From: Kordia sp. | GTDB taxonomy: Bacteria; Bacteroidota; Bacteroidia; Flavobacteriales; Flavobacteriaceae | Assembly (NCBI RefSeq): GCF_022447245.1 | Contig: NZ_JAKVBC010000028.1 | Span: forward strand, 1 to 64,000 | Direction: 5' to 3' | DNA: 64,000 nt | Shown: positions 1-64,000 of the stretch, piece by piece | How the letters are laid out: each line of letters opens with the position of its first letter | How positions within the stretch are numbered: position 1 is the stretch's first letter | The notes under the pieces: model-generated | Seen by the model: the letters and a program-made list of their open reading frames with translations, nothing else | Told to the model about the DNA's origin: nothing | The model's database searches: none | Made by a program: the position numbers and the translations under genes

Positions 1-27
1 AAAAACCATTAATTCAAAATAAAACAC

Positions 28-155
28 TACCTTTGCGCCTTAAAATCTCAGAGCGAGATGAAGTTACGCAGCGTCAGGGTATTTTATTAGGTCGTAGCGC
101 TCTATGTAACTTCCAAACACAGCAAGAAGCTGTGCGAACCTTTTAAAATTACAGT
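28..155 (+). promoter_or_regulatory. Promoter -7 box and structured mRNA leader of the DEAD-box helicase gene
   Basis: TACCTTTG at 28-35 fits the Bacteroidota -7 consensus TAnnTTTG; no TTTG -33 box is visible at the usual distance. Transcription would start near 41, leaving a leader of about 115 nt, long for this phylum. The leader can fold: GAAGTTAC at 60-67 pairs perfectly with GTAACTTC at 106-113, and CACAGC at 118-123 pairs with GCTGTG at 129-134 around a 5-nt loop. RNA helicase genes are often controlled through structured leaders, so feedback control is plausible but inferred. Confidence 0.5.
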
Positions 156-1952
156 ATGACAAAATTTGAAGAATTAGGTCTTCAAGATTCGCTATTGCGC
201 GCTATTCAAGACATGGGCTTTGAAACGCCTAGTGAAGTTCAAGAAAAAGCAATTCCATTATTACTAAGTGAGGAAACTGATATTGTGGCACTTGCCCAAA
301 CAGGAACTGGTAAAACAGCCGCTTTTGGCTTCCCATTAATCCAAAAAATAAATGCAGACAGTCGCACAACGCAAGGTCTGATTTTATCGCCTACGCGAGA
401 ATTGTGTTTGCAAATTACCAATGAATTAAAGAGCTATTCTAAATACGAAAACATCAATGTAGTTGCTATTTATGGTGGCGCAAGCATCACAGATCAAGCA
501 AAACAAGTAAAGAAAGGGGCACAAATCGTGGTGGCAACGCCTGGACGTATGCAAGATATGATCAACCGTCGTATGGTTGATATTACAAAGATAGAATATT
601 GCGTATTGGATGAAGCCGATGAAATGTTGAATATGGGATTCTACGAAGATATTACTTCTATCCTATCACACACACCAGAAGACAAAAGCACTTGGTTATT
701 CTCTGCTACTATGCCAAGAGAAGTTTCTGTAATTGCTCAAGAATTCATGTTTGAGCCAAAAGAAATCACAGTAGGTTCACGTAACTCAGGATCTGATTCG
801 GTACGTCACGAATTTTATGCAGTAAGTGGACGTGATCGTTATTTAGCACTCAAACGTTTAGCAGATGCAAATCCAGATATTTTCTCAGTAGTTTTCTGTA
901 GAACAAAACGTGATACGCAAAGTGTTGCTGAAAAATTAATCGAAGATGGTTATAGCGCTGGAGCATTACATGGAGATTTAAGTCAGAATCAACGTGATTT
1001 AGTGATGAAATCGTTCCGCACACGTCAAATTCAAATGTTAGTAGCAACCGATGTCGCTGCTCGTGGAATTGATGTTGATGATATTACACATGTAATTAAC
1101 TACCAACTTCCTGATGAAGTAGAAACCTATACACACCGTAGTGGTCGTACAGGTAGAGCTGGAAAAAAGGGAGTTTCTATGGTGATTGTTACCAAAAGTG
1201 AAATGCGTAAAATCAAATCGGTTGAGCGTAAAATTCAAAAGAAATTTGAGCAAAAAAATATCCCTACAGGAATTGAAATCTGCCAAATTCAATTGTTTCA
1301 CTTAGCCAATAAAATTCACAATACAGAAGCAAACGAACAGGTAAATGAATACTTGCCAAAAATCATGGAAATCTTTGATGATACTTCTAAAGAAGAATTG
1401 ATCAAACGAATGGTTTCTGTAGAATTTAACAGATTCTATAACTATTACAAGAACAAGCGCGATCTAAATCAACCAAAAGGGAACAATGAAGATCGTGGGT
1501 CACGTGGAAAAAGTAATGAACATAGCACACGTTACTTTATCAATGTTGGATCAAAAGATGGTTACGATTGGATGCGCCTGAAGGATTTCTTAAAAGAAAC
1601 CTTGAGCTTAGGTCGTGATGACGTATACAAAGTGGATGTAAAGGAAAGTTTCTCTTTCTTTAATACTGATAATGACAAAAAAGAACAAGTTTTAGCTCAC
1701 TTTACGGACTTTAAAGTAGATGGACGCTTTGTAAATGTAGAAGAATCTACCAACTCTGGTGGCGGTGGCGGACGCCGTCGTAGAGATAGAGATGGCGGAG
1801 GAAGAAGACGTAGAGATGGCGGCGGAAATGGTGGCGATCGTAGAAGAAGCCGCAGAAGCGAAAACAAATCCTCTTCAAACGGAGGAAGACGCCGTAGAAG
1901 TGATAACGGTGGAGGAAATGAACGTTTTAGAGGAAGATCTAGAAGAAAATAA
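156..1952 (+). CDS. DEAD-box ATP-dependent RNA helicase with DbpA-like RNA-binding domain and RGG-like tail
   Basis: Unwinds RNA duplexes using ATP, probably in ribosome assembly or cold adaptation, in the cytoplasm. Visible motifs are the Q motif (GFETPSEVQ, residues 21-29), Walker A AQTGTGKT (47-54), PTREL (79-83), DEAD (152-155), SAT (183-185) and HRSGRTGRAG in the second RecA lobe. Residues about 450-525 look like the DbpA/CsdA RNA-binding fold. The last 70 residues are a G/R-rich tail, as in many flavobacterial DeaD/CsdA proteins. The ATG at 156 is the only sensible start. The gene has a long structured leader and ends in a strong terminator. deaD/csdA is the likely orthologue, but rhlE or dbpA names cannot be excluded. 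Confidence 0.95.
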   Translation: MTKFEELGLQDSLLRAIQDMGFETPSEVQEKAIPLLLSEETDIVALAQTGTGKTAAFGFPLIQKINADSRTTQGLILSPTRELCLQITNELKSYSKYENINVVAIYGGASITDQAKQVKKGAQIVVATPGRMQDMINRRMVDITKIEYCVLDEADEMLNMGFYEDITSILSHTPEDKSTWLFSATMPREVSVIAQEFMFEPKEITVGSRNSGSDSVRHEFYAVSGRDRYLALKRLADANPDIFSVVFCRTKRDTQSVAEKLIEDGYSAGALHGDLSQNQRDLVMKSFRTRQIQMLVATDVAARGIDVDDITHVINYQLPDEVETYTHRSGRTGRAGKKGVSMVIVTKSEMRKIKSVERKIQKKFEQKNIPTGIEICQIQLFHLANKIHNTEANEQVNEYLPKIMEIFDDTSKEELIKRMVSVEFNRFYNYYKNKRDLNQPKGNNEDRGSRGKSNEHSTRYFINVGSKDGYDWMRLKDFLKETLSLGRDDVYKVDVKESFSFFNTDNDKKEQVLAHFTDFKVDGRFVNVEESTNSGGGGGRRRRDRDGGGRRRRDGGGNGGDRRRSRRSENKSSSNGGRRRRSDNGGGNERFRGRSRRK

Positions 1953-1975
1953 CCACAATATTGTTAATATTTAGT

Positions 1976-2001
1976 AAAAAGTGTGCTTTGGCGCACTTTT
2001 T
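1976..2001 (+). terminator. Rho-independent terminator after the helicase gene
   Basis: A 6-bp stem GTGTGC/GCGCAC (one G-T pair) around TTTG is flanked by A5 and T5, 24 nt after the helicase stop. The symmetric A and T flanks would allow use from both strands. Confidence 0.75.
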
Positions 2002-2067
2002 ACTGTTTTGTTTAGTACTTTTATACGACTATTAGTCGGAAGACTAAATTTTACAAAAATTGCATAC

Positions 2068-2841
2068 ATGAAAAAAGTATATACATTTCTACTTTTATTA
2101 TTAACAATTACTACACTTTCCGCTCAGGAAATGAAAAAATTGTATGCGAAAGTTGTCAATGATGCAGACGATAAACCGATGAAAACGGTGCACGTTGTTA
2201 ACTTGACTACTATTAAAGGTGTAATTACCAATGAAAAAGGAGAATTTGAAATTGATGCCAAAGCTGATGATGTCCTATTCTTTTCTTTCTTGGGATTCAA
2301 ATCCATCAAAGTACGTGTTACCAATGACATGTTAAAATACAAAGGTTCTTCTACCATTAGAATGACAGAATTGGCGTATGCATTGGAGAAAGTAGTTTTA
2401 ACTCCATATCAATTGACAGGATATTTAGATATTGATGCTAAAAACGTTCCAATACGTCCAAACTATCGCTATCGTATTGCTGGACTTTCTACTGGATATG
2501 AAGCAGGAGACAAATCACCAGGTGCTATCTCGTCTGTCTTAGGAGCTATTTTTAATCCAGCTGACTTTTTAAAAAATCTCTTTGGTAAAAAACCAAGACA
2601 AATGCGAAAGCTGCGTCGTATGAAAGAGGATGATAAAATTAGAGACTTATTGGCTTCTAAATTTGATCGTCAAATGTTGCGCGAATTGCTTCAAGTAGAA
2701 CGTGTGGATATCGACGAAATTCTATCTTTGTGTAATTATTCAAAAACATTTATTACCAATGCTAATGACCTTCAAGTATTGGATGCAATTAATGATTGTT
2801 ATGAGGAATACAAAGTTTTGAGTAGACAAAAGAAGAAATAA
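2068..2841 (+). CDS. Secreted protein with carboxypeptidase-like regulatory (CarboxypepD_reg) domain
   Basis: About 257 residues. The ATG at 2068 was chosen because it opens a clean signal peptide (MKKVYTFLLLLLTITTLSAQ); the frame extends upstream but that stretch overlaps the terminator region. Residues about 22-105 look like the CarboxypepD_reg-like beta-sandwich (KTVHVVNL, KGVITNEKGEFEI, FSFLGFKS), common in Bacteroidota envelope proteins. The rest is a charged, helical region without a family I recognise. It is a single gene between the helicase and a precursor peptide on the other strand. The function is not known; a periplasmic or outer-membrane-associated role is inferred from the signal peptide. 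Confidence 0.8.
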   Translation: MKKVYTFLLLLLTITTLSAQEMKKLYAKVVNDADDKPMKTVHVVNLTTIKGVITNEKGEFEIDAKADDVLFFSFLGFKSIKVRVTNDMLKYKGSSTIRMTELAYALEKVVLTPYQLTGYLDIDAKNVPIRPNYRYRIAGLSTGYEAGDKSPGAISSVLGAIFNPADFLKNLFGKKPRQMRKLRRMKEDDKIRDLLASKFDRQMLRELLQVERVDIDEILSLCNYSKTFITNANDLQVLDAINDCYEEYKVLSRQKKK

Positions 2842-2928
2842 ATCTCACGAATTTTACTATTATATCCATAAAAAAGCTAACCAAAGTCCGCTTTCAATAT
2901 TAATATCCTAATTTATTCAGATGTAGAT

Positions 2929-3099
2929 TTAACTATTTTCTTCCTTCTTAGTCTTTTCAAGATATCCCTTGTTAGGACATTTTGTCCAGTTATCACAACA
3001 ACTTATTATGGCTCTTCCACCAAATAATGCAAAATTAGATTGAAAACTTGAGACACTTTTTTTGTTAAGTTTTAAAGAATTAAGATTTCTTTTTTTCAT
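2929..3099 (-). CDS. GG-leader ribosomal natural-product precursor peptide (class I lanthipeptide-type leader)
   Basis: 56 residues from the ATG at 3099, which gives the typical leader start MKKRNLNSLKLNKKSVSSF. An upstream in-frame ATG at 3132 would only add an atypical 11-residue tail. The leader ends in FGG, followed by a 27-residue core with three cysteines (CC and C) plus Ser and Thr. This leader type (K-x-LKSLKLNKK-x-S) occurs in Bacteroidota peptides annotated as class I lanthipeptides or GG-leader natural products. It is solitary: no modification enzyme, protease or exporter lies nearby. It belongs to the same family as the peptides at 25.3-26.3 and 29.3-29.8 kb. Confidence 0.75.
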   Translation of the reverse strand: MKKRNLNSLKLNKKSVSSFQSNFALFGGRAIISCCDNWTKCPNKGYLEKTKKEENS

Positions 3100-3467
3100 T
3101 TGGTAAAATTTAAAAGTTAATAATGATTTCAATGTACAAAATCAACCTCTTTTTTTACTTTCTACTGTACGAAATAAATTAATAATTTATAAGATAAATA
3201 ATGCAAAACTACCAACTATTCACTTTATAGTCAATTACAATTTTACTGTACAAAAAACAGCTTGAAATTCACTTTACATTTTTCAATTATATAATCAAAA
3301 CCTCTCTTTTTTAAATTTTCTCCATCAAAAAGAAAATAAGTTATTAAGAAAATTAACAACTCAATCGTTGTAGTAGCACTTTTTTTATTCGATCCAGATT
3401 TTAGAGTATGAAAAAAGTTGTGTAAACTTTATATTGCAGTAATACTAACAAAAAATATCCCTTCAAT
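3100..3467. other. AT-rich intergenic region between precursor peptide and amylase gene
   Basis: No open frame or structured RNA was seen in these 368 bases. It must hold the divergent promoters of the peptide (minus) and of the amylase (plus). No full TTTG-N19-TAnnTTTG match was found. Confidence 0.5.
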
Positions 3468-5108
3468 ATGAAGCAATTATTCGTCATATTTTTACTTTCT
3501 TTTCTTGTTTTTGGATGTAATTCTAAATCATCTGAAGTCATAAAAAAAACTACAGAAGCACAACCTTTTGTATGGGAAGCTGCAAATGTGTATTTTATGT
3601 TGACAGATCGTTTTTATAATGGAAATACAAAAAATGACCTCAACTATGATCGCACCAAAGAACCAGCAAAACTAAGAGGTTTTATGGGTGGTGATATGGC
3701 TGGAATTACCAAAAAAATAAAAGAAGGATATTTTGATGATTTAGGCGTGAATGCGATTTGGTTTTCCCCTGTATTAGAGCAGATTCACGATAGTACAGAC
3801 GAAGGTACAGGAAACACCTATGCTTTTCACGGATATTGGACCAAAGATTGGACACAGTTTGATGCAAATTTTGGTACAGAAGCTGACTTTAAGGAATTGA
3901 TAGAAACTGCACACAAGCACGGAATCCGAATTTTAATGGACGTTGTTTTGAATCATACAGGTCCAGTAACTGAAAAAGATCCTGTTTGGGACAACACTTG
4001 GGTTCGTACGGAACCTAGTTGCAAATTCAAAAGCTACGATTCTTCGGTAAACTGTACACTGGTAAAAAACCTTCCCGATGTATTGACCAATAGCAATGAA
4101 TCAGTTGCATTGCCTGCTCCGCTAGTTGAAAAATGGAAAGCAGAAGGTCGCTACGAAGAAGAAATGAAAGAGTTAGACAACTTCTTTCAAAAAACTGGTT
4201 TAACAAAGAATCCAAAGAATTATATCATCAAATGGCTAACAGATTATGTACGTGAATATGGTGTAGATGGATATCGAGTTGACACCGTAAAACATGTAGA
4301 AGAAAGTGTTTGGGATGAGCTCAATAAATATGCACAAATTGCATTTGCAGATTGGAAAAAAGCAAACCCTGAAACTGTATTAGATGATAAAGATTTCTTT
4401 ATGTTAGGAGAATTGTATGGATATTCCATTGATCACAAGCGTTTTTATAATTTTGGCGATCAAAAAGTAGACTATTTTGCCAACGGTTTTGACAATTTGA
4501 TCAATTTTCAATTTAAGTACGACGCAAAAAAAGACTACGAAAGTATCTTTTCAAAATACGACAACATTCTTCACAACGATTTAAAAGGAAAAAGTGTCAT
4601 GAACTATATCAGTTCACATGATGATGGTAACCCTTTTGATAAAGCTAGAACAAAACCATACGAATCTGCAACAAAACTATTATTGACGCCTGGAATTTCT
4701 CAAATTTACTATGGAGACGAAACGAAGCGTCCACTAATCATTGAAGGAACAAACGGCGATGCTACCTTACGTTCTTTTATGAATTGGGACAAGATGAACG
4801 ATACAGATACAAAAGCCTTGCTCCTACACTGGCAAAAGCTTGGACAATTCCGTAAAGCACATCCAGCAATTGGCGCAGGACGACATACGATGTTATCTAA
4901 AAGCCCATATACATTTTCAAGAACGTATAATAACGATACTGTAGTCGTTGCTTTAGATGTTGCAAAAGGTAAAAAACAGATTTCGGTTGGAAAACAATTC
5001 ACTGATGGCACAACAATTACAGATCACTACTCAGGAAAAACTGCCACTGTTGAAAATGGAAAGGTTACTATTGATTCTGAATTTTCGATTGTACTTTTAC
5101 ATGAGTAA
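3468..5108 (+). CDS. GH13 alpha-amylase family lipoprotein
   Basis: Hydrolyses or rearranges alpha-glucans outside the cytoplasm. The N-terminus is a lipoprotein signal peptide with lipobox FGC (Cys17). All four GH13 regions are visible: region I DVVLNH (158-163), region II GYRVDTVKH with nucleophile Asp272, region III acid/base Glu315 in MLGELYG, and region IV SSHDD with Asp385. The length of 546 residues fits a catalytic barrel plus the small C-terminal beta domain. No SusCD pair or other glycosidase is adjacent, so it is not in a recognisable polysaccharide locus here. Substrate (starch, maltodextrin, trehalose-type) cannot be read from sequence. Confidence 0.93.
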   Translation: MKQLFVIFLLSFLVFGCNSKSSEVIKKTTEAQPFVWEAANVYFMLTDRFYNGNTKNDLNYDRTKEPAKLRGFMGGDMAGITKKIKEGYFDDLGVNAIWFSPVLEQIHDSTDEGTGNTYAFHGYWTKDWTQFDANFGTEADFKELIETAHKHGIRILMDVVLNHTGPVTEKDPVWDNTWVRTEPSCKFKSYDSSVNCTLVKNLPDVLTNSNESVALPAPLVEKWKAEGRYEEEMKELDNFFQKTGLTKNPKNYIIKWLTDYVREYGVDGYRVDTVKHVEESVWDELNKYAQIAFADWKKANPETVLDDKDFFMLGELYGYSIDHKRFYNFGDQKVDYFANGFDNLINFQFKYDAKKDYESIFSKYDNILHNDLKGKSVMNYISSHDDGNPFDKARTKPYESATKLLLTPGISQIYYGDETKRPLIIEGTNGDATLRSFMNWDKMNDTDTKALLLHWQKLGQFRKAHPAIGAGRHTMLSKSPYTFSRTYNNDTVVVALDVAKGKKQISVGKQFTDGTTITDHYSGKTATVENGKVTIDSEFSIVLLHE

Positions 5109-5117
5109 AACGCATAC

Positions 5118-5613
5118 ATGAAAATAATTTTAGAAACAGAACGCACCTATTTTCGAGAACTAACTATTACTGATGCAGTATTTTTCTATAACTTAAATCT
5201 TGATGAAGAAGTATTACAGTATACAAGAGATGTTCCTTTTGAAAGTATTCTTCACGCAAAGAAGTTTCTAGAAACATACGATCAATATAAAAAAGTATGG
5301 AGTTGGTAGATGGGCAGTAATTCACAAAGAAACTAACGACTTTTAGGGTTGATGTGGATTAAAATATTCACCTGCATCTAACGAATACGATATTGGTTTC
5401 CGTTTCTTTAAAAAATATTGGAATCAAGGATATGCCACAGAAACCGCGAAAGCTTGTATTTCAGATGTTTTGAATAAATTACACATCAAACAAATCATCG
5501 GTAGAGCCATGAAAGCTAATATTGCTTCTATCAAAGTGCTTGAAAAAATTGGGTTACACTATCTACAAGATTTTCACTTTGACGAAAAGGCTGGTATTGT
5601 TTTTACAACTTAA
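5118..5613 (+). pseudogene. Decayed GNAT (RimJ/RimL-type) N-acetyltransferase
   Basis: The frame starts as MKIILETERTYFRELTITDA, typical of RimJ/RimL-like GNATs, and stops at 5309. The rest of the family fold continues in another frame: YGVGRWAVIHKETNDF, then after two stop codons near 5345 CGLKYSP, then YDIGFRFFKKYWNQGYATET and IGRAMKANIASIKVLEKIG. One frameshift near 5300 plus an in-frame TAG and TGA therefore break it. The TGA sits where a Trp would fit. It starts 10 nt after the amylase stop, so it was once probably co-transcribed with it. Confidence 0.85.
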
Positions 5614-5762
5614 GAACAGAAACATGCTAGCTCGTTTATTTTTTTATTGTATTTTTACTCAATCGTGAATATAAAAAGACATAACACCATTTTTTTGTTA
5701 TTACCTGTGTAATAGTTTTTGTTCTATTTTAAACAGTACAATTAAATAAATTATCTCACTTT

Positions 5763-6074
5763 TTGTTTAGTTTTGACGAAGGATTTACCCCAATATATGG
5801 TATCTTTTTGTTGATGATATATTTCGTTTTTTTTCATATTTTCCAATACAAAAAACAGCGGTTTAAAGTGTTGTTATATACTTTTATGACCGCTATTCTA
5901 TCTTTTATTTTAGGGATTACGACATTTGGGCTTATCATGCGGTATCTACATTATTTAGATCAAAAAAGAACACCTTTGGGTTGGGATTATAACTACCAAT
6001 GGTTTTCCTTGATTTTTGTGGCTCTGTATTTAATTTTTTCAATCGAATACATCCACAAAAAAAATTCTAAATAG
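5763..6074 (+). CDS. Small hypothetical membrane protein, start uncertain
   Basis: About 103 residues with three hydrophobic segments (residues roughly 10-30, 38-60, 82-98) and a lysine-rich C-terminus. There is no ATG at the apparent start. The frame is open back to 5733 without ATG, so translation would use TTG at 5763 or the ATG at 5814. Its neighbours on both sides are pseudogenes, so this may itself be a gene that lost its start. I do not recognise the family. Confidence 0.45.
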   Translation: MFSFDEGFTPIYGIFLLMIYFVFFHIFQYKKQRFKVLLYTFMTAILSFILGITTFGLIMRYLHYLDQKRTPLGWDYNYQWFSLIFVALYLIFSIEYIHKKNSK

Positions 6075-6077
6075 TCT

Positions 6078-6442
6078 TTACGCTCTTGAAAACAACGCAT
6101 TTTTGTTTCCTTCCGAATCAATAAATACCGCCATATAGCCTGTATCGGGTGAAATCATCGTTTTTTCTTTAACAATAGTTCCGCCAGCTTCCTCAATGAT
6201 AGCTCGTTCATTCGCTACATCTACGGAAGAAAAATAGATCAATATACCATCTGTTTTACTCGGCACATACGATTCATATTGTATCAATGCTCCTGTACAG
6301 CTTTCTCCGCTGGTTTTGGAAGAAACCAACCATATAGTAATCCTCCTAAATCTTGCACTTTTATAAAAACTTTAAATACTGTTTCATAAAACGTTTGTGT
6401 ACGAATCATGTCTGTAACAGGAATTTAAAACCAGTTTACCAT
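6078..6442 (-). pseudogene. Decayed VOC (glyoxalase-fold) family protein
   Basis: From 6442 the frame reads MVNWF, then TAA where the family has Glu, then IPVTDMIRTQTFYETVFKV and VQDLGG-LLYGW, the usual N-terminal half of a VOC dioxygenase/glyoxalase-like protein. Near 6330 the homology moves to another frame, TGALIQYESYVPSKTDGILI, running to the normal C-terminus. A nonsense change, a frameshift and a probable deletion inactivate it. It is one of three decayed genes in a row. Confidence 0.85.
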
Positions 6443-6451
6443 AACTTTTAT

Positions 6452-6905
6452 TTATTTTTCTAAATGTGCTTTTAAATCTGCCAATCCTTCTTCAAAATTT
6501 TTTCCAACAGCTTTATCCATATTCATAAACAACATAAAAATATTGAATGGAACTTTATTTTTTCCTGAAAATCCCCAAGTGACTCCGGTTTCGTTATCGC
6601 CTAAATTTTCTGTTTGTAAAAAAGCATCAGCTTCCGATTTACAAGGTTTGAAAAAGCGAAGTTTTGAAATTACTTTTTCATTTTCTATAATTTTTAAAAT
6701 TTCCTGCTCTCCTTCTCCAACATCTTTATTTCCTTGCAAACGTGCCACAAAACCAACTTCTCCATCGCTTCCTACATAGGATTGCGTCATATTAGGATCT
6801 TTCTTTTTTCAAGGTGACCATAAATCTTGATTTTTAATAGATTTTACAAATACAAATGTATCCTCTAAGGATCGTTTTACAATAATACTTCTAGATACAC
6901 TAAAG
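6452..6905 (-). pseudogene. Decayed SRPBCC (polyketide cyclase/START-like) family protein
   Basis: The 112-residue frame ending at 6452 is the C-terminal part of an SRPBCC protein (YVGSDGEVGFVARLQGNKDVGEGEQ). The same frame continues upstream as KNFSVSRSIIVKRSLEDTFV and KSIKNQDLWSP, separated by an in-frame TGA where relatives have Trp. A second stop lies further upstream. A possible original ATG at 6974 leads into another frame. Homologues are about 170-180 residues, so the N-terminus is gone or scrambled. A ligand- or lipid-binding role is only a family guess. Confidence 0.8.
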
Positions 6906-7015
6906 TTTTTAGCCGTTCACAAGAATTTTTGTAGTTAACTGTTGTTGAACAACAAATTTAACAAAAGAAGACATCGTAAATAAAAACTCTAAAAGTATTC
7001 CAAGTACACAAATCA

Positions 7016-7675
7016 TTAAGAATGTGTTTTTTGATAACGTTGTAAAATATCATCAATACTACGAATAGATTTTTTGCACCAATCAAATCGTTTTTCTAAT
7101 ATTTCCTCAGCTGTTAATTCCCAAGCTAAATTAGAGTTTCGCAACTTTGTAGTCGCATGCTGAATGGTAATCGCGGCAGAAACTGAAATATTCAAACTTT
7201 CCGTAAATCCAACCATCGGAATTTTTAAAAATTCATCTGCTTCAGAAAGCACTTCTTCACTCAATCCTTCTCGTTCTTTTCCAAAAAAGAAGGCTGCCTT
7301 TTCCGTTACATCAAAATCTTGTAAATATTGAGAATCTTTATGTGGTGTAGTGGCTATGATACGATATCCCTCGGAACGCAAACGTGCTATGCAACTTTTG
7401 GTATCGTTGTATCGATGAATATCTACCCATTTTTGTGCGCCCATCGCAATCTCTCTATCCATCTTTTTCCCGAGTCGCTCCTCGATAACATGCACATCTT
7501 GCAAACCAAAAACATCACAACTACGTAATACAGCGCTTGTATTATGAAGTTGATACACATCTTCCACTGCAACAGTGAAATGACGTGTGCGTTGAGCTAA
7601 CACTTTGGAAAACAGCATTTTTCTACGTTCTGTAAGGTAACTTTCTAAATGTTCTAATAAATCTTCATTAATCAT
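7016..7675 (-). CDS. trmH: tRNA/rRNA 2'-O-methyltransferase, SpoU/TrmH family
   Basis: Transfers methyl from S-adenosylmethionine to a ribose 2'-OH; TrmH methylates G18 of tRNAs. The three SPOUT knot motifs are visible: HNTSAVLRSCDVFGL, FFFGKEREGLSEE, and IPMVGFTESLNISVSAAI. Its 219 residues and basic C-terminal RYQKTHS fit TrmH (E. coli about 229). The start ATG at 7675 lies just at the predicted transcription start, so the mRNA is probably leaderless. No operon partner is seen. Confidence 0.9.
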   Translation of the reverse strand: MINEDLLEHLESYLTERRKMLFSKVLAQRTRHFTVAVEDVYQLHNTSAVLRSCDVFGLQDVHVIEERLGKKMDREIAMGAQKWVDIHRYNDTKSCIARLRSEGYRIIATTPHKDSQYLQDFDVTEKAAFFFGKEREGLSEEVLSEADEFLKIPMVGFTESLNISVSAAITIQHATTKLRNSNLAWELTAEEILEKRFDWCKKSIRSIDDILQRYQKTHS

Positions 7676-7679
7676 CCTA

Positions 7680-7710
7680 CAAAACTATCATAAAAACTCA
7701 AGCGAGCAAA
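7680..7710 (-). promoter_or_regulatory. Consensus flavobacterial promoter of trmH, predicting a leaderless mRNA
   Basis: On the minus strand TTTG (7710-7707), exactly 19 nt, then TAGTTTTG (7687-7680). This is a full match to TTTG-N19-TAnnTTTG, the Bacteroidota primary sigma promoter. The expected start site falls on or within two bases of the trmH ATG at 7675. Confidence 0.75.
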
Positions 7711-7785
7711 ATACCAAGATGTTTGGTAAAACACTTTAATACATAAATAAATTCATTATTTTAGTACATCATTAAAATCCGACGA

Positions 7786-8979
7786 ATGAAGTATATTTTC
7801 TCCTATTTTCTCTCTTTTTTTTGTTGTATGATGGTTTTCTCTCAAGAAACAACCGAGATATATGCTAAAAATGAGTTTTCAAATGATGAAAAAGTAGTTG
7901 AATTTGGGCAACGCTTCGCAGATTCTTTTTATGAAGAAGATACTTCTTTTTTTATGGACAATTTTAACTTGCAAAGCTTTGCTGAAAAAGTAGTTTCAAT
8001 TAACGAAAAAGCAACAAAGGAAAATGCGATTAAAAAATTCAATGCTGTTTTTAAAAATGGGATATTTCTTGAAAAGTTTCATAAGTTTCCAGAAGATATT
8101 CGTGCTGCTTTAGCAAGAGGCGCTTCTTATAGTCTGGTAAATTTCTATTATCATTTAGATGAACGCAAATATCATTTGCTATTTCGCATGTATTCTGATA
8201 ATGGTGGTTTAAATTATCATGACTATCAATTAGGATATGAAGATGAGAAGTTTCACCTGAACGATGTTTTTATTTTTACAATGGGTGAATACTTAAGCGA
8301 TACCTATCAAGATTTATACGAGCTAACCATTCCTGGTAAAGACACCAAAGATACAGAAACCAATAAGGAACGTTTAAAAGGCATGGTGTATTTTGCACGT
8401 TTGAAAATTTTATTAAACACAAAAAAATATAAAGAAGCCTTAGAACTCACACATAATCTTACAGGTGATTTTACTGAGAAAAAAATATACTATACGACTA
8501 AAATTAAAATTGCATCAAAAATCAATAATGTCTATCACTTAGAAGCTATTGATGAATTATTAAAAAAATTCCCAAACGATCCATATACCAAACTCATGGA
8601 GATTGATTATTATGTGATGTTGAAAGATTATAACGCTACCATGCAACTTTTGGATGAAATTCAACAAAATACCGAAGACACTTTTATTGAATATGTGCGC
8701 GGAAATGCTGCTTGGCAATTCAAAGATTATGAATTGGCAGAAAAAGCCTATGCAAATACCATTATTGAATATCCTAGTTTTGCCGAAGCCAAAATCAACT
8801 TGATGTACTTATACGATTTTTTAGAAAAGCATGAAGATAATATTGTGTTGTTGAATCGTATGATAGAAAATGAAGAATATGATAAAAAAGATTTAATCGA
8901 TTTCATTGATGATAAATCTAATGAATTTGTCAACTTACCAAACGCCCGCATTTATAATAGATGGAAAAAGAAAAAATAG
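7786..8979 (+). CDS. Secreted TPR-like protein, function unknown
   Basis: 397 residues with an N-terminal signal peptide (MKYIFSYFLSFFCCMMVFSQ). The first half resembles a secreted globular domain with several aromatic and acidic stretches. Residues about 200-380 form helical pairs like tetratricopeptide repeats (KYKEALELTHNL, DYNATMQLLDEI, DYELAEKAYANTI). The stop overlaps the start of the sirtuin gene by 19 bases, so the two are translated from one mRNA. The function is unknown. Location in periplasm or outside is inferred from the signal peptide. Confidence 0.8.
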   Translation: MKYIFSYFLSFFCCMMVFSQETTEIYAKNEFSNDEKVVEFGQRFADSFYEEDTSFFMDNFNLQSFAEKVVSINEKATKENAIKKFNAVFKNGIFLEKFHKFPEDIRAALARGASYSLVNFYYHLDERKYHLLFRMYSDNGGLNYHDYQLGYEDEKFHLNDVFIFTMGEYLSDTYQDLYELTIPGKDTKDTETNKERLKGMVYFARLKILLNTKKYKEALELTHNLTGDFTEKKIYYTTKIKIASKINNVYHLEAIDELLKKFPNDPYTKLMEIDYYVMLKDYNATMQLLDEIQQNTEDTFIEYVRGNAAWQFKDYELAEKAYANTIIEYPSFAEAKINLMYLYDFLEKHEDNIVLLNRMIENEEYDKKDLIDFIDDKSNEFVNLPNARIYNRWKKKK

Positions 8980-9653
8980 TAGTACTTAGTGGTGCAGGGA
9001 TTAGCGCTGAAAGTGGCATCAAAACGTTTCGTGATGCAGATGGATTATGGGAAGGACACGATATTATGGAAGTAGCTTCGCCTATTGGTTTTGATAAGAA
9101 TCCTGCGCTTGTATTAGACTTTTACAATCAACGAAGACGACAATTGAAAGAAGTTGCTCCTAATGAAGGGCATAAAGCTTTGGTCACACTTGAAGAAAAA
9201 TACGATGTTATTATTGTAACGCAAAACGTGGACAACTTACACGAGCGTGCAGGAAGTTCTAAGATCATGCATTTACATGGCGAACTGACTAAAATGAGAG
9301 GTGTACAGTATCCGTACAAAATTTATGATTGTCCAGGCGATATAGTTGTTGGTGACGTCTGTGAACGTGGTTCGCAATTACGTCCACACATCGTTTGGTT
9401 TGGTGAAGATGTTCCAATGATTGAAACTGCTGTAACCGAATGTGAACAAGCCGCTATTTTATTGATTATTGGCACTTCTATGCAAGTGTATCCTGCCGCT
9501 AGTCTTATAAACTTTGTACCGCAAAATATTCCTATCTATTTCATTGATCCTAATCCTGCAGTGAACCAAAGTTTGTATCAAAATCTTACTGTTATTGCGG
9601 AGAAAGCCTCTACTGGTGTTTCCAAAGTTGTAGAAGAATTGATGAATTCATAG
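8961..9653 (+). CDS. NAD-dependent protein deacylase, sirtuin (Sir2/CobB) family
   Basis: Removes acetyl or other acyl groups from lysines using NAD+. Motifs visible are GAGISAESGI-x-FRDADGLW (11-30), TQNVDNLH (87-94) and catalytic His106 in HLHGEL. The zinc site is reduced: only Cys124 and Cys134 remain in the small domain instead of four cysteines, as in other flavobacterial sirtuins I recall. FRDADGLW rather than the Tyr/Arg pair of Sir5-type enzymes argues against a dedicated desuccinylase. It overlaps the upstream TPR gene, so expression is coupled. Confidence 0.92.
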   Translation: MEKEKIVVLSGAGISAESGIKTFRDADGLWEGHDIMEVASPIGFDKNPALVLDFYNQRRRQLKEVAPNEGHKALVTLEEKYDVIIVTQNVDNLHERAGSSKIMHLHGELTKMRGVQYPYKIYDCPGDIVVGDVCERGSQLRPHIVWFGEDVPMIETAVTECEQAAILLIIGTSMQVYPAASLINFVPQNIPIYFIDPNPAVNQSLYQNLTVIAEKASTGVSKVVEELMNS

Positions 9654-9682
9654 AATCTTTCGAGTAATCAATACAAAATGTC

Positions 9683-10131
9683 ATGAAACGCATTGAAAAA
9701 GAAATTGCTGCATGGATTAAACCTTATGCGCCAATTATTGGAGAGCCTGATGTTCCTTTTGGTCTGCATGAAAGAAATAAAACCCTAGTGTGTTTTCCGT
9801 AAGACTTACATTACCTAGTCACTTTGAACGTTTTGCTTTAGCATTGCATTCTTTTTGGATTGATGAAAAGTTTGATGAGCGTAAAATCAAAATAATACAC
9901 AATCATGACGAAGATTTTCTCAAAGAAGTATACACGGGTATAAATTGGAATGAATTTTATCAACGAAAACAACTTCCTTTTCACCTTAATGCCAGTATTT
10001 TACATTTCTGCGAATTTAATTACCCTTTTCCACAAATAGGCAATGAGTTGTATTCAGACATAGGATGTATGGATGAAGAGCATTTAAAGGCTATAGTCTT
10101 TATTGCAATGTATTTATATGGATATCAATAA
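9683..10131 (+). pseudogene. Frameshifted gene of unknown function
   Basis: ATG at 9683 opens MKRIEKEIAAWIKPYAPIIG, which stops at about 9802. The protein continues in another frame from about 9790 as FSVRLTLPSHFERFALALHS to the TAA at 10131. A single frameshift near 9795 joins them into a plausible product of about 150 residues rich in aromatic residues. I do not recognise the family. It follows the sirtuin gene by 30 nt. Confidence 0.6.
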
Positions 10132-10146
10132 ATTGAGGTGTTTTAT

Positions 10147-10422
10147 GTATTCTTGGCAACCATACAACTTGAAGACAATTTATTGTACAGAGGAAAAATA
10201 AGCGAGTTACTCGACTTCCTAAATACTGTAGAACAAGATGTTGTAGCCACACCTTGTCTTATATATCCTATCTCTAAAAATTGAATGATAAGCACTGATG
10301 TTTACCTTGCTTTTTATAGTATTGCAGGCGAATCAAAATTCATAAACTTATTCACGCAACAATTACCCAATGAAATTATTGAAGTTGTGATCAAAAAGCA
10401 ACCTAACAAAACAAGTATTTAG
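10147..10422 (+). pseudogene. Second decayed fragment, unknown function
   Basis: A frame without a start reads VFLATIQLEDNLLYRGKISE and continues past an in-frame TGA at 10282-10284 to a TAG at 10422 (VYLAFYSIAGESKFINLFTQ). It is in the same frame as the preceding fragment after its TAA, so the two may be one dead gene. No family is recognised. Confidence 0.5.
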
Positions 10423-10456
10423 TAAAAAACATACTAACACCCAAGACCCAAAAAAT

Positions 10457-10933
10457 CTATTTCCCTTTCTCAATTTCCAAAGCTAAGAAACCTCTAGCTT
10501 CTTTTACCCAAGCTTCTATTTCTTTGATTTGTTGTTCCGATAGTTTAGCATCCGCATGTGTCCATAAATAAGAAGGAATTGGCATGTGTCCTTCCTCTAT
10601 TTCTTCTATAACTTCTTCTAGCTTATGATCTTTGCGTTTTGCAGTGTACGTATTCCATTCAGAAAAATTCAATTCTTCTTTTCCATGTTCAATATGTTCT
10701 GCCATCCAATACGAAATTGGCTCAATATTGCTATACCAAGGATAACGCGTATTGCTTGAATGACAATCATAGCATGCAACTTTTAATGTCGCTGCTACAG
10801 AACTAGGTAAATTCGTTTCTTCTATAAATGGTTTTAAATCAGCGATATCGCCTTCATTTTTTTCTGGTCCAAAAAATTGTAAAATTACTAATGCAATTAA
10901 TGCTAAAACTGCTATCTTTTTAAGTATCTTCAT
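10457..10933 (-). CDS. Membrane-anchored heme-binding (c-type cytochrome-like) protein
   Basis: 158 residues from the ATG at 10933, chosen because it opens a signal anchor (MKILKKIAVLALIALVILQF); longer starts overlap the divergent gene. One CxxCH heme motif is visible (CYDCHSSNTRYPWYSNIEP), followed by helices and MPIPSYLWTHADAKLSEQQI, the Haem_bd domain pattern seen in Bacteroidota. It is probably periplasmic and attached to the inner membrane, with a redox or heme-handling role. It starts 35 bp from, and is divergent to, the 188-residue gene. Confidence 0.85.
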   Translation of the reverse strand: MKILKKIAVLALIALVILQFFGPEKNEGDIADLKPFIEETNLPSSVAATLKVACYDCHSSNTRYPWYSNIEPISYWMAEHIEHGKEELNFSEWNTYTAKRKDHKLEEVIEEIEEGHMPIPSYLWTHADAKLSEQQIKEIEAWVKEARGFLALEIEKGK

Positions 10934-10968
10934 GTTGCGATTTTTGATGTCCATAAAATATAAAAAGT

Positions 10969-11535
10969 ATGACATTTGAACAACTCTATTCGGAGCTAAA
11001 TTATGTAAACCATTCTCGCGAAAAGCGAAATTACTATGCCAATATTGTTTTGAACAATCCTCAATTGCTTCCAACATTATTAGAAGTTGTATTTACGGTT
11101 GATGATAAAATTTCCGCAAGAGCTGCTTGGTTGTTTGAGTTTGTGGCTAGAGAAAACTTAGATGCCATTTTACCACATTTAGATACGTATATTGAAAAAA
11201 TGCATACGGTACATCTAGATCCAGCAGTGCGACCTATGGCAAAAGTTGCCGAATATTTGATTGAAGCTTTTTATCATAAAAATGACAACGCTACTAAAAA
11301 GCACCTTACCCAAAAACATCGTGAAAAAATCACAGAAGCTTGCTTTGATTGGATGATTAGTGATCAAAAAGTAGCTGCAAAAGCGTATTCTATGCGTTCC
11401 TTATTTTTATTAGGAAAAGAATTTGATTGGATTCATGGAGAATTAATCCTAATCTTAGAACGTGATTATGCTTCACAAAGTGCAGGATTTAAAGCCAGAG
11501 CCAGAGACCTTATCAAACGAATGAAAAAAGCTTGA
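10969..11535 (+). CDS. HEAT-like helical protein upstream of purB, unknown function
   Basis: 188 residues, all helical, with repeated amphipathic helices resembling HEAT units (DDKISARAAWLFEFVARENL, DPAVRPMAKVAEYLIEAF, DQKVAAKAYSMRSLFLLGKE). It lies directly upstream of purB, an arrangement I recall from other Flavobacteria where it is often mis-named adenylosuccinate lyase. No catalytic motif is visible. The stop is TGA, rare in this window. Confidence 0.75.
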   Translation: MTFEQLYSELNYVNHSREKRNYYANIVLNNPQLLPTLLEVVFTVDDKISARAAWLFEFVARENLDAILPHLDTYIEKMHTVHLDPAVRPMAKVAEYLIEAFYHKNDNATKKHLTQKHREKITEACFDWMISDQKVAAKAYSMRSLFLLGKEFDWIHGELILILERDYASQSAGFKARARDLIKRMKKA

Positions 11536-11575
11536 AAATGAAGTGCTAAAATTTTATTACAAGCATCGTAACAAG

Positions 11576-11583
11576 TATATTTG
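11576..11583 (+). promoter_or_regulatory. -7 box of the purB promoter
   Basis: TATATTTG matches TAnnTTTG; a weak TTTT/TTTA lies about 19-20 nt upstream. The start would be near 11590, leaving a leader of about 20 nt before the purB ATG. Confidence 0.55.
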
Positions 11584-11610
11584 TGTCCTTAAAATAACAA
11601 CACAATTACA

Positions 11611-12954
11611 ATGATGCTTACTCCACTTAATGCAATTTCTCCAATTGATGGAAGATATCGTAACAAAACTATCGCTTTAGCTAATTATTTTAGTGAAGAA
11701 TCTCTTATTAAATACCGTGTTTTTGTTGAGATTGAATATTTTATCGCTTTATGCAATCTGCCGTTACCACAGTTAGAAGGCTTTGATGTTTCGCTTTTTG
11801 ATGATTTACGTGCTATTCATGAAGACTTTTCAGCTGAAGATGCACAAGCAATTAAAGAAATTGAAAAAGTAACCAATCATGATGTAAAAGCAGTTGAGTA
11901 CTTTATCAAAGAGAAGTTTGATCAACTAGAAATTTCAGCATATAAAGAATTTATTCATTTTGGATTAACGTCACAAGACATTAACAATACAGCCATTCCG
12001 CTTTCTATCAAAGAAGCTATTCAACAAGTATATCTTCCTGAACTGGTAAAAGTATTAGAAAAGCTAAAAGAACTTGCCAATGAATGGGCAGCGGTTTCCA
12101 TGCTCGCTAGAACACATGGGCAACCTGCTTCTCCTACACGTTTAGGAAAAGAAATTGAAGTTTTTATTACACGTATTGAAGCACAAGTAAAAACACTGTC
12201 TGTTATTCCACATGCTGCCAAATTTGGTGGTGCTACAGGAAACTTTAATGCACATAAAGTCGCGTATCCTGCTATAGATTGGAAAGCTTTTGGAAATGAT
12301 TTTGTAGAACGAATTTTAGGGTTGCACCACTCGTTTCCAACTACACAAATAGAACATTATGATCATGTAGCAGGAATTTTTGATGGAATGAAACGCATCA
12401 ATACTATTTTAATTGATTTAGATCGCGATTTCTGGACCTATATTTCTATGGACTACTTTAAGCAAAAAATCAAAAAAGGAGAAGTTGGATCTTCTGCAAT
12501 GCCACACAAAGTAAATCCAATTGATTTTGAAAATAGTGAAGGAAACTTAGGTATTGCCAATGCAATTTTCACCCATTTAGCTGCTAAATTACCTATTTCA
12601 AGACTACAACGTGATTTAACAGATTCAACTGTACTTAGAAATGTAGGTGTCCCATTCGGTCATACATTAATTGGGTTTCAGTCTACTCTAAAAGGTTTAA
12701 ACAAATTATTATTAAACCAAGCTAAGTTTGAAGAAGACTTGGAAAATAACTGGGCAGTTGTTGCTGAAGCCATTCAAACTATCCTTAGGAGAGAGAATTA
12801 CCAAAATCCTTATGAAGCATTAAAAGGACTTACTAGAACCAACGAAAAGATAACCCAGACGTTAATTAGCGAATTTATTGACACTTTAACGATTTCTGAT
12901 ACTGTAAAATTGGAATTAAAGCAAATAAATCCTACAAATTATACAGGAATATAG
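11611..12954 (+). CDS. purB: Adenylosuccinate lyase
   Basis: Catalyses two fumarate-releasing steps of purine synthesis: SAICAR to AICAR, and adenylosuccinate to AMP. The superfamily signature loop is present as SSAMPHKVNPIDFENSEGN, with the catalytic serine in it. The conserved segments THGQPASPTRLGKE, TSQDINNTA and the N-terminal LNAISPIDGRYRN are also visible. The length of 447 residues is standard. The start is ATG at 11611, or the adjacent ATG at 11614. Confidence 0.96.
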   Translation: MMLTPLNAISPIDGRYRNKTIALANYFSEESLIKYRVFVEIEYFIALCNLPLPQLEGFDVSLFDDLRAIHEDFSAEDAQAIKEIEKVTNHDVKAVEYFIKEKFDQLEISAYKEFIHFGLTSQDINNTAIPLSIKEAIQQVYLPELVKVLEKLKELANEWAAVSMLARTHGQPASPTRLGKEIEVFITRIEAQVKTLSVIPHAAKFGGATGNFNAHKVAYPAIDWKAFGNDFVERILGLHHSFPTTQIEHYDHVAGIFDGMKRINTILIDLDRDFWTYISMDYFKQKIKKGEVGSSAMPHKVNPIDFENSEGNLGIANAIFTHLAAKLPISRLQRDLTDSTVLRNVGVPFGHTLIGFQSTLKGLNKLLLNQAKFEEDLENNWAVVAEAIQTILRRENYQNPYEALKGLTRTNEKITQTLISEFIDTLTISDTVKLELKQINPTNYTGI

Positions 12955-13023
12955 TCTTTAATGTCCTTTCGCATTGTTTTTTTGTTAATTTTGTAATGCC
13001 AAGAACTAACAAAAATAATTATT

Positions 13024-13560
13024 GTGAATATCAAACTCACAAATTCGAAAGAAGGTAAAAGTTTGAATGCATTACAAAACACAGGAAGACTACAAATCAA
13101 AAAAGGTGTTTATAATAAAGCGTTTAAATCTTTTATTATGGACAATTATGGTTCAGGAGTTCATTTTGGAAATATGAATAGTAATCTTGAAGAAATCCTA
13201 AAAAACTTGTCTTTAGACCATTTAATGGAGAGCAAAGTAAAACTCCCTAGGATTGATGTTAATACATTATCAGTCGTAAAGGATAATAGAAATGAGTTTT
13301 CCGATTTTGATTTATATGAAAACTTTGAATGCACCTTTTTAGCTAAAGAAGGTGTAAGCTCAGATAATTTCATGAAAGGTATTGAAGTCTTACAGACTAA
13401 TTTTTTAGACACATACAATCAAAAGATTCATGAAGAAATTACAGAGATAGAAAATAAAAATCGCATACAAGCAAAAAAAAGAGAAGTTAAAGAAATCGTC
13501 TTTTTTACTTTATTATCAATTATTTCATTGATATTGATTTATTTTTACTCTAATGGATAA
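13024..13560 (+). CDS. Tail-anchored hypothetical protein
   Basis: 178 residues starting at GTG 13024. A soluble, mostly alpha/beta N-terminal part is followed by a charged helix (about 135-155) and a single C-terminal membrane segment (VFFTLLSIISLILIYFY) with a very short tail. No signal peptide is visible. The promoter -7 box TAATTTTG is at 12986-12993. A strong terminator follows. I do not recognise the family. Confidence 0.65.
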   Translation: MNIKLTNSKEGKSLNALQNTGRLQIKKGVYNKAFKSFIMDNYGSGVHFGNMNSNLEEILKNLSLDHLMESKVKLPRIDVNTLSVVKDNRNEFSDFDLYENFECTFLAKEGVSSDNFMKGIEVLQTNFLDTYNQKIHEEITEIENKNRIQAKKREVKEIVFFTLLSIISLILIYFYSNG

Positions 13561-13576
13561 TAAAATCAATACAAAT

Positions 13577-13619
13577 AAAAAATGGATAAATGTCATGTAA
13601 CATTTATCCATTTTTTTTT
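13577..13619. terminator. Bidirectional terminator between convergent genes
   Basis: A 12-bp perfect stem AATGGATAAATG/CATTTATCCATT around an 8-nt loop (TCATGTAA) is flanked by A and T runs. It lies exactly between the converging tail-anchored protein gene and the DUF4252 lipoprotein gene, whose stop codon is inside the T run. Confidence 0.85.
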
Positions 13620-14157
13620 AGTTTGAGGACATCAAGTTTGATAAGTTTCCCAAGTCAAAGTTGAAAGGTGTACTCCGTTGTTCTGACATTTTATATAATT
13701 CCATAAATTTCTCCAACGTCATATCATTTCCAATGATACGCATGACTGCAAAGCGCATTTCTTTTTCTGAAACAAATGCAATGATTTCATCGATCGTATC
13801 GTCATTACCTATGTATTTGATAACTCCATTACGACCTAAGTTGATCAATTCTTCGTATTTTTCTTGGTTCAAAATTGCCTTGACATTATTTTTTTCTGTG
13901 GTAAACTCTTCCTGCTTCATATTTTCAGGTCTATAAAATAGTAAGTTTACTCGATCCACAGCTTCAAGAGCTTCTTCTTGTTTTTTAGTAAACTGCATTC
14001 CTTCTTGCTTTAGAAGACTTACAGGAATTGTACTTGAAGAAAACCCTGCTTTTTCAGCGTGATCTAGAAAATAATTTCGTAAACTATTTTTGTCGGAACA
14101 ACTTGTTGTTCCCATGACGACTAACAGCAGTATTAAAATTGATTTAAAAGTTTTCAT
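13618..14157 (-). CDS. DUF4252 lipoprotein
   Basis: 179 residues from the ATG at 14157, chosen because it gives a lipoprotein signal peptide ending TTSC. The upstream extension of the frame has no signal character. The body matches the DUF4252 pattern seen in Bacteroidota (helical, with the ending KMSEQRSTPFNFDLGNL). It is the last gene of a four-gene operon with an ECF sigma factor, a putative anti-sigma factor and a second DUF4252 protein, so it is probably a target or partner of that envelope signalling unit. The biochemical role is unknown. Confidence 0.8.
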   Translation of the reverse strand: MKTFKSILILLLVVMGTTSCSDKNSLRNYFLDHAEKAGFSSSTIPVSLLKQEGMQFTKKQEEALEAVDRVNLLFYRPENMKQEEFTTEKNNVKAILNQEKYEELINLGRNGVIKYIGNDDTIDEIIAFVSEKEMRFAVMRIIGNDMTLEKFMELYKMSEQRSTPFNFDLGNLSNLMSSN

Positions 14158-14256
14158 AATTTTTTGATTGTTGATTGTTTTTTGATGTGATGAATATAAA
14201 TAAAAATGCGTCAACGAACAACTAGTGCCCATTGACGCAAAACAGAGATATGTGCA

Positions 14257-14796
14257 TTAATTTTTTTGAACTTGTTTTAAGTGCTCTCCTCCTGGAATGT
14301 TCATCTGGCTTGTTAATTTCGATATTTTAGTCAAATCGATGTCTCCAAGTAAAGAAACCACTACTGTGTTGATACTTCTATCTTTCAATTTCACTTTATC
14401 TTCAATACCAGTGATATACATTAAAAGTTCTTTCACATGCGTTTCATCTTTTCCTTCTTTTACGTAAAACTTAACACGAGTATCACCATCTCTTACTTCC
14501 ATTAACTCATCCAACTTAGAAGAACGCTTGTTTACCCATGAAGTAAAATCTGAAGCAATCGCTTTATTTTCGGTTGCTAAAAATCGTAAACTTTTCATGT
14601 TTTTCACCATTTCTAAATAATCTTTAGTTTCTGGATCGTCAGCATCAGCTCCTACTGTTGCTAACATTTTAAACATTTTAGGAGAAATTGATACAAACAT
14701 TACATTGTCGTTGTCAGCATATTTCTCAAATATATTTTGTCCAAACGTAAGTACTGGCACAGCCAATAACATTACTAGTATTAAAATCTTCTTCAT
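14257..14796 (-). CDS. Secreted DUF4252 protein
   Basis: 179 residues with a signal peptide (MKKILILVMLLAVPVLTFGQ). The mature part has the DUF4252 features (NVMFVSISPKMFKMLATVG, LMYITGIEDKVKLK). It follows the anti-sigma gene by 7 nt and precedes the lipoprotein paralogue by 99 nt. It is likely periplasmic and expressed under the ECF sigma factor of its own operon. The activity is unknown. Confidence 0.85.
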   Translation of the reverse strand: MKKILILVMLLAVPVLTFGQNIFEKYADNDNVMFVSISPKMFKMLATVGADADDPETKDYLEMVKNMKSLRFLATENKAIASDFTSWVNKRSSKLDELMEVRDGDTRVKFYVKEGKDETHVKELLMYITGIEDKVKLKDRSINTVVVSLLGDIDLTKISKLTSQMNIPGGEHLKQVQKN

Positions 14797-14803
14797 TTTT
14801 TAA

Positions 14804-15226
14804 TTAATTGTTTTTTGTTATAAAAATCTTGTTCTTTGTTTCTTCAAATTGTGTTAAATAGTTGATATGACTAGCTCCTGTATTAAAATTTTCTGACACA
14901 AGAGACATGGCCATTTTAAAATCTGCTAAAGTTTCTTCGGCTTTTCGCTGCTTGTTCCATTCATTGATGAACAAACTTGTTGTGAGAATAAATACGGCGG
15001 CAACAGAAATCCATTTTAAATAATTTTTTCTAGGTTGTAATGGAACGTTACGAGTAGACTTCTCGGTTTTTAGATCGGTAAAATATTGAAACATTGATTG
15101 ATATTCTTGCAAATGCGGCGCCACATTGTCTTGCGAAAAATATGCTTGTAACTCTTGTTCTTCTTGAACCGTTGTTGTTGCTTCAAAATACTTCTCTAGT
15201 AATTTTTCTATGTTAGCTAACTCCAT
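14804..15226 (-). CDS. Putative membrane anti-sigma factor
   Basis: 140 residues. The N-terminal cytoplasmic part (IEKLLEKYFEATTTVQEEQE) is like Bacteroidota anti-sigma N-termini. One membrane segment (about residues 72-90, WISVAAVFILTTSLFINEW) is followed by a short outer domain. It overlaps the sigma gene by 14 bases, the usual sigma/anti-sigma coupling. The role is inferred from context, since no zinc motif is present. Confidence 0.7.
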   Translation of the reverse strand: MELANIEKLLEKYFEATTTVQEEQELQAYFSQDNVAPHLQEYQSMFQYFTDLKTEKSTRNVPLQPRKNYLKWISVAAVFILTTSLFINEWNKQRKAEETLADFKMAMSLVSENFNTGASHINYLTQFEETKNKIFITKNN

Positions 15227-15722
15227 AGTTGTGTTTTTTTACAAGTTCTTGTCTTATATATTTTCTTGCTCTCGATAATGCTACACGTATTGCTGTTGGA
15301 TTCATGTTCACAACTTTGGCAATTTCATCAAAATCATACTGTTCCACATCTCTCAGTTGTATGATAATTTTTTGTTGCTCTGGCAGTTGTTCCATAATTT
15401 CATGAACAAAACTCACACTATCTTTTAATTCTACCTCGCGTTGTAATGATGTATTTTCGTCTCTATAATTACTATGAACTAATTTTAAATTGCCGGCTTG
15501 TTTCGATTTCAGTTTATCCAAGCAATAGTTTTTAGTCATTGTCATTGCAAAAGCTTCCACGTTATTATACGCTTCAATCTTCGATTTCTTAGACCATAAC
15601 TTCATCAATACTTCTTGCGTAGCGTCTTCTGCTTCTTCGTTTGAAACTAGTAGGCGCTTTGCTAATCGGTATAATTTGTCTTTGAAAGGCAATACTGTAC
15701 GTAAAAATTCTGCCTGCTTCAT
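15213..15722 (-). CDS. ECF-type RNA polymerase sigma factor
   Basis: 169 residues with sigma-70 region 2 (AKRLLVSNEEAEDATQEVLM) and region 4 (LPEQQKIIIQLRDVEQYDFDEIAKVV then NPTAIRVALSRARKYIRQEL). It directs polymerase to a small regulon, presumably including its own operon. The first gene of sigma, anti-sigma, DUF4252, DUF4252. A candidate self-promoter lies upstream. Confidence 0.93.
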   Translation of the reverse strand: MKQAEFLRTVLPFKDKLYRLAKRLLVSNEEAEDATQEVLMKLWSKKSKIEAYNNVEAFAMTMTKNYCLDKLKSKQAGNLKLVHSNYRDENTSLQREVELKDSVSFVHEIMEQLPEQQKIIIQLRDVEQYDFDEIAKVVNMNPTAIRVALSRARKYIRQELVKKHNYGVS

Positions 15723-15758
15723 TTTTATGATCTATTGTTTTCGGTTAGTTATAAGGAA

Positions 15759-15783
15759 GACGAACGAGTTACGAATTTGTTAC
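15759..15783 (-). promoter_or_regulatory. Candidate ECF-type self-promoter of the sigma operon
   Basis: On the minus strand GTAAC (15783-15779) and CGTC (15762-15759) are separated by 16 nt. This resembles the GTAAC/CGTC type -35 and -10 elements of many ECF sigma promoters. Auto-regulation is inferred. Confidence 0.45.
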
Positions 15784-15859
15784 AAATAATTTTTATTTTA
15801 CAATAATGTGGCTATTTTTAATGTTTATAAAAGTAAAACAAACTATGATAAAGAAAATT

Positions 15860-17356
15860 ATGAATATAAAAAAGTTGCTATTTCTATTTGTCGCTGTTTC
15901 AGTTGTTTCAACAAGCTGTACTGATCAAGATGACAATCTGTTTAGTGTGGATTCCAGTTTGGAAGTTCAAGACTTTGTTTGGAAAGGATTAAACCTCTGG
16001 TATTTCTGGCAAGGTGAAGTTACTGATTTAGCCGACAGCAAGCTTGATGATAGTGCAGGATATGTTTCATTTTTACAAGGTTTCCCAAATCCAGCAAATT
16101 TATTTAATCATTTACTTCATCCTGATGATCGCTTCAGTGTGATTGTAGAGAATTATGATGATTTACAAAATTCTCAACAAGGAACTTCAGCTACTAATGG
16201 TGTTGATATTCGCTATATCTTTTTAAATAGTGGAAGTTCTGAAGTTATTGGATATGTACGTTATATCATACCTGGTTCTGATGCTGATGGAAAAGATATT
16301 CGCCGTGGAGATATTGTATATGCTGTGGATGGACAAAGTTTATTTTACAACTCTGAAACTGATAATAATTTAAACTTATTAAATCCTACTTCATACACCT
16401 TTAATTTAGCAGATTTATCTGTGACAGGTGGTGTTCGTTCTATTACTCCAAATGGGAGAAATATTGATTTAACTAAAACAAACATTACTGAGAATCCAAT
16501 TTTAATTGCTTCTACTATTGATGTAGGTTCTAAAAAGGTTGGATATATTATGTACAATCAGTTCATTTCAAATTTTGATACACAATTAAATGGTGCTTTT
16601 GGAGATTTTCAAGCACAAGGTGTAACTGATTTAGTATTAGATTTCCGTTATAATCCAGGAGGATTTGTAAGTAGTGCTATTAGAATAGGGAGCATGGTAA
16701 CAGGGCAATTTGAAGGTCAATTGTTTACGAAGTTTAGATATAATGATAAAATTCAGCCACTGCTTACTGACGAACAAGAGAATCGATATTTTACAAATAC
16801 GCTAAGTACTGGTGCTGCTATTAATAGTCTTGGCTTATCTAAAGTATATGTAATTACTACAGGAAGTACAGCTTCGGCAAGTGAGCTTGTAATTAATTCA
16901 TTAGAACCATATATAGATGTAGTACAAGTAGGAACAACCACTACAGGTAAAAATGAAGCTTCGGTTTCTTTATATGATTCGCCGTCATGGACATTTGGTG
17001 ATTCTCAATTGAATCCAAATCACAAATGGGCAATGCAGCCGTTAATTTCTCGTTTGGAAAATAGCGCTGGTTTCTCAAATTATACTGACGGATTGAATCC
17101 TGATATTGAAATTGCAGAAGATTTAACAAATCTTGGAGTATTAGGAGATGAAACAGAACCTTTATTAGCTGCTGCTTTAGCAAATATTGCTGCCGCTGGA
17201 AGACCTGCTTTACAAGATCCAACAAAAATAATTCCAATTGAAGGAGTTACAGAAACCAAATTACGCAGAATTACAGGAAATCGTATGTATATTGATTTAA
17301 GAGTTGGTGATAACGATGATGCTTTACAAAACCATAAACTAATCATCAACGAGTAA
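15860..17356 (+). CDS. S41 family (C-terminal processing-like) peptidase lipoprotein
   Basis: About 498 residues from ATG 15860, which opens a compact lipoprotein signal peptide with Cys at position 20; ATGs at 15845 and 15806 only lengthen it. A PDZ-like part (VIGYVRYIIPGSDADGKDIR, then RGDIVYAVDGQ) precedes the S41 catalytic core: LVLDFRYNPGG and TGSTASASELVIN, with the nucleophile Ser in the STASASE segment. It is probably attached to the outer membrane or in the periplasm. The gene is divergent from the ECF operon and ends at a strong terminator. Confidence 0.9.
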   Translation: MNIKKLLFLFVAVSVVSTSCTDQDDNLFSVDSSLEVQDFVWKGLNLWYFWQGEVTDLADSKLDDSAGYVSFLQGFPNPANLFNHLLHPDDRFSVIVENYDDLQNSQQGTSATNGVDIRYIFLNSGSSEVIGYVRYIIPGSDADGKDIRRGDIVYAVDGQSLFYNSETDNNLNLLNPTSYTFNLADLSVTGGVRSITPNGRNIDLTKTNITENPILIASTIDVGSKKVGYIMYNQFISNFDTQLNGAFGDFQAQGVTDLVLDFRYNPGGFVSSAIRIGSMVTGQFEGQLFTKFRYNDKIQPLLTDEQENRYFTNTLSTGAAINSLGLSKVYVITTGSTASASELVINSLEPYIDVVQVGTTTTGKNEASVSLYDSPSWTFGDSQLNPNHKWAMQPLISRLENSAGFSNYTDGLNPDIEIAEDLTNLGVLGDETEPLLAAALANIAAAGRPALQDPTKIIPIEGVTETKLRRITGNRMYIDLRVGDNDDALQNHKLIINE

Positions 17357-17414
17357 AAATATTAGTACTTCACACTAAATAGGTAGTACTACTAATTCGT
17401 AAAACTATACTAGT

Positions 17415-17445
17415 AAAGTCACTCTTAATTGAGTGGCTTTTTTTG
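17415..17445 (+). terminator. Rho-independent terminator after the S41 peptidase gene
   Basis: A 10-bp stem AAAGTCACTC/GAGTGGCTTT (one G-T pair) around TTAATT is followed by a T run. Confidence 0.85.
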
Positions 17446-17565
17446 TGTTTCCTTATGATTTTCTTTTGAAATTACTGTTCACGAATTCAAATGGTAAGAT
17501 AACTCAATGGTACTTTCCAATATCAATCATCTGCAATAGTTTTGAGTATATCAATACTTATTTAG

Positions 17566-18168
17566 ATAAAAAATAGCTTCTCCTATATTATTCTGTTCTT
17601 AAGTCTTTCTTCTTTGTTTTCATGTAAAGTAACTACAAAAGCTACTCAAAAAGTTACCAATTCTCATACTGCTACTGACATTGAACAATACATTCAAAAA
17701 CGATTTCTTCATGCAAGCGATAGTGTAAAAATTGGAAATGATTTTTTTATTGTCGATGGCGTTCCTTGCAGTGAAGAAGATCTTAACACTATTGATAAAA
17801 AAGACATCAGAGGTATCTATTTTATCAACACCAATAAGAATCCTATTAGATGTACAAGACCAAAATATGATCTACTTCCTTTTATTCTAACTAATAAAAT
17901 TAGACAAAAACGAAAAGTAAAAAAAGAGAGCATAGCTTGGATTAAAGAATGCTATTTTAATAGACAATATACCATACATGATAAACCGCTAATTATTGTC
18001 AATACAAAACCATTAACTACACATACAGCTTTTCAAATATTGCAAACTTTGAAAGTTGGACATATTGATTTTATTCAAAAATACGAGGAACCACAAGTCA
18101 TTAATGGATTTGAACAAATTTCAAAGAATGGTATTGTAGAAATTTTCTACAAAGTAAATCAAACATAA
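17566..18168 (+). CDS. Lipoprotein of unknown function lacking a normal start codon (ATA)
   Basis: The frame from 17566 reads [I]KNSFSYIILFLSLSSLFSC, a textbook lipoprotein signal peptide with Cys20, but its first codon is ATA, not ATG. The codon before is TAG, so no earlier start exists. TTG at 17614 would remove nearly the whole signal peptide. The mature part of about 180 residues is lysine-rich, with a plausible beta-rich C-terminus (KNGIVEIFYKVN). Either ATA is used, or a G-to-A change has killed the gene. The neighbour downstream is also dead. The family is not recognised. Confidence 0.55.
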   Translation: MKNSFSYIILFLSLSSLFSCKVTTKATQKVTNSHTATDIEQYIQKRFLHASDSVKIGNDFFIVDGVPCSEEDLNTIDKKDIRGIYFINTNKNPIRCTRPKYDLLPFILTNKIRQKRKVKKESIAWIKECYFNRQYTIHDKPLIIVNTKPLTTHTAFQILQTLKVGHIDFIQKYEEPQVINGFEQISKNGIVEIFYKVNQT

Positions 18169-18301
18169 ATATCACCTAAATAGGTTAGTATAAATGCCCA
18201 ATTCATGTGTTTTTAAACGGTATTGTAGCTTCTAATTTTGAGGTATTCAATAATCATAACATTACTACCTAAAAATAGTAATGTCATAAGAAATATATAT
18301 C

Positions 18302-18931
18302 ATGGAATTAAAAAAAAGATTTAATCATTATTCATTTTCAAGAAGTTTTTTTTAATGACACAAATCAAGCTGTTAAAAAAACCGTAAAAAACAATTTACA
18401 ACCCTTAGTAGACGCAGCACAAAAAATAGATATTCATGTAAGTTTTTGGGAAGATTTAAATACTTCAAATACCACATCTGTAATTCCAATTCCTGCATAA
18501 AGTGAACGTGTCAGTCGTTTTGAAGCTCCTTCAGAAGTAAATTTATCTTATAAACTACATGGACCAGAAGTAATTTTAACAAGCGGTTGGTTTGGTACTT
18601 GTATTAATAACGCTATAGAAAGTATTATGACTGCCTTTTTTAGACCGAAGCATTAGTATGCACAGGAGAACTTTCCATTCGCATGCCTCAAAAAACAGTT
18701 TTTGTATTTTCTGAATTATTGGAAAATTTATTAGACTCTAATATTATAAGCAAACTTCAAAGCGCATTTGACAATTCTTCAGCACCAAACAAATTAATAG
18801 TGAAAGAAAGAGGTTTACGTTACAGAATTATTAGAACTGCCACACAAGAAACGCTTACTAAACGTGTTGTTGTTCCAGTAACAAGTCAGCCTGTAGAACA
18901 AATATTTGACGTTGTATTTTTGCTCGATTAA
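18302..18931 (+). pseudogene. Decayed gene of unknown family
   Basis: From an ATG at 18302 the frame breaks after about 17 residues. Another frame carries FNDTNQAVKKTVKNNLQPLV and VSFWEDLNTSNTTSVIPIPA, a TAA, then more protein (VSRFEAPSEVNLSYKLHGPE, LTSGWFGTCINNAIESIMTA). After a further shift near 18650 the last 82 residues are intact (MPQKTVFVFSELLENLLDSN) to 18931. At least two frameshifts and one stop are present. The order of the parts is that of a single protein of about 210 residues that I do not recognise. Confidence 0.65.
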
Positions 18932-18951
18932 GTACCTAAAGAGTTATACAA

Positions 18952-18978
18952 AAAAGCCATCCCGTTTGGATGGCTTTT
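18952..18978. terminator. Bidirectional terminator between the dead gene and btuB
   Basis: An 11-bp perfect stem AAAAGCCATCC/GGATGGCTTTT with a 5-nt loop lies between the converging units. Confidence 0.85.
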
Positions 18979-19008
18979 AAAACTTATTGTTGTGGTATTA
19001 AATAAACT

Positions 19009-20871
19009 TTACAGGCTTAACGAAAATCCTACACGTACGTTAGTACCTCTCGTTGTAAATCCTGTAATCTCTGTATATTCTTCATTGAATATATTTGATA
19101 CGGTAATAAATCCTGTCCAACGTTGGTTAAACTGGTGATTTACATTTGCTCCAATTAAATTGAAGGCTTCCAACTCCACAGTTTGGAATGTTGTAAAATC
19201 TCTGTCTAAACGCTCAGACGTGAATTGGTATGATAATCCTGCATTTGTCTTTGGAGAAAATGCATATCCTACGTTTAAGTTTGCTTTATGCTTTGGTATA
19301 CGCAATACTTCTACATCTTTTTTCTCTGTAAATGTATAGTTTGCATCAATAGTTAAGTTTTCAATTGGCGTTGCAGATACCTCTACTTCTGCACCATTTA
19401 CAGTAAACTCTTCATTTACATTTTGGTATTCACCTGCAAATGTTGTGAAATCTGTTACTGTATATTGAATAAAGTTTTCTTCTTTTCTGTTGAAGTATAA
19501 TGCGCTTGCACGTAATTTATCAGATAACTGTACTTCTACTCCACCTTCTATAGTTGTATTTTCTTCTGGCTCTAAATTTGGATTTGGTCCAAAGTTTCCA
19601 AACAACTGCGATAATGTTGGTGCAATAAATGATGTACTATACGATCCAAATACCTTAGCATATCCTTGTCCTAAAGCCATACGATATGATGGATTTAAGT
19701 TGTATGTAAAGTGTGTTCCGTACTCACTGTGGTTGTTTAAACGTCCACCAGCATTTACGTTTAATCCGAAATCAGAAACATATACTACATTTACGTAAGG
19801 ATCAACAATAGAAGAAGATTGCTCTTCTGCAAAAACCGTTTGGTTATCAATATAGTTTAATCCAACAACCGTATAAAACTGGTTGTTAAAGTTGTATTTG
19901 TTGTAAATATCTACAGCAATTGTTTCTCCTTCAAATGTTGACGGGAAGTTTGAGAAAAACTCACGATCAATGGTTGTATATGCAGCATTCATAGTAACAC
20001 TACCGTTTTTGTATGTATATTTTGGAGCAATTCCAAAACGATATTGATCAGATACTCCTTCAAATTCTGCATCCGCTATTGGAGAAGAATTATCAAATCC
20101 ATTTCTAAATTTATCTTGGGAACCAAAAATACTGACATTAAATGCATCCGAAAATGTATATCCTATTTTTACGTTTGCATTTATGCGAGAAAAACGATCA
20201 CTTTCTTCACCAATTACTGCAGATAAACCATCAGTGCTTTGGTGACCAAAACTTACCGCATATGTTAAATCGTCTACAGTTCCGTCAACACGAGCACTGT
20301 TTGAAAAATCGTTTATGTTATAATCAGAATCGTCTTGTGATTGATTCGTTCCAAAAGAACTATTTACTCGTAAAGCGATAGTATCATCAGAGGCTTTTTT
20401 AGTTGTGATGCTAATTACAGCTGTAGCTGCACCACTTCCGTATAGAGTACTTGAAGCTCCTTTAATAATTTCGATAGATTCAATTTGATCTAGAGCAATC
20501 AAACGTAAATCAAAGTCATTTGCAATAGAAGAGGGATCATTTACCTGAATACCATCAACCATGATTAATACTTGGCGGTTGTTTCCTCCACGAACAAAAT
20601 AACTTAGGTTTTGTCCAGCATTACTTCTACTTCCTAAAATTTCAATTCCACTTTTGGTATTGATAACCTCAGCAACTGTTTTTCCTTGATTTCTTTTAAT
20701 TTCTTCACTAGAAATAGTGATCACTGTTTTACCAGAGTTTTCACGTTTTAATGCATGACGTGAATCAGAGATAACAACCTCATCTAATTGTTCAGTTTCG
20801 TCTTGTTGTTGTGCAAATACAGCTGTACATGCTAAAAACAAGGCACTAAGAGATAGTACTGTTCTTTTCAT
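19009..20871 (-). CDS. btuB: TonB-dependent outer-membrane receptor, cobalamin (BtuB) type
   Basis: Imports vitamin B12 or another corrinoid through the outer membrane using TonB energy. 620 residues: signal peptide (cut after FAQ), an N-terminal TonB-box-like segment (DEVVISDSRH), a plug domain (residues about 45-150, IESIEIIKGASSTLYGSGAA) and a C-terminal 22-strand barrel ending in a final aromatic/hydrophobic strand (VRVGFSLSL). The cobalamin riboswitch in its leader and the divergent btuFCD genes fix the substrate class. Expression should fall when B12 is plentiful. Confidence 0.93.
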   Translation of the reverse strand: MKRTVLSLSALFLACTAVFAQQQDETEQLDEVVISDSRHALKRENSGKTVITISSEEIKRNQGKTVAEVINTKSGIEILGSRSNAGQNLSYFVRGGNNRQVLIMVDGIQVNDPSSIANDFDLRLIALDQIESIEIIKGASSTLYGSGAATAVISITTKKASDDTIALRVNSSFGTNQSQDDSDYNINDFSNSARVDGTVDDLTYAVSFGHQSTDGLSAVIGEESDRFSRINANVKIGYTFSDAFNVSIFGSQDKFRNGFDNSSPIADAEFEGVSDQYRFGIAPKYTYKNGSVTMNAAYTTIDREFFSNFPSTFEGETIAVDIYNKYNFNNQFYTVVGLNYIDNQTVFAEEQSSSIVDPYVNVVYVSDFGLNVNAGGRLNNHSEYGTHFTYNLNPSYRMALGQGYAKVFGSYSTSFIAPTLSQLFGNFGPNPNLEPEENTTIEGGVEVQLSDKLRASALYFNRKEENFIQYTVTDFTTFAGEYQNVNEEFTVNGAEVEVSATPIENLTIDANYTFTEKKDVEVLRIPKHKANLNVGYAFSPKTNAGLSYQFTSERLDRDFTTFQTVELEAFNLIGANVNHQFNQRWTGFITVSNIFNEEYTEITGFTTRGTNVRVGFSLSL

Positions 20872-20949
20872 TTAGTTTTGTTTTTATGGGAATAAAGTAT
20901 GGGTTTCCATACGCAAACTTTTATCCCGAAAGTTTGACATTAATTATGA

Positions 20950-21166
20950 AAATTGGCAGGTCTCCTGACTTACAATTTGCTATATACCTTCCCGAAAATT
21001 CAGTGGTCATGTAGTTATAGCAATTCATTTTTGAAATGAAGTACTGAATATCATTCAGCACATGCTTACAGTTGCGGGAACAGTTCAAGAATGAAGGTGC
21101 GTTGCCTTTTCACTTGATTCCCTTTTAATCCGAGACTACTAATGCATGCTCGAAACCAAAATTCGC
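20950..21166 (-). promoter_or_regulatory. Cobalamin (adenosylcobalamin) riboswitch controlling btuB
   Basis: Read on the minus strand, the core GTGAAAAGGCAACG and CCCGCAACTGTAAGC elements of the cobalamin aptamer are present, followed by the B12 box GTCAGGAGACCTGCC (20969-20955). Outer-stem arms near the two ends pair in seven of nine positions. It ends about 80 nt before the btuB ATG. Binding of cobalamin is expected to reduce btuB expression. No separate aptamer precedes the divergent btuF. Confidence 0.95.
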
Positions 21167-21248
21167 CGCAAAAATAAACATTCTTTTAGAATCTATCTAT
21201 ATAAAACATGAAATAATATTACTTTTGAAAAAATAAGCAACCATATTC

Positions 21249-22424
21249 ATGCAAGCATTCAAATCTATTTTTTGTGTATTATTTTTTTTGTGTATCCTTT
21301 GTTTTTCATGTAAAACAGAGAAAAAAGAAACTTCAAAAGAGACACTTCCCGGTATAGAAAAAGTTAAAACTACTACTGAAAATTTAGCACATGCCAAGAA
21401 ATTTTCTATTGAAAAATCAAATGATATTACTATTATTACTGTATTTTCTCCTTGGCCAGATGCCGAAAAAGATTTTAAGTATGCCTTACTTCCGAGAGAA
21501 AAAGCTGCTAGCATTACTTTAGATCGCAATGCGTATGATGCTATTGTTTTAACACCAATAGAACGCGTGGTTGTAACCTCAACAACTCATATTCCTACTT
21601 TAGAAATGCTAGGTGTAGAACATACATTGGTAGGTTTTCCGCAAACTAATTATATTTCTTCTGAAAAAACACGTGCGTTGATTGATGCTGGAAAAGTGAA
21701 AGATATTGGACAAAACGAACAAATTAATATTGAACTTTTAATCGATTTACAACCTGAACTTGTGATTGGGTTTTCTATCAATAATTCAAATCCAACGTAT
21801 GAAACTATACAAAAAGCAAATATTCCTGTAGTATATAATGGTGATTGGACCGAAGGAACACCTTTAGGAAGGGCAGAATGGATTCACTTTTTTGCACCTT
21901 TCTTTCAAAAAGAAGCCAAAGCAAAAGAAGTATTTAAAGATATCGCAGATAATTATCTAGAAGCTAAAAAATTAGCTACAAAAGCAACTACAAAACCTAC
22001 CGTTTTGGCTGGTGCAATGTTTAAAGACATTTGGTATTTACCTGCTGGCGAAAGTTTTCAAGCGCAATATTTAATTGATGCAAACGCAGCCTATATTTGG
22101 GCAGATTCTAAAGGAACTGGAAGTTTATCTTTGAGTGCCGAAAGTGTACTGGATAAAGCTGCTGATGCTGATATTTGGATTGGTCCTGGACGCTTTAAAA
22201 CGTATGAAGATATGAAAGAAGCGAATCGATTGTATGCTGAATTTGCTCCTTTTAAAAACAAAAAAATATATACTACGGCAAATACCATTGGAAAAACAGG
22301 CGGTACGATGTATTATGAATTGGCACCAACGCGACCAGATATTGTGTTGAAAGACATTATTAAAGCGATTCATCCAGAAATTTTGCCAAATTATCAACCT
22401 TTCTTTTTTAAACCTTTGTTATAG
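21249..22424 (+). CDS. btuF: Cobalamin ABC transporter substrate-binding lipoprotein
   Basis: 391 residues with a lipoprotein signal peptide (lipobox FSC, Cys19). The body is the two-lobed helical-backbone periplasmic binding fold (RVVVTSTTHIPTLEMLGVEH, LQPELVIGFSINN, ADIWIGPGRF) seen for B12 and siderophore receptors. It delivers corrinoid to BtuC. The first gene of btuF-btuC-btuD, divergent from btuB and its riboswitch. A siderophore ligand is possible from the fold alone, but the neighbouring riboswitch favours B12. Confidence 0.9.
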   Translation: MQAFKSIFCVLFFLCILCFSCKTEKKETSKETLPGIEKVKTTTENLAHAKKFSIEKSNDITIITVFSPWPDAEKDFKYALLPREKAASITLDRNAYDAIVLTPIERVVVTSTTHIPTLEMLGVEHTLVGFPQTNYISSEKTRALIDAGKVKDIGQNEQINIELLIDLQPELVIGFSINNSNPTYETIQKANIPVVYNGDWTEGTPLGRAEWIHFFAPFFQKEAKAKEVFKDIADNYLEAKKLATKATTKPTVLAGAMFKDIWYLPAGESFQAQYLIDANAAYIWADSKGTGSLSLSAESVLDKAADADIWIGPGRFKTYEDMKEANRLYAEFAPFKNKKIYTTANTIGKTGGTMYYELAPTRPDIVLKDIIKAIHPEILPNYQPFFFKPLL

Positions 22425-23456
22425 TTGCCTGATCAAAAATCATATCGTTTTACCTTTATTGTCCTGATTATAGTATTGATCGGTTGTTTCTTAATGAATA
22501 TCAGCTTAGGTTCGGTATCTATTTCTATGGAAGGAATTTTTGCAGCCTTTACAGGTGGCGAAATTGAGAAAGAAACTTGGCGAACTACCATTTTATCGAT
22601 TCGCTTGCCCAAAGCTATTGCAGCCGTTTTGGTTGGTTTTGGATTGTCGTTAAGCGGATTGTTGATGCAAACATTATTTAGAAATCCGCTTTCTGGACCT
22701 TTTGTGTTAGGCTTGAGTTCTGGAGCAAGTTTAGGAGTTGCGCTACTTATTATGGGCGCTTCTGCGTTTGGTGGATTTTTTGGAACACTTTTATTATCTA
22801 GTTACAGCTTAGTTATTGCGGCCAGTTTGGGAAGTTTCTTAGTTTTGTTAACTGTAATGATTGTGTCTACACGTGTAAAAGACACTATGTCTATTTTGAT
22901 CATCGGATTGATGTTTGGAAGTATTACTTCTGCAATAGTAAGTGTGTTGACATATTTTAGTGATGCCGAAGAATTGAAACAATTTATGATGTGGACTTTA
23001 GGTTCGTTGGGAAATTTAAGTTGGCAAGAACTAGGGATTTTAAGCGGTTTGATTGTTGGTGGAATTTTGCTAAGTATTCTTTCCATTAAATCATTGAATG
23101 CTTTCTTATTAGGTGAAAACTACGCTCGTAGTTTAGGAATTGATATCAAAAGAGCACGCTATACTGTCATTATTGCAACCAGTTTAATGGCTGGAAGTTG
23201 TACTGCTTTTGTAGGTCCGATTGCGTTTATCGGCTTGGCTATTCCGCACATTACACGATTGTTTTTTAATACTACCAATCACAAAATCTTAGTCCCAAGT
23301 GTTTGCTTAATTGGCGGAATTTTATTGTTGGTTTGCGATAGTATTGCGCAGGTTCCGTTTAGTGATATTACCTTACCTATTAATGCCATTACTTCTATGA
23401 TTGGCGCGCCTGTGGTTATTTGGTTGTTGGTACGCAAACGCAAAATGATTTTTTAG
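22425..23456 (+). CDS. btuC: Cobalamin ABC transporter permease (FecCD/BtuC family)
   Basis: 343 residues with about ten membrane segments. The FecCD signature region is visible (GPIAFIGLAIPHITRLFF, and GLSLSGLLMQTLFRNPLSGP near the N-terminus). It starts at TTG 22425, directly after the btuF stop codon; no ATG is available nearby, so translation is coupled. Forms the inner-membrane channel with BtuD. Confidence 0.92.
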   Translation: MPDQKSYRFTFIVLIIVLIGCFLMNISLGSVSISMEGIFAAFTGGEIEKETWRTTILSIRLPKAIAAVLVGFGLSLSGLLMQTLFRNPLSGPFVLGLSSGASLGVALLIMGASAFGGFFGTLLLSSYSLVIAASLGSFLVLLTVMIVSTRVKDTMSILIIGLMFGSITSAIVSVLTYFSDAEELKQFMMWTLGSLGNLSWQELGILSGLIVGGILLSILSIKSLNAFLLGENYARSLGIDIKRARYTVIIATSLMAGSCTAFVGPIAFIGLAIPHITRLFFNTTNHKILVPSVCLIGGILLLVCDSIAQVPFSDITLPINAITSMIGAPVVIWLLVRKRKMIF

Positions 23457-23941
23457 ATGCATAAAGCTTTTTTCAAGGATTTAAAAGTTTTTGAATTATA
23501 AATCAATTGTATTTATATCTAATCTTTCTTTAACTACTCAATGATTTATCTAATTTAAAAAGTTCTAGAAATTTCAAGTTTTCTGTTGTATTTTTTATTA
23601 ATTGTAATATTGTCAACTCCATTTTTATGATCAGAAATGATCTTATCAAAATAATAATCAGATGAATCTAAATAATTAATAATTTCATTCTTGATCTCCT
23701 TAAGTTGCAATTTAGTTTTATTATCTATCTGAGAGGTACATGAATTACAAAACGCTAAAGAAAACTTTAATACGTTCACTATTAAACGAATACACCTTTA
23801 CTTTGATTTTTTTCATTTCTATACTTTATATATTTCATAACTATTCTTTTTATAACTCAAAATCAAAAATACAATTTCACTTTTTAAAATCTACTGTAAA
23901 AAAACGTACTTTTATCATCTCAAATAAAAAAACATATCTCT
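23457..23941. other. AT-rich insertion separating the btuD start codon from its coding region
   Basis: Right after the btuC stop an ATG (23457) opens only 14 codons. The btuD frame resumes with KTITYPVLQAASLSIGY from 23942. The roughly 480 bases between are even richer in A+T and carry small opposing frames, one on the minus strand (23555-23779, containing SLAFCNSCTSQIDNKTKLQL) and one on the plus strand (23740-23943). No transposase, terminal inverted repeat or target duplication could be seen. Confidence 0.55.
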
Positions 23942-24013
23942 AAAACAATTACATATCCAGTACTACAAGCAGCTTCACTTAGCATTGGCTATCAAGAGAA
24001 AGCAAATCGCAAG

Positions 24014-24733
24014 GTGATTGCGGAAGCGATTGATTTTAAAATTTCGAAAGGGAAATTAGTGGCATTGGTTGGCGCAAACGGTATTGGGAAATCTACTTTG
24101 TTACGTACGCTTGCTAAAATTCAGCAACCACTTTCGGGAGAGATTCTATTGCAAAATAAGTCGCTTCACTCCTATTCAAATGCGGAATTGGCGAAAGAGA
24201 TTAGTTTGGTATTGACAGAACAAATTCCTTCCAAAAATTTAACTGTTGTGGAATTAATTGCTTTAGGTCGTCAACCATATACCAATTGGATTGGAAATCT
24301 TTCTAAAAACGATCATGCAATTGTAGAAAGTGCCTTGCAAAAAACGAATTTGCTCGAATTGAAGTATCGTAAATGTTATACGCTGAGTGATGGACAATTG
24401 CAAAAAGTAATGATTGCACGTGCGTTGGCACAAGATACTTCTATGATTATTCTTGATGAACCCACCACACATTTAGATATGTATCATAAAGCGTATGTTT
24501 TGAATCTGCTAAAAAAATTAGCTCACGATACACAAAAAACCATGTTGTTTTCTACGCATGAAATTGATTTGGCGATTCAATTATGTGATGAAATGATTGT
24601 AATGAATGATGGTAAGGTATTTTCAGGAACACCATGTGAGCTAATTGAACAAGGTGCTTTTGAAAAATTATTCCCAAATGATTTAATTGTATTCAACTCA
24701 AAATCAGGAAGTTTTAAAGTCCAAAACAAATAG
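24014..24733 (+). CDS. btuD: Cobalamin ABC transporter ATPase, N-terminus separated from any start codon
   Basis: ATP-binding subunit powering BtuC. Motifs visible are Walker A GANGIGKST, the signature LSDGQLQKVMIARAL, Walker B MIILDEP and the switch His in FSTHE. The conserved first strand (LQAASLSIGY) lies upstream at about 23963-23992 in the same frame. There is no ATG, GTG or TTG between the stop at 23897-23899 and the GTG at 24014. A protein from that GTG lacks about 20-25 residues, including the base-stacking aromatic region. The transporter may be impaired. The stop is followed by the terminator of RNA copy R1, read from the other strand. Confidence 0.8.
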   Translation: MIAEAIDFKISKGKLVALVGANGIGKSTLLRTLAKIQQPLSGEILLQNKSLHSYSNAELAKEISLVLTEQIPSKNLTVVELIALGRQPYTNWIGNLSKNDHAIVESALQKTNLLELKYRKCYTLSDGQLQKVMIARALAQDTSMIILDEPTTHLDMYHKAYVLNLLKKLAHDTQKTMLFSTHEIDLAIQLCDEMIVMNDGKVFSGTPCELIEQGAFEKLFPNDLIVFNSKSGSFKVQNK

Positions 24734-24740
24734 GTTGTAC

Positions 24741-24884
24741 AAAAAAACGCCTTATCAAGCGATAAGACGTTTTCTAAAACTAACCAACCAAAAAATGTAA
24801 TACGACTCTCTTTACTCAAGTAACCAGCTCTTTGTACTGTCGTCATCGTAATACACATTACATAAGTCAACATCTGTGCCAAAA
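24741..24884 (-). ncRNA. Structured RNA, repeat copy R1
   Basis: One of four related elements of about 145 nt. Read on the minus strand: TTGGCAC (24882-24876), a stem whose arms are TGTATTACGA and TCGTATTACA, an inner hairpin TTAC-TTGA-GTAA, the constant segment TTGGTTGGTTAG, then a terminator stem AACGTCTTATC/GATAAGGCGTT with GCTT loop and T run. The R1 terminator stem differs in sequence from the other copies but keeps the pairing, including one G-U pair, and the same loop. On the plus strand that pair would be a C-A mismatch, which fixes the strand. It also closes btuD from the other side. Confidence 0.75.
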
Positions 24885-25058
24885 CGTTACACTATTTCTT
24901 AAAAAGATTATATTTTCTGTTAAATAGTCACAAAATAGTATTAATACTAATGCAGAATATTAGAAATACTGCTAAGTGCTAAAGAAGTCAAAATTAGTTC
25001 AACTTGCAATTTTGTACGCGTCTTTCAGACTTCCCAAAATTGAGTTTCACTAAAAACG

Positions 25059-25201
25059 AAAAAAACACCTCACAAGCGTGAAGTGTTTTTTTAACTAAAC
25101 TAACCAACCAATGTACTATGACTCTCTTTACGCAAGTAACCAGCTCTTTGTACTGTCATCATCATAATACTATATACTATGAACCAACTTTCATACCAAA
25201 T
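25059..25201 (-). ncRNA. Structured RNA, repeat copy R2
   Basis: Same architecture as R1 and in the same orientation, about 170 bases upstream of it. The main stem is GTATTATGA/TCATAGTAC: compared with R1, a C-G pair has become T-A on both arms, a compensatory change. The inner hairpin is TTAC-TTGC-GTAA. The conserved TTGGTTGGTTAGTTTAG precedes the terminator CACTTCAC/GTGAGGTG with GCTT loop. The upstream element is TTTGGTATGAAAGTTGG rather than TTGGCAC. No gene follows before R1. Confidence 0.75.
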
Positions 25202-25265
25202 TATTGTACAGTCCTTTAAATTCTAACAAAATTTTAGCATTTGAAAGCTTCTGTAGATGATTAGA

Positions 25266-25316
25266 AAAAGGCTTCATTAAAACAGCAATACTATGGTAAC
25301 TATTTTTTAATGAAGC
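25266..25316 (-). terminator. Terminator-like inverted repeat ending the precursor peptide operon
   Basis: Perfect 12-bp arms GCTTCATTAAAA (25271-25282) and TTTTAATGAAGC (25305-25316), with a 22-nt loop, are followed on the minus strand by CCTTTTTCT. It lies 20 nt after the last precursor (dead) of the operon. Confidence 0.55.
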
Positions 25317-25335
25317 ACTTTAAGTGTTGTTTAAA

Positions 25336-25529
25336 TTAGCCAGCACAGTGTATAACTGAATCTGTACATGTTCTAAGATCTGAATTATTACAAGAGAAAA
25401 CAAATGTATAATGGCAGTTCCTAGAAGGTCCACATGCGCCTCCACTAATTCCTACTTTGATTTCTACTTAATTAAAATTAGAAATTGTGTTTTTTTTAGT
25501 GATAATGATGTAAGGTTTTGTTTTTTAAG
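25336..25529 (-). pseudogene. Dead GG-leader precursor peptide
   Basis: The minus strand from 25529 reads LKKQNLTSLSLKKNTISNFN, clearly the family leader. However, the codon where ATG is expected is CTT, preceded by ATT, and a TAA follows the leader. After it come VEIKVGISGG and a cysteine-rich core with five cysteines (ACGPSRNC, FSCNNSDLRTC, HCAG) to the stop at 25336. Loss of start and an internal stop make it non-functional. It is the last member of a four-peptide operon. Confidence 0.75.
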
Positions 25530-25606
25530 AATTATGCGTTTTTAATAGTTGATTGTTCATCAAGAGTTGCTTGATTATTTATTTTGAACTGGATTTCATG
25601 TTTGGA

Positions 25607-25804
25607 TTAAGCATCACAAACTACGCAAGATTTATAAGCACACGTATTTTGGCTAGCTGGCTCACAATTTAAAGATCGTGGACAAGTTTCTGTTCTACAT
25701 TCAGCATTGAGCCATGTTATTATTCCTCCTTTTAAGGTATTTGCATTAAAATTAGAGATTGATTTCTTGTTTAGTTTTAGTGATTTAAGATGTTGTTTTT
25801 TCAT
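25607..25804 (-). CDS. GG-leader precursor peptide with cysteine-rich core
   Basis: 65 residues: leader MKKQHLKSLKLNKKSISNFN, then ANTLKGG, then a 38-residue core with six cysteines and several Thr/Ser (AECRTETCPRSLNCEPASQN, then TCAYKSCVVCDA). It fits a class I lanthipeptide-type or disulphide-rich secreted peptide. The third gene of the operon, 44 nt after the preceding peptide. It probably depends on the LytTR regulator encoded upstream. The modification enzyme must be elsewhere. Confidence 0.8.
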   Translation of the reverse strand: MKKQHLKSLKLNKKSISNFNANTLKGGIITWLNAECRTETCPRSLNCEPASQNTCAYKSCVVCDA

Positions 25805-25847
25805 TTTATAAAAATTTTAGGTTAATGATTAATTATTTCTAGTGTTA

Positions 25848-26021
25848 TTATTTTGGGCTTCTTGGATCTGGATTTTTTCCTAAAGGATGGTCATTTGATC
25901 CACAATCGGCGTCTGGATCTAAAGACGGATCGGTGATATCTCTAATTCCTCCTTTTAATGAATAATCATTTACAATTATTTTCTTGCTTAGTTTTAATGA
26001 TTTAAGATGTTGCTTCTTCAT
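25848..26021 (-). CDS. GG-leader precursor peptide with Asp/Pro-rich core
   Basis: 57 residues: leader MKKQHLKSLKLSKKIIVNDY, then SLKGG, then IRDITDPSLDPDADCGSNDH and a proline-rich end. It was missed by simple gene length cut-offs, but leader, double stop and operon position support it. The core has one cysteine and the motif ITDPxLDPDAD, shared with two other peptides in this locus (ITDPNNDE, ITDPDLDGDGE). That pattern does not suit a lanthipeptide and hints at a metal-binding or differently used core. Confidence 0.75.
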   Translation of the reverse strand: MKKQHLKSLKLSKKIIVNDYSLKGGIRDITDPSLDPDADCGSNDHPLGKNPDPRSPK

Positions 26022-26061
26022 GATTAAAATGTTCTTTAATTGATTTTTATTCGTTAGAATA

Positions 26062-26273
26062 CTATGATCCAGTTCTTCTTGGTGTGGGATTTGTAGTTGT
26101 TGAGCTACTTGTAGTTCCTGTAGGATTTTCTTGTGCAGCTACGTCAGCCGCCGTGTGTTCATAATCATCCTCATCTTCATCATTATTAGGATCAGTAATT
26201 CCTCCTATAATTTAAAAGCGGTTTTATTCCCAAGAATTCGAGCATTTAATAAGGCAATGCGTTGTGTTTTCAT
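26062..26273 (-). pseudogene. Frameshifted GG-leader peptide of the ITDP type
   Basis: ATG at 26273 opens MKTQRIALLNARILGNKTAF, ending at a TAG after KL. One base off, the frame reads IIGGITDPNNDEDEDDYEHT and a Thr/Ser-rich tail ending PTPRRTGS at 26062. A single-base shift just before the GG splits leader from core, at a T4A3 run. The leader differs from the KLKLNK type but the core start GGITDP is the family one. First gene of the operon behind the 21-bp repeats. Confidence 0.65.
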
Positions 26274-26298
26274 TTTTGAAAGGTTTTAGTTAATAATT

Positions 26299-26306
26299 CA
26301 AAAGTA
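26299..26306 (-). promoter_or_regulatory. -7 box of the precursor peptide operon
   Basis: TACTTTTG on the minus strand fits TAnnTTTG, 26 nt before the first ATG. No TTTG is found 17-20 nt upstream, which would suit an activator-dependent promoter. The repeat array begins 62 bp further upstream. Confidence 0.5.
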
Positions 26307-26367
26307 TGCACATGAAAACCTTAAGCGTCTAATTTTAAATAATTTGTGACAGTTTGCCACAAAAATA

Positions 26368-26417
26368 GTGATGAATAAAAAGTGAAATGGGATGAAATAA
26401 ACTGTATTTGGGATGAA
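26368..26417 (-). promoter_or_regulatory. Three 21-bp-spaced direct repeats, probable LytTR operator
   Basis: On the plus strand GTGATGAA (26368-26375), GGGATGAA (26389-26396) and GGGATGAA (26410-26417) start exactly 21 bp apart. LytTR proteins such as AgrA, ComE and PlnC bind imperfect 9-bp direct repeats separated by about 12-13 bp, i.e. the same period. The array lies between the LytTR gene stop and the peptide operon promoter. The second module has matching repeats at 29854-29903. Confidence 0.6.
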
Positions 26418-26427
26418 TTTTTTCTGA

Positions 26428-29016
26428 TTAAAAAATCAAATTATTCAATTCAGTTACATACGAATTACTAACAGGAATTTTTTCACCGTTTACCGTAACT
26501 TCTTTATTATTTTTTGCTGCTACTTTATCAATCCGAACAATATACGAACGATGAATTCGTAAATATTCTAACGGATCTGGCATGAGATTAATGAATTCGC
26601 CAATTTTAGTACGTATAGTGTAGTTTTTTTGTTCGGTGATAACTTCTACATAGTTTCCTGCAGACTTTATATATAATATTGTATCTGTTTTTATTCTAAT
26701 TTCTTGTCCTGCTTCTTTGAATGAGAAGTATAAATCTTTGCGCTTTATTTTTTTGACTAACAAACGTAATAACTCACGGATAATATGTCTGTTATAAGAG
26801 AGTATTCTATATTTAAAAAATAAATAGATTAACACAATTACAAATAAAATTACTGAAACCACAAACCAAATTTGTTTCCAAAATGGAGCATGTATATGAA
26901 TAGGAATTTCTAAGAAAGTAAGATTTTTATCTTTTGATATTGTAGAAGCTGCTACTTTAAATATATAATCTCCATAAGGCAGTGCCGGATACGATATGCG
27001 TCTATTTTTAGTTTGATACCATTTTGTATCTAAACCTTCCATTTTATATGTGTAAGTTAGCTCGTTGGGGGCTTTAAAATGAATTCCTTCTACTAAAAAT
27101 TCTATTCTGTTTTCTTCATGAGATAGGTTTTTTAATTTTTCTTGAACTACTGACGAATCGTTTACATAAAATTCTTTTACTTTCAAGTGATATGTGTTGG
27201 ACGTAGTTTTTGCGTCAAACAATCGTTTTGGCGCATACACTAACCCTTTCTTAGAAGCAATCCAAACTGTATCTTCAATGATTTCAACATCACTAATTCC
27301 CCCATTCAATAAGCCATTTGAACTTTTTAATCCTGTGATTTGATATGTATCATTTTTTGTAAATTTTATTCTATTTAACCCGAAGTTTGTACATACCCAA
27401 AGTTCATCTTTACTTTCAATATGAAGCTCATTTATAATATTGCTCAACAACCCACTTTGTTTGGTTATGTTGCGAATTTCATTTGTTTTTTTATCATCAA
27501 TAATAATTCCTGCGCCTAACGTGCCAAAATAAACTTCTTCTCTCTTGGTATTTACATCAATATCATCTACTCTATTTTGAAACAATCGATTTTTTTTCGT
27601 TAAGGACGATACTTTCTCTTCTTTAAGTAAGTAAGCGCCATTTGGTGTTCCAAAGTATAATTCTTCTCCCCATTCTGCTACATCATGAATTCTATAAGAC
27701 ATTTTTTTTTGTTCATACCCTGTTTGATGAATACGTGTAATACTTTGGTTACTTGACATAAAAACTCCTCTTGGAGTAGGTTCTGATAGTTTAAAAACGT
27801 AATCTTTAGCAAATGAATTTTTAAAATGTTCTTTTTTACCATTTTCATCTTCCCTAAAAAATATAGTTTGCGAATGCACATATAATTGTTTGTGTATTGT
27901 ATCATACTCTACATGAGCTCTTACATCATTATTTGATGTATGTACTTTTGAAATATGACGTTTTGCATCTAACTTGAGTACATCGCCTATTCTGTACCCT
28001 ATGTACAATTCATTACGTTCATTCTTTGTTAATGATTTTACAGGAGAAGAAATACCTGTAGGCATAAATTTTATGGCTGGTTCTTTTATGTAAAAAACAC
28101 CCGAATGCAATGTAGAAAACCAATAACTTCCTGCATGATCTATTAAAAAATCGGTAACAGATTTGTTATCTAAAAAATGATCTTTAACAGTTCCTTCAAT
28201 ATCAAAAATAGTACCGCCACCAAATTCATAGCCTACAAAAAACGTAGTTGCATCAATTGCTTTTAAAGAAATTACTCTATTTTTTCTTGTGATAGTGCGT
28301 AATACTGTTCCTTTCTCGTTCAATATATGTACTTCTGTACCATCGGTATATATTTTATGCTTGTTACTTAAAAGCGAGAATGCGCTGGAATAAAAACTTC
28401 CCTTTACTTTTAGGTACAATGTGTTCTTTTTGATTGCAGAACTATCTAATGTCAAGGAAAAAAAATAGGGAGCATCATTTTTCATTTCAAATTCAAGCCA
28501 ATGTTCATTAGTAGCCATTGGGGTTTCTTGTAAGGGCTTCTCTAACAATTTACCATCTTTTGAAATGATAAACTTTCCATACATGGCTTCGCAAGAAATA
28601 TGCATATTTCCCTGATCGTCAAGATACAAGCTATTAATATGTTCAGTAGACCTTAATTGTTTTAAAAGCTTATTGTGAGGATAGGGTTTAAATCCGTTAA
28701 AATTTTCGTTGAAATAAAATAGCTGATTTTTAAACGTTGCAAAATAAATAGTTCCGTCTTTTTGCGGGAAAAGATCTAACACAACCATATCTGATAACCC
28801 ATCAGTAACGCCATAGGTTTTGATTTCGTATCCGTTATTGCTTGAAATTCCTCTATCTGTAGCAATCCAAATGACTCCATTTTTGTCTTGGTGTAATTCG
28901 TAGGTTTCTAAACTTGGTAGTCCATCAATAATTCCGAATTCTTTGTATATATAATTTTGAGCACACAAAAATTGACTGCAACACAACAAAAACAGGTAGG
29001 CACATTTGTAATTCAT
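26428..29016 (-). CDS. Membrane-bound LytTR transcription regulator with two-component-type beta-propeller sensor
   Basis: 862 residues. Signal peptide (cut near FLCAQ), then a long periplasmic sensor built of two-component-regulator propeller repeats (IIDGLPSLETYELHQDKNGV, GVTDGLSDMVVLDLFPQKDG) and a Y_Y_Y domain (YTYKMEGLDTKWYQTKNRRI). One membrane segment (about 717-738) follows, then a cytoplasmic LytTR DNA-binding domain (about 766-862, LRIHRSYIVRIDKV). It has no histidine kinase domain, so it is a one-component regulator acting from the membrane. It follows RNA copy R3 and precedes the peptide operon, with the putative operator between. It probably controls those peptides. Confidence 0.9.
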   Translation of the reverse strand: MNYKCAYLFLLCCSQFLCAQNYIYKEFGIIDGLPSLETYELHQDKNGVIWIATDRGISSNNGYEIKTYGVTDGLSDMVVLDLFPQKDGTIYFATFKNQLFYFNENFNGFKPYPHNKLLKQLRSTEHINSLYLDDQGNMHISCEAMYGKFIISKDGKLLEKPLQETPMATNEHWLEFEMKNDAPYFFSLTLDSSAIKKNTLYLKVKGSFYSSAFSLLSNKHKIYTDGTEVHILNEKGTVLRTITRKNRVISLKAIDATTFFVGYEFGGGTIFDIEGTVKDHFLDNKSVTDFLIDHAGSYWFSTLHSGVFYIKEPAIKFMPTGISSPVKSLTKNERNELYIGYRIGDVLKLDAKRHISKVHTSNNDVRAHVEYDTIHKQLYVHSQTIFFREDENGKKEHFKNSFAKDYVFKLSEPTPRGVFMSSNQSITRIHQTGYEQKKMSYRIHDVAEWGEELYFGTPNGAYLLKEEKVSSLTKKNRLFQNRVDDIDVNTKREEVYFGTLGAGIIIDDKKTNEIRNITKQSGLLSNIINELHIESKDELWVCTNFGLNRIKFTKNDTYQITGLKSSNGLLNGGISDVEIIEDTVWIASKKGLVYAPKRLFDAKTTSNTYHLKVKEFYVNDSSVVQEKLKNLSHEENRIEFLVEGIHFKAPNELTYTYKMEGLDTKWYQTKNRRISYPALPYGDYIFKVAASTISKDKNLTFLEIPIHIHAPFWKQIWFVVSVILFVIVLIYLFFKYRILSYNRHIIRELLRLLVKKIKRKDLYFSFKEAGQEIRIKTDTILYIKSAGNYVEVITEQKNYTIRTKIGEFINLMPDPLEYLRIHRSYIVRIDKVAAKNNKEVTVNGEKIPVSNSYVTELNNLIF

Positions 29017-29141
29017 ATAATAGGAACAGTTCTAAATTTTCAAGGAGAATTGTAGCTAATATATTAAAAAAATACATGGGTTAAATCGGTTTTCTTCACG
29101 ATTTCTCTCAGTATATTTTAAAAACTAATCAGTCTATAATG

Positions 29142-29287
29142 AAAAAAACACCTCACAAGCGTGAAGTGTCTTTTTAAACTAAACTAACCAACCAAAATGT
29201 AAGTACGACTATTTTACCTCAAGTAACCAGCTCTGTGTAATGTCTACATCGTATTACATTTTATACATACCAAGTACTGTGCCAAAT
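29142..29287 (-). ncRNA. Structured RNA, repeat copy R3, upstream of the LytTR gene
   Basis: Read on the minus strand: TTTGGCAC (29286-29279), TTGG 12 bases on, then a long stem AAATGTAA-T-ACGA (29261-29249) pairing with TCGT-AC-TTACATTT (29208-29195), inner hairpin TTAC-TTGAG-GTAA, TTGGTTGGTTAGTTTAG, and a terminator GACACTTCAC/GTGAGGTGTT with GCTT loop and T7. It ends 126 bases before the LytTR ATG. It could be a free small RNA or a leader with attenuator for the LytTR gene. Confidence 0.78.
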
Positions 29288-29338
29288 TTGTTTAGCGTTA
29301 AAAAAATATTTTTTGGTTGATTCGTTTTATTTTAAAAT

Positions 29339-29530
29339 CTATCTAGGATTACAGGCTCTTACGTCAGTAGCTTGACAATCTGCATTTGAGTCACTACACT
29401 CTTGCCCAGTTTTTGGTGTTTCTTTTTCTCCATCTCCATCTAGATCTGGATCTGTAATTCCTCCTAGTATCTGGCTTACTTTTACTTTGTTTAATTGTAA
29501 TGAATTAAACTTTTTATTTCTTTGTTTCAT
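29339..29530 (-). CDS. GG-leader precursor peptide with DxDxDG core
   Basis: 63 residues: leader MKQRNKKFNSLQLNKVKVSQ, then ILGG, then ITDPDLDGDGEKETPKTGQE and three cysteines to the end. The DPDLDGDGE stretch has the spacing of a calcium-binding DxDxDG loop. It is 22 nt after the upstream peptide gene and so in one operon with it. Function unknown; the leader type implies export or maturation at the GG. Confidence 0.78.
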   Translation of the reverse strand: MKQRNKKFNSLQLNKVKVSQILGGITDPDLDGDGEKETPKTGQECSDSNADCQATDVRACNPR

Positions 29531-29552
29531 CTTATTATTTTTTAAGAATTAT

Positions 29553-29750
29553 TTATCCTCTAGTATTACAAAGAGATATTGTTAAATTATTGTTGCATAC
29601 ATATACACATGTTTTATTTGTTCTTAAGTAGGTAGGAATACAATTATCATGACCTCCTGAAGCGCCTCCTTTTATGGATGATACGTCAACTCCTAATTTA
29701 GATACTTGTTGCTTGTTCAACTTTAATGATTTGATCTTTGATTTCTTCAT
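29553..29750 (-). CDS. GG-leader precursor peptide with cysteine/threonine-rich core
   Basis: 65 residues: leader MKKSKIKSLKLNKQQVSKLG, then VDVSSIKGG, then a core with four cysteines and many Thr/Ser/Asn (HDNCIPTYLRTNKTCVYVCN then LTISLCNTRG). First gene of the second, shorter peptide operon, 36 nt downstream of a -7 box and about 104 nt from the 21-bp repeats. Lanthipeptide-like maturation is possible, but no enzyme is in the window. Confidence 0.8.
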   Translation of the reverse strand: MKKSKIKSLKLNKQQVSKLGVDVSSIKGGASGGHDNCIPTYLRTNKTCVYVCNNNLTISLCNTRG

Positions 29751-29785
29751 AATTTTAAATTTAAATTACTAATAATTTGATGTCT

Positions 29786-29793
29786 CAAATGTA
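29786..29793 (-). promoter_or_regulatory. -7 box of the second peptide operon
   Basis: TACATTTG on the minus strand fits TAnnTTTG. The nearest 21-bp repeat starts 61 bp upstream, almost the same distance as in the other module (62 bp). An 8-bp inverted repeat TACTAAGT-GTTG-ACTTAGTA (29827-29846) lies between. Confidence 0.55.
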
Positions 29794-29853
29794 TTTATCT
29801 CAAAAAACAAAAAATCAAAACGGAAATACTAAGTGTTGACTTAGTACAAAAAA

Positions 29854-29903
29854 GTGGTGGTTCAAAAATGCTATGGTGTGAATTTGTAGCTTTTTGTTGT
29901 GAA
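29854..29903 (-). promoter_or_regulatory. 21-bp-spaced direct repeats of the second module
   Basis: On the plus strand GTGGTGGT (29854-29861, weak), GGTGTGAA (29875-29882) and GTTGTGAA (29896-29903) start exactly 21 bp apart. Together with the array at 26.4 kb they give a common motif G-K-K-R-TGAA-W. The location is the same, between the LytTR reading frame and the peptide promoter. Confidence 0.55.
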
Positions 29904-29906
29904 ATT

Positions 29907-30170
29907 TTATGGCTGAAAAATTAATCTGTCCAATTCCTCCTGATACAAACTATTCACTGGTAGCTTTTTTTTGTTTACAATAACTTCTCTATTGTGCTTA
30001 GCAGTGACTTTATCGATATGGACCACATAAGAACGATGAATTCCAACATACTCAAGTGGATCTGGTGTATTTTTTATAAAGGATATTATCGGAGTTCGTA
30101 TGATATAGTTTTTGTTTTCTGGAACTAACTCCATAAAATTTCGAGAAGATTTTAAATATAAAAAAAACAC
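29907..30170 (-). pseudogene. Truncated LytTR gene reduced to its DNA-binding domain
   Basis: The frame LYLKSSRNFMELVPENKNYI to the stop at 29907 aligns along its whole length with the last 85 or so residues of the 862-residue LytTR protein (LYIKSAGNYVEVITEQKNYT), including YVGIHRSYVVHIDKV. Sensor, membrane segment and the first strands of LytTR are missing. The homology begins exactly where the T run of RNA copy R4 ends, so about 2.3 kb was lost between R4 and the domain. Translation from the ATG at 30134 or GTG at 30170 would give an incomplete domain. Confidence 0.8.
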
Positions 30171-30305
30171 CTCACAAGCGTGAAGTGTTTTTTTAAACTA
30201 AACTAACCAACCAAATGTAATCACGACTCTTTTACTTCGAGTAACCAGCTCTATGTAACGTCTTCACCGTGTCACAATTTTTAAGTACCAAGTACTGTGC
30301 CAAAA
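30161..30305 (-). ncRNA. Structured RNA, repeat copy R4, fused to the truncated LytTR gene
   Basis: Minus strand: TTTTGGCACAGTACTTGG (30305-30288), the same upstream element as R3, then a stem of arms TGTGA-CACGG and TCGTG-A-TTACA that differs from R3 yet still pairs (G-U pairs included), an inner hairpin TTACT-CGA-AGTAA (one pair longer, matching change on both arms), TTGGTTGGTTAGTTTAG and the terminator CACTTCAC/GTGAGGTG with GCTT loop and T8. Confidence 0.78.
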
Positions 30306-30369
30306 CTTGACTACAAGTTTTTTTTATTTCTTTTTTTATTCTATAGCTTTACATTCTAAGAAACGAGTT

Positions 30370-30843
30370 TTGAAAAGAATACTAGAAACGAAACGTTTAT
30401 ACTTACGCGAATTTTCATTGGATGATGTCGATTTCGTCTTAGAATTAGTAAATACACCATCGTGGATTCAATATATTGGTGATCGTAATATTCGTACGCC
30501 AGGCGTTGCTGAGGAATATATTAGAGAGAATTTGCGAAAGAGTTATACTAAAAATGGTTTTGGCTTGTGGCTCATGGAACTCAAAAAAACTAAAACTCCC
30601 ATTGATATGTGTGGCTTGGTGAATAGAGATTCTCTGGAAGATATTGATATTGGGTTTGCATTATTGCCTGCTTACGGACGCAAAGGATATACTTATGAAG
30701 CTGCCAAAGCTACTTTGCAATATGCAAAAGAAGAATTACAAATTTCAAAAATTGTTGCCATTACCGATCAAAACAACATGGCTTCTATCGGATTATTGAA
30801 CAAAATTGGCTTACAGTTTGAAAAAAAAATTAAAACTTTCTAA
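30370..30843 (+). CDS. GNAT (RimJ/RimL-type) N-acetyltransferase with C-terminal frameshift
   Basis: About 157 residues from TTG at 30370, giving the family start (M)KRILETKRLYLREFSL. The acetyl-CoA loop is present in degenerate form (LLPAYGRKGYTYEAA), followed by ISKIVAITDQNNMASIGLLN. At the A9 tract (30821-30829) the frame moves to IKTF and stop, while one frame over the usual ending KLSKNDTVLLFS is intact. One extra A would explain it. The gene may be slightly impaired, or the tract may vary. Divergent from R4. Confidence 0.75.
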   Translation: MKRILETKRLYLREFSLDDVDFVLELVNTPSWIQYIGDRNIRTPGVAEEYIRENLRKSYTKNGFGLWLMELKKTKTPIDMCGLVNRDSLEDIDIGFALLPAYGRKGYTYEAAKATLQYAKEELQISKIVAITDQNNMASIGLLNKIGLQFEKKIKTF

Positions 30844-30883
30844 AAATGATACTGTACTTTTATTTTCCTAAGCCCTTTCATTT

Positions 30884-31345
30884 ATGAAAAAAGAACTTCC
30901 TTATTTGTGTTTATGCTTCGTTATATTCTTTGCGCTGCTTTGGTTTCCTCTGGATATAAAAACACTATTGGCGGCAGATGCAACATTAGATATTAATGTT
31001 CATGACACTTATTTTGTGATTTCAACGTTTGATTATGTAATACATGTATTTGTTTTCGTATTCGCATTCATGTACTTTTTGAGGGTTCTATCTACAAAAT
31101 TCCAAAACCGTTTTGCAAGTTATCTTTATCTAATTTTTAATGGATTATTTATTGTAGCTGCCATTTTAAATATTGTAGCTGTTTTTTTTATTGAAATTCC
31201 AGATACTGTTACCACAGATCTTAACCGGGAAATACTGAATAAAAGTATAAATTTTAAACCGCTTTTATATCTTTTTATGGGAAGCACTCTAATTGCTTTT
31301 ATTTTTGAAATATATACATTCTTCCGATTACGAGAACGAAGATGA
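30884..31345 (+). CDS. Four-helix membrane protein with a cytochrome oxidase I-like HDTYFV motif
   Basis: 153 residues with four membrane segments. The stretch NVHDTYFVISTFDYVIHVFV resembles the HDTYYVVAHFHYV stretch of heme-copper oxidase subunit I, but the heme and copper histidines of the real enzyme are not preserved and the protein is far too short. No oxidase genes are near. The family is otherwise not recognised. The stop is TGA. Confidence 0.7.
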   Translation: MKKELPYLCLCFVIFFALLWFPLDIKTLLAADATLDINVHDTYFVISTFDYVIHVFVFVFAFMYFLRVLSTKFQNRFASYLYLIFNGLFIVAAILNIVAVFFIEIPDTVTTDLNREILNKSINFKPLLYLFMGSTLIAFIFEIYTFFRLRERR

Positions 31346-31428
31346 TTGCTCAACTTTGTCATAAACTTTCTGGTGTAGGCTGAATCCAAAATTCATACAA
31401 AATAGTATCTTTACACAAAATTTACTTC

Positions 31429-32859
31429 ATGTCAGAAATCGTTATTTATATTGTCCTTATTGTCATCTTTTTAGCCGTTGGTATTTTCTTGGGAATGTAC
31501 ATCGGAAACCTAAAAACGAAAGCACAACAAGAAGGTTTACACGAACGTAATCGCCAATTAAAATCACAATTTGACGATTTAAAAACACAGTTACATGCTG
31601 AAAATGAAAAACAGAACAAGTCGTTTCAACAGCAATTGGAAAGTTTCAAAGAAAATTTAGCAAAAACAGAACAAGAACGTGAGGAAATTAGACGTGAAAA
31701 AGATTTTTTGAATGTTGAATTGGCGCGAAAAAATTCAGAATTTGTAAATCTACAAAAACAAAATATAGAACGTGACGAATCGCTAAAAAAGCAGCAAGAA
31801 CAGTTGCGCAAAGATTTTGAATTGCTCGCGAATAAAATTTTGGAAGAAAAATCGAATAAATTTACAGAGCAGAATAAAGAAAATATTAAAAACATTTTGA
31901 CGCCACTTCAAGAGAAAATTCAGCATTTTGAAAAGAAAGTAGAAGATTCTCAGAAGGAAAATATTAGCATTCATTCTGCCTTGCGCGAAAAATTATCGGA
32001 ACTGAGTAAAGCCAATTTACAAATCAGTCAAGAAGCTGTAAATTTAACGAAAGCCTTAAAAGGTGATAGTAAAATGCAAGGAAATTGGGGAGAATTGGTG
32101 CTAGAGCGCGTGTTAGAAAAAAGCGGATTGGAAAAAGATCGTGAATATGTTGTACAACAAAATTTTACACGTGAAGATGGTTCCAGAGTATTGCCAGATG
32201 TAATTATCAATTTGCCAAACAACAAAAAGATGGTATTTGATTCTAAGGTTTCTTTAACTGCTTACGAACGTTATGTAAATACAGAAGATGAAGAACGAGC
32301 AATAAGTTTAAAAGAACATTTAACGTCCATAAAACGTCATATAGAGCAATTATCTGCCAAGAAATACGAAGATTTATACGAGATTGAAAGTCCTGATTTT
32401 GTCTTGATGTTTATTCCGATAGAACCTGCATTTGCCATTGCCGTAAATGAAGATACAACCCTGTACAGCAAAGCATTTGAGAAGAATATTGTCATTGTAA
32501 CACCTACTACTCTATTAGCAACTTTGCGTACGATTGACACCATGTGGAATAATGAAAAACAGCAACGAAATGCGATTGAAATTGCGCGACAAGCTGGTGC
32601 TTTGTATGATAAGTTTGAAGGTTTTATGAACGATTTAATCGGAATTGGAAAAAAGATTGACGCGACAAAATCTGATTATTCAGCTGCGATGAACAAACTG
32701 TTTGAAGGGCGTGGAAATATCATCAAAAGTATTGAAAAAATTAAGAAAATGGGCGCAAAAGCTAAGAAATCACTTCCTGAGTCTATTTTGAAACGTGCAG
32801 ACAGTGAACCTGAAAATGACGCCTTTACTGGAAATGAAGAACCAAGACAGTTGTTTTAA
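31429..32859 (+). CDS. rmuC: DNA recombination protein RmuC
   Basis: 476 residues: one N-terminal membrane segment (IVIYIVLIVIFLAVGIFLGM), a long coiled coil (about 30-190), then the RmuC core (GDSKMQGNWGELVLERVLEK, LPDVIINLPNNKKMVFDSKV, DFVLMFIPIEPAFAIAV). RmuC limits inversions at repeats and is a restriction-like nuclease-fold protein. Single gene, followed 19 nt later by the NAD(P)-binding protein. Confidence 0.94.
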   Translation: MSEIVIYIVLIVIFLAVGIFLGMYIGNLKTKAQQEGLHERNRQLKSQFDDLKTQLHAENEKQNKSFQQQLESFKENLAKTEQEREEIRREKDFLNVELARKNSEFVNLQKQNIERDESLKKQQEQLRKDFELLANKILEEKSNKFTEQNKENIKNILTPLQEKIQHFEKKVEDSQKENISIHSALREKLSELSKANLQISQEAVNLTKALKGDSKMQGNWGELVLERVLEKSGLEKDREYVVQQNFTREDGSRVLPDVIINLPNNKKMVFDSKVSLTAYERYVNTEDEERAISLKEHLTSIKRHIEQLSAKKYEDLYEIESPDFVLMFIPIEPAFAIAVNEDTTLYSKAFEKNIVIVTPTTLLATLRTIDTMWNNEKQQRNAIEIARQAGALYDKFEGFMNDLIGIGKKIDATKSDYSAAMNKLFEGRGNIIKSIEKIKKMGAKAKKSLPESILKRADSEPENDAFTGNEEPRQLF

Positions 32860-32878
32860 TTGAAAGATAACAAACATT

Positions 32879-33697
32879 GTGAAAAATAGACAAATTAGCA
32901 TCTTAGGTTGTGGATGGTTAGGGTTACCATTAGCAAAATACTTTATTACACAAGATTATATTGTAAAAGGTTCTACCACTTCGCCAGAAAAAGTAGCTTT
33001 ATTGAAAGAAGCTAACATTCAACCGTATGTTTTCTCTTTAGGAACTACACGAAACAACGAATTATTCATTGACTTTTTAGCGAATAGCGATGTGATTGTG
33101 ATTAATTTTCCTCCGAGAAGAATTCCTACTATTGTTTCCTTTTATCAAGAGCAAATACAAGCAATTTTACCATTCATTAAGAAAACACAAAAAGTGATTT
33201 TTGTAAGTTCTACATCTGTGTATCAAAATACGAATGATTGGGTTACGGAAACTCTAGAAAATCAGCCTGAAAAAGAATCGGGAAAAGCAGTCTTAGCTGT
33301 CGAAAATATATTAAAAGCACATTTACAAGAGCGATTGACGATTCTACGTTTTGCTGGACTTTTTGGATATGACAGGTTTCCAGGACGATTTTTAGCAAAT
33401 AAAAAAGAACTTCCCAATGGAAAAGCGCCTGTAAATATGATTCACCAAGATGATTGTATTGGATTGATCAACGCAATTATTGAAAAACAAACTTGGGGAG
33501 AAATTATCAATGGTTGCTCAGATGAACATCCATTACGAGAAGAGTTTTATACATTAGCAGCTAAGAAGATTGGTTTGATGCCACCAGAATTCAAAGTTTC
33601 TGATTCTACTTCCTTTAAAATAATTTCAAATACAAAGAGTAAAGAATTACTTCAATATTCGTATATACATCCTGATCCGTTGGTGTTTGTGGTGTAA
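32879..33697 (+). CDS. NAD(P)-binding epimerase-like protein (YeeZ type)
   Basis: 272 residues from GTG 32879. An N-terminal Rossmann motif ISILGCGWLGLPLA (GxGxxG) and the SDR-like stretch VIFVSSTSVYQNTNDWVTE resemble YeeZ and related atypical SDR proteins. Substrate unknown. It may be cotranscribed with rmuC. Confidence 0.8.
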   Translation: MKNRQISILGCGWLGLPLAKYFITQDYIVKGSTTSPEKVALLKEANIQPYVFSLGTTRNNELFIDFLANSDVIVINFPPRRIPTIVSFYQEQIQAILPFIKKTQKVIFVSSTSVYQNTNDWVTETLENQPEKESGKAVLAVENILKAHLQERLTILRFAGLFGYDRFPGRFLANKKELPNGKAPVNMIHQDDCIGLINAIIEKQTWGEIINGCSDEHPLREEFYTLAAKKIGLMPPEFKVSDSTSFKIISNTKSKELLQYSYIHPDPLVFVV

Positions 33698-33822
33698 GTT
33701 TTGAAACTTGGAATTTGGGTTTTAGGTTTTGGGACATTTTGACGTTGCATGAGAAAATTGTAGTTATAAAACTCTTGTTGTACAACAGTAAATAATAAGT
33801 ACACCGTAGTAAATCGCAAAAA

Positions 33823-34674
33823 ATGAATCGTGAAATATTAGACATAACTGATTACACCATTTTATTAGAAGAAGCTTCTTCTGATGACAATGTAATTGAT
33901 TCGTGTTTTTTTGACGAACCTGTAATTGCTATCGCCTTTTATGGTGCAGGAAATGTTGGCCTTAACGTTAAGTTTGACGGAAAGACCAAAGAATTTCAGC
34001 ACACCAAAGGAATGGTATTATCATTTTATGCAGATAATAAAGTGGAATTTGAACATCATGTTTCTAAACAAAAATCACTACAGTGTTTAGTCATCGCAAC
34101 AACGGTTAAAAACATATATAAATTACCCAATGGCGAAGGTCAATTTTTAGAAAAGTTTTTGCATCAATTAGTACATCCGAAAGATCATTATGTTGAAGGT
34201 CCAGTATTTAATATGAGTCCAGAAATATTTCTACTTGTAGAGCAATTCTTCAGCAATACGTATGAAGGAGAAATTAAAATGCTGTTTTATAAAAGTCACA
34301 TGACCGCTTTACTTTCGCACTATTTTGGTCAACTTGCAAAACAAGAAAATACAAAACTCAATACGGCACAAATTAAAAAAATTAATCTCGTGCAAGAAAT
34401 TTTAATATCCAATTTAGAAAATCCACCCTCTTTAACAGAATTAGCATATAAAATTGGCACCAATACCAATACACTTAAAATAGAATTCAAAGCACAGTTT
34501 GGTGTTCCTGTTTTTAAGTATCTACAAAATGAACGCTTAAAGAAAGCTTATCATCTAATTAAGAATGAGCAAAAAACCATTCAAGAAGCAGCTTGGGCAG
34601 TAGGTTATGACAGTTTAGGTTCTTTCTCAAACGCCTTTGAAAAAAAGTTTGGTTACAGACCTAGCCAAGTATAA
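33823..34674 (+). CDS. AraC family transcription regulator
   Basis: 283 residues. The C-terminal 100 residues contain the two helix-turn-helix units of AraC proteins (PSLTELAYKIGTNTNTLKIE and IQEAAWAVGYDSLGSFSNAF, then FGYRPSQV). The N-terminal part is a cupin-like sensor of unknown ligand. It heads a set with DUF5367, DUF1772 and an NmrA-like protein on the same strand, so it probably regulates them. Confidence 0.9.
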   Translation: MNREILDITDYTILLEEASSDDNVIDSCFFDEPVIAIAFYGAGNVGLNVKFDGKTKEFQHTKGMVLSFYADNKVEFEHHVSKQKSLQCLVIATTVKNIYKLPNGEGQFLEKFLHQLVHPKDHYVEGPVFNMSPEIFLLVEQFFSNTYEGEIKMLFYKSHMTALLSHYFGQLAKQENTKLNTAQIKKINLVQEILISNLENPPSLTELAYKIGTNTNTLKIEFKAQFGVPVFKYLQNERLKKAYHLIKNEQKTIQEAAWAVGYDSLGSFSNAFEKKFGYRPSQV

Positions 34675-34737
34675 AATTCTTTTCGAATAAATCATAATTC
34701 TTTTTGAATAAGTCGCTGAACTACAGCAGCTGTAGAT

Positions 34738-35148
34738 TTGTATCATAATTCAAAAACAAAAATTATAATACGTAAAAATCTATTTAGCATTATATGCGCC
34801 GTATTAGTTTGGATCTTAGGTGTGAGCTTTTACCTCTTTTCATTTTATGTCCCTATTATAGAAAACTCAGATTTGCAATCAAATATTACGCTGGCTTTGG
34901 GCATTATACCTAGTGCGTGTTTAGGAACGTATTTGTTCTTTAAAAATAGCTATACAAAACCAGCTATACTAGCGCTTAGCTTCGTAATTGTAGTAACATT
35001 ATTAGATGCACTTATAACCGTTCCTGTATTTATCATTCCAAATGGCGGTAATTATTCAACGTTTTTTGGAGATCCGATGTTTTACACTATTGCAGTTGAG
35101 TTATACTTCATTGTACTGTATTTCGGGAATCATTTAAACAAAAAATAA
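34738..35148 (+). CDS. DUF5367-like membrane protein
   Basis: 136 residues with four membrane segments. It starts at TTG 34738, since no ATG is available; an ATA at 34768 (IRKNLFSIICAVLVW) stands where a shorter start would be expected. It resembles the DUF5367 family. It is followed by DUF1772 and NmrA-like genes within 12 nt gaps, so one operon. The role is unknown. Confidence 0.65.
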   Translation: MYHNSKTKIIIRKNLFSIICAVLVWILGVSFYLFSFYVPIIENSDLQSNITLALGIIPSACLGTYLFFKNSYTKPAILALSFVIVVTLLDALITVPVFIIPNGGNYSTFFGDPMFYTIAVELYFIVLYFGNHLNKK

Positions 35149-35152
35149 AGGC

Positions 35153-35638
35153 ATGAAAACGTATGTTCTTTTTTGTACGGTGTTACTAAATGCACTTGCT
35201 ACTGGTTTTTTCTTTGCTTGGTCTGTTTCTGTCATAGTAGGAACAAAAAAAGTAACTGATCTCACATATTTGGAAACCATGCAAAACATCAATAGAGAAA
35301 TCTTAAATCCTGTATTTTTCATCGTATTCTTTGGAAGCTTAGTTACATTGTTTCTAACGACGTATTTACAATTGAATCATAAGACTGTATTTTGGTTTGT
35401 ATTGGCTTCTACCATCATTTACCTCATTGGAACTTTTGGAGTTACTGCCTTTGGAAATGTTCCTTTAAACAATGAATTAGATGCATTAAATATTCACGGT
35501 TTTAACTTAACTGAATTAAATAAATTTAGAACTTATTTTGAAGGTACTTGGAATCAATATCATATTATAAGAACCATAGCAAGTATCATTTCATTCACAC
35601 TTTTATTAATAGCAACATTTATTCAAAAATCATTTTAA
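35153..35638 (+). CDS. DUF1772 membrane protein (anthrone oxygenase-like fold family)
   Basis: 161 residues, four membrane segments. The N-terminus LLNALATGFFFAWSVSVIVG and the later VPLNNELDAL are the DUF1772 pattern. The family includes fungal anthrone oxygenases, but bacterial members are uncharacterised. Common next to NmrA-like reductases and AraC regulators, as here. Confidence 0.85.
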   Translation: MKTYVLFCTVLLNALATGFFFAWSVSVIVGTKKVTDLTYLETMQNINREILNPVFFIVFFGSLVTLFLTTYLQLNHKTVFWFVLASTIIYLIGTFGVTAFGNVPLNNELDALNIHGFNLTELNKFRTYFEGTWNQYHIIRTIASIISFTLLLIATFIQKSF

Positions 35639-35649
35639 AATAATTCATC

Positions 35650-36486
35650 ATGAAAACGAACATTTTAGTCATCGGAGGAACTGGAAAAACTGGTCGCCGT
35701 GTAGTACAACAGTTAAAAAATAAAGGAATTGAACCTAGAATTGGTTCCAGAACAGCATCGCCAAGTTTTGATTGGTACAATAGAGAAACTTGGGTGCATG
35801 CCTTACAAGGTATCGAAAAAATGTATGTCACCTATTATCCTGATTTAGCCGTTCCTGGAGCGAAAGAAGCTATAGAAAGCTTAACTTATTTGGCCAAAGA
35901 ATTAGGCGTTCAAAAAATGGTGTTACTTTCTGGAAAAGGAGAAATCGAAGCAGAAGCGTGTGAAAAAATTGTCATGAATTCTGGAATAGATTATACGATT
36001 GTGAGAGCATCTTGGTTTAACCAAAATTGGAGCGAAAGTTTCTTTTTAGAACCTATTTTATCTGGAGAAGTCGCGCTACCAATGTCTGATGTTTTAATTC
36101 CATTTGTAGATGCGAATGACATTGCTGAAGTTGCAGCTATAGTCTTACTTGATGATGCGTTTAACGGTGAAATCATTGAGGTTACAGGTCCAGAATTGAT
36201 CACGTTTAAAGATATTGTCAATATTATCTCAAAAACGAGCAACAAAAAGTTAAATTTTCACGATATCACTTTACAACAATATGTAGAAGGCATGAAACAA
36301 ATGCAACTCCCTAATGATGTTGTTTGGTTGATTGAATATTTATTTACTCACGTTTTAACTAATCCAAAAAACCAGTTGGTCGTTAATGATGTGGAACGTG
36401 TTTTGGGTAGAAAAGCAACAACTTTCTTAGCATACGCAAAAGAAACTGCAAAAACTGGAATTTGGAATCCAGTTGCACTCAGTTAA
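35650..36486 (+). CDS. NmrA-like NAD(P)H-binding protein
   Basis: 278 residues. The N-terminal Rossmann motif TNILVIGGTGKTGRRVVQQL (GxxGxxG) is followed by the NmrA/atypical SDR pattern (VQKMVLLSGKGEIEAEACEK, YTIVRASWFNQNWSE). It could be a quinone or small-molecule reductase, or a redox sensor. Last gene of the AraC-DUF5367-DUF1772 set, before a strong terminator. Confidence 0.88.
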   Translation: MKTNILVIGGTGKTGRRVVQQLKNKGIEPRIGSRTASPSFDWYNRETWVHALQGIEKMYVTYYPDLAVPGAKEAIESLTYLAKELGVQKMVLLSGKGEIEAEACEKIVMNSGIDYTIVRASWFNQNWSESFFLEPILSGEVALPMSDVLIPFVDANDIAEVAAIVLLDDAFNGEIIEVTGPELITFKDIVNIISKTSNKKLNFHDITLQQYVEGMKQMQLPNDVVWLIEYLFTHVLTNPKNQLVVNDVERVLGRKATTFLAYAKETAKTGIWNPVALS

Positions 36487-36570
36487 CGATAATTACTACC
36501 ATAAAATCAATCAAAAAACGACCAATCAAATGAATTCAGTTAACCGTATCAAATTCTAAATCTGAGTTCA

Positions 36571-36606
36571 AAAAAACACCTTATCTTTTTATAGATAAGG
36601 TGTTCT
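36571..36606. terminator. Bidirectional terminator between NmrA-like gene and lipoprotein gene
   Basis: An 11-bp stem AACACCTTATC/GATAAGGTGTT with a short loop lies between convergent genes and is flanked by an A run on the left. Confidence 0.8.
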
Positions 36607-36641
36607 TGTCACGATCTCGTTTGTAGGATAACCGATTCATA

Positions 36642-37217
36642 TTATGCATTTTTTACCGTGATTGCAATTGCTTTTCCTGGTGCTAAATCTTTGGTTACTT
36701 CTACTTTCTCAAGTTGCTTCATTAATTTTTGATCTTTTTTCCACTCTCCATTTTCTAATAATGAAACTTCATAGATATCTCCTTCTGTCGTTAGTTTTAC
36801 TTTCAATCCTTCGTAGTTTGAGTTGTATGCTTTTACAACACTTTCATAGTTAGTTTTGAACCATAACTCTGCTTCTTTCGCTCTTCTTGCCAATGCTTCT
36901 GGTGTGTTTTCTCTTTTCTTTCTAGCAGCTTCTGCTTTTGCTAATGCTTCTTTCATTTCCAATTCTGCCTTTGCAATACTGTCTGCAACTTTTTGTGCCT
37001 CTTGAGCTTCCAATAACTTGATGTCGTTTAAGATTTTTGAATACGCGATGCAATCTTCCATGGCTTTTTCTTCAAATTGAATCGTGGTTTCTTCCGCTAT
37101 ATTTTCCACTTTATTCAAATCTTGTACGTTTTCTGCTTTTACCTCTTTTGTTTCTGTGTTGCATGCTATTAATGTCATTGCTGCTACTCCTAATACTGTG
37201 AATGTTGTACGTTTCAT
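36642..37217 (-). CDS. Coiled-coil lipoprotein sharing a C-terminal domain with the VIT-VWA protein
   Basis: 191 residues. Lipoprotein signal peptide (lipobox LIAC, Cys19). A charged helical part follows (about 25-105, EAQKVADSIAKAELEMKEAL). The last 85 residues (WFKTNYESVVKAYNSNYEGL, VSLLENGEWKKDQKLMKQLE, GKAIAITVKNA) align with the end of the 718-residue VIT-VWA protein 3 kb away. That domain may be a common anchoring or interaction module. Function unknown. Confidence 0.75.
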   Translation of the reverse strand: MKRTTFTVLGVAAMTLIACNTETKEVKAENVQDLNKVENIAEETTIQFEEKAMEDCIAYSKILNDIKLLEAQEAQKVADSIAKAELEMKEALAKAEAARKKRENTPEALARRAKEAELWFKTNYESVVKAYNSNYEGLKVKLTTEGDIYEVSLLENGEWKKDQKLMKQLEKVEVTKDLAPGKAIAITVKNA

Positions 37218-37537
37218 AATTGTTTGATTTAATTGTTATACTTGATTTACACTTCAAATATCACACGAAACTGCCGAACAATTTGGGTAGCTTTAGAATT
37301 CGTTAAGAGTTATCTAGAATTCGTTAAAAAAAGTATTCTCTATTTAACTATCCTTGAAATACAATGCCTTTACTGGCTCTTTCATAAAACGAAATATTCA
37401 TTATGAGCCTGAAAATAAAACTTAGAAAAAGATAAAAAAATAAGGTTACACTTTTCTTTTACAGACATAGTATATGTAAATCCTTATGAAAAGGATTTTT
37501 AAAATACATCTTAAACAATTAAAATCAATTTATCAGC

Positions 37538-39097
37538 ATGAAAAGAAATACGTTTTTAGCTTTTGTTTTACTCTCATCACTAATCTTTGCTCAAGATGGT
37601 AACCTAGATACAAACTTTGGAACAAATGGATATGTAGCGTTTAATACCACTGACATAGGAATATACAACGATTGCCTTCAGCCTGATGGCAAAATTATCT
37701 ACAGACAAGACAATACTATTCAACGACTTAATCAAAATGGTAGTTCAGATACATCCTTTGGAAATTCTGGCAGCATTAGTATCATTGATCCAGGAGTTCA
37801 CAGATATGGTATATTACATACAGATACAGACAATCAAATAGTAACATTTACCAAGAATTTATATACTACATATTATATGACCAAATACAATTTAGACGGT
37901 ACTCATGATGCCAATTTTGGAACTAATGGACAAGGATATATTCATCTTGATGTTGATGATATTAAAAGCCCCTTAATTGTAAGATCATCACCTAACGGAA
38001 GTATTTTTGTAGGTGGAAATGATGACCGATCAGGAACAGGTGTAGATAATTTGTTTTTAAGAAAATATGATACGGATGGTATAGCAGATACCTCTTTTCA
38101 TTATACGGCAAGTAATATAGGTATTAACTTAGGTAGTACTCCTGTTGGACATTCTTCAGATGACAGAGCTGTAGATGTAGACATTATGTCTGATACAAAA
38201 ATAGTAGTAACAGGCAGAGGAACTTACTATAACGTAAACTCTGTATCTCATTACAAATCTTCCATAGTCATCATTGAAAACGGAGTGACAAATCCGATTA
38301 AAAAAAGTGCTCCATATAGCAATCCTTCTCATGTAGTGAAAACCAATACTACAATTGATCAAAACGATACTATTTACATGCTAACTGGAATTAATAATAC
38401 ATTCACTGTTAACCCTGTAAATATAATTCACAAGTGGAATTCATCAGGAACATTAATCGATTTTGGTGCTGAAGACAGACTTACTATTACTTTAGAGGTT
38501 AATCCAAATGAATTTGCCAATTTCCAACGTATTTTAGTGCAACCTGATGGAAAATTTATTTTGGCAGGAACTACTTTCAATACAAATCTAACAGGTTTCA
38601 AAAAACCAAATCTTATCATTGCTAGATTTTTAGCAGATGGGACTTTAGATACAACCTTTGGAAGCAATGGATATGTATTACATGCCATTACCTATTCTGG
38701 AACTTCAACTGACAATACAAGTCATAGTATTACGAACTTATTTGCAACTGATGATTATAACTCCATTTACATGAGTGGAAGAAACGCAGAAAATACTGTT
38801 ATTCTTAAATATAGTATTCCGTCCTTATTGTCTGTAGAAGACGTTCAGGTTACTAATACTCCAATCCACATATTTCCTAATCCAGCAAAAGATATTATTT
38901 CTATTAATGCTGTAGATCCTACTCGTTTACATCAAAAACAATATGCTATTATTGATATTACAGGACAAACTATAAAACAAGGAACTTTTTATAATGATAG
39001 AGAAGCTTCAAATATGAACATTTCTCAGTTAAGTAACGGAATATATTTTCTGAAAATTGAAAGTTTTAATGAGGTGTTAAAACTGATTAAAAAGTAA
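37538..39097 (+). CDS. Secreted delta-60 repeat protein with T9SS type A sorting domain
   Basis: 519 residues. Signal peptide, then repeats of the delta-60 kind (NLDTNFGTNGYVAFN, SSDTSFGNSGSI, THDANFGTNGQGYI, TLDTTFGSNGYVL) forming a propeller-like structure. It ends in a T9SS C-terminal domain (IHIFPNPAKDIISINA to IYFLKIESFNEVLKLIKK). It is exported by the type IX system and released or attached at the surface. Target unknown. A hairpin AAATCCTT-ATGA-AAAGGATTT lies at 37478-37498, before the start. Confidence 0.9.
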   Translation: MKRNTFLAFVLLSSLIFAQDGNLDTNFGTNGYVAFNTTDIGIYNDCLQPDGKIIYRQDNTIQRLNQNGSSDTSFGNSGSISIIDPGVHRYGILHTDTDNQIVTFTKNLYTTYYMTKYNLDGTHDANFGTNGQGYIHLDVDDIKSPLIVRSSPNGSIFVGGNDDRSGTGVDNLFLRKYDTDGIADTSFHYTASNIGINLGSTPVGHSSDDRAVDVDIMSDTKIVVTGRGTYYNVNSVSHYKSSIVIIENGVTNPIKKSAPYSNPSHVVKTNTTIDQNDTIYMLTGINNTFTVNPVNIIHKWNSSGTLIDFGAEDRLTITLEVNPNEFANFQRILVQPDGKFILAGTTFNTNLTGFKKPNLIIARFLADGTLDTTFGSNGYVLHAITYSGTSTDNTSHSITNLFATDDYNSIYMSGRNAENTVILKYSIPSLLSVEDVQVTNTPIHIFPNPAKDIISINAVDPTRLHQKQYAIIDITGQTIKQGTFYNDREASNMNISQLSNGIYFLKIESFNEVLKLIKK

Positions 39098-39128
39098 AAC
39101 AAACTCAGTATTCTGTTTTTTATCTATG

Positions 39129-39166
39129 AAAAATTGGAAGTTTAGATCGTTAAACTTCCAATTTTT
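39129..39166. terminator. Long bidirectional terminator
   Basis: A 16-bp stem AAAAATTGGAAGTTTA/TAAACTTCCAATTTTT with a 6-nt loop lies between the converging delta-60 and 336-residue genes. Confidence 0.85.
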
Positions 39167-39230
39167 AATATAGAAACTATCTCTTTTTTTAAGGTTCTGA
39201 CTAATTACTTCATCAAAAAAACTGTTAGCA

Positions 39231-40241
39231 TTACACTTTCGTATAACTAATTCCATTCACAACAACAGGCGAATATTCGAGTTTAGTACCTGCTTTCATA
39301 ATCGGTTGCATGACGCATAAAACCGTAGTTTTCCCTTTGATGAATAAAGTATTGCCACGCACTTTTGTTAACCATCTGAATTTTTCTATGGGAATGTTGA
39401 ACTCTTTGATCGTATTGAGTAAGGTTTCATCTTCGGAAATCCAATCGATGATTTCTTGTTTGTTATTAAAGTTTGGTATGTCTTCTTTGGCTTCAAATTC
39501 AAACTCCCACTCTACTGGAATATTGAAACGATAGGTATACAGTTCACCTGGCAATTGTTCGGCACGTGTTTTTAATACCGTTTCCCAATCTGCCTGTACG
39601 TTTGGATATTTCTTTTTGAATTCTATCGCCAACGCTCTTGGTCCAGGCGAATGCGCCGTAGGATAATATCCGTAATAGGTTTTTGCCAAATAATGTTCAG
39701 CATATTTTCCACCAAACACATTAAAGAATTCGGAAGCATATAGTTGAATTTTATCATCAAATGTAAATGCCTTTTTAAGACTTTTTAAAAGTGCAGCATT
39801 CGCGCCCAATCCACAAGAATGAAAAATGATTTTGGTATCTTTTTGTAGGAAATTAGTAGCTAATGGTACGATTTCTTTTAGTTTCAAAGCATCTTCTAAA
39901 GTCGCCGAAGTAATTCGCTCACTTTTGCGATTGGTTTTCATAGCTAAACCTCTCCAAGGATTGCTATGACTTACAATATGAATATCTCCATAGACATTGG
40001 CATCATAATGCAAACGCAGCCAAACTAAAATCTCTGCCAAACTTTGTGTTTCTTCAACTACCTGATAATACTGATTTATGAAATAGTTTTTAGCATTGGT
40101 ATAATAGGTATTATCACCTTCATCAAAACCTGCTATAAACACTAATGGTTGTGGCTGTTTATTCTTTTCTAGCGCTGTATCAGTTCCTGCGAAAGCGGAA
40201 ACCGAACAACACCAAAACAATAGGAAACATATCTTCTTCAT
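39231..40241 (-). CDS. Secreted protein of unknown function, hydrolase-like N-terminal half
   Basis: 336 residues with a signal peptide (cut near SAFA). The middle part (PLVFIAGFDEGDNTYYTNAK, YGDIHIVSHSNPWRGLAMKT, KIIFHSCGLGANAALLKSLK) looks like the clan CD peptidase or DUF4347-like fold, with a His after a strand and a Cys in HSCGLG, the His/Cys dyad arrangement. That reading is uncertain. It lies 4 bases after the VIT-VWA stop, so the two form one operon and likely act together outside the cytoplasm. Confidence 0.65.
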   Translation of the reverse strand: MKKICFLLFWCCSVSAFAGTDTALEKNKQPQPLVFIAGFDEGDNTYYTNAKNYFINQYYQVVEETQSLAEILVWLRLHYDANVYGDIHIVSHSNPWRGLAMKTNRKSERITSATLEDALKLKEIVPLATNFLQKDTKIIFHSCGLGANAALLKSLKKAFTFDDKIQLYASEFFNVFGGKYAEHYLAKTYYGYYPTAHSPGPRALAIEFKKKYPNVQADWETVLKTRAEQLPGELYTYRFNIPVEWEFEFEAKEDIPNFNNKQEIIDWISEDETLLNTIKEFNIPIEKFRWLTKVRGNTLFIKGKTTVLCVMQPIMKAGTKLEYSPVVVNGISYTKV

Positions 40242-40245
40242 GCTA

Positions 40246-42402
40246 TTAATTCTTTATGGTTACGGTTACTTTTTGTCCAAGGCTGAATACTTCGTTTACA
40301 TCCAACAAGTTGATTCGCTCAAGCAATACTTCGTTTACAATCCAACTGCCATTTATTAGAATTTCAACTTTTAATATCGTACCATTTTTAGCTACTTGCA
40401 CACGAATTCCATCGTACTTTTTCAAATACTTTTCTACGATTTTTGCATAATTTTCACGGAACCAAGTGATTGCTTTTTCATTTAAGCTTTTAGTATATGC
40501 TTTAGCTACTTTGGTGCGCTTCTTTCTTTTAATGAATGTTTTTCCTTTTACAGAAGCTTCTGCTCCTACCGCACTATTGTTTACATTTTTTGGCATTGGC
40601 AATGGTTGCTTTACTTCTTTACGATTACCATTTTTGTTTACAACTTCATTATCTATAGCAACAAATGAGGTGTATTGTGTTACTAAATTGTACTTGATTC
40701 CAAGTTTTATGACTTCTTGCTTTGTATGATCTCCAAAACGTCTTCTATAATCGTCTAAACGTTCTATTTTTTTACGTGCCCATAAGTAACGAAGTGCTTC
40801 ATTGTCTTTGCTTAACATACCATCTGCTACACGAAATTCTTTTTGAAAAACACCATTTCCAGTTTGTCCAGTAATGGTTAATGTTCCTGTGGCATCGCCT
40901 CTGTACTTTCCGAATACTAGAATAGGACGCGAAGCAAATACATCAGGAATGCTACTTGGCGTAACATCGTACGCATCGAAACCATCTGCTTTGATACGAA
41001 TTTGCGTCAATAAAGGTGATTTGATATAGTTTCTGAACTTTTCGGCAACTTCATTTGCTTCATTCATTTCCGTTGCTATAAACGATTCGCTACTGCTTAC
41101 TTTTGCCATTCCTTCTAATAAATATCTGTTTACACCTGAACCAATTCCGAAGGTAAATACATTGGCTTGTCCTAAGTTTTTCTCTATCATCTCAAAAGCC
41201 TGACGTTCTATACTTACATAACCATCCGTAATAACGACCATTGATCGTGCACTAGTTTTGTCCTTTCTTGGCAATGCATACGCTGTTTTTAAAGCATTAA
41301 GCAGATTTGTTCCGCCACCGCCACGAACATTAGTTAAGAAGTTGAATCCTTGTTGAATGTTTTCTGGAGTACATGTTAACGGTTCTGGTGATAATACACG
41401 TGATCCTCCGGCAAATAATAAAATGTTATAACGATCTGTTTCTGGAAGATTTACCAATAAGTTGCGTAATAGTTTTTTAGATACTTCCATCGGATAACCG
41501 TTCATAGAACCTGAAACATCAACTACGAATAAGTATTCTTTTGCAGTCGGTTTTATTTGTACAGAAGCTTTTGGTGGCTCCATCATATAGGCGAAGAATT
41601 TTTCTCCATCTTCTTCATATAGTAATAATCCAGATTGAATTTCATTTCCGCGCATTCCGTATTTTAGGATAAAATCGCGATTGGAAGGATTTTTATTTTC
41701 GCTTGTCAATGCAACTTCTGCTTTCCTTGTATTTGGGTAATTTACCTTGATTTTATGTGTATTTGATGTAACATCAGCAATAGGAATTCCAGCATTGATT
41801 TGTACATTTAAATCATACTCAAATGTATCTGGAACACCTTTTTTAGTATATGGTTGATTGAACACAGTTTCTCCTGACGCATTTTCTCCTGTAAATCGTG
41901 GTCCGACAACGCCTGGAAATACAAATTCATACGTTCCTGCTAAAGGCACTAACATTTCTGTATAATAAATATCAATGGTTACGATATCGTTTTGAACTAT
42001 ATTTCCAACGTTCATTTGAAATACATTTGGACGATGTTGATCGAGTTTTGCAGCTCTTTTTCCTTCTTTTAAGGCTTTATCGTATACGCGCTGTGCTTCT
42101 TGTTTTTCAAAGATTTTTGCATTGATGGTACGATCGCCAATGGTCATTTGCATTTTATGTACAGCTGCTTGTGTAGATAATGGAAATACATATTTTGCTT
42201 CAATGGGAATACTGCCTGTGTTTTGATAAGTCTGTGCAATATGTACATGTGCAATATTTCCAGAAATTTTCACATCTGCTTTCGTAGATTTTAAAGGGAT
42301 GACTGCATTTGGCGTAAGGACTTCTAGATATGGACTTTCTGTTTTTTGTGCAAATCCAAAACTGGACATCAGTGCGATTAGGAAGATACAAATATGTTTC
42401 AT
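40246..42402 (-). CDS. Secreted VIT and von Willebrand A domain protein
   Basis: 718 residues from ATG 42402, which gives the signal peptide MKHICIFLIALMSSFGFAQ. VIT domain (about 22-150, AKIFEKQEAQRVYDKALKEG, HRPNVFQMNVGNI) precedes a VWA domain with intact metal site (VVDVSGSMNGYPM), an arrangement like inter-alpha-trypsin inhibitor heavy chains. A C-terminal domain (WFRENYAKIVEKYLKKYDGI to GQKVTVTIKN) is shared with the lipoprotein at 36642. Probably periplasmic or outer-membrane associated. Operon with the 336-residue gene. Confidence 0.9.
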   Translation of the reverse strand: MKHICIFLIALMSSFGFAQKTESPYLEVLTPNAVIPLKSTKADVKISGNIAHVHIAQTYQNTGSIPIEAKYVFPLSTQAAVHKMQMTIGDRTINAKIFEKQEAQRVYDKALKEGKRAAKLDQHRPNVFQMNVGNIVQNDIVTIDIYYTEMLVPLAGTYEFVFPGVVGPRFTGENASGETVFNQPYTKKGVPDTFEYDLNVQINAGIPIADVTSNTHKIKVNYPNTRKAEVALTSENKNPSNRDFILKYGMRGNEIQSGLLLYEEDGEKFFAYMMEPPKASVQIKPTAKEYLFVVDVSGSMNGYPMEVSKKLLRNLLVNLPETDRYNILLFAGGSRVLSPEPLTCTPENIQQGFNFLTNVRGGGGTNLLNALKTAYALPRKDKTSARSMVVITDGYVSIERQAFEMIEKNLGQANVFTFGIGSGVNRYLLEGMAKVSSSESFIATEMNEANEVAEKFRNYIKSPLLTQIRIKADGFDAYDVTPSSIPDVFASRPILVFGKYRGDATGTLTITGQTGNGVFQKEFRVADGMLSKDNEALRYLWARKKIERLDDYRRRFGDHTKQEVIKLGIKYNLVTQYTSFVAIDNEVVNKNGNRKEVKQPLPMPKNVNNSAVGAEASVKGKTFIKRKKRTKVAKAYTKSLNEKAITWFRENYAKIVEKYLKKYDGIRVQVAKNGTILKVEILINGSWIVNEVLLERINLLDVNEVFSLGQKVTVTIKN

Positions 42403-42573
42403 AGGATTGTGATTTTGATAGTTTCTATTTGTTTGATGTATCAAATATCCTATGGAAACTGTGTAAAATTTGAGTCGTTCTAGAATTCGTTGTGCATTAT
42501 TTAGAATTCGTTTGTATTGTCTGATTCGTTATACTAATATTTTACTTTATGAATGCTCATTATTAAACGTGAA

Positions 42574-43352
42574 TTATTGTATTGCACCATCAAATACTCC
42601 AGTATTATCATATTTAGATACTCTTTTTATTTGCTTGCCATTAGCTCCTTTAAAAGATTCATAAAGAGGTTTTCTTCCTCTAAATTTATCATATGTCAGT
42701 ACTTCAGGAAATTCATCGAAAGTAAGAAAATCGTAGCGTTTCGCATCTTTAAATCCTTTTGATGGAATTATGTGTAATACTTCTTTTTTAATATCTATTG
42801 TATTCCCTTGTTGTGTCATGTATATCTTTTTTTTGAGACGAATATGATTTCCTGCTAAACACGTAAATCCATCATCTTTGAATGTTAACGACTCAACTAC
42901 AGGAACACTTTCAATATTACTTCGTAAAGCATCATATACTCACAAAAAACTGATAACATCTCCATCTATTTTAGTCACTTGACTATCAACTTCAGCTAAC
43001 TGTGCTTCTAACTCTAATTCAATGGCGTAACCATCGTCATTTTTAGTATATTTTAATACAAAAGGAGTTGCATAAAGATAATAGCCTCCTACTTTACTAA
43101 TCAAATCGTCTATTTCAGTAATCAGCCATAGAGAATCTTTACCAATAACAGCTGGAGTCATTTTTATATTATAAGTTCAACTTCCTATTAATTCACCATC
43201 TTTATGGGCTACTATTCCAAAATCTTTAAATAAATAATCCTCCGTTATATGCTCACTTTTAATAGCTATTTGTTTGGCTTTTGCTTCTTCAAATTACCCT
43301 CACATCAACAAAAAAATACACCAAATACTATCAATAAATTAAATGTTCTCAT
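42574..43352 (-). pseudogene. Decayed gene of unknown family
   Basis: ATG at 43352 opens a signal-peptide-like MRTFNLLIVFGVFFC, then TGA. A shifted frame continues as EEAKAKQIAIKSEHITEDYL, a second TGA, then MTPAVIGKDSLWLITEIDDL, a third TGA after ISFL, and VYDALRSNIESVPVVESLTF, MTQQGNTIDIKKEVLHIIPS to the normal stop at 42574. One frameshift and three TGA codons, at places where Trp would fit, inactivate it. It was probably a secreted protein of about 250 residues. Confidence 0.7.
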
Positions 43353-43486
43353 AATAGCTGTTTTTGATGAATTCAAAGTTAATACATTAACTAAATAATA
43401 AAATGATAAGCTACAATTCCCTAAATTGTTCTATATTTTAAAAGTTATAACTGTATTTTTACTGAACTCTAATTCAAATGTAAAAT

Positions 43487-44091
43487 ATGTGCCAAACCCA
43501 AGATTATTTTATTTTCTGTAGTTGTTCAGACAAAAATGAAGATCCTAATACTTATGAACATACCTTATACTAAATGCCTTAGATGATGTAAATAAGAATT
43601 TTAGCAAGCAGCAAATTGAATTCCTGTGTAAGTTTAAAACCTACAGAGATGTCGTAAAGTTAAGTTTGATAGACGCCTTTTCTTGGATTGACGATGAAAA
43701 AGTTATTGATGTCTTGATTGAATTTTCAAAAGACAAAAATTCTGGAGTACGAGAAACAGCAGTATCTAAATTAGGAAATCTTACAGAATCAACGAATGTA
43801 AAAATTAGCAAAGCACTTTGGAACAGCGTCTAAGACAAAAATAAAGAGGTAAGACATACGGCGATTTTGGCTTTGTCTGAATGAAAAAAAGAAAATATAA
43901 AAGCTATACTACTCAAAGAACTTCAAAAGATCGACGGACAAGGTCTCCTTATCTTAAATGCAATTGAAAATTTAAATGTCAAAAGTTTTATCCCGCATAT
44001 AGAACTCCAAATTGAGAAACACAAGAACAGAAGTAATGATCTCATAAAATTACTTCAAGGTACAATAAACAGATTAAGTTCCAATCAATAA
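43487..44091 (+). pseudogene. Decayed HEAT-repeat protein
   Basis: Starts MCQTQDYFIFCSCSDKNEDP, shifts frame near 43570, and goes on as ILNALDDVNKNFSKQQIEFL, VIDVLIEFSKDKNSGVRETA, a TAA, EVRHTAILALSE, a TGA, then ENIKAILLKELQKIDGQGLL to the end. The repeats of about 35 residues with two helices are HEAT-like. One frameshift and two stops are present. Confidence 0.7.
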
Positions 44092-44295
44092 TTTATCTCA
44101 TTACACGGTTTAATCTTGAAAGTAAAAAATAAAAAAGACTGGTCTATGTTAAAAAAACACCACGTTAAACCACATGTTCCTACACGTAATTATACCTGAT
44201 TTACAGTGAATTACAATCTATTTTCTGTTTTTCAACTGATTTTTCTGCTATATTTAATTCAAAGAAAATAACTACTAACCTTTAATTATATAGCC

Positions 44296-45957
44296 ATGAA
44301 ACGTTCCTTTTTATATCTTTTTATCACAAGTTTATGTTTGCATATATCCTGCAAAACCAATATTGAACCTATTGTACTTTTTCAAACTGCATATAGTACA
44401 GTCCAAGATTCTATTACGATTGTCGACGATGAAAATGCGCTGCTAACAGTTTCTTTGAATGATACGCATGCATACTCTAAATATACCTATTCATTGAGTA
44501 ATGAAGATGGAACAATTTATACAAACGATATACTTCAACTTTCCAAAAAGTTTTCGATAGATTTAAAAAAATTAGCCAAACTCAAAAAGTATTCAAATCA
44601 AGATGTTGAACTGAATGTAACGCTTGTTGGAGATGGTATTCGTAAAACTATTAAACGTGATATTGATTACCTATTTGATGCTACTTCTCCAATTCCGTAT
44701 GTAGTAATACAAACGAAAACTGGAGCTTTTCCTGTAAACAGAGATCGATTAGAAGCTGATTTTACGTTTTATGATGTTCCCATGAAAGATGGCTGGTATA
44801 GTTTGAATGGATCATATCAAGCTACTTCAGGAACCATTCATGCCAGAGGACAAGGAAGTATGGCGTTTCCAAAGAAAAGCTTTTCGCTCAACTTTGGAAA
44901 AGAGAATGCAATGTCTATTATGGGCATGCCATCAAGTCACAAATGGGTAATGATTGCCAATTGGGTTGACACGTCTCAGTTATGCAATAAGGTTTCCTAC
45001 GACACCTATGCTGAAATGGGAAATTACGGCCCACAAAGTAGACATGTACAAGTATTTTTAAACGGGGAATATTGGGGATTATATACGTACGGAGAAAAAA
45101 TACAACAAGGAAAAAATCATGTAAATACTTACAAGAAAAGTGATGGTGGATTTATTGTAAAAGAGGTGGACAATTTACCTGATTTTACAACGGTTACAGG
45201 AAGAACATTTCAATATGAATATCCAGACAATGAAGACGCTATACCTGAACAAAAGACTCACATTCAAAACACTATTAATTCCTACGAAAACGAAGTATTG
45301 AATGGAATGGAATGGGAAAAGAGTGTTGCTGAAGAAGCCGAAATAGATTATTTCATCATGGCAGATGTTTTTGCAAATCCCGATAGTTATTTTAATGGAA
45401 AAAATGTGTTTTATTTTTTGAATCTAGATAATAAGTTAGAACCTGTGATTTGGGACTTTATTTGGGCTTTTGGTACGCCGTATTATGTGTGTTATGGTAA
45501 CAATCCTTGGTGCTATATTTATTCTCCTATTGGAGCGCAATACTGTACTGAAATGTATTGTTCTCTCTGGGTCAGAAATGGGTACTCTGCTAATATGGAA
45601 CTCATGTATGGAAATCCAAAATATAAAAATCAACTAGGATATAACCGCTTTTTATTGATGGAAGATTATATGAAATCTGTTCAAAATGTGAATATGTATA
45701 AAAACCGTTACTATGATTGGAGAAATGGTACAAACGGAAAAAAACCTGTTTTGTCTGACGCCAATATTTTAAGAAGAACCGATGAATTAATTGCAATTTT
45801 ACGATCTGGAGAGATTTATAAAAAAGATAGCATTCGTTGGTCAGTATATCCTGATTTTCAAAAGAAACGTTTTTCTCCTGAAACTATTCGCAACAAAATA
45901 AAAGAACGCTTGGAGTTTATGGATCAAATGGTAAAAGATTTAAAAGTTCAGCGTTAG
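44296..45957 (+). CDS. CotH kinase family lipoprotein
   Basis: 553 residues. Lipoprotein signal peptide (lipobox HISC). The atypical kinase CotH pattern is visible: RGQGSMAFPKKSFSLNFGKE (ATP-binding Arg and Lys region), GEYWGLYTYGEKIQQGKNHV, and WDFIWAFG replacing the usual WDLDWTFG metal-binding motif. Bacteroidota carry many secreted CotH-like proteins of unknown substrate. Single gene. Confidence 0.88.
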   Translation: MKRSFLYLFITSLCLHISCKTNIEPIVLFQTAYSTVQDSITIVDDENALLTVSLNDTHAYSKYTYSLSNEDGTIYTNDILQLSKKFSIDLKKLAKLKKYSNQDVELNVTLVGDGIRKTIKRDIDYLFDATSPIPYVVIQTKTGAFPVNRDRLEADFTFYDVPMKDGWYSLNGSYQATSGTIHARGQGSMAFPKKSFSLNFGKENAMSIMGMPSSHKWVMIANWVDTSQLCNKVSYDTYAEMGNYGPQSRHVQVFLNGEYWGLYTYGEKIQQGKNHVNTYKKSDGGFIVKEVDNLPDFTTVTGRTFQYEYPDNEDAIPEQKTHIQNTINSYENEVLNGMEWEKSVAEEAEIDYFIMADVFANPDSYFNGKNVFYFLNLDNKLEPVIWDFIWAFGTPYYVCYGNNPWCYIYSPIGAQYCTEMYCSLWVRNGYSANMELMYGNPKYKNQLGYNRFLLMEDYMKSVQNVNMYKNRYYDWRNGTNGKKPVLSDANILRRTDELIAILRSGEIYKKDSIRWSVYPDFQKKRFSPETIRNKIKERLEFMDQMVKDLKVQR

Positions 45958-46038
45958 TTTTTATTAAATCTAACTTAGACATACTGTCATTTTAGAAAAA
46001 GATACTGTAACTTTATAGTAACTATTTAAAGTATTACT

Positions 46039-46587
46039 ATGAGCATACAGTATAAATCTGCCGAAGATTCCAGAGTTGTCATTTCTGAGTTGATGTTGCC
46101 ATCACATTCTAATTTTAGTGGAAAAATTCATGGTGGTTATATTCTATCGTTGTTAGATCAGATTGCATTTGCTTGTGCTTCCAAACATTCGCGAGCGTAT
46201 TGTGTTACGGCTTCGGTAGATACTGTAGATTTTTTGAATCCGATTGAAGTTGGCGAATTGGTTACGATGCGCGCTTCTATCAATTATGTAGGACGTACTT
46301 CAATGGTTGTTGGTATTCGCGTAGAAGCTGAAAATATTCAAACTGGTGTTCTAAAACATTGCAATTCTTCCTATTTCACTATGGTTGCACGTGACGACGA
46401 TGGAAACGGCGTGGAAGTAGATGGTTTACTTTTACAAAATACAACAGAGATTAAACGCTTTTTAAAAGCTTTAAAACGTATGGAAATGAAACGCAAACGT
46501 CATGAAGAATTTGATCGAGATGATTTTGTTCCTTCTGACTATGTATCTGATATAGAAAAGTATAAAATAAAGATAGAGATTCCGTAA
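46039..46587 (+). CDS. Acyl-CoA thioesterase, hotdog fold
   Basis: 182 residues. The hotdog core is visible: FSGKIHGGYILSLLDQIAFACASKHS with the acidic residue at the substrate site, then TASVDTVDFLNPIEVGELV. It cleaves acyl-CoA to free acid and CoA in the cytoplasm. Close to YciA/ACOT types. The charged C-terminus (RMEMKRKRHEEFDRDDF) is typical of flavobacterial members. Confidence 0.92.
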   Translation: MSIQYKSAEDSRVVISELMLPSHSNFSGKIHGGYILSLLDQIAFACASKHSRAYCVTASVDTVDFLNPIEVGELVTMRASINYVGRTSMVVGIRVEAENIQTGVLKHCNSSYFTMVARDDDGNGVEVDGLLLQNTTEIKRFLKALKRMEMKRKRHEEFDRDDFVPSDYVSDIEKYKIKIEIP

Positions 46588-46628
46588 TTAACGAACGAGA
46601 AAGATATATACAATTAATTAGAATGGAA

Positions 46629-46958
46629 TTATTTCTTTACGAAACGCTTTGTGATCGATTTTTTATCCGTAATCACTTTCACCAAATAAATTCCAGATTT
46701 CCATGAAGAAATATCGATCGCATTGTAAATTGTAGTTAATTTGCCTGTGTAAATTTTTCTACCAAGTAAATTATACACTTCTACAGCTGCATTCGTTTTT
46801 TGAGAAAGTCGGATGTTTAATTCATTCACTCCTGGATTTGGAGATATATTAAAAACTATTTCAGAATTTGAAGCAAATTGAGGACTAGCAGTGCTTTGTG
46901 CAAAGGTTGCTGTGCTAAATGATAGTAGTAAAATAAATAAAAGTAGTTTTTGCTTCAC
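46629..46958 (-). CDS. Minimal T9SS type A sorting-domain protein
   Basis: 109 residues: signal peptide (MKQKLLLFILLLSFSTATFA), a linker of about 17 residues, then only a T9SS C-terminal domain (FNISPNPGVNELNIRLSQKT to GIYLVKVITDKKSITKRFVKK). There is no cargo domain. Either it is the remnant of a larger secreted protein or a small secreted peptide in its own right. Confidence 0.8.
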   Translation of the reverse strand: MKQKLLLFILLLSFSTATFAQSTASPQFASNSEIVFNISPNPGVNELNIRLSQKTNAAVEVYNLLGRKIYTGKLTTIYNAIDISSWKSGIYLVKVITDKKSITKRFVKK

Positions 46959-47158
46959 TCGTTAAAAATTTGGTGCTTTATACAAATGTAATAATTATTT
47001 ACATAAATGACATTTTTTTAACATTCAATATACATTTTTTTAATTTTTATCAGTAAAACTACGTGGTTCTATATTCGAGTAAAAATCTTCTGTTACTAAT
47101 TTTTTTTTAGCTGTTAATTTGTAAGAATAAGTATTAACTCACACAATGAATAAAAGTA

Positions 47159-48442
47159 ATGAATCCATCTAATCAACTACTCAAACAAATATATAGTTTG
47201 TCTTTCTCTGTCAATTCTGCTTCTGGCCTATCTTGGGCACAAGATGATTGTAAAAGCGGAATGTTTGAAATGCAAAAATATATTACCAAAGTTGCTCATG
47301 ATGTGCTCACAGAAACAACAGCTATTATTGGTGATTGGCAGGCAATTTGGGGACCGATTGTATACGCAAACGATCCTACCTCAACCTCTGTTCATGCTGA
47401 TAATACTATGGGAATGTACTACAACGAAACTGAAAATACAATTGTAATCGCCATTGCTGGAACAAATATAAATTCACCTTATGGCTGGCTAGTAGAAGAC
47501 TTTTCTGTAAACAAAACTGTTTCTTGGGAATTGGTAACAGGTGTACCAAGCTCAGGAAATATTTCTAATGGAACACATATTGGGCTTAACATTTTATTAA
47601 ACATGACCAATTCAGAAGAGATTTCTGTAGTTACCGCCTTGAATAACTTTTTGAATAACAATCCAAGCTTACAAAATGTACAAGTTGCTGTAGCTGGTCA
47701 TAGTCTAGGTGGTGCTTTATCTCCTACACTTGCATTATATTTAGTAGATAAGAAAAACGATTGGGATCCAAATAACAAAGCTTCAGTTGGTGCATTTCCA
47801 ACCGCAGGACCTACTCCTGGTGATGAAGGATTTGCTTCGTACTACGAGAAACAAATTAAAGCTAAAAATATTTACTATTTAAGTCAGCACAATGCCTTGG
47901 ATATTGTTCCACATGCATGGGAAAAAGGCGATTTAGCTAAGATTCCTACGATTTATGAAGAATACATCAAACAACCAAATGATGCTAATCCTGCTGAAAC
48001 ATTAACAGGTACGTTAGCTACAGTTGCAGCTTTAAATGCATTATCTGCTAAAAATATTGCTGGTATTCCTGTAAATCGCTATAAACAAATTTCTCCTTCA
48101 ACAACTTTAGAAGGAAGTTTTGATACCAAAATTGATGAGAAAATATCCAAAACATTACGATATATCCGATTGGTATTACCGCTAGCTTTAGGAAAGTATG
48201 CTGCGTATTTACGAAATTTAGTTCGGTTTGCAGCACAAGCAGGCACACAGCACGTAAATGCATATTATTCACTACTAGATATTGAAGCATTTATTAATGC
48301 TTACAAAGAAATTTTAAAGAAAAACAAGCCTACTAATCAAGTAGTATTAGAACCATACGAACAAGCTGTAAAATCAATTGCGAATATTGATTTACAAAAA
48401 ATTGACGCAGCTGCCATGCAACTCGCGCAAGAGAATCACTAG
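47159..48442 (+). CDS. Class 3-type lipase family protein
   Basis: 427 residues. The nucleophile elbow GHSLGGAL has Ser182, after a strand (VQVAVAGHSLGG), as in fungal class 3 lipases. A candidate acid and His follow (YLSQHNALDIVPHAW). No signal peptide is visible, so secretion would need another route. The 3' untranslated region holds a 12-nt sequence complementary to the conserved unpaired part of the R RNAs. Confidence 0.85.
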   Translation: MNPSNQLLKQIYSLSFSVNSASGLSWAQDDCKSGMFEMQKYITKVAHDVLTETTAIIGDWQAIWGPIVYANDPTSTSVHADNTMGMYYNETENTIVIAIAGTNINSPYGWLVEDFSVNKTVSWELVTGVPSSGNISNGTHIGLNILLNMTNSEEISVVTALNNFLNNNPSLQNVQVAVAGHSLGGALSPTLALYLVDKKNDWDPNNKASVGAFPTAGPTPGDEGFASYYEKQIKAKNIYYLSQHNALDIVPHAWEKGDLAKIPTIYEEYIKQPNDANPAETLTGTLATVAALNALSAKNIAGIPVNRYKQISPSTTLEGSFDTKIDEKISKTLRYIRLVLPLALGKYAAYLRNLVRFAAQAGTQHVNAYYSLLDIEAFINAYKEILKKNKPTNQVVLEPYEQAVKSIANIDLQKIDAAAMQLAQENH

Positions 48443-48458
48443 ACTATTTAGGATAGTG

Positions 48459-48470
48459 ACTAACCAACCA
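48459..48470 (+). promoter_or_regulatory. 12-nt perfect complement to the R RNA constant segment
   Basis: ACTAACCAACCA in the lipase 3' untranslated region, 17 nt after its stop, is the exact reverse complement of TGGTTGGTTAGT present in all four R RNAs just before their terminators. The flanks do not resemble R. It could be a base-pairing site or chance. Confidence 0.35.
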
Positions 48471-48488
48471 TTTTTATTTATTGTTCAT

Positions 48489-48517
48489 AAAAAACACTCC
48501 TTTTGGGAGTGTTTTTT
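48489..48517 (+). terminator. Terminator after the lipase gene
   Basis: A stem AAAAAACACTCC/GGAGTGTTTTTT with a 5-nt loop is followed by a T run. Confidence 0.85.
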
Positions 48518-48553
48518 CATTTTAGGGTTTTTACTACTACTGTATTCAACTAT

Positions 48554-48726
48554 TTAACTTTTTACAAAACGCTTGGTTTGTGTAAAATTACCTGCAGTAA
48601 CCTTCATTAAGTATATTCCACTATTCCATTGTGAAGTATCTATATTAGTGCTTTATTCCTCTAACTGCTTCGTTAAAATTTGTTTTCCTAACATATTATA
48701 TACTTCAACATTTGCTAATGAGACTT
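48554..48726 (-). pseudogene. Remnant of a T9SS sorting domain
   Basis: The minus strand reads VSLANVEVYNMLGKQILTKQ, a TAA, then STNIDTSQWNSGIYLMKVTA and FVKS to a stop at 48554. That is the last 55 or so residues of a type A sorting domain. The upstream part is missing, and the remnant abuts the AraC fragment. Confidence 0.75.
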
Positions 48727-49181
48727 TTTTACTACTTTAAAAATATCCAATCTATCATCGATGAAAAAACAATCTACTATGAACAACACATCATGCACAA
48801 ACTTTATACTTTCTTATTTGCTTTAGAAGAAGTATTCGTTAATTTACATTCAAAAAATACTCCTATTTCAAATACTACTATTCGTGAATTCTCTAATTTA
48901 ATTGATATACATTTAAATAAAATATCTATTACAGAATATGCAGATTTTTTGAATGTTACTCCTAAAAAACTAACTCAGTATACCAAAAACAATTAGAACT
49001 AACACCTTTAAAATATATACATCAAAAGCTGCTTACAGAAATTAAAAGAGACTTAACTTTTAAAAAATTAAGTCACAAATAAATTGCGTATTTATACAAT
49101 TTCGATTCGCTTTCAAATTTTAGTTTGTTTATTAAGGCGCAAACGGTTCTAAGTCCCTCAGAATTACAAAACAGCTTTTAG
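48712..49181 (+). pseudogene. Remnant of an AraC family regulator
   Basis: The frame reads IQSIIDEKTIYYEQHIMHKL and ISITEYADFLNVTPKKLTQY, then after a one-base shift QLELTPLKYIHQKLLTEIKR, a TAA and IAYLYNFDSLSNFSLFIKAQ to SELQNSF. This is the C-terminal two-thirds of an AraC protein. The N-terminal part is absent; instead the T9SS remnant on the other strand begins. Confidence 0.75.
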
Positions 49182-49261
49182 AAAATTATCAATAAAAAAA
49201 AGTTTCTAAGCAATCATACGAATCCCCAGAAACATGTTATGCTATTTTAAGAAGCAGTTGT

Positions 49262-50716
49262 TTAGCTAAAAAAGTGTTTGCCAAAACCAGCAGAATCAAT
49301 GGTAAATGCAGTACTGTTTTCAGAACGATCAAGTTTGTTATTGATGGTCAATGCCCACAAAACTAATTCTTTACAAAAAGCTTGATCTTCTTTGCTGTAA
49401 TCAGCAGCATATTCTTTGATAACAACATCCAACGGTTTTACAGAATTGATACTTGTATAAAATTCATCGTCTGTATCTGTATAATTCAATTCGATAAAGT
49501 TATCTTCAAACCAACTTACAACGTCCGTATAAGTGGTTTTCACACCTTCTTTTTCAAGTTTTGGCACACGTGGAAAGATATCTTCAAATTGTGTCATAAC
49601 AGCATTGTCAATCAAGATTTTTGCAACCTCATCGGCTCCTTCTTGTTCGCCTTCATACACCAACTCTATTTTCCCTGTAATTGACGGAATGATCGACATG
49701 AAATCTACCAAACGAATAGTTGTAGCTGCATCGCCAGTTTCTATTAAACGTAATTTTGCGGCTGCCATTAGGTTTTCCATCGCACTGATCGTTAAACGCG
49801 CACTGACACCACTTTTTGCATCTACATATTCACTATTTCTTGCTGCAAATGCTACTTCTTCTAGCAAGTCTTTTGCCAAATTTGGAATTTTTATGGCTGA
49901 TTTATCTTCTTTAGAAACATTTGCTTCTTGCTCCGTTATTTGACGTGACAAGGCAATCGACTTTGGATAATGCGTAAAAATCTGCGAACCAATTCTATCT
50001 TTTAATGGCGTTACAATGCTACCTCTGTTTGTATAATCTTCTGGATTTGCCGTAAATACGAATTGGATATCAAGCGGCATTCTAAGTTGAAAACCACGTA
50101 TTTGCACATCGCCTTCTTGCAAAATATTGAATAAAGATACTTGAATGCGCGCTTGCAAATCTGGCAATTCATTGATCACAAATATCGAACGATTGGCACG
50201 TGGAATCATTCCGTAATGCAATACACGTTCATCCGAATAAGGCAATTTTAATGTTGCCGCTTTTATCGGATCGATATCACCAATTAAATCTGAAACATTT
50301 ACATCTGGAGTTGCTAGTTTTTCTAAGAAGCGTTCCGAACGATGTACCCAAGAAATTGGTGTTTCGTCTTCATGTTCTGCTAGTAAATCTTTGGCATATT
50401 TCGAAATTGGCACAAACGGACTGTCGTTAATTTCCGAACCTTTTACAATGGGCATGTATTCATCCAATAAATCTACCATACTACGTGCAATGCGAGTTTT
50501 GGCTTGCCCACGCAATCCTAATAAGTTAATATGATGTCCTGCTATTAAGGCTTTTTTTAATTGTGGAATTACCGTGTCTTCATAGCCTAACAAGCCTTCA
50601 AAAACCGGTTCATCGGCTTTGATTTTTGCAATTAGATTTGCTTGAATTTCTTCGTTTATAGTTTTATGTGTGTATCCTAAATCTATTAATTCTTTAAATG
50701 TGATATCTTGTTTCAT
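49262..50716 (-). CDS. AAA+ ATPase of the magnesium chelatase BchI/MoxR type
   Basis: 484 residues. The Walker A loop is GLRGQAKT (67-74), with Walker B SIFVINELPDL unusual in having Asn-Glu instead of Asp-Glu, and sensor FVFTANPEDYTNRG. The arrangement is like BchI/ChlI. It is followed in the operon by a VWA protein with intact metal site, the usual partner (BchD-like split). No tetrapyrrole genes are nearby, so a chaperone-like role is more likely than chelation. Confidence 0.88.
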   Translation of the reverse strand: MKQDITFKELIDLGYTHKTINEEIQANLIAKIKADEPVFEGLLGYEDTVIPQLKKALIAGHHINLLGLRGQAKTRIARSMVDLLDEYMPIVKGSEINDSPFVPISKYAKDLLAEHEDETPISWVHRSERFLEKLATPDVNVSDLIGDIDPIKAATLKLPYSDERVLHYGMIPRANRSIFVINELPDLQARIQVSLFNILQEGDVQIRGFQLRMPLDIQFVFTANPEDYTNRGSIVTPLKDRIGSQIFTHYPKSIALSRQITEQEANVSKEDKSAIKIPNLAKDLLEEVAFAARNSEYVDAKSGVSARLTISAMENLMAAAKLRLIETGDAATTIRLVDFMSIIPSITGKIELVYEGEQEGADEVAKILIDNAVMTQFEDIFPRVPKLEKEGVKTTYTDVVSWFEDNFIELNYTDTDDEFYTSINSVKPLDVVIKEYAADYSKEDQAFCKELVLWALTINNKLDRSENSTAFTIDSAGFGKHFFS

Positions 50717-50804
50717 TAGTGTATTATCCTTTTTCAGTTTGCATTTTTTATGTAATCTGTAACAAATGCTGTATTTATAATTTTATTAATGTCGTTTTGA
50801 CAAT

Positions 50805-52007
50805 TTATTGTATTCTTCGTTTTCTATTTTTTTCGTAATCTTCAAAAATCATTTGCCCCAAACCTGACAAACCTGTCAGGAATGCCTTTCCTCTATTTTG
50901 TTCTGTAAAGATTTCTACAAAACGTCTCAAATAGGGATCTTGAGCAATCATAAAGGTCGTGATCGGAATTTTGAGTTTTCGCGCTTGTGCTGCTTTTGTT
51001 AAGCATTTAGAAACGATGCGTTCATCTAGTCCAAAACTGTTTTTGTAAAATTCGCCATTGGGCAGAGTCAAACAACTTGGTTTTCCATCTGTAATCATAA
51101 AGATTTGTTTGTTGGTATTTCGCTTGCGGCGTAGAATATCCATTGCTAATTCCAATCCAGCAACAGTATTTGTGTGATACGGTCCAACTTTTAAATACGG
51201 TAAATCTTTGATTTTGATCGGCCATGCTTCATTTCCAAAGACAATAACATCAATAGAGTCTTTTGGGTATTTACGGTGAATTAATTCCACCAATGCCATG
51301 GCAACCTTTTTTGCAGGTGTGATACGATCTTCTCCATAGAGAATCATGGAATGACTGATATCGATCATTAAGACCGTGCTCATGTGTGATTTGTGTTTGG
51401 TTTCTTCGACGATAAGATCATTTTCTGTGATGCGTAAATCGCCAATTCCATTGTTGACTTGTGCATTTTTGATACTTTCCGTCATATTAATCATAGCCAA
51501 ATCGTCTCCAAATTGAAACGATCTATGATCTCCCACGCGTTCATCTCCAGCACCTTGTTTGGTTGTTCGATGGTTTCCTAAACCGCTTTTCTTAAGTTTT
51601 CCAAATATTTGATCAAGTGCATACGAGCGTAATGCAGCTTCTAGTTTGGCTGTCAGCATCTTTTTTCCTGGACCCGGACCATTTCCATCCGTGCCTTGTT
51701 CAGGATCAATTTCTTCTTTGATGTAACCTCGTTTTTTAAGATCATCTTCAAAATCTTGAATCGTATAATCGTCTGTAAAGATATCGTATTCTGTATCTAA
51801 GGTTTCCAACCAATCAAAAGCTTCTTCAATATCGCCAGATGTATGCGTTAGAATATCTTTAAAAATATCAAACACACGCTCAAAATGCGATACTTCTTCT
51901 GGAATATGCTTACTAAACGTAAAGCCTTTTCCATAGTTAAAGTTCATACTGTTCATGAATTGTCCTTTCTCTTTCGGGTTTTCTAGTTGAAATAAGAAGT
52001 CACCCAA
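50805..52007 (-). CDS. VWA domain protein, partner of the BchI-like ATPase
   Basis: 400 residues; in gene order upstream of the ATPase by 88 nt. The C-terminal VWA domain has a full metal site (LMIDISHSMILYGEDRITPA, DxSxS) and continues to TDGKPSCLT. The N-terminal half is helical and acidic. Start ATG 52007; an ATG at 51956 is possible. It is probably activated by the ATPase to handle a protein or metal target. Confidence 0.88.
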   Translation of the reverse strand: MGDFLFQLENPKEKGQFMNSMNFNYGKGFTFSKHIPEEVSHFERVFDIFKDILTHTSGDIEEAFDWLETLDTEYDIFTDDYTIQDFEDDLKKRGYIKEEIDPEQGTDGNGPGPGKKMLTAKLEAALRSYALDQIFGKLKKSGLGNHRTTKQGAGDERVGDHRSFQFGDDLAMINMTESIKNAQVNNGIGDLRITENDLIVEETKHKSHMSTVLMIDISHSMILYGEDRITPAKKVAMALVELIHRKYPKDSIDVIVFGNEAWPIKIKDLPYLKVGPYHTNTVAGLELAMDILRRKRNTNKQIFMITDGKPSCLTLPNGEFYKNSFGLDERIVSKCLTKAAQARKLKIPITTFMIAQDPYLRRFVEIFTEQNRGKAFLTGLSGLGQMIFEDYEKNRKRRIQ

Positions 52008-52160
52008 CTAGTTTTCTTTTTCCTATAAAAATACGGAAAAGATTGGAGATAAAGTTCATTCAAAAAGTTTTATAATTTTTTTAGGTATTGGAAAGCTTGC
52101 TCAATATCTAATTCAAATTCACTCTAAAAAGCATTCATATATGTTTTCTTATTACATGAA

Positions 52161-52192
52161 AAAAGCCTTCTAATTAGATTTAGAAGGCTTTT
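52161..52192. terminator. Terminator after carB
   Basis: A 12-bp stem AAAAGCCTTCTA/TAGAAGGCTTTT with an 8-nt loop lies between the carB stop and the VWA gene start. Confidence 0.8.
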
Positions 52193-52222
52193 GCTTTGTG
52201 TTATAAAGTACAAGTAAATTAT

Positions 52223-55078
52223 TTATTTACTCAAATACATTTTTCTACGAGAGTATAAGTTGTAGAAGTCATCATCTTTTAAGCTATCAATAAATAGGAT
52301 GCTTTCTCCTGTACTCTTCATTTCTGGTCCTAAACGCTTGTTTACATTCGGGAACTTGTTGAATGAGAATACTGGTTGTTTGATAGCGTATCCTTCTAAT
52401 TGTGGATTGAAATCAAAGTCCGTTACTTTCTTCTCTCCTAACATTACTTTTGTTGCATAGTTTACATACGGTTCTTTGTATGCTTTTGCGATGAAAGGTA
52501 CTGTACGAGAAGCTCTTGGATTGGCTTCAATGATGTATACCATATCATCTTTGATAGCAAACTGAATATTGATCAATCCGACAGTATTTAATGCTAAGGC
52601 AATCTTTTTAGTATGATCTTTGATTTGTTGCATTACAAATTCACCTAAGTTGAATGGTGGCAAAGTTGCATTTGAATCTCCTGAGTGAATTCCGCAAGGT
52701 TCAATATGCTCCATGATTCCAATGATGTATACATTTTCACCATCACAAATCGCATCTGCTTCTGCTTCTATCGCACCATCTAAGTAGTGATCTAATAAAA
52801 GTTTGTTGTTTGGAATTTTACGAAGTAAGTCAACTACAGTTTCTTCCAATTCTTGCTTGTTGATCACAATTTTCATTCCTTGTCCTCCAAGAACGTAGGA
52901 CGGACGTACTAAGATTGGGAAGTTTAATTCGTCCGCTAGAGCTAATGCTTCATCTGCATTTTCAGCTACACCAAACTCTGGATATGGAATGTTGTTTTCT
53001 TTTAACAAGGTTGAGAAACTTCCTCTGTCTTCAGCTAAATCTAGTGATTGGAAGGTTGTTCCTATAATTTTAACGCCGTAACGATCTAGTTTTTCAGCAA
53101 GCTTTAAGGCAGTTTGTCCTCCTAACTGAACAATAACACCTTCTGGCTTTTCGTGCTGAATGATATCGTAAATATGTTCCCAGAAAACTGGTTCAAAGTA
53201 TAATTTATCAGCTGTATCAAAGTCTGTAGAAACTGTTTCAGGATTACAGTTGATCATAATGGTTTCGTATCCACATTCAGCCGCAGCTAAAACTCCGTGT
53301 ACACAACAGTAATCAAACTCAATACCTTGTCCAATTCTGTTTGGTCCTGAACCTAGTACTACAATCTTTTTACGATCTGTAACCACACTTTCATTGTGTA
53401 CATAACGATTTCCATCTGCTGTTTCAATCTCAGCTTCAAACGTAGAATAATAGTACGGTGTTTTTGCTGTAAATTCTGCCGCACAGGTATCTACTAGCTT
53501 GTATACACGCTTGATTCCTAATTCTTCACGTTTTTTATAGACTTCACTTTCCCAACAACCTAACATGTGTGCAATTTGTCGGTCAGCAAATCCTTTTTGT
53601 TTTGCTTCTAATAATAAATCTTTTGAAATACTATCAATCTTATTGTGCGAAGAAATTTCTTTTTCAAGATTGTATAATTCTTCGTATTGCTTCAAGAACC
53701 ACATGTCAATCTTAGTGATTTCGTAGATTCTGCTTAATGGAATTCCCATCTGAATCGCGTCATAAATCACAAAAACACGATCCCAAGATGCATGTCTTAG
53801 TTTGCTAATGATTTGATCGTAATTTTTATATCCTTTTCCATCAGCTCCTAAACCATTACGTTTAATTTCTAATGATTGTGTGGCTTTGTGTAAGGCTTCT
53901 TGGAACGAACGTCCAATTCCCATAACTTCTCCTACAGCTTTCATTTGAAGTCCTAATTCGCGATCTGAACCTTCAAACTTATCAAAGTTCCAACGTGGTA
54001 TTTTTACAATTACATAGTCTAATGTTGGCTCAAATAACGCTGAAGTTGATTTTGTAATTTGGTTGTCTAATTCGTCAAGTGTATAACCGATGGCTAATTT
54101 TGAAGCAATTTTTGCAATTGGATATCCTGTAGCTTTACTTGCCAAAGCCGAAGAACGCGATACACGTGGATTGATTTCAATAGCAATGATTTCTTCTTGA
54201 TCGTCTGGACTTACCGCAAACTGTACGTTACATCCACCTTCAAAATCTCCGATACTACGCATCATTTTGATCGCCATATCACGCATTTTTTGATAGGTAC
54301 GATCAGATAAAGTCATTGCTGGTGCAACCGTGATAGAATCTCCTGTATGGATTCCCATTGGGTCCATATTTTCAATAGAACAGATAATTACTACGTTATC
54401 ATTTTTGTCACGTAATAATTCTAATTCGTATTCTTTCCATCCCATCATCGCTTTATCAATCATTACTTCATGAATTGGCGATACTTCTAATCCACGGCGT
54501 AATAACTCATCAAAATCTGCTGGATCGTATACGATAGAAGCTCCTGCTCCACCTAATGTGTAGGATGCTCTAATTACTAATGGGAAACCAAACTCTTGTG
54601 CAATTTCTTTTCCTTTTAAGAAAGAAGTCGCAGTTGCTTGTGGTGCCATAGCAACACCTATTTTCCCCATCAATTCTCTAAACTTTTCGCGATCTTCTGT
54701 AATATTGATTGCATCAATATTTACTCCGATTAGTTTTACTCCAAAATCTTCCCATATTCCTTTTTCGTCAGCTTCAATACATAAGTTTAAAGCTGTTTGT
54801 CCTCCCATAGTTGGTAATACTGCATCAATTTGTGGATGCGCTTTCAATATTTCAATTATGGAACGTGTGTTTAGGGGTTTTAGATATACATGATCCGCCA
54901 TAGATGGATCGGTCATGATAGTTGCTGGATTTGAATTGATTAAGATGGTTTCGATTCCATCTTCTCTAAGTGAGCGTAATGATTGTGATCCTGAGTAATC
55001 AAACTCACAGGCTTGACCAATTACGATTGGTCCTGATCCAATAATTAAAATGGATTTTAAGTCTTCTCTTTTTGGCAT
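52223..55078 (-). CDS. carB: Carbamoyl-phosphate synthase large subunit, lacking the C-terminal MGS domain
   Basis: 951 residues from ATG 55078 (MPKREDLKSILIIGSGPIVI); an upstream ATG would add an unlikely hydrophobic tail. Makes carbamoyl phosphate from bicarbonate, ATP and ammonia for arginine and pyrimidines. Two ATP-grasp halves are visible (GYPIAKIASKLAIGYTLDEL near the first carboxyphosphate domain; VVLGSGPNRIGQGIEFDYCC opening the second). It ends at about the second ATP-grasp, without the methylglyoxal-synthase-like allosteric domain of the 1073-residue E. coli enzyme, as is usual in Bacteroidota. carA is not in this window. Confidence 0.96.
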   Translation of the reverse strand: MPKREDLKSILIIGSGPIVIGQACEFDYSGSQSLRSLREDGIETILINSNPATIMTDPSMADHVYLKPLNTRSIIEILKAHPQIDAVLPTMGGQTALNLCIEADEKGIWEDFGVKLIGVNIDAINITEDREKFRELMGKIGVAMAPQATATSFLKGKEIAQEFGFPLVIRASYTLGGAGASIVYDPADFDELLRRGLEVSPIHEVMIDKAMMGWKEYELELLRDKNDNVVIICSIENMDPMGIHTGDSITVAPAMTLSDRTYQKMRDMAIKMMRSIGDFEGGCNVQFAVSPDDQEEIIAIEINPRVSRSSALASKATGYPIAKIASKLAIGYTLDELDNQITKSTSALFEPTLDYVIVKIPRWNFDKFEGSDRELGLQMKAVGEVMGIGRSFQEALHKATQSLEIKRNGLGADGKGYKNYDQIISKLRHASWDRVFVIYDAIQMGIPLSRIYEITKIDMWFLKQYEELYNLEKEISSHNKIDSISKDLLLEAKQKGFADRQIAHMLGCWESEVYKKREELGIKRVYKLVDTCAAEFTAKTPYYYSTFEAEIETADGNRYVHNESVVTDRKKIVVLGSGPNRIGQGIEFDYCCVHGVLAAAECGYETIMINCNPETVSTDFDTADKLYFEPVFWEHIYDIIQHEKPEGVIVQLGGQTALKLAEKLDRYGVKIIGTTFQSLDLAEDRGSFSTLLKENNIPYPEFGVAENADEALALADELNFPILVRPSYVLGGQGMKIVINKQELEETVVDLLRKIPNNKLLLDHYLDGAIEAEADAICDGENVYIIGIMEHIEPCGIHSGDSNATLPPFNLGEFVMQQIKDHTKKIALALNTVGLINIQFAIKDDMVYIIEANPRASRTVPFIAKAYKEPYVNYATKVMLGEKKVTDFDFNPQLEGYAIKQPVFSFNKFPNVNKRLGPEMKSTGESILFIDSLKDDDFYNLYSRRKMYLSK

Positions 55079-55183
55079 TAGTTTGTTGTGTGTTGTGTTG
55101 CGTAAAAATAAAAAAACATTTGGGTACAAAAAAAGGTGTCGCTTCTAAAAAAACAACACCTAATTTATATTACTACAATATCA

Positions 55184-55342
55184 TTATTTCTTGTGTCTTA
55201 ATTCAGATGACACAGATAATTTTTTTCTTCCTTTTGCTCTTCTACGAGCTAGCACTTTTCTACCGTTTACAGAAGCCATTCTTTCTCTGAAACCGTGCTT
55301 GTTTCTTCTTTTTCTTTTCGATGGTTGAAATGTTCTTTTCAT
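55184..55342 (-). CDS. rpmH: 50S ribosomal protein L34
   Basis: 52 residues: [20 protein letters not shown] then [20 protein letters not shown], the invariant L34 sequence. Component of the large ribosomal subunit near the exit region. It carries a C-terminal extension [12 protein letters not shown], common in Bacteroidetes L34. A full consensus promoter lies upstream. It sits between carB and a TPR protein rather than beside dnaA and rnpA. Confidence 0.97.
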
Positions 55343-55415
55343 TACTTAATATATCTTTAATTTCTCTTGAAAATAATTATAATTGCACGCGAGATTCCTT
55401 TCTAAAAGTGCGGCG

Positions 55416-55446
55416 CAAATATACAAAGAGTTTTCACTTTAACAAA
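55416..55446 (-). promoter_or_regulatory. Consensus promoter of rpmH
   Basis: Minus strand TTTG (55446-55443), exactly 19 nt, then TATATTTG (55423-55416): a full TTTG-N19-TAnnTTTG match. The start site would be near 55410, giving a leader of about 68 nt. The opposite-facing gene has TACATTTG at 55480-55487. Confidence 0.8.
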
Positions 55447-55514
55447 CAGATTTTAAAAAATATTTTCGATTGTTTTTTATACATTTGCAACCTCTTTAAA
55501 TATATACTGTTTTT

Positions 55515-56081
55515 ATGTTCAACAAAAATATCAAACTCATTATAGCAGGAGGAATTTTTGCCTTCGCAATTTACCAATTTTACGAAAGTTATATTGGTAA
55601 TGGAATCTTTTTAATTTTATTAGCTGCCATTTTTGTGCTATTCTACTTTAAAAATGAATTTATCTTATTGTCATTCTTAAAGTTACGCAAACAAGATTTT
55701 GATGGTGCGAAACGTATTTTAGGAAGAATTAAGAATCCAGAAACTGCTTTAACGAGAAAACAACAAGGGTATTACTATTACCTACATGGAATTATGGCTT
55801 CGCAAAGCAATTTGACACAAGCTGAGAAACATCTACGCAAAGCTGAAAAGCTAGGCTTAAGTATGTCTCACGATATGGCGATGGTAAAAATGACCTTAGC
55901 AGGTATTGCTGCACAAAAGAATCGTAAGAATGAAGCGAAAAGCTTAATGAAAGAAGCTAAAGACCTAGATAAACGTGGAATGCTTACCGAACAGATTAAA
56001 ATGATGGAGCAGCAAATGAAACGTGCTGCAAGTGCTCCAAAACAGCATTATGGCAATCGTCAGAATATGCGAAGAAGATAA
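55515..56081 (+). CDS. Membrane protein with TPR-like repeats
   Basis: 188 residues: two N-terminal membrane segments (IKLIIAGGIFAFAIYQFY, IGNGIFLILLAAIFVLFYF), then helical repeats like tetratricopeptide units (DFDGAKRILGRIKNPETALT, LTQAEKHLRKAEKLGLSMSH, RKNEAKSLMKEAKDL) and a basic tail. The -7 box TACATTTG at 55480-55487 gives a short leader. Function unknown. Confidence 0.75.
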   Translation: MFNKNIKLIIAGGIFAFAIYQFYESYIGNGIFLILLAAIFVLFYFKNEFILLSFLKLRKQDFDGAKRILGRIKNPETALTRKQQGYYYYLHGIMASQSNLTQAEKHLRKAEKLGLSMSHDMAMVKMTLAGIAAQKNRKNEAKSLMKEAKDLDKRGMLTEQIKMMEQQMKRAASAPKQHYGNRQNMRRR

Positions 56082-56089
56082 GATTTTTG

Positions 56090-56118
56090 AAAAGCGACTT
56101 TTAGGAGTCGCTTTTTTT
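56090..56118 (+). terminator. Terminator after the TPR membrane protein gene
   Basis: A 10-bp stem AAAAGCGACT/AGTCGCTTTT with a 5-nt loop is followed by a long T run. Confidence 0.85.
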
Positions 56119-56119
56119 T

Positions 56120-56385
56120 ATTAAGATTTTAAAATGTAATGATTTGATTAGTGCTTTCATACGTCATTCTAATGTAGGAGCAACAAAGGAATCTGTTAAT
56201 TCATAACTCATATTAGTAATTGAAACGAACAGATTGCCACGAATTTTCTTGAAATTATCACAATGAGGAATCATAGTTTTTTATCAAAACCGCTTGATTG
56301 TCTTATAAAACCAAACTAACGAGTATTTGGTTTTCAAATTACTGCAGCTAAAACAACTTTTTTCACATAGAACTCAAATACATTT
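56120..56385. repeat. Intergenic region with a degenerate flavobacterial interspersed repeat
   Basis: ACGTCATTCTAATGTAGGAG and, on the same strand further along, AGATTGCCACGAATTTTCTT with CACAATGAGG resemble worn copies of the GTCATTCTGAGCG.../GATTGCCACG...CGCAATGACG repeats common between flavobacterial genes. No gene is visible here. Confidence 0.35.
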
Positions 56386-57384
56386 CTATCGTTTCATTCT
56401 GTGTCTCAAAACATCTTTGGTCAATTGTGTATCATCATTGACAAAATGCTTTAATAAAGACATCATTTCATCGTTTTGATGGTTTTTGGAGATTAATTCA
56501 TACGCCATTTTTTGCACATCTTCTTTCGGAGCAATGTCTTTGTTATACTCGTACGTTAATGCTTTGAGAAAGTTTTGTTCATTTGCCTTTTCCACTCGCT
56601 TTTGTTTGAATTCATGAAGTGCGTTTTCCAGTGACGCTTTGTCTTCGAAATTTGCAAAGTAATTATTGGCACAATTCACCGCGTCTTTGTTGTCTGTCCA
56701 ACCTTTCAATAATAATTCATTCGCAGATGGAATGTTGTCCATTTTTTTACGATACATCAAGGAAGCTTTAACGTATTGATAGTTTTTCACATAGTCATCT
56801 ACTACAATTTGATAGTGATGATGTGCGTTTTTTGCATCCTTTATTTTGGTGTAAATATCTCCTACTTTTTCGTTCATCTCCAACTCTTCATAGAGCTTGA
56901 TAGATTTCGTATATGAACGTGCTAGTTCATAACATGCTGCGGCATCTTCCTTACGATAGCATTTTTTTAGATAGATATGTGCCGCTTCGTTATAGAAATA
57001 TCCATCTTTTAAAATATTGGCTGCTCTGTAAGGATTTCGCAATAGCTTTAGTTGTATGTATGCTGCTTTTTTATATTGTTTTTTTGCAATGAATTCTTCG
57101 GTTAGTTTTTCATAACGCTGCATCAAACTATTGAATTGATTGTCGCCGATAGTAGACGTTCCTCCCATTACACTACCTCTTGGAGGTCTACCGCTAAATA
57201 AACTGTTTATCAAATGTGACAACGCAAAGAAAACCAAGGCTAATACGAAAAGTCCACCCAAAAAGCTGGGGAAATCGCCTGCAATGATAGACGTAATAAT
57301 GAGATATATAAACTTTAAGAATAACACAAAGACAATAAAGTAAATTAGCTTTGCGTGAAACTTACTTTTAGCTTCGTTAGTCAT
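56386..57384 (-). CDS. Membrane protein with helical repeats, last gene of the MoxR-vWA operon
   Basis: 332 residues: two N-terminal membrane segments (FIVFVLFLKFIYLIITSII and FLGGLFVLALVFFALSHLI), then helical repeats (KKAAYIQLKLLRNPYRAANI, KEDAAACYELARSYTKSIKL) of TPR/Sel1-like size. Overlaps the upstream gene by 8 bases. It likely links the cytoplasmic MoxR-vWA complex to the membrane. Function inferred from context only. Confidence 0.7.
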   Translation of the reverse strand: MTNEAKSKFHAKLIYFIVFVLFLKFIYLIITSIIAGDFPSFLGGLFVLALVFFALSHLINSLFSGRPPRGSVMGGTSTIGDNQFNSLMQRYEKLTEEFIAKKQYKKAAYIQLKLLRNPYRAANILKDGYFYNEAAHIYLKKCYRKEDAAACYELARSYTKSIKLYEELEMNEKVGDIYTKIKDAKNAHHHYQIVVDDYVKNYQYVKASLMYRKKMDNIPSANELLLKGWTDNKDAVNCANNYFANFEDKASLENALHEFKQKRVEKANEQNFLKALTYEYNKDIAPKEDVQKMAYELISKNHQNDEMMSLLKHFVNDDTQLTKDVLRHRMKR

Positions 57385-58819
57385 CTATAATAGTTTTGTT
57401 TTTATTGGTTAATAAATATAAAAGCCTGATTACAAACGCAATTGTCATCAAGAAAAATATGGTTCCTATACCTGGTTTTGTAAGCATTGGATAGAAAAGA
57501 TAGATTAACAAACATATCAACATTATTACAAGGAGTATTTTACTTTGTATCGACAATTCGTTTCCTCCAAAATAAAAATCACTTTCTTTATTTTCTACTT
57601 CTTCTGTAAATGAGAACAATTCATTTTCTTCTGGTAAATCCATCCAAGAGGTTGGTTTGTTGTCACTTTTAGATTTCGTTTTTGTGTCTTTTACTTTTTT
57701 TGATGTAAAGTAAAGTACAAATACTATAAAAGCTATAAGACATACTATTCCTATTCCAAAACTTTTGATTAATGTGCTTGTCGGAGACGGCGTTGCTTCC
57801 TTATTGTGCTCGTTTGTAATATTGTAATTTCCTGTATCAGTATCTGTTTCGTTATCAATCGGTAAGGTTTCTGATGTCGTTTTACCTCCTTCTTCCAGTA
57901 CTCCTTCTAAAGAAAATTTACGATTGTTTTCTGAATTGAATTGCTCTTTCCCAGTAACGACTTCAACTTGCTGTTTTTTTACCTGATCTACCACATGATA
58001 ACCAATCCAAAAAACAGCTATGATCGCCAGAATTCCTAAAACCGTTTTTAAGTTGGTTTTGGTTTGTTCAGAAATATTTCCCAATCCGATATCATCAAAG
58101 AAATTACTTTTAAATTTATATTTAGCAAACGCTTTTCCTCTTGAAGTTCCCATCATATCTAATGGAACTGCCATTTTTAAAGCTGCTTCAGGATTTTTAT
58201 CTAGATATTTTAAGTATTTCTCAACTTCTTTATTATTACCTTCCAATACCCTTTTCATATCAAAAGGCAAATGTTTTGGATCTATTTGTTCGCTACTAAA
58301 AGGATTGTTGAGTTCTTTTTCTGTTTCTTCTTCTTCTATTTCTACACTAAATGCTGTGACTTGCATTGGAATATTCACGCCTTTAGCAGGAGTTTCTAGC
58401 TTAGGAAATTGCTCTTCTGGCACATTTAGCAATTCTTCCCATTGTACTTCTTCTTCTAATTCAATCAAACCAAATTGATGATGAAAAAAATGTGGTTTTC
58501 CCTTTAGTAATCTCGCAAATTCTTCTTGCCGAAGCGCCATATTGAGCTTCGTATTTTCAGGAATGTAAAAACCTGTATGTACTCTTTGAACACATAGATT
58601 TTGCATAACATCTACTTTTTTTTGCGCGGTTTTAAAAATGATTAAAACTCCTGAAATACTATTTACTTCTGTTCCCGGACACGGATATAATGTACAATCT
58701 GAAAGCTTTAATTGCATACGCTTAATTTCTTCCAACCATACTTTTGGAGAAGCATGCTTGATAAAAATACCACAACGTGTGTATGGACTATTATCGGTAT
58801 GTTGTAATGCTAACTTCAT
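57377..58819 (-). CDS. bpX-type component of a MoxR-vWA ternary system, with membrane segments
   Basis: 480 residues. The N-terminal about 170 residues (HTDNSPYTRCGIFIKHASPK, LYPCPGTEVNSISGVLIIFK) resemble the domain often annotated bpX6 in such loci. Then an acidic linker and three membrane segments (about 275, 365 and 440-465, VLGILAIIAVFWIGYHVVD, IGIVCLIAFIVFVLYF, ILLVIMLICLLIYLFYPML). Start ATG 58819 overlaps the previous stop (ATGA). Assignment to the ternary system is from gene order and memory of the family, not a search. Confidence 0.6.
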   Translation of the reverse strand: MKLALQHTDNSPYTRCGIFIKHASPKVWLEEIKRMQLKLSDCTLYPCPGTEVNSISGVLIIFKTAQKKVDVMQNLCVQRVHTGFYIPENTKLNMALRQEEFARLLKGKPHFFHHQFGLIELEEEVQWEELLNVPEEQFPKLETPAKGVNIPMQVTAFSVEIEEEETEKELNNPFSSEQIDPKHLPFDMKRVLEGNNKEVEKYLKYLDKNPEAALKMAVPLDMMGTSRGKAFAKYKFKSNFFDDIGLGNISEQTKTNLKTVLGILAIIAVFWIGYHVVDQVKKQQVEVVTGKEQFNSENNRKFSLEGVLEEGGKTTSETLPIDNETDTDTGNYNITNEHNKEATPSPTSTLIKSFGIGIVCLIAFIVFVLYFTSKKVKDTKTKSKSDNKPTSWMDLPEENELFSFTEEVENKESDFYFGGNELSIQSKILLVIMLICLLIYLFYPMLTKPGIGTIFFLMTIAFVIRLLYLLTNKNKTIIDD

Positions 58820-59397
58820 GTGTTTAGTATGTGTTCTAAGAAAGGTTCCATGTACTTTACATCAAATTCAAAGATTGGTATTCTTTTTAATGATGCATCT
58901 TCTGGTTTAAAATAATCATTTCCTGCAAACTCTTCATCGGTAGCAATACCTATACCAATGCCAATATAAGACGCCAAATAGAATGTTGGAATGTCTGGAT
59001 TTCCACTTTTAAAAGTGATGATCCCATTTTTATCTATAGTAATCACACTTCCTTCTATAAATTCTACTTGTTGATTTCGCTTGTGGAGATATTTTGTAAA
59101 TTCCCCATCCAAACCTGCCGTTTCTTTGTCTATTAAATCAAAATAACCTGTTTCACCAATAAGCTCTAAGCAATGTTTGCGATTAAATACAATTTCTAAA
59201 TCTCGGGTAATGGTGATTGCGTTGATTTTCGTAAAAACCGAACCGTCAAAATAGGTAATTTGATTTTTTAGATACGCTTGATAAGTTTTTTTAAGTTCTG
59301 ACGTTGGGTCATCGACATCAAAGTACGCGTAATCATCCAAATCAAAATAGGTAAATAAAGGTTCGTCACCGTAATATTTTTTTGTAACCAAATACAA
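58816..59397 (-). CDS. Small component of the MoxR-vWA operon, start codon uncertain
   Basis: 193 residues if TTG at 59397 is used. The frame is open 21 codons further to the TAA of the upstream gene (59461-59463) and reads KSDLSKYEKAVFKHLIVFDE there, which looks like real protein with a lost start. No ATG lies in that stretch. The body (YFDLDDYAYFDVDDP, FEPEDASLKRIPIFEFDVKY-like end) has no family I recognise. Its stop TGA overlaps the next ATG. Confidence 0.6.
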   Translation of the reverse strand: MYLVTKKYYGDEPLFTYFDLDDYAYFDVDDPTSELKKTYQAYLKNQITYFDGSVFTKINAITITRDLEIVFNRKHCLELIGETGYFDLIDKETAGLDGEFTKYLHKRNQQVEFIEGSVITIDKNGIITFKSGNPDIPTFYLASYIGIGIGIATDEEFAGNDYFKPEDASLKRIPIFEFDVKYMEPFLEHILNT

Positions 59398-59460
59398 GCA
59401 TTCATCAAAGACTATTAAATGTTTGAAAACTGCTTTTTCATATTTTGAAAGATCCGATTT

Positions 59461-61209
59461 TTAAGTACGGGGCAGCGTAGTTGTTTTAAAAATCATGTGA
59501 TGGGCTGTTGTCCAATACAATACCATGAGCTCATCTTCATACATGACCGCTAATTTCTGTTGCTTAATTCCAGTTACAAATCGGATATCGCGTTGTATCA
59601 TTCTGAATCCTTTTTGACGGCTTTTAGCACGAAATAGATCTCCATTTTTTTGTAAAATATAAGCGTATTTGTGATCTGTAAAATTAATTGTTGATCGTGT
59701 TGGAAAACCATATAACAATGGATAATTCACAACTTTAGGATCAATTTTCGATTCTTTTTTCTGCCTTCTTTTTTTGTTACGTGGTGGATTTACCCATAAT
59801 TCATACAACGGTAATTGTATATGTTTTGTTAAGCGTTTTGCTCCTTGTTTTATTTTGTATACATCAATGTTTCCTTGACTGTCAGAAGTAATCACACCTC
59901 CAAATTTGTTATGATATGTATTGAATAAACGTCTAATATTTTGATGTTCTAGCGTTTTAGCAGCTGTAAACAAGGTAATTTCAATATTCTCTTCTTCGCA
60001 TTCTTCAATAAACTGTTCAATCGTTGCTGCTGCATCCAACAAAGGTGATGTAAGTTGTAAACCTTTGATAATTTTTTCTTTTTCATCAAAGTACAATGGT
60101 GTATACGTTTGCCCTAAAGCATAAGGTTGAAAGTGCATCTCATTTTTTGGATGATGTATAAACGAAAAAGCGGTTGCATACGATAGTATTTTTGGTGTTC
60201 CCCAGTTTTTGATCGTTGTATCAATTAAAAATATACGTGTGCGCAAATCTTCTTCTGGCGTGGTTTCTCGACGAATAAATAAGGCTTCTTTGTTAGCAAT
60301 TCTGTGCAAGAATATCAAATCATCATTCGCAAATTCTGACATCAAGATATTGTCAAACTTTCCTTTGTTGGTAATGTCTGAAATTCCACCTAGAGGCATT
60401 TCTCCGGGATGTACATAATGCATTGGCAATTGAATTCCTGACCATAAACGTTTGATTAAGCTTCCCATAAAAAAGGTTTTTGGGTCTTCGATCAATTCTT
60501 TTATAAAGTCTGGATTTTCACTAAAATGTTCTATTTCCGTATCTTCTGGTTCTACGGGAACTTCTGTTATTTTAAGCCATGCTGTCAATACATCGTTTAC
60601 AGAAGGATAACGATGATGTAATGAGGCCAAAGCATTGATATCTTTACTCAATGCTGCAACCGAGATGTTCTTTTTTTCACTACATATATTGAGTTTAAAA
60701 TGGTGATTTTCTATAAAATCAAGAATTTCACTTGAGTATTTTTGAGATAGACTGTGATTTGCCGCTTCAAACAAAAAGACAAATAAATCAATTCTGTTTT
60801 TCCCAGTTTTATATACAGATGGTAATGCTTGTAAGGTTTTTAAAAATGCTTCAGCAGCTGCAAAATCAATATGATCTACTGACGGAAAATTTTTATGCTG
60901 TTCTAAAATGTCGTCAAAGATTTCAGTTAAGGCAGCTTTTACTTCTCCTGAATTTGTCGCTAAAAATGTAAGCACCAACGCTCCAAATGGCGGAAACCCA
61001 GTTTCAGAAAGCAATTTTAGTATCTCAACAACTTGTTCTTTGTACGCAATGGTCATTCCATCTGGAATACTGATACAATTGTAGCCACCACGATAATCCT
61101 GTGCATTCTCTATCACAGTTCCTTGAAACATATGATCAATCTCCCATTCCCAAAAATAGGCATCATACGATTCAAAGTAATATATGGCTTTTGATTGCGT
61201 TTCGTTCAT
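59461..61209 (-). CDS. vWA-like protein with degenerate metal site (MoxR-vWA-bpX ternary system)
   Basis: 582 residues. Helical N-terminal half (about 1-300), then a vWA-type strand and turn RTRIFLIDTTIKNWGTPKIL at about 330-350. Relatives in this family have DTSLSMWG there, so Ser residues of the metal site are replaced by Thr and Ile-Lys. C-terminal about 120 residues are beta-rich (NFTDHKYAYILQKNGDLFRA, VTGIKQQKLAVMYEDELMVL) like a small propeller. It starts 3 bases after the 241-residue gene. Probable core of the ternary complex. Confidence 0.65.
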   Translation of the reverse strand: MNETQSKAIYYFESYDAYFWEWEIDHMFQGTVIENAQDYRGGYNCISIPDGMTIAYKEQVVEILKLLSETGFPPFGALVLTFLATNSGEVKAALTEIFDDILEQHKNFPSVDHIDFAAAEAFLKTLQALPSVYKTGKNRIDLFVFLFEAANHSLSQKYSSEILDFIENHHFKLNICSEKKNISVAALSKDINALASLHHRYPSVNDVLTAWLKITEVPVEPEDTEIEHFSENPDFIKELIEDPKTFFMGSLIKRLWSGIQLPMHYVHPGEMPLGGISDITNKGKFDNILMSEFANDDLIFLHRIANKEALFIRRETTPEEDLRTRIFLIDTTIKNWGTPKILSYATAFSFIHHPKNEMHFQPYALGQTYTPLYFDEKEKIIKGLQLTSPLLDAAATIEQFIEECEEENIEITLFTAAKTLEHQNIRRLFNTYHNKFGGVITSDSQGNIDVYKIKQGAKRLTKHIQLPLYELWVNPPRNKKRRQKKESKIDPKVVNYPLLYGFPTRSTINFTDHKYAYILQKNGDLFRAKSRQKGFRMIQRDIRFVTGIKQQKLAVMYEDELMVLYWTTAHHMIFKTTTLPRT

Positions 61210-61211
61210 GA

Positions 61212-61937
61212 CTATCGTGACAATCGGTATCCGCTGATTGTTAGTTTTTGTATGTTTTCTTTAGCTATTTTAAAATATGTATTGTCCCTTTGCATGACAA
61301 TGATATCATTACTATTTTGATTGACTTTTTTGTTGAAATAACGACTCAATTCTGGATGTTCAAAATCGTATCCTGCGGGCAACAAGAAATTTTGCGTTTG
61401 CCAATAGGCTTTTCCAGGTACAGACAATAATGGCGTTCCTATAATCAAAGCTTTCTCATCAGCAATCACCCAACTGAGTTGTTTTAGACGAATTGCTGGC
61501 ATTTTTGGAATGATTTCATCCAATGTGTCTAATGAAATTAATTGTGCTGCTGCAGTGCGCTCTATACTTGACGGAACAATTTTAAAATCTATGTCGGCAT
61601 CAACTCCAAAAAAATTAAAATTATAATCTGGTACTTCCACAGGTAATGCCTTGTGAATTGGTGACCAAAGCAGCGAGGTTTTTAGTCGTTCTTCAGGTAA
61701 ATTTCCACCTAATAGAAACAGCGCATTATCTTGCTGAAAGTATATCTTTTTGAACGGAATGCTTCGAATTTCAGGGCTATTTAATTGGCTTGGCGCAATT
61801 CCTCGTACCCAAATATCGTCGTTATCAGTTCCCATTCGCAAGGATTTCCACAAACGAATTTGCGCTAATTTGTCTTTATATTTTGAAGGCAATCGCAACC
61901 AATATTCGGTTACACCTTGTGTAAGATCTCTTTCCAC
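61212..61937 (-). CDS. bpX-type beta-rich component of the MoxR-vWA ternary system
   Basis: 241 residues. Beta-rich with the segments EYWLRLPSKYKDKLAQIRLW and DNDDIWVRGIAPSQLNSPEI, typical of the small protein next to MoxR in these operons (often called bpX2 or similar). It overlaps the MoxR gene by 28 bases. No catalytic motif is visible. Confidence 0.6.
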   Translation of the reverse strand: MERDLTQGVTEYWLRLPSKYKDKLAQIRLWKSLRMGTDNDDIWVRGIAPSQLNSPEIRSIPFKKIYFQQDNALFLLGGNLPEERLKTSLLWSPIHKALPVEVPDYNFNFFGVDADIDFKIVPSSIERTAAAQLISLDTLDEIIPKMPAIRLKQLSWVIADEKALIIGTPLLSVPGKAYWQTQNFLLPAGYDFEHPELSRYFNKKVNQNSNDIIVMQRDNTYFKIAKENIQKLTISGYRLSR

Positions 61938-63046
61938 AATTGATCAATTTCCGTATTTATGTATTGTTTTTTCTGCTGATCTTTCACCCAATCCGTACGA
62001 TTTTGCAGGTAGCGCAATTTGTCTTTGATTACATTTAATTCTTGTAATGAAAGTTCTTGATTTGAAAATTTTAGTTGCAAGTTTGAAACTTCGTTCATCA
62101 ATTCTTCTGGATTCGGAGCTTTGTTAAAAAATGCTTGCGGATGTACCTGTTCTTCTGTTTGCTCCTTCTCTATCAATGCATTTACCGTAGCTTGCAAGGT
62201 TTCTATTTGCTCTTCTGTACTCCAAATGTATTTTAACACCCATAAATCTGACAAGATCGCTTCCGTACGATCACACAACATGGCACTCGCTGCGACAAGG
62301 TTTTGCATTTTTACCGCACGTCGGTCAGACACTTCTATTCCTGTATTTCGTAGACTGTGAATTAACTCAATGTATGAACTACGAATTGGTGTTAAATCCA
62401 CTTCTTTTACTTGGTCTTGCAATCCTTTGATTTCTTCTGGAGAAATTTTTGTTTGTGCTGTTTTCTCTTTTCGTTCCAATTTCCAACCTGCTTGTAATAC
62501 TTCTTCCAAACGATCGGGTTTTACATTGTCTACTTTTAAACGAATTAAGAAACGATCTAACAATGCTGCCAACGCCTCATCTTCCGGCAATTGGTTACTG
62601 GCACTGATAAACATCAACGCTGGTAATTTTTTTGTTTCTTTTCCACGACGAAATATTTTTTCATTCAATGCCATTAGCAAACTATTCAGAATGGCTGAGT
62701 TTGCATTAAAAATTTCATCCAAAAACACCAAAGAAGCTTCTGGAAGCATTCCGTCCGTGTTTGTGACCAATTCACCTTCTTTTAACAAGCGAATGTCTAA
62801 AGGTCCAAAAATTTCATTGGGTTCCGTAAATCGAGTTAAGAGATAATCAAAGTTAATTCCACCAATTACATGACTCGACAGTTGTTTTACAATCGCACTT
62901 TTTGCCGTTCCGGGAGGTCCTAATAAGAAGACATTTTCTCTTGCTAACAAACCGATTCCCAATAAATCGATCACCTCATCTTTTCCTACAAAGACATTTT
63001 TGATTTCATCGAGTATGGTTCGTATTTTTTGTGTTTCGTTGATCAT
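61910..63046 (-). CDS. MoxR family AAA+ ATPase
   Basis: 378 residues. Walker A GPPGTAKS (43-50), Walker B FLDE (108-111), and sensor ISASNQLPEDEALAALLDRF. The C-terminal lid and a charged helix (NLQLKFSNQELSLQELNVIK) resemble RavA. It couples ATP hydrolysis to remodelling of a partner, normally the vWA protein encoded next to it. First ATPase of the seven-gene operon. Confidence 0.93.
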   Translation of the reverse strand: MINETQKIRTILDEIKNVFVGKDEVIDLLGIGLLARENVFLLGPPGTAKSAIVKQLSSHVIGGINFDYLLTRFTEPNEIFGPLDIRLLKEGELVTNTDGMLPEASLVFLDEIFNANSAILNSLLMALNEKIFRRGKETKKLPALMFISASNQLPEDEALAALLDRFLIRLKVDNVKPDRLEEVLQAGWKLERKEKTAQTKISPEEIKGLQDQVKEVDLTPIRSSYIELIHSLRNTGIEVSDRRAVKMQNLVAASAMLCDRTEAILSDLWVLKYIWSTEEQIETLQATVNALIEKEQTEEQVHPQAFFNKAPNPEELMNEVSNLQLKFSNQELSLQELNVIKDKLRYLQNRTDWVKDQQKKQYINTEIDQLWKEILHKV

Positions 63047-63055
63047 ATATTATGC

Positions 63056-63691
63056 TTAAGATACAAACGCTCTCCAAAATTGATTGGCATGTTCTCCCAA
63101 CTGAATGGTAACGTTTTCATGAATGATTTTATGTGCCGTAAGACTGATATCTTTTTTTGCAATAACTCTGTCTGTAAATACCGTTCGGAAACAATCATTT
63201 TGAAAGAGTGCTGCTAGTTTTTCTTCATTAATTTCTACTTCCATATCGTGTCCAATTATTGAATATGTAAATTGTTGTATGTTCTTTTTTAAGAGCTTCA
63301 CCAACCAATCTTCAAAGTCAATAAGTTCTAATTCTCTGACAATGAATGGTAAAAATCGCAGTGATAAGTCTGCTGAAAGTAATACTGACGGGGATAGTTC
63401 ACCTTTAAAATTTTCAAAAAACTTTCCGAGATTTTTAGGTTCTTCCAAACGATGTGCTAAAAATTGTGCTGCATAGTAAATCGTTTTTGCTGCCCAAACA
63501 GCCGCTTCTTTGTCAAAAGCTGGCGCATCATACGGGTAATTGAGCGATTCATTTTCATATTCTTGCGCTAAAAAATCAGCCAAATCATTTAGTTCACTGG
63601 TACTTACTTTTGGTGTATTGCTGTATAAAACAAATTGTCCAGAAGTTCGTAAGTGATGAATGGTTTGCAGTATGTTATTTTGTAAACTCAA
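63056..63691 (-). CDS. First gene of the MoxR-vWA operon, helical protein (bpX-type annotated in relatives)
   Basis: 211 residues, largely helical (SELNDLADFLAQEYENESLN, ELELIDFEDWLVKLLKKNIQ, HDMEVEINEEKLAALF). It lies 9 bases before the MoxR gene. Similar proteins start such operons in other Bacteroidota, but I cannot assign a function. No promoter consensus was found upstream. Confidence 0.6.
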   Translation of the reverse strand: MSLQNNILQTIHHLRTSGQFVLYSNTPKVSTSELNDLADFLAQEYENESLNYPYDAPAFDKEAAVWAAKTIYYAAQFLAHRLEEPKNLGKFFENFKGELSPSVLLSADLSLRFLPFIVRELELIDFEDWLVKLLKKNIQQFTYSIIGHDMEVEINEEKLAALFQNDCFRTVFTDRVIAKKDISLTAHKIIHENVTIQLGEHANQFWRAFVS

Positions 63692-64000
63692 GAAAGTACG
63701 AATTATCGTGCCTAACAGACACTATTCAAAAGAACGAAATTTCTCGGTAAGAAGCAATTTTACTTTCTTTGTTTTGAATGTCAGGTTTTTGGATATTGAG
63801 CTTTAGGTCTTATGTGTTGATTATAAGTTCCTGAGTGTACCTTTTTAATTGAAGAGATTTAAACTTTCTTTTATAGCTGTATTTTCATAGTGATAAAAAT
63901 CTTAAATTTTCGCTTCAAAACAAAAAGTTGAAACCACTTCGTCAAGAAGCTTTCTTTTTTATGTTGCATTTCTTAATCAACTCGCCTGGTGTGAGTCCAA
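63692..64000. other. AT-rich intergenic region at the window edge
   Basis: No frame, RNA or clear terminator was seen. It should contain the promoter of the seven-gene operon. AACTCGCCTGGTGTGAGTCC at the very end may belong to a feature beyond the window. Confidence 0.4.

Follow-up and report, generated by a model that had tools for sequence, protein, structure and literature searches.

Putative sigma-54-switched small RNA genes form an array interleaved with an apparently separate, optional LytTR-peptide cassette in Kordia

The Qrr small RNAs of Vibrio operate with a LuxO-type activator, quorum-sensing targets, and Hfq. Several similar Qrr RNAs occur per genome (Qrr1 to Qrr5 in V. harveyi), and sigma-54-dependent transcription of a Qrr RNA by enhancer-binding proteins is reported in one study (PMC8043402, PMC2680268, and PMC10162802). 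In Bacteroidota, a study of Bacteroides thetaiotaomicron describes the FopS RNAs as multicopy paralogues that repress SusC-type mRNAs, bind RbpB, and are transcribed from canonical sigma-ABfr promoters (PMC11697453). For Flavobacterium psychrophilum, a sigma-54 (SM4) promoter is annotated ahead of the putative regulatory RNA Rfp36 (PMC9723704). The R elements analysed here (R1 to R4) are like Qrr in that several similar small RNAs occur per genome, a likeness in working only, but they differ in forming a tandem array in a flavobacterium and in carrying a UUGGUUGGUUAG tail. R and FopS are both multicopy paralogous small RNAs of Bacteroidota, but their promoters differ, being of the sigma-54 type in R and sigma-ABfr in FopS. 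Rfp36 comes from the same bacterial family and, like R, is placed behind a sigma-54-type promoter. Little has been mapped of how Flavobacteriaceae control genes through small RNAs, and we know of no Hfq in this family. An RNA family that can be recognised across tens of genera by its promoter, hairpin, and tail would open a way to study sigma-54 output there and how Flavobacteriaceae run small RNAs.

The window (the whole 64,000-nucleotide stretch of Kordia sp. DNA that was analysed) carries all parts described in an earlier note on this DNA: R in four minus-strand copies, one full and one truncated LytTR gene, repeats, boxes, and peptides. The earlier note had read these as a single module, and this was half right: the unit of LytTR gene, promoter, and peptides recurs, but the assignment of the R RNA to it is not supported. 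We consider it highly probable that two systems are interleaved, namely, an array of sigma-54-switched R RNA genes and a separate LytTR-peptide cassette carried as optional cargo. The computed basis consists of promoter elements, terminators, outer-stem covariation, family spread, variable cargo, and a fixed repeat-to-box distance. All features below are on the minus strand.

With their terminators, R4 (30161..30278; covariance model score, 133.4 bits), R3 (29142..29260; 132.1 bits), R2 (25059..25173; 133.2 bits), and R1 (24742..24857; 124 bits) are the four sequences on which the model was built, using RNA positions alone and no promoter positions. Each has its own promoter-like element and its own terminator hairpin with a T run. 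The sigma-54-type −24/−12 promoter of R4 (30289..30304) reads TTTGGCAC-N5-TTG and lies 26 nt upstream of the RNA; the motif is also found upstream of R3 (29271..29286) and R1 (24868..24883), while that of R2 (25185..25200) is weaker, GGTAT replacing GGCAC. The model gave 69 matches in Kordia, of which 50 were kept, comprising 39 array and 11 second-locus copies from 11 genomes. Left out were a 46-bit match on contig C5 (tail and terminator right behind a coding frame, without a promoter element), a copy cut at a contig end (L067:1-60; 58.6 bits), and 17 matches of <30 bits, nearly all antisense to an R copy. When the 50 and the C5 match were inspected together, a promoter element was present in 50 of 51. 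This sigma-54-type −24/−12 element lies 26 to 27 nt upstream in all 50 kept copies; the loose form TTGG[CT]-N7-9-TTG occurs upstream of 50/50, and the strict form TTGGCAY-N5-TTG occurs upstream of 49/50, with R2 of the window as the sole exception. The strict form was found in 1 of 10,000 shuffled upstream sequences and in 6 of 20,000 random 60-mers of the same genome. Searched with one mismatch across that whole genome, TTTGGCACGN4TTG gave 26 matches, against 26 in the reversed control, so that it is informative only in front of an RNA. Assignment of the motif to the sigma-54 type follows the −24/−12 consensus. The genome encodes RpoN (PF04552; E, 1.4e-52) and sigma-54 activators, with three strong (E of <1e-65) and seven weak PF00158 matches. 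Each R element thus has the appearance of an independent small RNA gene of ∼115 nt. As paralogues, R1 to R4 would be switched on in vivo by sigma-54 RNA polymerase with an enhancer-binding activator, each transcript would end at its own terminator, and the multiple copies would sum to a higher dose.

R copies occupy the array locus, flanked by genes for an ABC-transporter ATPase and a GNAT protein, in all 11 Kordia genomes, four of which have no LytTR gene between the copies. A single copy lies at a second locus in 11/11 genomes, with genes for Band_7, 2OG-Fe(II) oxygenase (alkB), and Peptidase_M15, and genes similar to these neighbours recur beside R in other genera, whose organism labels were assigned by hand and in several cases read “MAG” or “uncultured.” An older copy at the Band_7-alkB locus may have been amplified by Kordia into the array, a sequence of events in which a single ancestral locus is proposed only conditionally because genes besides Band_7 and alkB also adjoin R in other genera. 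“Tandemly amplified,” a term of the earlier note, describes the R genes more aptly than it does the unit of LytTR and peptides. R might alternatively act in cis on the LytTR gene, as its leader or attenuator, making RNA, sensor, and peptides one module; R3 does end 125 bp ahead of the LytTR start in the window, and the R copy on the GNAT side has a LytTR gene behind it in 7/11 genomes. This is very improbable, however, given that window R ends in a terminator hairpin, that R copies stand free of LytTR in four arrays and at the second locus, that R lies beside other genes in other genera, and that no R match was found near the LytTR paralogues on contigs C67 and C3. The ubiquity of R among the 11 genomes, its own promoter and terminator, and its relatives in other genera likewise speak against its assignment to the LytTR unit.

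A promoter-plus-tail pattern, which by requiring a promoter cannot demonstrate promoters in relatives, matched 65 of 397 Flavobacteriaceae genomes and 43 of 237 genera (reversed control, 5/397 by our count), with coding-like or divergent matches alone in at least 8 of the 65 (G106, G123, G134, G142, G230, G275, G303, and G325). A hairpin-plus-tail pattern in which the promoter was not required matched 76/397 genomes (control, 11/397; our count). A further scan, also promoter requiring and equally unable to demonstrate promoters, returned at least 117 stretches, 80 of them listed, and sets no bound on spread; a Kordia algicida record is among the matches listed. Relatives taken from the matches listed numbered 90 in 80 loci and, after removal of six loci (L217 and L218, coding; L170, coding with the same tail; and L206, L223, and L243, divergent), 84 in 74. 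In the window and 12 loci (11 with relatives and one with the copy on contig C15), R matched no Rfam family at the gathering score; a cobalamin riboswitch and a tRNA were the only families that did match. Known families, including isrN, BTnc201, and Chlorobi-1, matched weakly (E up to 5), far under their cut-offs, and were rejected. Neither the R family nor the LytTR-peptide cassette was found described in titles and abstract openings of the open-access literature, a scope that full-text or other-journal descriptions escape. R1 to R4 thus seem to belong to a small RNA family, switched by sigma-54 and present in many flavobacteria, that is apparently uncatalogued.

The R architecture consists of a long outer stem, an apical hairpin displaying UGGUUA, the single-stranded tail, and then the terminator. 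In 37 distinct array copies, 91.9% of outer-stem cells are paired and 5 of 10 pairs are altered on both sides, with a covariation score matched by 0/500 shuffles. For second-locus copies, the supplied structure gave 26% paired cells, which we take as a probable register error because a shift of one column gives 90.9%. After removal of one identical sequence, 83 distinct family members remained, among which arm swaps reduced the mean stem score; for both the outer stem and the hairpin flanks, 0/200 permutations equalled the real score. A family-wide alignment that is possibly faulty and holds 58 of the 84 matches yielded no consensus pair with RNAalifold. R might instead encode a small protein, with structure incidental: a frame of ≥15 codons crosses the hairpin in 29/50 Kordia copies, 26 of them in one frame, and such a frame is present in 42/63 members from other genera, but there 31 are in another frame. 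The covarying stem arms and one-base length changes in the alignments also speak against a coding role, which is very improbable. In Kordia R, an internal loop has an invariant GAC facing GAG and may be a candidate kink-turn, as judged from the alignment.

As a stand-alone RNA, R would most likely act in trans, either through pairing of its U/G-rich tail or loop with mRNAs or through binding of an RNA-binding protein. Targets were sought in ∼1.7 million bases of the same genome. Of 1,310 gene starts, 19 carry an 8-base complement of the tail (permuted mean, 8.6; 1/200 as high) and 42 carry a 7-base complement (permuted, 24.5; 0/200 as high). The position profile peaks sharply at the start codon; the 7-base words exceed the expectation of a Markov model only slightly. 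In carrier genera (495 genes), there were six 8-base words (16/200 permuted as high) and nine 7-base words (92/200), and in two genomes without detected R, 8-base words occurred at 3/163 (5/200) and 2/160 (16/200) starts, so that the test did not separate carriers from noncarriers. A tail seed is thus not supported, since genomes without detected R show like rates and the excess over the Markov background is modest. Complements of the loop showed no excess in this search. R could also sequester an RNA-binding protein in the manner of a sponge. The loop and tail are among the best-conserved parts in the alignments, UGGUU(A) recurs in both, and the tail before a terminator is also found behind coding sequence elsewhere (contig C5 and L170). 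We regard a sponge as rather unlikely.

The content of the array varies. A LytTR gene lies inside it in 7/11 Kordia genomes; in the remaining four, the array contains a gene for a 1,623-amino-acid helicase (one genome), a peptide gene (one), or no gene that was found (two). Such variety, including a peptide without LytTR, is what would be seen if the array were mainly a recombination site whose similar repeats let cargo come and go. This would leave the promoters, the covarying stems, and the copies in other genera unexplained; as the main role it is unlikely, although with some chance, and it may hold in addition. Under the interleaved reading preferred here, the LytTR-peptide cassette would be optional cargo, and the array suggests a way for RNA genes to frame changeable cassettes. 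More tentatively, sigma-54 RNAs with UGGUUA loops and the UUGGUUGGUUAG tail might constitute, across Flavobacteriaceae, a post-transcriptional arm of a sigma-54 envelope-stress/motility regulon, the Kordia array being Qrr-like and its repeats a landing site for cassettes; we consider this possible but more doubtful than probable.

LytTR regulators such as AgrA, ComE, and AlgR bind direct repeats ∼21 bp apart, about two helical turns. The window protein shares with them a C-terminal LytTR domain and ∼21-bp-spaced repeats but carries a propeller and Y_Y_Y sensor on the same chain, in place of a separate kinase. Copy B (26428..29016) is full, with Reg_prop, Y_Y_Y, and LytTR domains (PF04397, 58.7 bits), and in copy A (29907..30170) the DNA-binding end alone is kept (PF04397; E, 5e-5); scanned as the open frame 30188-29907, this remnant scored 23.8 bits against a cut-off of 22.6. 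Three 21-bp-spaced repeats follow in both copies, at 29853..29903 in copy A (starts, 29903, 29882, and 29861) and at 26367..26417 in copy B (starts, 26417, 26396, and 26375), and a TAnnTTTG −7 box lies 110 bp past the first repeat in copy A (29786..29793) and 111 bp past it in copy B (26299..26306). Shuffles of the same stretch scored as high in 0/1,000 cases for copy A and 0/1,000 for copy B, and in 70/1,000 for the C3 paralogue, the scored word having been picked by us from these very sites. The triple repeat with its box at 110 to 111 bp was present in 9 of 10 loci examined, and the copy B repeat spacing was also found behind LytTR genes in six other genomes. The proposed recurrence of a sensor-regulator with a promoter bearing likely binding sites and with peptides was thereby borne out. 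Copy B has a further TAnnTTTG word 50 bp past its −7 box.

The earlier note took the two units for a tandem duplication of one module, which we reject because the copy A remnant resembles the C67 paralogue more than it does copy B (65.9% against 58.5% identity over 82 residues) and because copy A and C67 have identical middle repeats. The paralogues on C67 and C3 precede genes with a T9SS sorting domain. The LytTR gene, together with the peptide operon, thus appears to be a unit of its own that is optional within the RNA array. The propeller-Y_Y_Y-LytTR protein is predicted to sense an envelope or extracellular signal, to bind the three repeats just behind its own gene, and to activate the downstream TAnnTTTG promoter, so that GG-leader peptides would be made.

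Open GG-leader frames in the window start at 29750 (A1, 29553..29750; NF038153, 10.6 bits), 29530 (A2, 29339..29530; no family match), 26021 (B2, 25848..26021; no family match), and 25804 (B3, 25607..25804; NF038153, 15 bits). Copy B also holds two stretches that we read as broken peptide genes, B1 (∼26062..26273), with an in-frame stop ahead of the GG site, and B4 (∼25336..25532, ends approximate), with a stop within the leader, in agreement with the four peptides, two of them dead, counted previously. The peptides share the leader MKK..LKLNKK.I..L..GG with GG-leader RiPP precursors of Bacteroidota (NF038153, class I lanthipeptide leader; TIGR04149), but all scores obtained are below the curated cut-off; for NF038153, with a cut-off of 22, the best was 17.7 bits (L073) and the best in the window was 15 bits. 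A maturation enzyme and exporter had been reported as absent, which holds for the stretch described, where no modification gene was found. Maturation and export would be carried out in trans by enzymes encoded elsewhere, for which the genome offers candidate genes: lanB and lanC on contig C1, away from the window peptides, and genes for C39 proteins at other sites.

R is apparently an undescribed, widely spread family of sigma-54-driven small RNAs that forms a tandem array in Kordia, and it is this RNA, rather than the sensor-peptide unit, that is the striking part of the region; regulators of this kind are already known, and R is a new example in a little-studied group. Neither R in the window nor its counterpart in 12 further scanned loci reaches the gathering score of any Rfam family. 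The features described in the earlier note are all in place on the minus strand, namely, four R elements (R1, 24857 to 24742; R2, 25173 to 25059; R3, 29260 to 29142; R4, 30278 to 30161), two LytTR genes, one full (26428 to 29016) and one truncated (29907 to 30170), two sets of repeats spaced 21 bp, two −7 boxes, and the peptide genes, of which two of the four in copy B (the cassette with the full LytTR gene) do read as broken in the sequence.

The RNA portions of the four window copies, with promoter positions left out, were used to build a covariance model, which recovered in this genome those four copies, a further copy on contig C15, a match on contig C5, and two weak candidates; the C5 match was rejected as an R copy. 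In each of ten further genomes of the genus, the same search found three to five full copies at one locus (divided between two contigs in G001) and one copy elsewhere, giving 50 copies in 11 genomes, this one included (39 in arrays and 11 elsewhere). A sigma-54-type −24/−12 element lies 26 or 27 nt upstream of the RNA in all 50. Its strict form, TTGGCAY-N5-TTG, precedes every copy except R2 of the window (49/50), compared with 1 of 10,000 shuffled upstream sequences and 6 of 20,000 random 60-mers. Each window copy folds with a terminator hairpin, and a run of T residues comes after it. The genome carries rpoN, and three of its matches to the sigma-54 activator domain (PF00158) are strong; a study of F. 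psychrophilum likewise gives three PF00158 proteins (PMC9723704).

The outer stem of R is 91.9% paired across 37 distinct array copies, with both sides changed at 5 of 10 pairs. The copies outside the array were only 26% paired with the structure as supplied but 90.9% paired after a one-column slide, and the supplied structure was thus one column off by this control; the consensus fold of the family-wide alignment found no pair. For these reasons the stems were tested by arm swapping, in which mean observed scores exceeded all 200 permutations both for the outer stem (20.5 versus 16.5 permuted) and for the hairpin flanks (14.1 versus 11.5). The conserved exposed parts of R are the loop UGGUUA and the tail UUGGUUGGUUAG.

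The reading of R, LytTR, and peptides as one unit, as previously proposed, holds in part. LytTR, usually with peptides, lies between the GNAT-side R and the remaining copies in 7 of 11 genomes (orthologues of 54 to 70% identity in the six others), but R is present at the array locus in 11 of 11 regardless. G006 has a peptide without LytTR between R copies and a LytTR relative (38% identity) outside the array on the same contig; in G003, a 1,623-aa DEAD plus UvrD helicase (L070, 7041 to 11912) occupies the position of the cassette; and in G004 and G009 no gene was found in this interval. No LytTR match was found anywhere in these last three genomes at an E value of 1e−60. With R at the locus in every genome and differing cargo, R is what stays constant in the array and the cassette is what varies. 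Nor is the module duplicated, as had been suggested: by its sequence, copy A (the truncated LytTR gene, repeats at 29853 to 29903, and peptides at 29750 and 29530) is a second cassette from a different LytTR lineage. Its peptides retain a repeat set, and a LytTR protein may therefore serve them in trans.

The copy B LytTR protein combines Reg_prop, Y_Y_Y, and LytTR domains. Downstream of the LytTR gene, three 9-bp repeats spaced 21 bp are followed by TAnnTTTG at 110 to 111 bp from the first repeat in 9 of 10 loci examined, including copy A and a paralogue on contig C67; the exception is a paralogue on contig C3. Other LytTR-domain regulators activate an adjacent promoter, and the LytTR protein would do so here, a putative activation supported by this geometry. 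The F. psychrophilum study assigns TAnnTTTG to the primary sigma factor as its −7 box (PMC9723704). The C67 and C3 paralogues precede genes for T9SS sorting-domain proteins, and this type of regulator thus recurs with other cargo. The peptide leaders are of the lanthipeptide type, yet all score under the curated cutoff. The earlier statement that no maturation enzyme or exporter is present does not extend to the genome, in which a stretch of about 11 kb of contig C1 (L302, 5130 to 16361) encodes LanC, LanB, a 302-aa protein, a C39 exporter, and a single GG peptide, with further C39-domain matches elsewhere. A peptide of the GG-leader type, its leader resembling those above, also lies in the window at a distance from the array (2929 to 3132, minus strand), and in two genomes such peptides also occur beyond btuD on the far side (L069, 11271 to 14660; L077, 4766 to 5491).

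Across the Flavobacteriaceae, the promoter-plus-tail pattern occurs in 65 of 397 genomes, representing 43 of 237 genera (reversed control, 5/397), at least 8 of the 65 holding, by inspection, only coding-like or divergent matches. Hairpin plus tail, with no promoter required, occurs in 76 (control, 11/397). Genera among the matches listed include Psychroserpens, Gelidibacter, Algibacter, Formosa, Lacinutrix, Bizionia, Olleya, Hyunsoonleella, and Xanthomarina, and close pairs or arrays of R-like elements occur in six genomes outside Kordia (G227, G378, G101, G314, G124, and G204). Among 80 loci listed, 74 were retained, with 84 matches, and the ORFs near the RNA in these were clustered, names in other genera being assigned by likeness. 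Upstream of the RNA are a Band_7-like gene (at least 24 ORFs, 11 labels) and a membrane-protein gene (at least 44, 18 labels); downstream are a hydrolase-like gene immediately adjacent (at least 50, 18 labels), an alkB-like gene (at least 36, 16 labels), and, past the latter, a dipeptidase-like gene (at least 46, 23 labels). Since Pfam identifies genes like three of these (Band_7, 2OG-Fe(II) oxygenase, and Peptidase_M15) around the single Kordia copy outside the array, this copy most likely predates the array, which would be an expansion within Kordia.

The same tail, TTGGTTGGTTA, also follows coding-like stretches ending in WH(D/E)..W/CY at L170 (7402 to 7532), where it comes with a terminator, and in matches in G134, G275, G123, and G230; the tail motif is thus not limited to R. 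On contig C4 of this genome (L304, about 1879 to 2010), a divergent candidate small RNA containing TTGGTTAG and the hairpin GGCGAG-TTGGTTA-CTCGCC lies downstream of an exact TTTGGCACGN4TTG motif.

We propose that sigma-54 and an activator would turn on several similar R RNAs jointly, with the loop UGGUUA and the tail as likely contact sites. A test for targets did not support the tail as a seed, the enrichment at gene starts being similar in two genomes without detected R. Chaperones, genes for gliding, and one putative RNA, Rfp36, are under sigma-54 promoters in F. psychrophilum (PMC9723704), which makes a role for R at the surface or envelope a fair guess.

Elsewhere in the window, a cobalamin riboswitch (20938 to 21175, minus strand; 87 bits) immediately precedes a TonB-receptor-like gene that shares its strand. 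The opposite strand carries genes that we take to be btuF-, btuC-, and btuD-like, the ATPase alone having been domain scanned. Between the btuC- and btuD-like genes lies a tandem repeat with a 22-bp unit, present in 2.5 copies (23799 to 23854).
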